Source: Pyrodictiaceae archaeon
GTDB taxonomy: Archaea > Thermoproteota > Thermoprotei_A > Sulfolobales > Pyrodictiaceae
Assembly: GCA_027028845.1 (NCBI GenBank)
Contig: JALVHV010000072.1
Coordinates: 1-33,911, forward strand
Reading direction: 5' to 3'
Length of the DNA: 33,911 nucleotides
The notes beneath the pieces were generated by a model that did not search any database, was not told the DNA's origin, and saw only the letters and a list, made by a program, of their open reading frames with translations. Of the stretch, positions 1 through 33,911 are shown one piece after another. The first letter of the stretch is position 1; every line of letters starts with the position of its first letter. A program made the translations under genes and the position numbers.

Positions 1-850
1 TCATTGCCAGGGCATCCACGGCTGCCTGGTAAGTACCTATGTTGCCTGCTACGAAGTCGCTGCTGACCCGCTTAACTAGCTCCTTTGCAGCACGGAGCAC
101 GTTCACGTTGTGGAAGTGCGCGACATCGCTCACCAATGCATCGACATATTTGTCTAGTTTCTCTGCACGCTCCTGGTCAAAGGGAGAGATAGCTGCAGCT
201 ACTCTTAGCCTACCCTCCTCGTCTAGCAGGGGAGTTGTCTCAGCAAGAGCGTCGCCGAGGAGGAGGGAGCCTAGGAAGCGCCCATCTCTACTAGTTATCG
301 CCACGGAGTCCGTCTCGCCCCGGATTATCGCCCTTCTAGCCTCCTCGATAATGCTTACTTCATAAACCCTGCCGCTGGCCAGGGCCCTGGCGACGGGCTC
401 AAAACCTGTCCCACAAATCTCTACGAGCCTGCCATAATCCACATAGCCCCTGACAATACCCTGCTCAACCACGGGGAGCCGGCGTATACCGAGGCCTCGG
501 AGAACCTCAAGGCCGTAGGCACAGTTATCGCTTGGTCGCAGAAAGGCTTGGCGAAGCCTAATAGGCGGGTGCTCCTTCACACGCTTAACTTGCTCAACCT
601 GCTCCTCGATACCCATGTTCCGATGAATAACACCTATACCCCCGTGAAGCGCTAGTGCAACAGCCATCTCGTACTCAGTAACAGTATCCATCGGCGACGA
701 CACTATCGGCACCAATAGCTCAACGTTCGTGCTCAGCCTAGTTCTTAGATCAACCTGGCTCGGCTCAACCTCAGCTCTGCCAGGAACAAGGTACACAGTA
801 TCAAAGGTGTAGAGTTGCTCCGCATTAGCAAGCTTCTCCCTAAACTTCAT
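1..850 (-). CDS. guaB: IMP dehydrogenase / GuaB-like protein with two CBS domains, N-terminal part (truncated by left window edge)
   Basis: Manual minus-strand translation from ATG at 850: MKFREKLANAEQLYTFDTVYLVPGRAEVEPSQVDLRTRLSTNVELLVPIVSSPMDTVTEYEMAVALALHGGIGVIHRNMGIEEQVEQV..., an IMPDH N-terminus, followed by a CBS-like segment. The ORF stays open to the window edge. It is absent from the ORF track because its stop lies outside. Confidence 0.85.
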   Translation of the reverse strand, partial: MKFREKLANAEQLYTFDTVYLVPGRAEVEPSQVDLRTRLSTNVELLVPIVSSPMDTVTEYEMAVALALHGGIGVIHRNMGIEEQVEQVKRVKEHPPIRLRQAFLRPSDNCAYGLEVLRGLGIRRLPVVEQGIVRGYVDYGRLVEICGTGFEPVARALASGRVYEVSIIEEARRAIIRGETDSVAITSRDGRFLGSLLLGDALAETTPLLDEEGRLRVAAAISPFDQERAEKLDKYVDALVSDVAHFHNVNVLRAAKELVKRVSSDFVAGNIGTYQAAVDALAM

Positions 851-1105
851 CCACAACGCCCCAACCAATACTCTGCTTACCAAGAGGACAAGAAGAAGGG
901 GTTTATGACACTTCCTTGACCCATAGCGTTTCGAGAAAATCAAATACGCAGAACAAAATGCAGTAGACCCAACAAACACAGAATTAGAAATACAAGCTAT
1001 CTCGACATTGCGCTTAGCCTAATGGAGCCAAGGAAAGCAAAGGGCCTCGGCTATAGTTCTCATTACTACGTATACGATTATCAGAGGGTTTATAGAAAAT
1101 TTCAT

Positions 1106-2467
1106 TTACTTTAGGAACTTCTCCTCGTATTCCTGTACATATTTTATGCTCTCCTTTATGTCTACGAAGTATGTTGCTGCTTTCCTTACGTCCTCTGCTG
1201 TTACTTTTGTTCTTCCTTCCCTTTCTGCTAGTATCCTTGCTGGCTCCATGAGCTGGACTGCGTATCTTAAGCTCCTCTCAACACCGATCTTTGTTAGCTC
1301 TTCTAGTGCCTCCTCGCTTAGCGGGATGTCTTCCTCGTCTGCTCTTATGCGCAGTATCTCCCTAATCTCGTCAGCATTGTATGGCCTCGTCCTTATTATT
1401 AGTAGGCGGTCTAGGAGGTCTAGTGGTATTCCGTGAGGCGACTCTATGTCTGTTCCGCGTATCTTTGTTACTCCTCTATTCGTTGCCAGGATTAGTATGG
1501 GGCTCATCTCGCTCTCCATTGCCCTGGTTAGGAAGCTAAAGGCTTCTATGTCGAGCATGTGTGCGTCATCTATGAATAGTACTCCCGGCATTAGCTCTGC
1601 CTTGCCGCTCTCGATTAGCTTCTTTACCTCCTCGTCTACTCGCTGCCTTACTTCGCTCGGAATCTCCCTGGTTATGGGCACGCCTAGTAGTGTTGCGAAG
1701 GCTGCTCTCTGGGCTGCGAGGCTGAGATCGAGGTCGTGGAGGGTTAGCGTGTAGACTATTTCTTTCTCCTTCTTGACTGCGCCGCTCGGCTCCTCCACGC
1801 AACGATAGGCTGTTACATCGTACCGCTTCTCCTTGCACACTCTCCCGGTCTTGTGAACCTCACCAGTCTCTGCATCAATCCATATCACGTCTCCTTTTCG
1901 GACGCGGAGCTGTAGGAGCTGAGCTGCTACTTCCTCGCCTACGCGCAGGGTTAAGCTATCGTCTCTTGTCTCGAGTGTTATCTCTGCTTCCCTTGGGACC
2001 CTCACATAGGGGTTGTAGGGGTGCTTCACATAGGCTATTCTTATCTTCGATACAACGCCTTCGTATACGAGGCGTTTCTCCTTAATGCGTACACCTATTG
2101 ACTTCCTTATTGCCTGCATGAGTATCTCCGTCTTCTTCATCTCACTGCTATAGATCTCCGCGCCGCTCATTGCCACGAACGGGGTGTCTTCTCCTAGCTC
2201 CTTGGCTATGCCGACCGCTATTGCTGTCTTACCTGTCCCAGAGGGACCCACGAGGAGTACGCCACGACCAGCCATCTTACCCTCTCTTATCATTTGGACT
2301 ACTATTCCCGCTGCTTCTCGCGCCTCTGTCTGCCCAACCATACCATCTGCTATGAATTTGGCTCTGCCTTTCTCGTCTAGGCCTAGTCCACGTATATGAC
2401 TGTGTGCGCCTACGCGGCGTAGTTCTCTAACTGGTTTGACCTCCTTGATGGCCGCCACCTTCTTCAC
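1106..2467 (-). CDS. TIP49/RuvB-like AAA+ ATPase with inserted OB-like domain
   Basis: Walker [20 protein letters not shown], Walker [17 protein letters not shown], and the characteristic N-terminus [39 protein letters not shown]. Confidence 0.92.
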
Positions 2468-2516
2468 CGAGAGACATGGAGGAACCGCTTCTACAAAAAC
2501 TTTTCATTAGAATCCA

Positions 2517-3476
2517 TTACTTGTTGGCTCTACTTCTAACAGGTCTCCTAACCAGGAAAACCTCTCCCTGGAACACAGCCTCTTCGACACCATATCTCTC
2601 ACGTAGCGCCTTGAATGCCTTCTCGACGTCTAGGCCCTTTTCCTCGAAGAGCCTAGCTACGTAGCTCTTTCGAAGAGGGTGAACAGCCACAGTAGCAGCC
2701 ACGAAGCGAACCGGGTCCTCGCTAGGCGGCGGGGGAGGCGGCTCCGGTTTGCCCAATATCTCGGCATCAACGCCCCTGCTCCGAAGCATGTTGTATAACG
2801 CTACCAAGGCATCCGCGCTCGCTGGCTTAACCCATGGCTCTGCTGGCGGCCTAACGGGCACCATTATGTATGCCTTGGCCGGCCTCACCTCGGCAATTAG
2901 CCTAGCTGTTTCCTCGAGGACATCAAGGCTGTCATTTACTCCCCTAACGAGCATTGTCTCGGTTATCAACATGCCCCTATACTCATCCCGGAAGAGAAGA
3001 ATTCCCTCAACTACCTTGTCGAAGCGGAGTGCTGGATGAGGCCTATCTATTCTCCTCCACGTCTCCTCGTCGCCTGCATCAACTTTAACAGAGACCACGT
3101 CAGCTCTGCTAAGGTCCTCGCGAACATCCCTAATCCATAGGAGGGATGCATTACTCAATACGGCTACGCGTACACCTAGCCTGCTCTTCAGCAGCTCGAT
3201 GTCTTTGCCAAGCATTGTGTCAAGTGTTGGTTCTCCATCAGGCACGAAACTAACATAGTCCACTCTATTTGTTTCGGCCAGTTTGGCTTCAACGGCAGCT
3301 ACTATTTCTCCTGGGTCGCTGAAGGGCTTTCGCTCAATGGTTAGCTTAATCGTTCTACCGAGCTGACAATAGATACAAGTGTAGCTACAGTACTTGTACG
3401 GTATATTGTTAACGCCGAGCGATAAGCCGAGACGCCTAGAATAGACTGGGCCGAAGACAAGATCCTCCCTAACCAA
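2517..3476 (-). CDS. Radical SAM protein (COG0731-like Fe-S oxidoreductase)
   Basis: Radical SAM motif CSYTCIYCQLGRT (CxxxCxxC), downstream FVPDGEPTLD; C-terminal winged-helix-like tail. Confidence 0.85.
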   Translation of the reverse strand: MVREDLVFGPVYSRRLGLSLGVNNIPYKYCSYTCIYCQLGRTIKLTIERKPFSDPGEIVAAVEAKLAETNRVDYVSFVPDGEPTLDTMLGKDIELLKSRLGVRVAVLSNASLLWIRDVREDLSRADVVSVKVDAGDEETWRRIDRPHPALRFDKVVEGILLFRDEYRGMLITETMLVRGVNDSLDVLEETARLIAEVRPAKAYIMVPVRPPAEPWVKPASADALVALYNMLRSRGVDAEILGKPEPPPPPPSEDPVRFVAATVAVHPLRKSYVARLFEEKGLDVEKAFKALRERYGVEEAVFQGEVFLVRRPVRSRANK

Positions 3477-3507
3477 CTATTGCTCCTCCTCGCTCAAAGC
3501 ATAGGGA

Positions 3508-3576
3508 GGGCTCGGGTCGGCGAAGCTATCGTCATCGATTCCCGAGTCTCGGTCACTGGCGGTCACTTCACAGCCC
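3508..3576 (-). ncRNA. Candidate C/D-box sRNA
   Basis: Minus strand: GGGC-T-GTGAAGT(C-like)-gaccgccagtga-CCGA(D')-gactcgggaatc-GATGA(C' core)-cgatagcttcgccgac-CCGA(D)-GCCC. The terminal stem GGGC/GCCC sits beside the boxes. The C box deviates from RTGATGA. Confidence 0.5.
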
Positions 3577-3637
3577 TAAATAAATAAGGTGAAACAAGGC
3601 CCTTCATAAACCTGTGTTACGAGAAAACCCGCTCTTG

Positions 3638-5854
3638 CTACCCGCTGCCTCCTAGGTAGCTAAGGATGTCGCCTCTCCTCCTAGGCTTACGGGGCTCTGC
3701 TCTGGCCTTCTCTATTACCTCTCTCGCTCTTTTCTCGCCGAGCCCCTTGAGCATCGCTGCTAGTTGCTCGGGTGAAAGCCCTGCTAGCTGCTCTGGGCTC
3801 GTATAGCCATGCTCATAGAGGAGGCGTGCTCTTACCCTGCCTATGCCTGGTAGCTTTACGAGCTCTAGTAGCTCTCTCTTCACACCATGCTTTATCATCT
3901 CTGATAAGTCTTGTAGGAAGCTTGCTGACGAGTTGTTGTCCAGTAGTGCTAGTTGCGATGCCGAATAGGCTAGCCAGGCACTTGTCTCAACAACTGCTCT
4001 GAGGTCTCCTGGATCAGCGCCATACTTTGCTAGTATTGTGTCCTCGGGTACCTCGTTGACCCAGTCTATGAGGGCCTGCGCGGTGTAGAGAGCCTTAGCG
4101 GCTATCGCTACATCCATCTCCGTGTAGTCTTGGGGATATTCGAAGCCGAGCATGTTTAGTATGTCCTCGGCTTCTGCTTCTAGCTCTAGGTGTAGGCTCC
4201 TAGGCGGGCGTAGGTGGACTGCGTCAGGGCTCCATAGGATCAGCATTAGTAGCTCTGGGAGCATTGTCTCGGGGCTGGTTATTCTCCTCAAACCTCTTAT
4301 CATCCGATAGGCTGTTAGCGGGTCTATGTATAGCTCCGTGACTCTTCTACCGATACGCGTTGCCCGGTAGATACCAGTGCTTGGCTCCTCTACGAACCCG
4401 TAGTCCTCTAGCTGCATCAATACACGCTCGACAGCGTGACGCGGGTTGCCAAACTGTTTAGCGTAGAGGGTTTCCTCGAAGACACCTATTATCTCCTCCT
4501 CACTAGCCTCCCCTAGACCTGCGATTACTGCTAGGAGCTGGGAGCGTAGAGAAGCCTCTGATGCTAGCTTTGACTCTATGGGCTCCGGTGCGCCGCGGAC
4601 ATACCGGAATAGGAAGCTCCATGCCTGCTCCGAGCTACGAGCAACAATGACTGCTTCTCCGTGCTCGTCTAGGCCTGGTCTACCCGCTCTACCAGCTAGC
4701 TGCTTGTACTCCATGACTGTTATTGGCTTAGAGCCTCCCCCGCCATAGCGGTAAAGGCTATCAACAACGACTCTGCGAGCAGGTAGGTTAACGCCCGCGG
4801 CCAGCGTCGGGGTAGCGAATATCACCTTTATCGCGCGTGACCGGAACGCTCTCTCCACCACGTCTCTCTGGTAACTAGCCAGCCCCGCGTGGTGTATCCC
4901 CAGCCCGTTTTGCAGCAGCTCCGCTAGCTTCGTGTTCAGCTCTAAGTGCTCGCTACGAGAACGCAGCTCCTCCACATACTCCTCCACATTGCCAGGAGCC
5001 ATGAGCCTCCTGGCGCGACTATCGCGTCTTAGGTAGGCTAGTAGCTTCTCCGCGAGCTCTAGCGTCTTCCGCCTAGACTGCGTAAATACTATCGCCTGGC
5101 CTCCCCGAGAAACAGCATCCAAGGCAGCATCTATACTCGGGTTCCGGGATAGCTTCTCCACACGCTGCTCCTCGCCATCCCCCCAGTAAATGGTCGCGCC
5201 ATGGAGCACGCCTTCTCTCAGCGGGACTGGCCTCCACTCGCTCCTAACGAGGCGTGCCCCAAGCCACTCCGCTATCTCCTCTGCATTGACTATGGTAGCG
5301 CTGAGAGCAACTACTTGCATCTCCTTGTTAAGCCTCATCATCCTAGCTATAACTGTCTCGAGAACGGGGCCGCGCTTAGCATCCCCAACGTAGTGAATCT
5401 CGTCAATAACAAGTAGGCATACGCGCCGAAGCCATGGAGCCCCATGCCTTATCAACGAGTCAAGCTTCTCGTAAGTAACCATGACGGCGTCGGCTTCGCC
5501 TAGCCAGGGCTCAACCCTGTCATAGTCCCCCGTTGAGACCGCGACACGGTACCCCAGGGAACCAAGGACCCGGCGCCACTCAGAAGCCCTCTCGTAGACG
5601 AGGCTGCGCAGAGGAGCCGCGTATACGACGCGGCAACCAGGTAGGCGGGATAAGGTATTAGCAGCGGCCATGAGGGCTACGAGGCTCTTACCAGAACCCG
5701 TGGGAGACGAAACCACGACACTAGCGCCATCAAGGAGACCAGCCTTGATAGCCTCTTCCTGGACAGGGAAAAGCTCCCTTATACCAAGTAGCCTAAGGAC
5801 ATCCACTACTCCTCTAGGCATGTCAGTATACTCTGTGCTCATCTCGTTACCCAC
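3638..5854 (-). CDS. Hel308-type superfamily 2 DNA helicase
   Basis: SSPTGSGKS, DEIHYVGD, LSATIVNAEEIAEWLGA, TPTLAAGVNLPARRV, QLAGRAGRPG; C-terminal HhH LVKLPGIGRVRARLLYEHGY. Confidence 0.92.
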   Translation of the reverse strand: MGNEMSTEYTDMPRGVVDVLRLLGIRELFPVQEEAIKAGLLDGASVVVSSPTGSGKSLVALMAAANTLSRLPGCRVVYAAPLRSLVYERASEWRRVLGSLGYRVAVSTGDYDRVEPWLGEADAVMVTYEKLDSLIRHGAPWLRRVCLLVIDEIHYVGDAKRGPVLETVIARMMRLNKEMQVVALSATIVNAEEIAEWLGARLVRSEWRPVPLREGVLHGATIYWGDGEEQRVEKLSRNPSIDAALDAVSRGGQAIVFTQSRRKTLELAEKLLAYLRRDSRARRLMAPGNVEEYVEELRSRSEHLELNTKLAELLQNGLGIHHAGLASYQRDVVERAFRSRAIKVIFATPTLAAGVNLPARRVVVDSLYRYGGGGSKPITVMEYKQLAGRAGRPGLDEHGEAVIVARSSEQAWSFLFRYVRGAPEPIESKLASEASLRSQLLAVIAGLGEASEEEIIGVFEETLYAKQFGNPRHAVERVLMQLEDYGFVEEPSTGIYRATRIGRRVTELYIDPLTAYRMIRGLRRITSPETMLPELLMLILWSPDAVHLRPPRSLHLELEAEAEDILNMLGFEYPQDYTEMDVAIAAKALYTAQALIDWVNEVPEDTILAKYGADPGDLRAVVETSAWLAYSASQLALLDNNSSASFLQDLSEMIKHGVKRELLELVKLPGIGRVRARLLYEHGYTSPEQLAGLSPEQLAAMLKGLGEKRAREVIEKARAEPRKPRRRGDILSYLGGSG

Positions 5855-6107
5855 TCCAAACAGACCGAGAAATTGGCAGGAGCTTCTCCCTCTAAGCGTA
5901 CTCGGGCGCAGAGCCTCTCATAAGGCCTTGGCCGCTGGGTTGCCCGAAACTATAGCTCCGCTATCGGTACAAGTGGCTATTCTCAGTCGCCGCTGAAGTC
6001 TTCACAGCCCCCCGCCCCTCAGGGGCTCCGAGTAACAGGGGTTATCAGCACCACTATTACCTAGGCTTCCCGGCCTGTTTCCCGGGCTATTTTCTTTCCG
6101 AGGGGGT

Positions 6108-7526
6108 CTATGAGCACATGCCTTCTAGCGGGCACTCTTCCTTTAAGAGTGTCTTGTGGCTCCTTCTTAGCCTATGGGATATGAATGAGCGGAAGATGGG
6201 GCTCTTGAGTAGCCTTATGTACGTCTTCCTATCAGTGCTGAGAGATAGTATCTCCCAGCTACGTAAAGCCGGGCACATGTAGCAGCCTATGCGATAGAAG
6301 CCTGCGAGATACATGGGGTTAAGAGGTAGGCCTTTTAATAGGATGTATAGCTGTATATGGGCCGCGCTCCATAGCTTGAGGGGGGCTACAGCTAGGACAT
6401 TGCTTGCTGGGCCTGGGCGTATTGGTGGCCTATTGCTCCGCCTAGGCGACTCTGCGTCTCTATCGCCTATTACTAGAAGTGCTCGCCCCCGTGCTAGTTC
6501 GCGCACCTTGCGCTCAATGGTCTCTATTTTGAGCCCCGTGCACCATCGGTTATCGTGGCTTGGTAGGGGCATCCCGTTTCTCAGCGCCTTGTCTAGGCCG
6601 GCATAGGCTTCTACGAGCCTTATGCCTAGCTTGTCCGCGACTCGATGCACATAGTGCCTTGTGGCAGGGAACTCTGTGCCAGTGTCAACGTAGAGCGCAG
6701 TAACTCTCTCCGCTCCATAGACCTTGATGGCTAATAGTAGCGCAGCTGTGCTATCCTTTCCACCACTCCACGGCACTATGACTGTGTCGAATTCGCCAAG
6801 GCTTCTAAGGAACTGAGCTGAGGCCTCTTCGAGGACACCGATATAGCCGCGATTAGCCTCGATAAGTGAGTTAAGGCTCACGTCTACGGCTTCTCCGCCC
6901 AGTATCCGGGCCCTTGGTGCGAGCCCGGTGTCGCTTATCTCGAGCTCGGCACGCACACTGGGCCCGTTATAGACGAGGTGGAGGCCTCCATGAGTACGGA
7001 GCACCAGGGGGTTCTCACCGATACGCCCACCGCTAAGCAATTCGACTAGGCGCGGGAAAGCACCAATACCTATGAAGGCTTCGAAGCTGGGCTCATAGCT
7101 AAGTCTCTCTAAGGGCTCGCCGCGCCCCGTGAAGACAAAGACCCTCCTCTCCTTATCCCATGCTGTGCGCAGCCTTATCTTGGCCCGCGCCCTCGCTATC
7201 TCTGCCGCGATTAGCTCTAGTCGTGCATTCCTAACCTTGCTACGTGGAACAACATGCGCAAAGAGCGTTGGAGGAGCCTTCTCCTCGATCTCGTGGAGTT
7301 TACTTGCATCCTCGCGTCCTAGGAGAAGAATCATTAACCTATGGGGGTCTTTGTCGAAGAACTCCCAGATACGGGCAAGCATATCATCTACGCTGCGAAC
7401 ACCACGCAGAGTATCTACATCTATGCCCCAGCCCTGGTAGAACCTCTCCAGGGCTGCACGCACAGCTGCTGCATCCTTACCTGCACGGACAAGTATTCTT
7501 AACATGGCTTCATCAATGCACTCCAC
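6108..7526 (-). CDS. PP-loop ATPase, PAPS reductase/sulfotransferase-like family protein with long N-terminal extension
   Basis: PP-loop VPWSGGKDSTAALL, NRWCTGLKIE, GCYMCPALR; about 250 aa precede the PP-loop. Confidence 0.85.
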   Translation of the reverse strand: MECIDEAMLRILVRAGKDAAAVRAALERFYQGWGIDVDTLRGVRSVDDMLARIWEFFDKDPHRLMILLLGREDASKLHEIEEKAPPTLFAHVVPRSKVRNARLELIAAEIARARAKIRLRTAWDKERRVFVFTGRGEPLERLSYEPSFEAFIGIGAFPRLVELLSGGRIGENPLVLRTHGGLHLVYNGPSVRAELEISDTGLAPRARILGGEAVDVSLNSLIEANRGYIGVLEEASAQFLRSLGEFDTVIVPWSGGKDSTAALLLAIKVYGAERVTALYVDTGTEFPATRHYVHRVADKLGIRLVEAYAGLDKALRNGMPLPSHDNRWCTGLKIETIERKVRELARGRALLVIGDRDAESPRRSNRPPIRPGPASNVLAVAPLKLWSAAHIQLYILLKGLPLNPMYLAGFYRIGCYMCPALRSWEILSLSTDRKTYIRLLKSPIFRSFISHRLRRSHKTLLKEECPLEGMCS

Positions 7527-7604
7527 TAAATTATTGAGGGCCTCTGTGTAGTAGCTCCTCCCGGGAGAGAATGAGCCGCCCTAGGCCCTCTGAAATAAAC
7601 TAGT

Positions 7605-7673
7605 GCTGTGATGAGGGGTTGAGTCGCCGCAGAGCACCGGGTCGTGAGGAGACCGCCCCCTGCATATCTGAGC
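7605..7673 (+). ncRNA. C/D-box sRNA candidate
   Basis: C box GTGATGA (7608-7614, exact consensus), 15-nt spacer, D'-like CAGA (7630-7633), C' GTGAGGA (7644-7650), 17-nt spacer, D box CTGA (7668-7671). Intergenic between two divergent CDSs. Confidence 0.7.
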
Positions 7674-7837
7674 TTTTCCCCAGTAGGGGAATAGCGCTAT
7701 GCCTTAAGCATGTAAGGCTTGTTTCCCGGCACATTGGTTCTTGAATTACGCTCAGCGGGGCTATAAGGGGGCATAGGGGCTCGGAAGCTGGCACGGGATA
7801 AGACTGCTAGCGGGATACTCTTCGGGGCATAGGGGTT

Positions 7838-9049
7838 ATGACTGAACTGTATCCGTTGGTTGAGAGAGGCGAGCTTGCCGGCATTATTGGTAGTGGTGGC
7901 GATGCTACGCTTATTTGTAGGCATGGCGAGGGGTGCCGCTACTATCTATGGGTTAGCGTCGACCATGCTGTTGACGTGACCGAGTGGCTTGATAAGCGTG
8001 GCTCGCTCATCGTTCGCGGCGATGGTGGCGAGGGGTTTGCCCCGGTTCGTTCATGGGTTATGGCTCCCCCCTATGTCCATGCACGGGTCGTGGAGAGCTT
8101 GGATGAGTACGCTGAGTGGCTTGCGCGGCTTGTTGGTAAGGAGATTCGTGGTAGACGTGTTCTCCTGGGTTTTAGTGGTGGCAAGGATTCTCTCGCAGCC
8201 CTGCTTGTCTTGCTCAGGCTCCAGGAGCATGTTAGTTTCCGTTTGCACGTTATGTATATTCACATTCCGTTCCTCGAGTCGCCGCGTAGTGTAAGGTTCG
8301 TTGAGAGGGTCTCGGAGAAGCTTGGAGTCGAGATAGAGTTCGTTGAGGCTCCGAGGAGGGATATGAAGGCTCTTCTTAAATGGAAGGGAATGCCGCGAAG
8401 AGGCTATCGCTACTGCACAATGTATAAGGCGAAGCCGATGAGGAAAGTCCTTAAGGAGGATCCAAGGGCTGTTGAGGTAGTAGGTGACCGGCTTACCGAG
8501 TCTCCTAAGCGCTTTGAGAGGTTATCAAAGGCTGCTGCCGCGAGGGTGATACTTGTTGGTAGAAGGTTTAGGCCAACCTATGTGCTCAGCCTCTTAGACA
8601 TAATAAGCATTGTTAGGGAAAGTGGGCTCGTTCACCCAGCCTACTTGGAGGGCTCGCCGAGAGTTGCTTGCGACCTGTGCCCTTACCGCGTACTCTACGA
8701 GTTCCACTACGTACCTGAGCTGGAAGACCCGGGGCTCATAGAGGGGGTGTTCGAGAAGACTTGGAGAAAATGGTATAGCTGGACAAGCTACGAGACGTTT
8801 AGGGAGCAGCATCTCTGGAGATTCCCCGCAAAGATGGCGAAGCCCCTCCTCTACGCGAAGGAGCTAGTAGCAGAGAGAAGCGAGAGAGCGCTGGGGAGAA
8901 CCACAGTTGTGGACTATATGAGGCGCTTGTGGAGCGGCGAGTTGCCAAGAGCACCAATAGTCTCTGAGCCATGGGCTGTGGCTGAGACTGCTCTGCGGGC
9001 ATGGAGGCGGCGCGAGCTATTAGCATTACCTATGGAGCGCGGAGACTAG
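7838..9049 (+). CDS. PP-loop ATPase, PAPS reductase-like family protein (second copy)
   Basis: PP-loop LLGFSGGKDSLAALL, RYCTMYKAKP, VACDLCPYRVLYEF. Confidence 0.85.
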   Translation: MTELYPLVERGELAGIIGSGGDATLICRHGEGCRYYLWVSVDHAVDVTEWLDKRGSLIVRGDGGEGFAPVRSWVMAPPYVHARVVESLDEYAEWLARLVGKEIRGRRVLLGFSGGKDSLAALLVLLRLQEHVSFRLHVMYIHIPFLESPRSVRFVERVSEKLGVEIEFVEAPRRDMKALLKWKGMPRRGYRYCTMYKAKPMRKVLKEDPRAVEVVGDRLTESPKRFERLSKAAAARVILVGRRFRPTYVLSLLDIISIVRESGLVHPAYLEGSPRVACDLCPYRVLYEFHYVPELEDPGLIEGVFEKTWRKWYSWTSYETFREQHLWRFPAKMAKPLLYAKELVAERSERALGRTTVVDYMRRLWSGELPRAPIVSEPWAVAETALRAWRRRELLALPMERGD

Positions 9050-10777
9050 TTTAACCAGGATAATCGTGACCGGGATTGCTAGAGCATAGAGCAGTGTCAG
9101 TGCGAGCGCTAGGGCACCCGCATAGGCTAGGCCGCTGAAGCTTATGTAGCTCGCTACGAGGTTTGTTAGCGGTGCTGGGTGGTTTGCCCCGCTAGAGCCT
9201 CCTAGCCCGCCTATTGTTATTGACAAGCTTACCTCCGATGCTATGCTGAGAGAGGTAAATGCCGCTATGCCTACCCCTCTCTTAATTATAATCGGCGCTA
9301 CTATGGATCTGTATATCCTTGCTATGCTGGCCCCAAGGTTCCTAGCCGCCTCCTCCAATTCTAACGGCAAGGACGAGACCAGAGCCGATAACGGCTTGTA
9401 GTATAGCGGTGCTCTTCTAACCACATAGCCCAGCACCAAGTAGAGCCAGGGCATACCTATAGGTGATAGAGACGAGCCTGGTCCAACAACGCTTGTAAAG
9501 AACTGATAGTAGGCGTAGGCGAGCACTATTCCAGGAATTGCTATTGTCGACATCATGGCTGCGTCTAGTAAGCCACTTGCCCTAATTAGTCGCCGTGCAA
9601 CAGCATAGGCTGCTGGTGACAAGAGGACAAGTACGAGGATAATGGATACTGTTGTATAAAGGAAGCTGTTCAGCACCGCCCTGAGTATATCCGGCGACGA
9701 GGATAGAAGACGGAGCTGGTGGAGCCCAGGACTCGGCAATGGGGATGCAACCCATTTCGACGAGAACCCATAGACTATGCAAAGGATTTTCAGGAGAGCC
9801 GATGGCCCTAAGAAAGCCACGACTATTACAAGGCCAAGCGCGCCACCCCGGTCTAGGCGGGGAAGAAGCCCGGCCCTCTCACGACCCGAGGTTATTCCAC
9901 GATACGTCTCGGCTATACTCCTATAACTAATCGCGAACACTAGCACTGATAATAGGAGCAATACTATTGCATGTCCAAGCGCCGTATAGGAGAAGCCTCC
10001 GTAGACGGAGTTAAGGAAGTATGTGTAAGCCCTATAGGCTAATAGGCTACGTGCGCTTGGGTCTTGTTCAAATACCAGGGGGCCAGCTACGTCATCTATA
10101 CTTAGGACAAGGACTAGTGACAGGCTCGCTACTATAGCTGGCCTAGCGGCTCTATAGATTAGTCTAGCGAGGCTTGCTCCACGAGCCCCTAGTTGCAGAG
10201 CTGCCTCTAGTTGCTCCCTAGGCAACGAGTACACATAGCTAAGGAGTATCACGAAAGCCACGGGAGTAAACACTAGTACCTGGTATATCAGTACACCTAT
10301 AGCTCCCTTGACAACAATGATTACTCCTAGTTTCCTCAATAATGTGTTGACGAGGCCTATTCTCGGATCAAATACTCGTTGTACAACGTAGGCCTCTATG
10401 AAGGGATATGGTAGGAGCCCTATGAGGGCTAGAATCAATGATATGCGTGTAATAGGTCTATATAGTATAGCTGGTACTAGGACTATGTACGCTAATAGAA
10501 ACGAGGATATCGACACAATGAGCGCCACTAGTAGTGTAAGCCAAAGTGAGCCTATGAGGGGAAAATCAAGTACGATCATCCTAGTGCGGTTTTCATGAAT
10601 AATTGTTACTGGTGAATAGAGAAGAGTTGGTTTAGCAAAACCAGGTTCGTGTAGGACAGAGAGAATGCTCCTAGCCAGTGTAGTTGGGGTTAAAAGGGCT
10701 AGAAGCGGGATAAAAACACCGATTGTGTAGACTACTAGTACCGGGGCTACTAGTTTGAGCACTGAGTTAGACTTCAT
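9026..10777 (-). CDS. ABC transporter permease, two fused permease domains (iron/thiamine-type, FbpB/ThiP-like)
   Basis: Many TM helices and two EAA-type loops: LEAALQLGARGASLARLIYRAARPAI and LEEAARNLGASIARIYRSIVAPII. Confidence 0.88.
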   Translation of the reverse strand: MKSNSVLKLVAPVLVVYTIGVFIPLLALLTPTTLARSILSVLHEPGFAKPTLLYSPVTIIHENRTRMIVLDFPLIGSLWLTLLVALIVSISSFLLAYIVLVPAILYRPITRISLILALIGLLPYPFIEAYVVQRVFDPRIGLVNTLLRKLGVIIVVKGAIGVLIYQVLVFTPVAFVILLSYVYSLPREQLEAALQLGARGASLARLIYRAARPAIVASLSLVLVLSIDDVAGPLVFEQDPSARSLLAYRAYTYFLNSVYGGFSYTALGHAIVLLLLSVLVFAISYRSIAETYRGITSGRERAGLLPRLDRGGALGLVIVVAFLGPSALLKILCIVYGFSSKWVASPLPSPGLHQLRLLSSSPDILRAVLNSFLYTTVSIILVLVLLSPAAYAVARRLIRASGLLDAAMMSTIAIPGIVLAYAYYQFFTSVVGPGSSLSPIGMPWLYLVLGYVVRRAPLYYKPLSALVSSLPLELEEAARNLGASIARIYRSIVAPIIIKRGVGIAAFTSLSIASEVSLSITIGGLGGSSGANHPAPLTNLVASYISFSGLAYAGALALALTLLYALAIPVTIILVKLVSALHR

Positions 10778-10787
10778 TGCTACTTCC

Positions 10788-12161
10788 TTAGCTCGTGCTC
10801 TTGAGCTCCTCTAGGACCTTCTTATAGGTGTTTATAGCAGCGGATTTAACAGCGTTGTAGAACTTGTCCCGGTCCGCGTTGTTCTGTAGCTTGTTGTTTA
10901 TCTTCTCTGCATACTCGAGTGTGAACTTGACTTGCTTACCTGTCCACGGATCCTTTATTGTTAGTGGCGCTAGTTGCTCCACTATTCTGAGCCACTGGTT
11001 CTTGCTCAGCTTCCCCTTCTCCATTAGCTGTGCGGCTAGCTGCCCTATCTCCTTGAGCAGGGCGTTGGTATCGCTATCAGCTATCGCTGCTTCGAAGTAA
11101 GTTGTTGCTGCCAGGTCAACCTTCTCTGCTAGTGTGCGGTTATATTGGAATATGTTTCCTTTCATTTTCTGGTATACTTCCTTAACCCAGCTTATACCGG
11201 TAATGTTCCGCACTGGTAGGTAGTAGAAGAGCTTGGCAATTGTTTTCTGGCCGTCAGGGCTCAGTAGCCATAGTATGAAGGCTTGTGCTTCTCTTGGGTG
11301 AGGAGCTTTCTTTGCAAGCGCTACTGGCGAGATATATGCTATTCCCTCGCCTCTCGGTATCTCGAATACTGCTCCCTTACCCTCCTTCTCGGCCTCGATT
11401 CCATAGCCTATGTAGGCTGGTGCCACGCCTACTATGCCCTCTGCTGCCTGGTCCCTGGCCTTCTCAGAGCTATCAACAATACCAGCCTCCATCCCTATGA
11501 CTGTTAGTAGGCGCCATCCATCATCCCAGCCATATATCTGTAATATACCATGCATCGTTGTTCTAGCTGTGCCGCTCTTCGTGGGCCTCGGAAAGGATAC
11601 CGTGTAGGCGTGGCTAAGCAATGGCTTGAGATAGACGGGGTTTTCGAGACTGCCCCACTTCACTGGCTTCGGCAAGTTATATTGTTTCAGAAAGTTATTG
11701 TTTACTATGTAGCCATAGACTGCTTGGCCCACGGCTACCCAGCAGATATTGCCCCTAGTATCTCTCCCGACGAACTGGGGCTTAAGCCCATTAATTATGC
11801 TGACGAGCTTATCCATTGTTATGGGGGCGAAGGCGCCCTCCTTGCAGAGACGATCATAGACAACCTTTTCTCCTATGAAGAATAGGTCCACTTTCCCGCT
11901 GAGCGCTAATTGTTTCCAAAGACTATAGTCAACCTTGGTGAACTCTACATCCTTTATGTGGTATTCCTTAGCTATCTTACTTGAGAGGAATGCTTGTCTG
12001 ATCTCTTTCTGCTCTTCTGGCGAGAGCCTCGTAACTATCTTAAGTACCACCTCTTTCTTGCCGCCCCAGGGTTTGAAGAGAGCTAGTCCAACACCTATAG
12101 CAACCACTATAACTATTATCGCTACTAGCGCAGCAATCCTACGCCCATCCATTGCGCGCAA
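10788..12161 (-). CDS. ABC transporter substrate-binding protein (Fe3+/thiamine-type extracellular binding protein), N-terminal TM anchor
   Basis: N-terminal hydrophobic helix AALVAIIVIVVAIGVGLALF; binding-protein signatures VDLFFIGEKVVYDRL, EGIVGVAPAYIGYGIEAEKEGKGAVFEIPRGEGIAYISPVALAKKAPHPREAQAFILWLLSPDGQ; upstream of and co-directional with the permease. Confidence 0.87.
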   Translation of the reverse strand: MRAMDGRRIAALVAIIVIVVAIGVGLALFKPWGGKKEVVLKIVTRLSPEEQKEIRQAFLSSKIAKEYHIKDVEFTKVDYSLWKQLALSGKVDLFFIGEKVVYDRLCKEGAFAPITMDKLVSIINGLKPQFVGRDTRGNICWVAVGQAVYGYIVNNNFLKQYNLPKPVKWGSLENPVYLKPLLSHAYTVSFPRPTKSGTARTTMHGILQIYGWDDGWRLLTVIGMEAGIVDSSEKARDQAAEGIVGVAPAYIGYGIEAEKEGKGAVFEIPRGEGIAYISPVALAKKAPHPREAQAFILWLLSPDGQKTIAKLFYYLPVRNITGISWVKEVYQKMKGNIFQYNRTLAEKVDLAATTYFEAAIADSDTNALLKEIGQLAAQLMEKGKLSKNQWLRIVEQLAPLTIKDPWTGKQVKFTLEYAEKINNKLQNNADRDKFYNAVKSAAINTYKKVLEELKSTS

Positions 12162-12399
12162 TCAGCAACACCCCACACCCATAGCTCTTCATGGGCTAAA
12201 GAGCGTTGAATGAATACTCTTTTACCATTCAACACACCGGATTAGAGAAGGGTTTAAAACCAATATGCCGCAGGTTAATCAATTCTGCAATATCTGTCTC
12301 CAGTTATACTAGCTCTTTATTGCTCGCAGAACTGACTATACTACTTTAGCCTAGCAGAGCTACTAGCATGCATGGCAAGAAAGGAGGGAACAAGGAGAC

Positions 12400-13158
12400 T
12401 TGGAGATAGGCGTTGGCGAACCCGAGGAGTGGCTGCGACCCTACCTAGAGACGGTGATGGAGAAGCTAAGCCGTGCAGGGTACAAGCTTCAAGATAAACC
12501 ATTCAATTACTTATTCGCTGCTATAGCCGCTGCCCATATATCAGGGTACGACCCAGTCTACGACTACGTTGTCGCAGCATACTATGACCTAATAGACCTA
12601 GTAGAGGAGGCCGAGCCCCTTGCTACACCTCGTTGGAGGAAAACCTTCTACGAGCTACAAGACGAGGTAGAAGCCCTAGCAGCATTCGAGGAATCCCTCT
12701 CCAGCAGCGATCAAGTCTTCATAGCCGAGCCTATCCTGGCTGGCGCAGTCCTCGCTATGTCGTCTCGACAAGGCGAAATGACTAGGTGGTATAGGTCAGG
12801 CCTACTTAGAATCCCTGGCCAGCAAGTACTGATTAACCCGGCTAAGAAGGTAAAAATCCTCGTGCCTCGGAGCCTCTTCCTGCTAGCAGTTTCCGGGCTC
12901 AGCTCAGAGAACATTTACCCAGGCAACGAACGCATTGCTGTACTACCAGATCCCGCCTATGTGAGAAAGACAATACTTGACAGCCACGCTCCTCTAGCCT
13001 ACTTCAAGGAGACAGTGATGGAGGCTGTATCCAAGTACGCGAGGCTAGCAACACAGCTCAGAAACGATATTAAAAAAGCATGTAAGACCCAAGGTGTACT
13101 CGTGATAAAATACATGTTCTACTCTCCATCCATGTATAGTGCTGAGTACCTCTGCTAG
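12400..13158 (+). CDS. Hypothetical protein
   Basis: 252-aa ORF, TTG start preceded by an AAGGAG-like SD. It meets pmbA tail to tail with a 4-bp overlap. No family recognised. Confidence 0.7.
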   Translation: MEIGVGEPEEWLRPYLETVMEKLSRAGYKLQDKPFNYLFAAIAAAHISGYDPVYDYVVAAYYDLIDLVEEAEPLATPRWRKTFYELQDEVEALAAFEESLSSSDQVFIAEPILAGAVLAMSSRQGEMTRWYRSGLLRIPGQQVLINPAKKVKILVPRSLFLLAVSGLSSENIYPGNERIAVLPDPAYVRKTILDSHAPLAYFKETVMEAVSKYARLATQLRNDIKKACKTQGVLVIKYMFYSPSMYSAEYLC

Positions 13159-14558
13159 CTCTTCGTCGCAACACTTATCTCGCTTAGTCTTATCCAAGGC
13201 ATATAGACGCCTGGATAAGGCTTCTCCACTAGCTTCCCTACAAGTTCCACGTTATTCATTATCTCCTTGTACATGTTGCCTGATATGACAGCTCCTTGAA
13301 CCCATCCCTTAGGCTCACCGTTCTCGTAGAGGATAGCGGGGTTCGCCAGCACGCTGTACTCGCCCGTATCGGAGTTAGCTGTATGAGCACCTTGCACCTG
13401 GTAAATTACAAGTACTCTTCCCTCTAACAGCTCGTCAGGCGATGCATCGCCTTGCTCCACTATTATGTTAGTGAATCCCGGTGATGGTTTTGAGGCATAG
13501 CCAGCCCTAACAGCGTTACCAGTACTCTCTTTTCCTGCTCTTCGCCCCCAGTACGTGTCGTAGATAAAGCCCTTGACGACACCCTTCTCTACGAGGACCT
13601 TACGGGAAGTAGCTACACCCTCACCATCGAATCTCCACGTGTTATCGCCTCCCTTGAGGACGCCGTCATCCACTATTGTTATCTTCTCGGAGAGGTGCTG
13701 CTGGCCAACTTTGTCAGCGTAGAAGCTTCTTCCCTGAACCACTATGTCTCCTCTAAGCGAGTAAAGAACCGTAGGCGCTAGGAGCTCATAGAGCACGCCA
13801 GGGCTAAGCACGACTGTATACTTACCTGTCGAGACCCCCTCTGCCCGCTTCGTGCACTGTTTTGCCTTCTCCACAGCCCTCTCAACTACGTCGTCAAGGC
13901 TTGGGAACGATACACGGCTCGAGCCAAGCTCGTAGATAGCAGGCGTGGTGACGCTATCACTCTGTATGAGAACATCTATTGCTGCGAAAGCCATTGTCCC
14001 CGAGTCTACTCTATAGACCCCGTTACTGTTTGTTACGGCTCTCTCAACGACGTATACGCCAGTTCCTCCTCCTACTACCTGTACGCCCTTTGTCTCCAGC
14101 GCTCTGTCGAGCATATACTTGGCGTTCTCGAGAACCGTTGAGGACTCCATGTATGCTAGAGCAGGGCTATACATGTTCCCGGGCTCTGGGTAACTAGGGC
14201 TAGGCTCTGGTAGTCCCCTCCACTCCTTATCCTCGGGAGCGGCTCTTGCCTGCTTGACAGCGTTGCGAACAGCTTCTCTCACAGCGTCACGGTCAAGGCC
14301 AGTAACGTAGCTAAAGCCGAGCTTCTTACCAACGGCTACTCTTATCCCGATACCGGCGTCGTCCACTACCTCGAGACTGCTAATCCTATTAGCTCTGAGG
14401 CTTACCTTGTATCCTCTCTCAACAAGAGTGAAGGCTTCTGCCTCGGTAGCACCCTCGTGGATAGCCCACCTAACGGCGAGGACTGCTAGCTCTATGGGCT
14501 CTATTCTCCGCGACAATGCACCAACCACCTCTCGGACACGTTTATACCGAGGATTCAA
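13155..14558 (-). CDS. pmbA: TldD/PmbA family protein (PmbA/TldE-like)
   Basis: ALAGNT-like domain and GNAVRAGYASKPSPGFTNIIVEQGDASPDELL, VQGAHTANSDTGEYSVLANPAILYENGE; pairs with the adjacent TldD. Confidence 0.88.
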   Translation of the reverse strand: MNPRYKRVREVVGALSRRIEPIELAVLAVRWAIHEGATEAEAFTLVERGYKVSLRANRISSLEVVDDAGIGIRVAVGKKLGFSYVTGLDRDAVREAVRNAVKQARAAPEDKEWRGLPEPSPSYPEPGNMYSPALAYMESSTVLENAKYMLDRALETKGVQVVGGGTGVYVVERAVTNSNGVYRVDSGTMAFAAIDVLIQSDSVTTPAIYELGSSRVSFPSLDDVVERAVEKAKQCTKRAEGVSTGKYTVVLSPGVLYELLAPTVLYSLRGDIVVQGRSFYADKVGQQHLSEKITIVDDGVLKGGDNTWRFDGEGVATSRKVLVEKGVVKGFIYDTYWGRRAGKESTGNAVRAGYASKPSPGFTNIIVEQGDASPDELLEGRVLVIYQVQGAHTANSDTGEYSVLANPAILYENGEPKGWVQGAVISGNMYKEIMNNVELVGKLVEKPYPGVYMPWIRLSEISVATKS

Positions 14559-14590
14559 CTAGATACATGGATAAATACAGGGCTGGGAGA

Positions 14591-15964
14591 TTATCTCCCG
14601 CCAACAGTCATTTTCTTGACTCGTACATGGGGGCCTCCATCCGACACGTATACTAGTTGGCCCTTACCACATCTCCCGTAGAATAGTTGGAAGTCCTTGC
14701 CCACAGCGTCTATGTTGAAGAGTGTCTCTAGCGTGTTTCCTGCTATGCTTAGGTTTCTCACAGGTTCTCCTATCTCACCATTAACTATCTCGTAGGCCTC
14801 CTCTATGCCTACTTGGAAGCTCCCATCAAGGTTTGTTTGACCTCCTCCAGTCGCTACAATGTAGTATCCAAACTTTATGTCGCGGAAAATCTCCTCAACG
14901 CTATAGTCGCCTGGCAGCATGACTGTATTCCTCATCCGGACAAGAGGAGTGTAGCGAAATGACTCCGCCCTACCATTACCAGTTGGGTCTACGTCAAATA
15001 GTGCTGCGTGCACGCGGTCGGTCATGATATCCTTGTGGATCCCCCTCTCTACTATAGTCGCACGCGCTGTGCGTACCCCTTCATCATCATACTTTATTGT
15101 ACCGAATCCATCGTCCAGTGTAGGGTCATCTACTATGGTTACAAGGCTTGACGCTACCTGTTTGCCCCTCTTGTCTCTTAGCACACTCCCAGCTGCAACT
15201 AGGTCTGCCTCAGCTAGGTGCCCGAAGGCCTCGTGGACAAATACTCCGAGCGCCTCGGGGGCGAGGACTACCGGGTAGTTACCCGGCTTAGGCGTCTTTG
15301 CACGGAGCTGTACTTCTAGCCTATTTAATAACTCCTTCGCGGCCTCCTCGAGAGGATACTTGTCCCATACCACATAGCCCTTTATCGTGCCCTTAACTAT
15401 GTGTGCTGACGCGCGTACGCCCTCGCGTAGACCAAAAACCGAGGCATATACGTAGACTAGCTCACGTTTCTCGGAGAGATACCTCTCCTCGGTACTAGCG
15501 TAGTGCCTTTCCTCAACACGCTCTACGTAGCGTATAGTTCTGGACTTGACTTCCGGCTTCGAGGAAATAATCTTGTCAAACTCTAGTAGATCCTTAACTT
15601 TTTGCTCAACGGGTACATCAAGTATGCTTCTCTTAACAGGTGCCTCATAGTAGTCTTCGGCAGGATCCATTGTTATAGGGCTAGGTAGGTTACCCTTTAC
15701 AGCCTTCGCCATAGAATATGCGCGCCTAAGGGCATTAATAATGGAATCGGTCGTAAGCCTTGTCGTAAACGCGAAGCCCATTGAGCCCTTAATGAATACT
15801 CTTACAGCGACACCATAGTCGTATCCAGATGATATGCTAGTTGCTTCGTCGCGTCGATCTATTAGCATAAACCTTGTTCTCTCCAGCCGGAAGTCGGCGA
15901 AATCTACGCCTAGGCGCGAGGCTTCATTAACTGCTCTGGATAAGAGGTCTCTGAACTCGCTCAA
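14591..15964 (-). CDS. tldD: TldD family metalloprotease
   Basis: HEAFGHLAEAD zinc-site motif (HExxxH), DDPTLDDGFGTIKYDDEGVRTARATIVERG, RNLSIAGNTLETLFNIDAVGKDF. Confidence 0.92.
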   Translation of the reverse strand: MSEFRDLLSRAVNEASRLGVDFADFRLERTRFMLIDRRDEATSISSGYDYGVAVRVFIKGSMGFAFTTRLTTDSIINALRRAYSMAKAVKGNLPSPITMDPAEDYYEAPVKRSILDVPVEQKVKDLLEFDKIISSKPEVKSRTIRYVERVEERHYASTEERYLSEKRELVYVYASVFGLREGVRASAHIVKGTIKGYVVWDKYPLEEAAKELLNRLEVQLRAKTPKPGNYPVVLAPEALGVFVHEAFGHLAEADLVAAGSVLRDKRGKQVASSLVTIVDDPTLDDGFGTIKYDDEGVRTARATIVERGIHKDIMTDRVHAALFDVDPTGNGRAESFRYTPLVRMRNTVMLPGDYSVEEIFRDIKFGYYIVATGGGQTNLDGSFQVGIEEAYEIVNGEIGEPVRNLSIAGNTLETLFNIDAVGKDFQLFYGRCGKGQLVYVSDGGPHVRVKKMTVGGR

Positions 15965-16160
15965 GGTGCTTCATCACCACTCTATAGCCTAGTTACTTAG
16001 TATTACACTGTGCTCCGGAGTAATTAAACGCTATAACGCTTACAACAACCATTAACCCGGTAGCCATTAGGCAGGAAAGGGAGAAGAAAGCATTACCAAT
16101 AAAATAGTTCCTTAAGGCTTTGACACGAGACGGATACTGGTTACAGCCTAGGCAGGGAGA

Positions 16161-17540
16161 ATGATAGAGATGGGGAAGGGGCCTCGCTTACCGAGGTTTA
16201 CGAATGAGATACCCTTGGCTATTGAGGAGGAGCCTATATATTCCCAGGAGACGCCATGGGCAACCTACTTGCTCATTGCCATAAACACGATAGTGTACAT
16301 GATTACATCCGCCTCTTCGTTCTTTATGCAGTCAAGCGAGGACTGGATATCAAGGCTCGGCTTTATACCGCTTGGATTACTGAGTGACCCTGCCCACGTG
16401 TACAGAGTGTTTACGGCAATGTTTACGCATGCAGACATACTCCATATACTATTCAACATGTACTTTCTTTATCTTTTCGGGAGAGCTGTTGAACGAAGCA
16501 TGGGGCACTGGAGGTACCTCGTTCACTACTTCATCAGTGGCCTCGTGGCCGCGGTAGTGCATACAGTGTTCATGTTTCTATTAGCTCCTAGCGGACTAAG
16601 CATACCAAGCGTTGGCGCGAGCGGCGCAATAAGCGGTGTCCTCGGTGCATACTTAATGCTATACCCGGGAACGAGGCTCGCAGCATGCATGTTCTTCTTC
16701 ATAATACCCTTCTGTTTCGAGCTATCCGCGGCACTATGGATACTCTTCTGGTTCATGCTGCAAGTATTTGAGGGCTTCTACCTAGCAGCCTCTAGCGCCG
16801 TGGCATTCTTTGCTCACGCAGGCGGCTTCGTCGCCGGAATAGCACTGCTACCACTACTGATAGACAGGCACCGCCTAGCAGTACTACGCAGCCTCGCCTC
16901 TGCTAGGAGGCTCTTCGGCTTCATAGTGTTCATCCCGATGTACTACATACGACGCGGCCTAAGCCTAATGACGAAGGCTGTACTGCTAGTACTGATCTCA
17001 ATGCTGCTACTAGGCGCCCTAACCGCCTTCGTCTACACACCCAACAATTTCACAACAATGACCTATAACGTGCACTGGATAGGAGACGGGGCAGAAAACG
17101 CCTATCTCGGCATAATTAATTGGCACCGAGTACTAACTGCCGGAGACACCATTGATTCCAAGGTTTTACTAGACATACTTGCTAGCTCCGGTCTATTGTT
17201 TAACCCGCAGAAGAGCGGTACAATAATACCTCGCCTATTGGTTGGGCCAGCGCATATGACACTCTATCTTGGCCCAAGGTACAGCGTAGGTATAAGCTAT
17301 GTACTCTTCATAAAAGATGCTAGCTACACTGCCGAAGGAGTGCTCAAGGAAGCATCGATAAACGCTCAGGTAGTAACTCCGCGGGGCTCTGGCTCCCTAA
17401 AGGCTGCGCTAGAGCTCAAAGGAATATACAATGGCCTAGCTATACTCGAGCTCATGAACCTTGTATCGCTGATAGCTATCCTAGGCAGCATGATAGTAGT
17501 AGCATACAAGGACGAGGAGCTGGTAATAACGCCTGAATAA
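16161..17540 (+). CDS. Rhomboid-family intramembrane serine protease with C-terminal extension
   Basis: HILFNMYFLYLFGRAVERSMG, GASGAISGVLGAYLMLYP (catalytic Ser), AFFAHAGGFVAGIALLPLL (catalytic His). Confidence 0.9.
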   Translation: MIEMGKGPRLPRFTNEIPLAIEEEPIYSQETPWATYLLIAINTIVYMITSASSFFMQSSEDWISRLGFIPLGLLSDPAHVYRVFTAMFTHADILHILFNMYFLYLFGRAVERSMGHWRYLVHYFISGLVAAVVHTVFMFLLAPSGLSIPSVGASGAISGVLGAYLMLYPGTRLAACMFFFIIPFCFELSAALWILFWFMLQVFEGFYLAASSAVAFFAHAGGFVAGIALLPLLIDRHRLAVLRSLASARRLFGFIVFIPMYYIRRGLSLMTKAVLLVLISMLLLGALTAFVYTPNNFTTMTYNVHWIGDGAENAYLGIINWHRVLTAGDTIDSKVLLDILASSGLLFNPQKSGTIIPRLLVGPAHMTLYLGPRYSVGISYVLFIKDASYTAEGVLKEASINAQVVTPRGSGSLKAALELKGIYNGLAILELMNLVSLIAILGSMIVVAYKDEELVITPE

Positions 17541-17584
17541 AAAGACTGAAGGAATTAAAAAGGGGCTAGTCCTTACGGTTAACG

Positions 17585-17767
17585 CTATTTTTGTTCCCCT
17601 TTCTCGCTCTCCTGGAGCTCTTTTTCTAGCTTCTTTAGCTCCTCCTCCAGCTCTTTCTCTATTTCCTCGATGGGCTTAGGAGGCGGAGTTGTTGCTAACG
17701 TGTATCCTATCCAGGCAAGTATACCCATTACTGCGGCGACTGCTACGAATACTGTTATTTTTATCAA
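17585..17767 (-). CDS. Small membrane protein, C-terminal part; coding probably extends in frame to about 17890
   Basis: MIKITVFVAVAAVMGILAWIGYTLATTPPPKPIEEIEKELEEELKKLEKELQESEKGEQK from a TTG. The same frame upstream encodes another TM helix (KAVGIGLLVIGIIVILFYAVALFDPGLIGLSNNFSELL) without an ATG/GTG/TTG. Confidence 0.65.
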   Translation of the reverse strand: MIKITVFVAVAAVMGILAWIGYTLATTPPPKPIEEIEKELEEELKKLEKELQESEKGEQK

Positions 17768-17947
17768 TAATTCACTGAAATTATTGCTTAGCCCTATTAG
17801 TCCTGGATCAAATAGGGCTACCGCGTAGAATAGAATAACTATTATGCCTATGACTAGTAGGCCTATGCCTACTGCCTTATCGCTTACCGTTTTCCCTCAC
17901 CCCTCATACTATGTACATGAACCTGCTTTTTGCCCGTTCACCCTGAT

Positions 17948-18775
17948 TCATGTTAGCCACTCTTTTAAAACGCTACGGGCATTATTAGCAGCTATAATAG
18001 CTTGCCCCTTGCACGCTACTACATCGTTGCTGCTGCAATCGGATTCTAGTACGACATAGCTTGCCTTGGACAGGTTTTCTGCACTAGGTGCTTCTAGCCA
18101 GTTTATAGATCCGCAGCCTATGTGGAGGTGCTCGTCCTTTTCCCCGTGGTTATCGTGTACATGTATGCATACGGGCTCTAGTGGCTTAATAGCGCGGTCT
18201 GCCGCGCTCAACGAATAGCCGTTAAGGAAGGCATGGCCTGTGTCTATACATGCTCTGAGCTTGGGGCTATCTATCTGGATTACAAGCTTTCTGAGAGCCT
18301 CTATTTTGTTGAGCGGCTTAGCTCCTGAAGAGTTCTCAACAGCCACTATGGGTAGGTCCTCTCGCTCCGCATAGTCTGCTAGCTCAGCAAAGAATCTCTT
18401 ATTCACCCACTCCGCTCTATAGCTACCTATTCTGCGTGAACTAAATCCGTGGAATACAACTATTTCCGCACCATAGCTCCCAGCTATATCAAGGAATATC
18501 TTTGCCTCGTCCACAGCGTGCTCTAGACCACGCCCTATGTATAATAGGAAGTAGTCCTCCCAGGGAGCATGTACGGTTACTGGTCTCACTCCAAGCCTTA
18601 CGGCTTGTAAGAGAGCAAGCCGCATAGTATTGGGTACTGAGGGGTAATCAATATCCATTCTCTCGACACTAGCATAGTTAATATCTATTAGCTCGAAGCC
18701 CATGCTGTGTAGCGCTTCGACGGCGTCAACGATATCTAGTGGTATTATCCGAGTAGATGCAACTAGTTTGGCCAA
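17948..18775 (-). CDS. Sugar phosphate isomerase/epimerase-like TIM barrel (AP endonuclease family 2)
   Basis: VTVHAPWEDYF, AEIVVFHGFSS, VAVENSSGAKPLNKIEALRKLV, RACIDTGHAFLNGYS, CIHVHDNHGEKDEHLHIGCGSINW. Confidence 0.85.
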   Translation of the reverse strand: MAKLVASTRIIPLDIVDAVEALHSMGFELIDINYASVERMDIDYPSVPNTMRLALLQAVRLGVRPVTVHAPWEDYFLLYIGRGLEHAVDEAKIFLDIAGSYGAEIVVFHGFSSRRIGSYRAEWVNKRFFAELADYAEREDLPIVAVENSSGAKPLNKIEALRKLVIQIDSPKLRACIDTGHAFLNGYSLSAADRAIKPLEPVCIHVHDNHGEKDEHLHIGCGSINWLEAPSAENLSKASYVVLESDCSSNDVVACKGQAIIAANNARSVLKEWLT

Positions 18776-18865
18776 TATGACTCACCTGCGCTACTCTCCT
18801 AGCTCTGTCAAGGGACGGGCCATAGTTAAAGTATGGCACGTACACTTCTCTATTAGTAAGAGGTT

Positions 18866-19777
18866 ATGAGGCGGTGGAACATGGAGGGCCTTGTAAGCGC
18901 TCTCATCATGGATGGCGGAGTAGTTAGGGTTGACAATGTTCCCCTTGTTGTCCCACGAGGCTATGTATTGCTCAAGACTCTGTGGGCTAGGTGGGGTAGC
19001 ATAGACGAGGCGATACGGAGAGGGCTATTGCCAGTAGATATGCCCGTGGTCGCTGGATATACTGGTGTCGGGGTAGTTGTTGAGACAGGTATAGGCTCTA
19101 ATACCGCATTAGCTGGTAAGCCTGTTAGTCTCGTAAGGATTTCCGAGAACTATATGCCTCCCGTTATCGGCCATGGCTTTATCTCACCATATACTGTTGC
19201 GCCTGGAGATCATTTAGCTATTGTTCAGCGTGACCCGAGCTATGTTATTCTACTCGACTCGGCTCTGGCTTGCGAGACCTTAAGGGTCTTAGAGATCAAA
19301 ACTCGCAGTGTCTTAGTACTAGGCTCGGGGATTTACGGCCTCTTAGCAGCCTACTTGCTCCATAGCACTGGAATAGAGTATACAGTGTTTGTTAGGAAGG
19401 ATAGTGCTAGTTATCAAGTTATTCAGGAATTGGGGCTAGCAACAACTCAGAGCCTTAATGCCCTAGACTCGGACGCCGTCGTAGCGGCTAGCCTTGATAC
19501 GTTGCTAGTAGAGGAGGCTGTGAAAAAGGCCGAGACGCGTATACTAGTCCTGCATCCTCTTATAGCGTATAGAGGCATGCCAGTGAGGCCCTTGGCAAAG
19601 AGCCTTGAGATCGTAGGGGTTGCTGGAGGAAAGGAGTTTGCTGGATGCGCTATGCGGCTTGTTAAAAAAGCTTGGAAAATACTATCCAGCTATATGTCCT
19701 TCGTGAAGGGGTTTATTCCGCCGCCTAGTGAGGGGCTTCCAGCCCTAGGTGTTGTCTACGAGGCTAGCTCTTCTTAG
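18866..19777 (+). CDS. Zinc-type alcohol dehydrogenase-like (MDR) protein, apparently lacking the zinc ligands
   Basis: GYTGVGVVVETG, Rossmann motif VLVLGSGIYGLLAAYLL; no GHE motif or structural-zinc cysteines. Confidence 0.7.
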   Translation: MRRWNMEGLVSALIMDGGVVRVDNVPLVVPRGYVLLKTLWARWGSIDEAIRRGLLPVDMPVVAGYTGVGVVVETGIGSNTALAGKPVSLVRISENYMPPVIGHGFISPYTVAPGDHLAIVQRDPSYVILLDSALACETLRVLEIKTRSVLVLGSGIYGLLAAYLLHSTGIEYTVFVRKDSASYQVIQELGLATTQSLNALDSDAVVAASLDTLLVEEAVKKAETRILVLHPLIAYRGMPVRPLAKSLEIVGVAGGKEFAGCAMRLVKKAWKILSSYMSFVKGFIPPPSEGLPALGVVYEASSS

Positions 19778-20996
19778 ACTCTCGATACTCCTTTATTGAT
19801 TCAGCTATCCTCTTTACGCCCTCCCTAATCTCCTCGATGCTTGGGTAGCTGAAGTTCAGCCTCATTGTGTTATGGCCGCCTCCTCTCGGGTAGAAGGCGT
19901 CGCCTGGCACGTATGCTACGCCTTTCCGTATGGCTATGGTTAGCATTTCTCTGCTATTGATGTCCTCGGGAAGCCATACCCAGATAAACATCCCGCCTAT
20001 CGGCCTTGTCCACCTAACACCCTCGGGCATGTAGTCCTGGAGCGCGCCTATCATAGCGTCTCTCTTCTCGCGATAGAGCTGTTTTATGAACGGTATTCTC
20101 TCATCAATGATGCCTTTCTTCATTGCCTCGGCTGCTATGTACTGTGTAAATGAGGGAGTGTGTAAGTCTACACCCTGCTTGACTAGCTCTATCTTTGCCA
20201 CAATATCCTTATGAGCTATTACCCAGCCTACCCTCATACCAGGCGAGAGTATCTTGCTTATCGTGCTAGTGTAAACCACTCTGCCGCTCTCATCTAGTGT
20301 CTTGAGCGGCTTTACGTCTCTTTCCTCAAACGTTATGAAGCCATAGGGGTCGTCCTCGAACACTATGAGATCGTACTCCTCGGCTAGCTCCATTAAGTGC
20401 TTCCTTCTATCCATTGGCAGCGTTGTTCCTCCCGGGTTATGGCTAGTCGGTATCGTGTAGATCATCTTCGGCTTTATTCCCTGGCTCTTTGCCTCCCTTA
20501 GCCTCTCTTCGAGGATATCGGTTCTCATACCATCCTCGTCTATTGGCACAGTTATGAAGTTCACGCCAAGGCCCTGTAGTGCACTAAGCATGCCTAAGTA
20601 TGTTGGCTCCTCTGTTACTATGTAATCGCCTGGGTTTAGGAAGGTCCTTGCGACAAGGTATAGTGCCTGCTGACTACCCGTAGTAACTATTACATCGTCA
20701 TCAGGGTTTACTTTAACACCATGTCTCTCTGAGAACTCTTTCACGGTCTCTATGAAGAATCTTACTCCCTTTGTGGGGGCATATTGGAGGGCTTTGTCAC
20801 CGTATTTCTCGATAACCTCAACTGCTATCTCCGATATCTCCTTCTTGGGGAAGGTTCTTGGATCGGGTAGGCCGCCTGCGAAGCTTATTACTCCACCCTG
20901 TTCAACTATCTTTAAGAGCTCACGTACATCGGAGGCCTTGATCGATTTTGCTAGGTCCGAGAAGTACTTGGTATAATCCGTGATGCGTGACGGCAT
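19764..20996 (-). CDS. PLP-dependent aminotransferase class I/II (2-aminoadipate/LysN-like)
   Basis: ISFAGGLPDPRTFP, TTGSQQALYLVARTFLNPGD, YTIPTSHNPGGTTL, FEDDPYGFI, TSTISKILSPGMRVGW, MRLNFSYPS. Confidence 0.92.
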   Translation of the reverse strand: MPSRITDYTKYFSDLAKSIKASDVRELLKIVEQGGVISFAGGLPDPRTFPKKEISEIAVEVIEKYGDKALQYAPTKGVRFFIETVKEFSERHGVKVNPDDDVIVTTGSQQALYLVARTFLNPGDYIVTEEPTYLGMLSALQGLGVNFITVPIDEDGMRTDILEERLREAKSQGIKPKMIYTIPTSHNPGGTTLPMDRRKHLMELAEEYDLIVFEDDPYGFITFEERDVKPLKTLDESGRVVYTSTISKILSPGMRVGWVIAHKDIVAKIELVKQGVDLHTPSFTQYIAAEAMKKGIIDERIPFIKQLYREKRDAMIGALQDYMPEGVRWTRPIGGMFIWVWLPEDINSREMLTIAIRKGVAYVPGDAFYPRGGGHNTMRLNFSYPSIEEIREGVKRIAESIKEYRESKKS

Positions 20997-21126
20997 CTCA
21001 CACCATCCAGGTCTATAGCGTTAAGCATTGAGGCTTAATAACTAGTGCTCCATTTAAGGAGAGGGCTCCTGGGTAAACCGGATAAATTGTAATACCACGA
21101 GAGAAGCTCTCTAGGCGGCATAGGAG

Positions 21127-21888
21127 ATGGGTGAGTCCCTGCTAGCAAGGCTTGAGGAGCAGCGTCTACTCCTAGAGGCTATTAGTAAGGGTGAGTATTG
21201 CTGTCTCCGGCACGGGCTACCCTATGTAACGCCCTCAATACTTGCCTCGCAGACACTCTGTGAGAGGAAGGCAATAAACGAGCTCCTATCCTCGCCGCGC
21301 AAACCCGTATCCAATGAGGCTAAGGAACTCGTAAAAATAATTCTTAATACGAAGAAGAAGCTACCAAGGGTGCTGCCTGAGTATTTTTCGTTAGATGTAC
21401 CACTTGCCACGATTATCCAAGGCGTCCCGGTAATTGGTAGGCCGCATAGCATTGTTTTCGTAAAGGGTTTTGTACAAGCAATTGTTATCGGGAAAAAGAC
21501 GAGTAGGCCCGAGAAGCTTTACCTTAGTGACCGTGTGAAGCTATATGCATACGGCTTGCTTGCATCCAGGGCAGGGCTCCCACTGGGGTCTAGAACCCGG
21601 CTAGTACTAGTAGCTGCTAGGGATAACCAGCACCTAATAGAGGCTATTAAGAGCGTCAATCAATGGCTCCGAGCCGGTGCATCGCTTCCACCGAGATCGC
21701 GTAGCTACACTATTCATTTCTTGGCACATGACGAGGGCGTTGAGGAGGAGACTCTGGCACCCCTTCTCGCTTATTGGCGCGGTGACAGAGAGGAGTATGT
21801 CGAGCCTGGGCCGTGGTGCCGTAACTGTCCATTACGTGACTCATGTAGCGCTACTCGCTACAGAGCTGGGGAACTATATTATCAATAA
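21127..21888 (+). CDS. Cas4-like / DUF83 PD-(D/E)XK-family protein
   Basis: N-terminal Cys in SQTLCERKAINELL and C-terminal CRNCPLRDSC, the Cas4/AddB-like Fe-S cysteine layout; intervening GRPHSIVFVKGFVQAIVIGKKT aligns with the PD-(D/E)XK core. Confidence 0.65.
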   Translation: MGESLLARLEEQRLLLEAISKGEYCCLRHGLPYVTPSILASQTLCERKAINELLSSPRKPVSNEAKELVKIILNTKKKLPRVLPEYFSLDVPLATIIQGVPVIGRPHSIVFVKGFVQAIVIGKKTSRPEKLYLSDRVKLYAYGLLASRAGLPLGSRTRLVLVAARDNQHLIEAIKSVNQWLRAGASLPPRSRSYTIHFLAHDEGVEEETLAPLLAYWRGDREEYVEPGPWCRNCPLRDSCSATRYRAGELYYQ

Positions 21889-22375
21889 TGTAGTTAAAAA
21901 TCCTGGCAAATACTATGACGTGGAGCCCTAGCACAATAATGTTGATAAACAAGTCAACCATGCTCGTGCGTATCTTGCCTCTTAGCTTCTCGCAGTAGTT
22001 TGCTAGGAGCGATTCGACGTAGTAGAGTGATGCTATGAAACCAAGCGGGAATACCCCTATGATAAAGGATACAGGGTCTATTCTGGGCGCGTTACAGAAG
22101 CTAAGTACTCTCTTAGTGAAGCTATATAGCTCATATAACGCTGCTATTACCGCTGGCAAGCTGATAGCATAGAGGATTAGGAAGAGCTTTACACCAAGCT
22201 GGATAGAGACGCCGAAGTTGACTAATATTCCTGGGATGAACGTTGAGAATCCACTAAGTATAGCCGCTGTCATCACGCTATGTCTTGAGAGGCCTAGCTC
22301 CGCGTTAAGCAATACTTCTCTACAACTGGCCCTACTCTCGGCTACTGTCTTCTCACTAGGCATCTCTGCTACCAA
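21851..22375 (-). CDS. Hypothetical multi-pass membrane protein
   Basis: 174 aa with several hydrophobic segments; convergent overlap with the Cas4-like ORF. Confidence 0.65.
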   Translation of the reverse strand: MVAEMPSEKTVAESRASCREVLLNAELGLSRHSVMTAAILSGFSTFIPGILVNFGVSIQLGVKLFLILYAISLPAVIAALYELYSFTKRVLSFCNAPRIDPVSFIIGVFPLGFIASLYYVESLLANYCEKLRGKIRTSMVDLFINIIVLGLHVIVFARIFNYIIDNIVPQLCSE

Positions 22376-22439
22376 GACATGCCCCTAACACTGCTTAGCG
22401 ATAGATAAAAACTGTGGAACTAGGGAAAAATCACTAGTT

Positions 22440-22536
22440 GGCGGCGATGTGGATCGCCTGCGACGACGATACCGCAGCCCCACGCTTGGTTCCTAGGGGC
22501 TGCGGGGTGCTGATGAAGAGCCGTGCCGAAGCCGCC
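22440..22536. other. GC-rich foldable element (candidate structured RNA, strand undetermined)
   Basis: CCGCAGCCCC (22472-22481) pairs perfectly with GGGGCTGCGG (22496-22505). Outer arms GGCGGC (22440-22445) and GCCGCC (22531-22536). GCTGATGAAG sits on the 3' shoulder. Confidence 0.45.
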
Positions 22537-22550
22537 ACTCGTCCTTATCG

Positions 22551-23321
22551 TTACTCCGTGGATGTTAGTGCCTCTTCTACCACGCCTCTCCTTGTTACTC
22601 TTAGCACTTTGTTGTGGTAGATTATGATGCCCTTATCGGTTATCTCGAATGGATGTCTTCTCATGCTGTGCTTTGTTCCCCTCATCTTCCATACTATGAG
22701 GCTTCTCTTGAGCTCGCCGTCTATCTCGTCTAGGTCTAGCCTAATGATACCGTCTGCTGCGTGTTCTACGCCTGGGCCTCCGAACCCTCGCTCGGTTACG
22801 CTGACCTGGCTTACTAGGAAGCTGGTCGTGCCGAGGCCGCTTAGTACCCTCTTGAGCATCATTACGACGCTTCTAGCCACGCTCGGCTTTGTCAGATAGA
22901 GTGTTGACACTGAGTCTATTACTACTCTCTGTGCACCCGTATCCCTTATGGCTTCCTTTAGCACGTCTATGAGTAGGCCTACGTCGGTTGGATCCCTTAC
23001 TACGTATTTCTCGCGCTTTGCTGCCTCACCTATCCCGCCTGTGAAGGCATCGACTATCGCGAATGTTCCCTCGCGCTCGTAGGGGCGAACATCCCATCCA
23101 AACTGGGCCATGTTTATCCTTACTTGTACCGGGTGCTCCTCGAGCGCCACGTAGACTCCTGGCTCGCCTAGTTGTAGCCCGTTCCATAGATATTGCTGGC
23201 TCATAATCGTCTTCCCGGTACCAGGACCACCACTTAGCAGCACTACGTTCCTCCTAGGTATGCCTCCGTAGAGTATTTCGTCTAGCCCGGGGATACCCGT
23301 TTTGACGCGCTCTATGGGCAT
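22551..23321 (-). CDS. KaiC-like RecA-superfamily ATPase (single domain)
   Basis: [60 protein letters not shown]. Confidence 0.9.
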
Positions 23322-23471
23322 AACTATCCACCACCTGGGTCTGTGTATTTTCCTCCTAGATAGTAATACTGTTGAACCAGGTATATAAAGAGAGCCCAGA
23401 CCAGTCTAAGCCAGATAAGGCAAGGAATAATACCCTACTGCTAGCTCTTAGGAACAAGGTGTAGCATTGTA

Positions 23472-23975
23472 TTGAGCAAGGCAGCTAACCAAGACACGGT
23501 TGCTAAGTGGCTAGGCGAGTCTGGGTTCCTCGTAGCACCCCTAAGCGCTCCCCTACCCTCAAACGCTTCCTGGGGGCTTCTCGTATCAACGCCTCCCCCA
23601 CTACAGATAAAGCTGCGCCTCTTGGGCCTAAAGAACGGCGACGTAATAGTAGGTGTCGGAGTGAACTTCTCCGAGAAACACGTAGAGGAGATCAAGGGGC
23701 TCAAACCAGCGGAGCGCGTTAAGCTATCAGCGAGAATCCTTAAATCTATACTCGAGGTCTGTCCATATTGCCGCGTAGCTCTAAGAGAAAGCCTACTAAA
23801 CCCAACAGCTATTGTGGCTGAGGTACTCGTCTCGAGAGAGGCTCTGAATAGGCAGCGACTAGTAGATGAGGCTGCCAGGCTTGTTAACGTGTTCTTAGTC
23901 GTTAATACAATCCTTTGGCAGGAATTCCCGCTCGTAGAGGTAGAGGAGTCCAAGCAATCCAACATCTTCATGTAA
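23472..23975 (+). CDS. Uncharacterised archaeal protein
   Basis: 167-aa ORF with charged/hydrophobic alternation typical of a globular protein. Preferred over the fully overlapping antisense ORF, which is Ser/Arg-rich. Confidence 0.7.
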   Translation: MSKAANQDTVAKWLGESGFLVAPLSAPLPSNASWGLLVSTPPPLQIKLRLLGLKNGDVIVGVGVNFSEKHVEEIKGLKPAERVKLSARILKSILEVCPYCRVALRESLLNPTAIVAEVLVSREALNRQRLVDEAARLVNVFLVVNTILWQEFPLVEVEESKQSNIFM

Positions 23976-24003
23976 TCCAGGGAACCCGGTGGCTCAAAGG
24001 GGC

Positions 24004-24021
24004 TTAGTGCAGCTGCACTAA
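24004..24021. promoter_or_regulatory. 18-bp perfect palindrome TTAGTGCAGCTGCACTAA next to a TATA-like box
   Basis: Palindrome checked base by base. TTTTTAAAA follows 2 bp downstream (24024-24032), and the antiporter ORF starts at 24143. Confidence 0.6.
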
Positions 24022-24142
24022 CGTTTTTAAAAGACAGTGCGCCAGGGCTTGCATTGCCGCCCCGTACTCTTCAGCACTGTATCCTCCAATCCAGCCCCGT
24101 GCTTGCTGGCTACTTGGTTCCGGGAGTACCTGGGGATAGGTA

Positions 24143-25690
24143 TTGAATGAGACTGTGAGAGCTGCTGTACTGATAGGCTTGCTACTATTCTTGTCAAAGA
24201 TAGGTGAGGAGGCTACTATTCGTCTACGTCTTCCAGGGTTCCTTGGCTCCGTGATAATGGGTTTGTTGATAAGCGGGGCAGTAGCCGGCATAGTAACACC
24301 AAGTGACCTTGATCCTGCGCTCCTCTTGCTCGTCATCGGCATTAATTTCACGCTGTTCCTTGCAGGTGTTGAGGAATTATCCAATCCCGCGCTCCTAGTA
24401 CCTAGTAGGAGCGAGCTGGCTTATTCCGCAATAATGCTGTCTCTATCAAGTATCTTAGTCGCGTTCGCCGTTAAGCTATTAGGGTTTGTGCCTGGATGGA
24501 GAGAGTCTCTTGCGCTCGGTGTTGTCCTTGGTCTTATAAGCTCGGGTCCCCTCGCAAAGATAGTTCTTGGCCGAGAGGATGTTGGCGAGAAAGAGCTAAG
24601 CATAATGCGTATCGGGCTCCTTGTAGAAGTCGAGGGCCTTGTTGTATTTAACGCCCTGGTCGCGGGCGAGAATGTTGCATGGCAACTCGCGTTATCGGCT
24701 GTATTCGTTGTCTTTATATTCCTTATTGGGCGCCACTATCTCACACTACTATTCCACTTTATTGAGCGATACCTCGCTGTCAAGGAAGCACCGTTTGCGA
24801 TGATAGTCGCCCTAGTCTTGATGACCGGCTATATAGCTGAGGCAATAGGCTTCAATGCCGCTGTAACAGCATTGCTTCTCGGAATGTTTCTCTCAGAGTA
24901 CCTAGAGGAGCGCCCACTATACCTTGAGCGCATAAACGCCTTTACCTATGGCTTCCTCGAGCCATTATTCTTCATAGGCATAGGCATATATGCTACAAGG
25001 ATAACGCTTAGCGGCCTAGCTCTCTCCCTGCTCCTCTTCGCTCTCGCAGCCCTACCGAGAGTACTCGTAGCATACCTCCAAGGACTAAGGCCTATACAGG
25101 GACTTGCTTATCTCGCTAAGGGCGGCGTTGATGCAGCCCTTCTCCTCTCCTTGCTCCAGGACGGACATATAGGATACGAGCTATACACTATCTCTCTCTT
25201 CGCCATAATCTTGTCAGTAATAGTCGCGTCCCTCGAGTCAGCCTCGATGCATGTACATCGCCCAGAGAAGCTAAGGTACCGCGTAGTAGACCTAGAACTA
25301 GACACAGACATTGCACACATAGATATGCCTGCCGAGGAGGCAGCTAGACTTGTAGCAGAGAAGGGAGCACTAGTAGTTGTTGACGACAACCTACGACCCG
25401 TCGGATACGTAACCGCCAAGGACTTTGTTGAGGTGGATCCCTCTCTTCTACGCAATATCCCGCTGCGCTTCTTCCTAAGAAAAGAGGTCCCCATTGTACA
25501 CAAGGACAAGACATTACAGGAGGTCCTAACCGATGTCTCACTAATAACCGAGCCAATAATAGCCGTTATCGATGACGAGGGAAAGGTTCTTGGAACCCTT
25601 CGGCCCCGTAAACTCCTAGGCGCTCTCCTGAGGAAAGAGAAGGGAGAGAAGGGCTCAGGAGCGCCGGCCCCGCAACATCCCCGCCGATGA
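24143..25690 (+). CDS. CPA2/Kef-type cation:proton antiporter with C-terminal CBS domain pair
   Basis: Multiple TM helices; FLGSVIMGLLISGAVAGIV, ALGVVLGLISSGPLAKIVLG; C-terminal VVDDNLRPVGYVTAKDFVEV and IAVIDDEGKVLGTLRPRKLL. Confidence 0.88.
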   Translation: MNETVRAAVLIGLLLFLSKIGEEATIRLRLPGFLGSVIMGLLISGAVAGIVTPSDLDPALLLLVIGINFTLFLAGVEELSNPALLVPSRSELAYSAIMLSLSSILVAFAVKLLGFVPGWRESLALGVVLGLISSGPLAKIVLGREDVGEKELSIMRIGLLVEVEGLVVFNALVAGENVAWQLALSAVFVVFIFLIGRHYLTLLFHFIERYLAVKEAPFAMIVALVLMTGYIAEAIGFNAAVTALLLGMFLSEYLEERPLYLERINAFTYGFLEPLFFIGIGIYATRITLSGLALSLLLFALAALPRVLVAYLQGLRPIQGLAYLAKGGVDAALLLSLLQDGHIGYELYTISLFAIILSVIVASLESASMHVHRPEKLRYRVVDLELDTDIAHIDMPAEEAARLVAEKGALVVVDDNLRPVGYVTAKDFVEVDPSLLRNIPLRFFLRKEVPIVHKDKTLQEVLTDVSLITEPIIAVIDDEGKVLGTLRPRKLLGALLRKEKGEKGSGAPAPQHPRR

Positions 25691-25813
25691 ACTCCCTTTG
25701 GCGGGTTCGGTCTTACCCCGCGATAACCGGGATCCCTCTTCACAGCCCACTTGTCTCTAGTTACTCCTTTCTCTCGAGAACTAATAAAGTCTAGGAGAGG
25801 CCAAGAGGGTGAA

Positions 25814-25887
25814 GGCTCGGCGAAACTCTGAACAGTCATAACCCCCTGTAAGCGAGGGTTCCTACTTGCCGGGTAGTCCTCACGGCC
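25814..25887 (-). ncRNA. Weak C/D-box sRNA candidate
   Basis: Minus strand GGCC-GTGAGGA(C)...TATGACTG(C'-like)-ttcagagtttcg-CCGA(D)-GCC; terminal GGC/GCC pairing. The D' box is not clear. Confidence 0.3.
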
Positions 25888-25936
25888 AATCTCTCTGTTA
25901 GCGGGGAAGCCCCTTTTTATTGTGAAAAGACCGGGG

Positions 25937-27778
25937 CTATGCTGTTTCGTGGCTTGTCTCTTCTTTTACTCTTCTTAGCTGCCGCTTGTACATCTCGAAG
26001 AGCTCCTTTGTCGTCGTAGCGTCTTCGGGCCCTTTATCTGGTCTCCATCTTATGAAGCGCGGGAATCTTATCGAGATACCTGCTCCTGGTTTTGCCCAGC
26101 CGTAGCAGCACGTGTGTATTGGGCTCAGGGTTAGCTCTGCACCTATTATCTCAGCAACGAGTGCTGGCTCTACCCATACGTCTGGCTTCATTTGGCTATC
26201 TACGCGTGCTGGCTTGTGATCAGTTATGTAGGGTTTTAACATGTCATCGAGCCGTTCAAGGTCTTCATCGGTGAAGCCACTTCCCACTTTGCACACGCTC
26301 TTGAAGGTATCTGTGTCTGGGTCGTAGGCCGCCATTAGGAGGGCTCCGAACTTTCCTCCACGACGGCCCCTGCCGTAGAATGCCCCTATTACTACTAAGT
26401 CAACTGTGTCCGTCATCTCCGACTTATAGTCTCGCTTATACTTTATCCAGAGCCATCCCCTTGCACCAGCTTGGTAAATGCTCTTGTCATGAACCGCCTT
26501 GGCCATTACGCCCTCTGCGCCGTCCTCTATCGCTTTTAGGAAGAACTTCTCAAGTTCCTCGGCGCTATTGGTGACTATTCCCTCTGCTAGGCGCCATGTC
26601 TCCTGGCTATCTATTATCTTTTCGAGTGTCTCGTGGCGTACGGGGAGAGGCTTAACGGTTAAGTCCTCGCCGTTGCTGTATAGGCAGTCGAAGAGAAAGA
26701 CTGCTACGGGTATCTCGGATAAGTATACATGGACATCATGTTTGCGCCTACGCCTCATGAGTACCTGGAAGGGTCTTAGCTCACCGGTCTCAGGGTCTAT
26801 GGCTACTATTTCTCCCTCAACTATTGCCTCCTCGGCCTTTATCCACTTCTTCGCCATCTCAACAACATCCGGGTACATGTGGGTTATGTTCTCTAGTCTC
26901 CTCGAGTATATCCAGACCTTGTCGCCCTTCTTGTGAATCTGCGCCCTCTCGCCATCATACTTGTACTCCACAAGCGCGCGGCCGCCGAGCTTCTTGAGGA
27001 TCTCCTCGGGGTCGTTTAGTCGCTCGGCGAGCATCGGCCTAATGGGTATGCCTACTTCCGGCTTGATCCCCTTAAGCGCCTCTATGCCCTGGGTAGCAAG
27101 TATCTTTGCTATCATTCCGAGGTCTGCGCGAAGGTTGTACGCCCTCTCTACGATGTTCCTCATAGCAGCGCTTCCACCGAATACGACCGCTAACGCCTCC
27201 ATTATCGTGGCGTCGCCGACGCCTAGGCGGAGCCTTCCCTCAACGAAGCGAGCGATGTACTTTGCCTCCTTAGGAGAGGCTTCGGCGAGGAGGCCTGCTA
27301 GGAGCTTTAACTTTATATCCCTACTCCCCTCGCCCTGGGCGAGAGCAACCTTGGCCAACGTGTCGTAGACCTTCTCGACAGTGAGGCCAGTGCTGCCAGC
27401 GGGCTTCTTCATGAAGGCGAGTAGCCCTACTGCTTGTTGTTTCTGAGCCTTCTCTGACTTAATCTTCTCTATGGCCTTGCCTATATCGCCCAGCTTCTTA
27501 GCCAATTGCTCGATTTCCCGCTCAGGTACCTGGAGAGCAATAGATGCAGCCTTGATCAATAGTTTCTCGCCAACACCTAGCTCTGGTAATCCCTTCCAAT
27601 CAGGCCACAGCTTACCCTGTAGAATATAGACAACCTTATCTATCACGTCAGCTGGTGTCTTTTTGAACAACTCTACAAGGTATAGAAGCATCTGTGTCCT
27701 TGCAGTAACTCTCTCTAGCTTCTCAAATGTCTCAGCGAGTATCGAGAAACTCATAGGCATAGTACTACACCAAGACAA
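25937..27778 (-). CDS. lig: ATP-dependent DNA ligase
   Basis: Motif I ALVEYKYDGERAQIHKKG, IVEGEIVAIDPETGELRPFQ, EGVMAKAVHDKSIYQAGARGWLWIKYKRDY. The start may be the internal MPMSFSILAETFEKLE. Confidence 0.95.
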   Translation of the reverse strand: MSWCSTMPMSFSILAETFEKLERVTARTQMLLYLVELFKKTPADVIDKVVYILQGKLWPDWKGLPELGVGEKLLIKAASIALQVPEREIEQLAKKLGDIGKAIEKIKSEKAQKQQAVGLLAFMKKPAGSTGLTVEKVYDTLAKVALAQGEGSRDIKLKLLAGLLAEASPKEAKYIARFVEGRLRLGVGDATIMEALAVVFGGSAAMRNIVERAYNLRADLGMIAKILATQGIEALKGIKPEVGIPIRPMLAERLNDPEEILKKLGGRALVEYKYDGERAQIHKKGDKVWIYSRRLENITHMYPDVVEMAKKWIKAEEAIVEGEIVAIDPETGELRPFQVLMRRRRKHDVHVYLSEIPVAVFLFDCLYSNGEDLTVKPLPVRHETLEKIIDSQETWRLAEGIVTNSAEELEKFFLKAIEDGAEGVMAKAVHDKSIYQAGARGWLWIKYKRDYKSEMTDTVDLVVIGAFYGRGRRGGKFGALLMAAYDPDTDTFKSVCKVGSGFTDEDLERLDDMLKPYITDHKPARVDSQMKPDVWVEPALVAEIIGAELTLSPIHTCCYGWAKPGAGISIRFPRFIRWRPDKGPEDATTTKELFEMYKRQLRRVKEETSHETA

Positions 27779-27885
27779 TTAGTGCTACAATCTCAAATGA
27801 GTAACTGGGGCGAAAATCACCCCGCACTGAGTGTAGGTACAGAAACTAGTTTATTACCCTCAACCCCCATCGTAATTGCCTATAG

Positions 27886-28374
27886 TCAAGAATCTTTACG
27901 GAGAATAGAGTCCAGAGGCTCTAGCTCGGGATCCCTACCCTCTATTGCCTTCACAACCTCTCTATAAACACTCCTTACCTCCTCATAGCTCGGCGCTGTA
28001 TCGAGCCCACAGTACTGTAGCCTCACATTACTAATCTCAAGACCCTCGTTGGAGGAGACAGCTACTACCTCGGCCAAAAGCGGCGAGACTCCACGAATAC
28101 TAGTTTTTCTCACTAGCTCCTCGCTTAGCTTGTAGTATCGTAGGGACACGCTGCTACCTTGTACACCGAGTTCGCTTAGAAAAACAAGGCCAGTATCAGT
28201 ACCCGGCTCAAGCCTCTTATAAACATCTATTGATAGTAGGTAACAATTCTTCTTAGCCAGCGGTATAATAAGCACCCTTCTAAAAGTCTCGTACCAGTAC
28301 TCCTTGACCCCTAGCTCTTTCTCCTCGATAACCGGTAACTCGGGCAAGCCCGGCCTTGAAGACATACATTGCAC
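27886..28374 (-). CDS. Hypothetical protein
   Basis: 162-aa ORF, co-directional with and just downstream of the Mo-reductase operon. Confidence 0.6.
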   Translation of the reverse strand: MQCMSSRPGLPELPVIEEKELGVKEYWYETFRRVLIIPLAKKNCYLLSIDVYKRLEPGTDTGLVFLSELGVQGSSVSLRYYKLSEELVRKTSIRGVSPLLAEVVAVSSNEGLEISNVRLQYCGLDTAPSYEEVRSVYREVVKAIEGRDPELEPLDSILRKDS

Positions 28375-28417
28375 CCATTCTAGAAAAACGGGCTAAGGGA
28401 GAGGGAATAATATGCCG

Positions 28418-29077
28418 CTATTCGCGTCTACGGGGCTGCTGCAATACAAAGTATAGGCGGGGTCTTGTTCCGGCTAGTGCGCCTCCAGGCGTGCCTGCTA
28501 CCGCCGACCCACTCCTAACTATTCTTGATACCTCGCTATCCGGGTCGTCAAGGTCTCCGAATATCCTTGCCCCTGTAGGGCATGTCTCAACGCATGCTGG
28601 GAGCTTGCCCTCGGCTAATCTATGGTAGCAGAATGTGCACTTATCTATAGTCCTTGTATAGTAATTTACGCTGCGTGCTCCATAGGGACAAGCCGCTATG
28701 CAGTATCCGCATAGTATGCACTTCTCTGGATCAACAGCCACTATGCCGTCCTCTCTTTGATAACTAGCTCCCGTTGGGCACACCGCTACGCAGGGAGCGT
28801 TATCGCAGTGCCTGCACAGGTTGTGAACGAATACTAGCTGTGTATTCGGGTAAGTACCTATGTATACGCGGTGCACCCTAGTCCTCATCCATAGTTGCTC
28901 TATGGGCTTTCTTGCATCCTTTTCCTTGACGCTCTCGCCTAGCGCCTTGAGTAGAGGTGGCTCCTTGTAATAGGTAGGTGATAGCAGGTTTTCCGCAATA
29001 CATGCCGCTGCACAAGCGTTGCAGCCAACGCACTTGTTTAAGTCTATTACCATGGCGTAACGAGTCATTTTTATCAC
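28418..29077 (-). CDS. Four-cluster 4Fe-4S electron-transfer subunit (PsrB/DmsB-like)
   Basis: CVGCNACAAAC, CRHCDNAPCVAVCP, CILCGYCIAACP, CTFCYHRLAEGKLPACVETCP. Confidence 0.93.
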   Translation of the reverse strand: MIKMTRYAMVIDLNKCVGCNACAAACIAENLLSPTYYKEPPLLKALGESVKEKDARKPIEQLWMRTRVHRVYIGTYPNTQLVFVHNLCRHCDNAPCVAVCPTGASYQREDGIVAVDPEKCILCGYCIAACPYGARSVNYYTRTIDKCTFCYHRLAEGKLPACVETCPTGARIFGDLDDPDSEVSRIVRSGSAVAGTPGGALAGTRPRLYFVLQQPRRRE

Positions 29078-29098
29078 CTCGAGGGAGGGGGTTATGGT

Positions 29099-31735
29099 CT
29101 AGGCTTTCTTAATGCGGACTATAAAATCAGCCATGATTCTTGACCCCGCTACTGGCTCCATTACGAATACGTTGAGCTTGTTTAGTGGAGGCACTTTTGA
29201 GTCCTTGAACCTCATTGGTGCTTTCTCGTTACCGTAATTCGACGGTATGAATACGGTGTCTGGGCGTATGGCCTCGGTCACGAATGCTCTGGCCTTAAAG
29301 CAGTTACCGTTCTCGCTACACACCTCCACGACGTCGCCATTCTTTATGCCGAGGGTTTTTGCTCTCTCCGTGTTTATCCATACAGAGTTTAGGTCGGGAG
29401 GTGTCAGTTTTAGGGCAAGTACCGGGTTATCCTCGGTTGATACATAGCTCATAGTTGGGACCTTGCCAGTGATTACCACGAACTCGTCGCTGCCTAGGCT
29501 CTTCCTCTTCCACATCCAGCGTGGCGGAACCCATGTTGGCAATGGATGCCATTCAGGCTTAACGGGGAACTTGCGTTTTCCTATTAGCATGACAAGTTTC
29601 AGCGGCATTATCTCTATCTTACCGGTAGGCGAGTTAAGCCAGCCATTCTCTAGTATCTTGGCGTTCATTTCTAGGCCCCATTCCTCCGGAGCAACTAGTA
29701 TTGCGCCGTCTCGTCTAAGCTTCTCATAACTTAGGCCCATACAGCTTGCCTGCGCCTTTATTATCCTTGAGGTCAAGTCGTCGTAGCCTTTTGTCTTCTC
29801 GTATTCCTCTACTGCTTTCTTGAACTCCTCAACGCAGTTGGATGGGCCTATCTCCTCGGCGATCATTTCGGCATACTTTTCTAAGAGACCTTTATCTACG
29901 CCACTTATTATGTCTGCGAGTATTTCTAGCATGTTCTTACACTGAGCATCGCTGGGCGGCTCATGAGCCGCGAATGCTGCTCTGATTATCTTTGCTGTCG
30001 TGAAGGGTGCACCTGTTATCGTGTAGCTTCTCTCCGTGTAGGCGCATTCTGGTATGAAGACGTCGCTGTATGCTACTGTGTCGTCGGGCCCAGCTCCTAT
30101 GTCTACTATGAGATCTACTGTGGGTAGCTTAGCTATCTTCTCGAAGACGTCGCCAACCATTGTTCTTGCCGGGTTGGCTCCAATGACGATTATTACCCAT
30201 CCTTTTTCGCGTACTAGTTGCTCCCAGGGCCACTGATACCCGTGGCCAAATACCAGTAGGGGGCCTTTCACTTTGCCGCCATCGCTTAGCTCTATCTCAT
30301 AGCTTAGCTCTGATTGGTATAGCACCGACTTGGGGGAAGCTATTGGGGGAGGTGCTCTTGACAGGACGCTCTTTATGCCTGCAGCTGATAAGACTACTCC
30401 ACCCGGCCTTAGGAGATTACCTGTTAGCGCCGCTAGTATTGAGGCTGCACGGTATAGTTGGAAAGAGTTCCACCATCTATTGGTATTCCATCCGGTCTCT
30501 ATTGTTGCTGGCTTGGTTGTAGCGAACTCGGTAGCTATTCTCTCGATGATCGCTGCTCTTACGCCGGTTATCCTCTCTGCCCATACAGGTGTATAGCTTG
30601 ACACGTGGTCTCGGAGCGCCTCGAATACCGTTCGTACCTTCTTGCCTTTGTATTCCCTCGCGTTATTTGGTAGCTCTATTGCGGGGAGCTTTGCCTCGCT
30701 TGCCCAGGTGAAGCTATTGGTCGCCTTATCGTAGACTAGGAAGTCTATTAGCTCAACCTCTTTCCCGGCTATGTTCTTCTTTATCTTCCTTGTCGCTATG
30801 GGCGCAAGCCCCTCGGCGTCTATAATCATTGGTGCATTAGTGTATTTTACCAGGTATTCTTCGTCGTAAAGTTTCTTCGTTATCACGACGTTTATAGCTG
30901 CTAGTAGGAATGCTAGATCAGTGCCTGGCTTGATGGGTATCCATTCGTCGGCCTTGGCGGCCCACTCGCTGAGCCTCGGGTCGAGAACTACTAGTTTATA
31001 GTTACGCCGGTACATACCAGCCTTTGAGGTCTGGCCAACAGCTATTGAGCCGCCAAGGTTTCTGCCGAAGCTTAGGAAGTAGCGAGTTCTCTTATAGTCC
31101 GGTACCAGCTCTGAATGCTTGCCAGCGAGCCCCATCATGCCCCAGGCTAGAGCCTTAGGCATGACGCATGTGGATAGAGGCATGCTAGCGATATTCGGTA
31201 TCCCCAGCGTCTTTGCAAAACTGACTACGTGGTGATGATATGTTGCACAGCCTATTTGGCCTATTATCAGTATCGTTTTCTTTGCTAGCTCGCCTCTATC
31301 CCTTAGCTCCTTAAGCTTCTTCGCGACAATACCTATAGCCTCATCCCAGCTAGCCTCCCGGAACTCCCAGTCTCCGCGCCTTGTACCCTGCTTCCTGACG
31401 AGAGGCTTCTTGATTCTATCAGGGCTTATTGCCTTGAAGAGACCCATGTTACCCCTAGCACATATGCGGCCCTCGTTCAGTGGCGCTGCCTTGGGGTTAC
31501 CCATTATTCTCTCGGGGCGCCCGTTCCTCACTCTGATTATTATGCTGCACTGGGCTGTACACATCCTGCAAATGCTCGGCACATAGCTCACGTTGACTGG
31601 GCCTAGCTTCTTGGCCTGTAGTACAGCTATCTTCTTGTCCCTAGAGACAAGCCTTGTTGAGAAGGGAAGCGTCGCCGCTAGTGTACCTACTCCTGCTATT
31701 TTTAGGAACTCTCTACGCGATACATGAACACTCAT
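29099..31735 (-). CDS. Molybdopterin oxidoreductase catalytic subunit (Psr/Phs/Ttr-like), Tat-exported
   Basis: Tat signal SRREFLKIAG; CRMCTAQCSIIIRVRNGRPERIMGNPKAAPLNEGRICARG [4Fe-4S]; MPLSTCVMPKALAWG supplies a candidate Cys Mo ligand. Confidence 0.93.
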   Translation of the reverse strand: MSVHVSRREFLKIAGVGTLAATLPFSTRLVSRDKKIAVLQAKKLGPVNVSYVPSICRMCTAQCSIIIRVRNGRPERIMGNPKAAPLNEGRICARGNMGLFKAISPDRIKKPLVRKQGTRRGDWEFREASWDEAIGIVAKKLKELRDRGELAKKTILIIGQIGCATYHHHVVSFAKTLGIPNIASMPLSTCVMPKALAWGMMGLAGKHSELVPDYKRTRYFLSFGRNLGGSIAVGQTSKAGMYRRNYKLVVLDPRLSEWAAKADEWIPIKPGTDLAFLLAAINVVITKKLYDEEYLVKYTNAPMIIDAEGLAPIATRKIKKNIAGKEVELIDFLVYDKATNSFTWASEAKLPAIELPNNAREYKGKKVRTVFEALRDHVSSYTPVWAERITGVRAAIIERIATEFATTKPATIETGWNTNRWWNSFQLYRAASILAALTGNLLRPGGVVLSAAGIKSVLSRAPPPIASPKSVLYQSELSYEIELSDGGKVKGPLLVFGHGYQWPWEQLVREKGWVIIVIGANPARTMVGDVFEKIAKLPTVDLIVDIGAGPDDTVAYSDVFIPECAYTERSYTITGAPFTTAKIIRAAFAAHEPPSDAQCKNMLEILADIISGVDKGLLEKYAEMIAEEIGPSNCVEEFKKAVEEYEKTKGYDDLTSRIIKAQASCMGLSYEKLRRDGAILVAPEEWGLEMNAKILENGWLNSPTGKIEIMPLKLVMLIGKRKFPVKPEWHPLPTWVPPRWMWKRKSLGSDEFVVITGKVPTMSYVSTEDNPVLALKLTPPDLNSVWINTERAKTLGIKNGDVVEVCSENGNCFKARAFVTEAIRPDTVFIPSNYGNEKAPMRFKDSKVPPLNKLNVFVMEPVAGSRIMADFIVRIKKA

Positions 31736-31749
31736 CTAGAGTCAACCTC

Positions 31750-33057
31750 CTACTTGCTTTTAGTAGTTAAAAGTCTTGGTAGAAGGAGTTCAATACCTAT
31801 GTAGACGAGGAGGCCTAGTGCAAAAGCACCAACTATTACTGCTGCATCGCCTGCCTCTACGTGGTAGCTCCTTGCCCCGTAGAGCAGATAGTACGGGTTA
31901 ATCGCCGAGCCTAGGTGGAGTGCCTTGAGCCTCGCCTCCTGAGCACCTATTATCATGCCGTACTTCTCGGCGTACCCCGCGACAAGGAACAATATAGCAG
32001 CCACGATAGCTGCTAAGGATTTTCTCTTAATGAGTGCTATTACTGCTAGTATCGGTGCTGCGATGTATCCTAGTAGGACCTCTACTCCATAGAATACTAG
32101 GGCGTGATGCCCTGACGTTATTTCTTCAAGGTATAGGCGGGTTGGTTCGGATACTGTGCCGTAGGAGAACCACCAGGCAGTGATTATTCCTAGGGTTACT
32201 GCTACTAGCGCTATAGGCGCTGCAGTGATATAGGGTAATAGTTTGTTGAATTCGCTCTTTGTCTCGTCTTCCTCCATGCTTAGTATTGTCGGCAATGTTA
32301 TCAATGGTATCCAGGAGGCGCCAAGACCTATAGCAGCTACTAGGAAGACTGCACCGAGGCTCGGTGACGATATACCTATAAGGCTTATCGCGTTACCAAA
32401 TACCTGTCCTAAGTTGATCTCGAGACCTATTGCACCAATGATGGCTGCTACTGCTAGCGCCTTATCTAGTAAAGTGTACTTGTTCCTCGGCCCAAAGACG
32501 TTATGAATCAATATAACAGCGATGGGGAGCGCGAGTACCGCGTAAAATACTGGCATCCAAGCTATTCTCGAAGAAGAGTGCCACCCCCTAAGCAACCACG
32601 CACCATGATCGGGGCGACCTAAGTCGGCAAACACTATGTACCATGCTGGTATTAGTAGACCAAAAACGAGTACGTACATATGCCTTACTATTCTAACTAC
32701 TTGTTCGCTTAGAGGCCTATAGAGCAATAGAATCGACGCGATTATCGCTGCTCCTGCTGCCGAGCTAGCAAAGAATGCGTAGCTGGGCACTAATATACCC
32801 CATGGAAATGCTGCTCGCTCTGCCCAAGGCTTAGTCTCACCGTATCTTTCGTAGGTGTACCAGGCCCCGATTATGAACAGGATTAACAGTATAACTATTC
32901 CAGCATAGAGCGTGGCCCTTGTCAGTGCCTTTTCACCTCTTCCTACCGTTGTTTGATTACTTTCTTTGACGCTAAAAATAATAGAACCGTACGCGTCAAA
33001 AGCAAGATATAAATACTCCTTATTTTTCTTTATTTTCACTAAAATAGTCCATACCAT
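31750..33057 (-). CDS. NrfD/PsrC-like membrane subunit
   Basis: About ten TM helices, PSYAFFASSAAGAAIIAS, FADLGRPDHGAWLL; adjacent to the Fe-S and Mo subunits. The 5' end is uncertain. Confidence 0.88.
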   Translation of the reverse strand: MVWTILVKIKKNKEYLYLAFDAYGSIIFSVKESNQTTVGRGEKALTRATLYAGIVILLILFIIGAWYTYERYGETKPWAERAAFPWGILVPSYAFFASSAAGAAIIASILLLYRPLSEQVVRIVRHMYVLVFGLLIPAWYIVFADLGRPDHGAWLLRGWHSSSRIAWMPVFYAVLALPIAVILIHNVFGPRNKYTLLDKALAVAAIIGAIGLEINLGQVFGNAISLIGISSPSLGAVFLVAAIGLGASWIPLITLPTILSMEEDETKSEFNKLLPYITAAPIALVAVTLGIITAWWFSYGTVSEPTRLYLEEITSGHHALVFYGVEVLLGYIAAPILAVIALIKRKSLAAIVAAILFLVAGYAEKYGMIIGAQEARLKALHLGSAINPYYLLYGARSYHVEAGDAAVIVGAFALGLLVYIGIELLLPRLLTTKSK

Positions 33058-33220
33058 ATTGCTATACTATTTGCACAGCTTGATGAATTAAAATATTTAA
33101 AGGTAATAATCAAGCACCACATAGAATTAGGCTCAATGAACGATGAATATAAGAGATTAGAAAACATAGGGGACTCGAAAAAGCTGCTCGCAATCACGGA
33201 CTCGAAGAGGAAGTATTGAG

Positions 33221-33484
33221 CTATCTTGGCCTTCTGCCACGTGGTTGTTGTGCTCTAAGCCATGGTGTTATGGGTTCGAGCTGTCTGCCGCAGAAGGGGC
33301 ACTTGTAGTGCAATCGCTTGGCGTCTGCTGCGCAGAAGTATGCATCATATTTGTCCTTGCAGTATGGGCAAGCGTAGACTATGTCGAGTGTTAGGTCTAG
33401 CTTTTTGCCACATATCCTGCACTTGACCGTTACCCAGCCCTTATGGCCTACAGCGTTTATTCCCTTGAGCCCTGCTGTTGACAT
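33221..33484 (-). CDS. Small zinc-ribbon protein
   Basis: CRICGKKLD, CPYCKDKYDAYFC, CPFCGRQLEP. Confidence 0.75.
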   Translation of the reverse strand: MSTAGLKGINAVGHKGWVTVKCRICGKKLDLTLDIVYACPYCKDKYDAYFCAADAKRLHYKCPFCGRQLEPITPWLRAQQPRGRRPR

Positions 33485-33558
33485 GAGCCTACCCCCAGCC
33501 TCTGCGGAGGACTAGAGACACTATATTAGTTACCCTCGTCTCTGCTCAGCTTATTGGA

Positions 33559-33622
33559 GCCTATGAGGAGAGCGCTCTTCGCCGAGCAATGGTCGTGAGG
33601 AGAAGGCCGGGATTTCTGAGGC
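33559..33622 (+). ncRNA. C/D-box sRNA candidate
   Basis: GCC-T-ATGAGGA(C, 33563-33569)-gagcgctcttcg-CCGA(D', 33582-33585)-gcaatggtc-GTGAGGA(C', 33595-33601)-gaaggccgggattt-CTGA(D, 33616-33619)-GGC. Terminal GCC/GGC stem; intergenic. Confidence 0.68.
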
Positions 33623-33634
33623 CCTTCACTGCTC

Positions 33635-33911
33635 CTAGAGCTTCTTTAGCCTTGCAACATAGACGCTGTTCCTAGCATCTATTGATACTATGGCGTAGTG
33701 GCCTCTCTGGAGCGGACCCGGGTTTACTAAGAGCGTCCTTCCTATGTTAGTGACCCCGGGGGCCTCGTGTATATGCCCTGTTAGGAGCAAGCGTGGCTGG
33801 TACTTCTCTACGAGTTCTCTGAGCTTTTTGCTCCCGACGTACTCGCCGCCCCGGACTAGGTCTAGGCCACTCCTATAAGGCGGGTTGTGGACCACGAGGA
33901 TTGTTGATTCC
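33635..33911 (-). CDS. Calcineurin-like metallophosphoesterase, C-terminal part (truncated by right window edge)
   Basis: STILVVHNPPYRSGLD...LLLTGHIHEAPGVTNIGRTLLVNPGPLQRGHYAIV (GHxH motif). The frame is open past 33895 to the edge, so the track's start there is not the real one. Confidence 0.8.
   Translation of the reverse strand, partial: ESTILVVHNPPYRSGLDLVRGGEYVGSKKLRELVEKYQPRLLLTGHIHEAPGVTNIGRTLLVNPGPLQRGHYAIVSIDARNSVYVARLKKL

Follow-up and report, generated by a model that had tools for sequence, protein, structure and literature searches.

A probable ACG start codon directed by a Shine-Dalgarno sequence in a gene for a small two-helix membrane protein of Pyrodictiaceae

Results

The locus and its protein product

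The window, by which we mean the whole 33,911-nt stretch of DNA analysed, corresponds to contig C72 in a genome of 1.39 Mb, 87% complete, whose relatives are Pyrodictiaceae. On the minus strand, an open frame spans positions 17585–17896, counts 103 codons from GGG and ends at TAG 17587–17585. Reading this strand bears out the original prediction that the region 17585–17907 encodes a small membrane protein with no usable start codon: the frame runs upstream to an ACG and then into TGA 17899–17897, and no ATG, GTG or TTG lies in frame between this TGA and the conserved N-terminus, the first being the internal TTG at 17767. The TTG at 17767–17765 is the sole canonical in-frame start that yields the listed ORF of 60 aa. 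The ATG at 17907–17905 in the neighbouring frame, also recorded by the original prediction, does open a short overlapping ORF. The features of the locus are as follows.

17585–17890, minus strand: coding sequence, 101 aa, two-transmembrane (two-TM) protein with a charged C-terminal tail (motif WIGYTLATTPPPKPIEEIEKE), from the open frame, the relatives and dN/dS against G004
17693–17758, minus strand: TM helix 2, approximate, by eye from the sequence
17765–17767, minus strand: internal TTG, start of the ORF in the ORF list; its use would remove TM helix 1
17810–17875, minus strand: TM helix 1, approximate, by eye from the sequence
17852–17876, minus strand: hairpin AGUAGGC-AUAG-GCCUACU, beginning about +15 from ACG, weak evidence
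17884–17907, minus strand: overlapping 7-codon ORF ATG AGG GGT GAG GGA AAA CGG TAA; its start in G004 is GTG
17888–17890, minus strand: ACG, proposed start codon, from canonical starts at this column in orthologues and its retention in G004
17890–17896, minus strand: heptamer G GGA AAA, proposed slippery site, not conserved in G004
17891–17896, minus strand: 6-nt spacer GGGAAA between Shine-Dalgarno sequence (SD) and ACG, the modal spacing in G004 genes
17897–17899, minus strand: in-frame TGA, upstream limit of the open frame, overlapping the SD, also in G004
17897–17903, minus strand: SD GGGGTGA, able to pair with the 16S 3′ tail GGATCACCTCCT, from duplex energy and the same SD in G004
17963–17970, minus strand: TATA-like TTTTAAAA, possible promoter, by eye, also in G004

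The encoded sequence in the open frame reads GK-TVSDKAVGIGLLVIGIIVILFYAVALF...WIGYTLATTPPPKPIEEIEKE..., which points to a small membrane protein whose charged tail would face the cytoplasm and which might act as a scaffold or an accessory subunit. The 101-aa product matched no Pfam or NCBIfam profile above the curated cut-off and no PDB chain, and the gene neighbourhood, which we considered as a clue to function, is not conserved between lineages. The two-TM gene is encoded in 28 of 39 relatives, and a scan of the collection found the family across Thermoproteota and in Bathyarchaeia.

Orthologues place the start at the ACG column

We compared 110 family loci across Thermoproteota, some of which represent the same genome fetched twice. 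A canonical start is found within −6 to +3 codons of the ACG column of the window in 106 of these loci; if the canonical codon closest to the conserved core is taken for each locus, 81 coincide exactly with this column. The alignment is direct in locus L016, where ATG GTA AGT GAT AAA stands against ACG GTA AGC GAT AAG of the window, and G003, a member of the same genus, has a TTG start adjoining the position of the ACG column. The four loci lacking a canonical start near the column are the window, the sister species G004, which appears twice (as L003 and L032, one and the same contig), and the bathyarchaeal locus L109:5001. Within Pyrodictiaceae, ACG in the two-TM gene is confined to two closely related species, a point against its use as a start. 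In favour of it, L109 carries ACG independently at the same column (ACG CAT AAA GAT CAG), where the related locus L098 has ATG (ATG CAT AAG GAT CAG); an in-frame ATG 8 codons downstream of the ACG in L109 is again a point against.

The codons upstream of the internal TTG evolve as coding sequence

G004 is a sister species with DNA about 91% identical to that of the window, and its copy of the locus lies on a separately assembled contig (JALVSY010000016, with a coverage of 168x given in the contig name). It carries the same TGA, SD (GGGGTGA), ACG and spacing, with differences in the neighbouring bases. Over the whole gene, comparison with G004 gives dS 0.47, dN 0.017 and dN/dS of about 0.04, a value that speaks against a pseudogene. 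In the stretch of 42 codons that precedes the internal TTG, there are 10 synonymous changes and 1 nonsynonymous change (dS 0.41, dN 0.011, dN/dS of about 0.03). The N-terminus with helix 1 is therefore translated and selected, and the substitution pattern indicates that strong purifying selection acts from the ACG onward. Family members encode helix 1 as well, the additional TM helix that the original prediction had assigned to the upstream extension.

Shine-Dalgarno sequence, spacing and initiator tRNA

The 16S 3′ tail GGATCACCTCCT was read in G003. Its duplex with the SD upstream of the ACG has an energy of −11.0 kcal/mol; 0.9% of random sites and 18% of genes with canonical starts pair at least as strongly. 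In G004 genes, the commonest spacing between GGTGA and a canonical start is 6–7 nt, in a count where the choice of start is slightly biased towards 6. The initiator tRNA of G003 has the anticodon CAU, A1-U72 and a GGG/CCC anticodon stem; by eye, the tRNA set of this genome contains no second initiator-type tRNA with an anticodon matching ACG, UCG or AUA. An altered or dedicated initiator tRNA was therefore rejected: only the standard CAU type is present in G003, so that ACG would be read through a mismatch at mid-codon.

The hairpin downstream of the ACG is predicted to melt by 95 °C. Around it, 16 codons in a row are identical between the window and G004, a run that is not significant (permutation P 0.08). 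For both reasons a functional hairpin was not retained, although a hairpin beginning at about +15 might aid initiation.

Alternative routes to the two-TM protein

Taken together, the orthologue starts, the SD, the selection pattern, the standard initiator tRNA and the parallel cases in other genes described below support the odd initiation that the original prediction had listed among its options, and we consider it highly likely that translation begins at ACG 17890–17888 and proceeds in a single frame, directed by the SD and using the CAU initiator tRNA. Four other routes were weighed against this reading.

Re-initiation is improbable, yet it fares best among them. Here, ribosomes would translate the 7-codon ORF, stop at TAA 17886–17884 and restart at the ACG. 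This ORF has a start in both species (ATG in the window, GTG in G004) and its TAA lies just past the ACG, so that it could couple termination to re-initiation. The conservation of the ORF, however, largely follows from the SD contained within it, and the start codon would still be ACG; the 7-codon ORF is probably incidental.

A programmed −1 frameshift, by which ribosomes starting at ATG 17907 would slip at G GGA AAA and make a product MRGEGKTVSDK..., was put forward in the original prediction as a source of the two-TM protein, and is very unlikely. The canonical heptamer is indeed present in the window (17896–17890), with an upstream start in the window (ATG) as in G004 (GTG). In G004, however, the site reads GTG AGG GGT GAG GAA AAA CGG TAA; this destroys the heptamer, yet purifying selection on the gene persists. 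The orthologues begin at the ACG column in a single frame and carry no recoded or fused N-terminal extension, the outcome that the original prediction itself had named as refuting a frameshift. The G-rich stretch taken for a slippery site is explained by the SD GGGGTGA and its 6-nt spacer, and by eye the ATG at 17907 has no SD of its own. The SD abuts the heptamer instead of lying 10–14 nt upstream of it. Structures that stimulate −1 frameshifting are usually found 5–9 nt downstream of the heptamer, whereas the hairpin begins 13–14 nt after it and melts by 95 °C in the prediction.

A sequencing or assembly error, either an ACG that is really ATG or a wrong base in the G/A runs, has a still smaller probability. 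The window comes from a single metagenome-assembled genome at 87% completeness, where one T-to-C error would suffice, but the contig of a different species, at 168x, shows the same ACG, TGA and spacing. Initiation at the internal TTG (17767), which has in its favour the only canonical in-frame start and would give a 60-aa protein with one helix, is the least probable, given the coding evolution of the 42 codons upstream and the presence of helix 1 in family members. Read-through of TGA 17899 was also rejected: by eye, the frame upstream of it soon meets a TAG, within a few codons, and the interval holds no start.

Further genes with non-canonical triplets at the start position

Roughly 500 conserved frames from contig 16 of G004, covering 537 kb of this genome, were compared with the complete genome of G003, using only a filtered screen; unfiltered versions were swamped by antisense frames and by conservation of upstream DNA. 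The clean cases beyond the target gene are gltX, a ModE-like gene and a NusA-like gene. Several hits (AmmeMemoRadiSam-like, LivH, NrfD and others) were not counted, since by eye they resembled truncated genes, frameshifts or genes whose canonical start lies further in. Separately, a flippase-like gene (G004 C16:247030–248497) has a conserved N-terminus that may start at CTG in G004 and G003.

The NusA-like KH gene (NCBIfam PRK06418; L114:15816–16349, equivalent to G004 C16:55816–56349, and L313–L329) lacks a canonical start in 17 genomes, 14 from Pyrodictiaceae and 3 from a sister family (f10). All of them share the arrangement GGTG(A/G), about 6 nt, [T/A]CG and then GTN; in L324 the site reads GGGGTGAAGGAGTT ACG, where a strict count from the A of GGTGA gives a spacing of 7 nt. 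In another family (f4), TTG or ATG occupies the same column. In an alignment of the opening 30 codons from 16 genomes, no triplet other than [T/A]CG keeps its third base unchanged throughout (G in 16/16), compared with shares of only 26% for TCG and 23% for ACG within their codon boxes. This pattern looks like a non-canonical start conserved throughout the clade. The PRK06418 profile begins at the GTN codon after [T/A]CG, and in some distant orthologues this position is a GTG start; a start at GTN (GTA, GTC or GTT, at a spacing of 9) instead of NCG is possible.

The gltX gene (NCBIfam glutamate–tRNA ligase; L120:16446–18248, minus strand, L240–L243 and L246) has ATA at its start position. It reads GGAGGTGG, with ATA 6 nt after GGTGG, in G000, G001, G003 and G004; G002 has ATA at the same place with a slightly different spacer, so that ATA is found in all five members of the genus, and at this column G006, from the sister genus, carries GTG. 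In strength, the SD of gltX falls within the top 0.5%. The ModE-like HTH gene (L135:8210–8551, minus strand, L300 and L301) shows GGTGA, 6 nt and ACG in G004 and G001. Its orthologue in G003 has an ATG start about one codon further upstream, and its SD is ordinary (−7.4).

Discussion

On the comparative evidence, ACG 17890–17888 is very probably the codon actually used to start this gene. In the mechanism we propose, the 30S subunit would dock by pairing of GGGGTGA with the 16S 3′ end, which would place ACG in the P site, and the ordinary CAU initiator tRNA would accept it with one mid-codon mismatch. Methionine would be inserted at ACG and the protein would probably begin with it; expression would be expected to be lower than from ATG, with the strong SD offsetting the poor codon. 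According to one report, archaeal aIF1 makes initiation complexes on non-AUG codons less stable (PMC6237735), which counts against initiation at ACG; strong SDs may be needed to compensate for this effect.

Beyond this gene, we suggest with more doubt than confidence that initiation is relaxed in Pyrodictiaceae and the sister family, such that the SD fixes the P-site triplet and ACG, UCG and AUA can serve as stable starts, the NCG of the NusA-like gene having persisted through two families or more, perhaps as a start that is weak by design and regulated, as in infC and sigR. As far as our literature search showed, archaeal non-canonical starts have so far been mostly isolated annotation oddities, and a full-text search with partial coverage of the literature found no report of published ACG starts in archaea. 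Here, the comparison of genomes yields one gene with a probable ACG start kept between species, together with a small set of others, among them those for a tRNA synthetase and a NusA-like factor, with SD-anchored non-canonical starts. Gene finders limited to ATG, GTG and TTG truncate or miss such genes, the target gene being an example. The UCG/ACG triplet in 17 genomes makes it testable how far aIF1 and the SD tolerate a mid-codon mismatch at initiation, and raises the question of whether weak starts regulate archaeal genes.

Four known systems bear comparison. In dnaX-type −1 frameshifting, the likeness is an X XXY YYZ heptamer with a nearby SD-like sequence; unlike that system, the window has a heptamer that is not conserved, an SD that is not 10–14 nt upstream and orthologues in a single frame. 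Bacterial infC starts at AUU. Streptomyces sigR has a GTC start that is repressed by IF3 (PMC5472188). Both resemble the present case in that a conserved non-canonical start limits the expression of one gene; they are, however, bacterial, regulatory and experimentally shown, and archaea use aIF1, aIF1A and aIF2. Frequent non-ATG initiation is found in the same or a neighbouring lineage: TTG starts are given for 52% of proteins in Aeropyrum pernix (PMC5911459, citing Yamazaki 2006), and Pyrodictium delaneyi has 45% ATG, 30% GTG and 25% TTG (PMC5556600). These are the usual three codons and mismatch the anticodon at the first base only, whereas with ACG, UCG and AUA the mismatch falls on the second or third base. 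A precedent is L12ae of Staphylothermus marinus (Smar_1096), with a predicted ATC start (PMC2678158), which also comes from a hyperthermophile of the Thermoproteota and whose non-canonical start was deduced by alignment to normally starting orthologues. That case concerns another codon and gene in one species, whereas here the start is kept between species and several genes are concerned.
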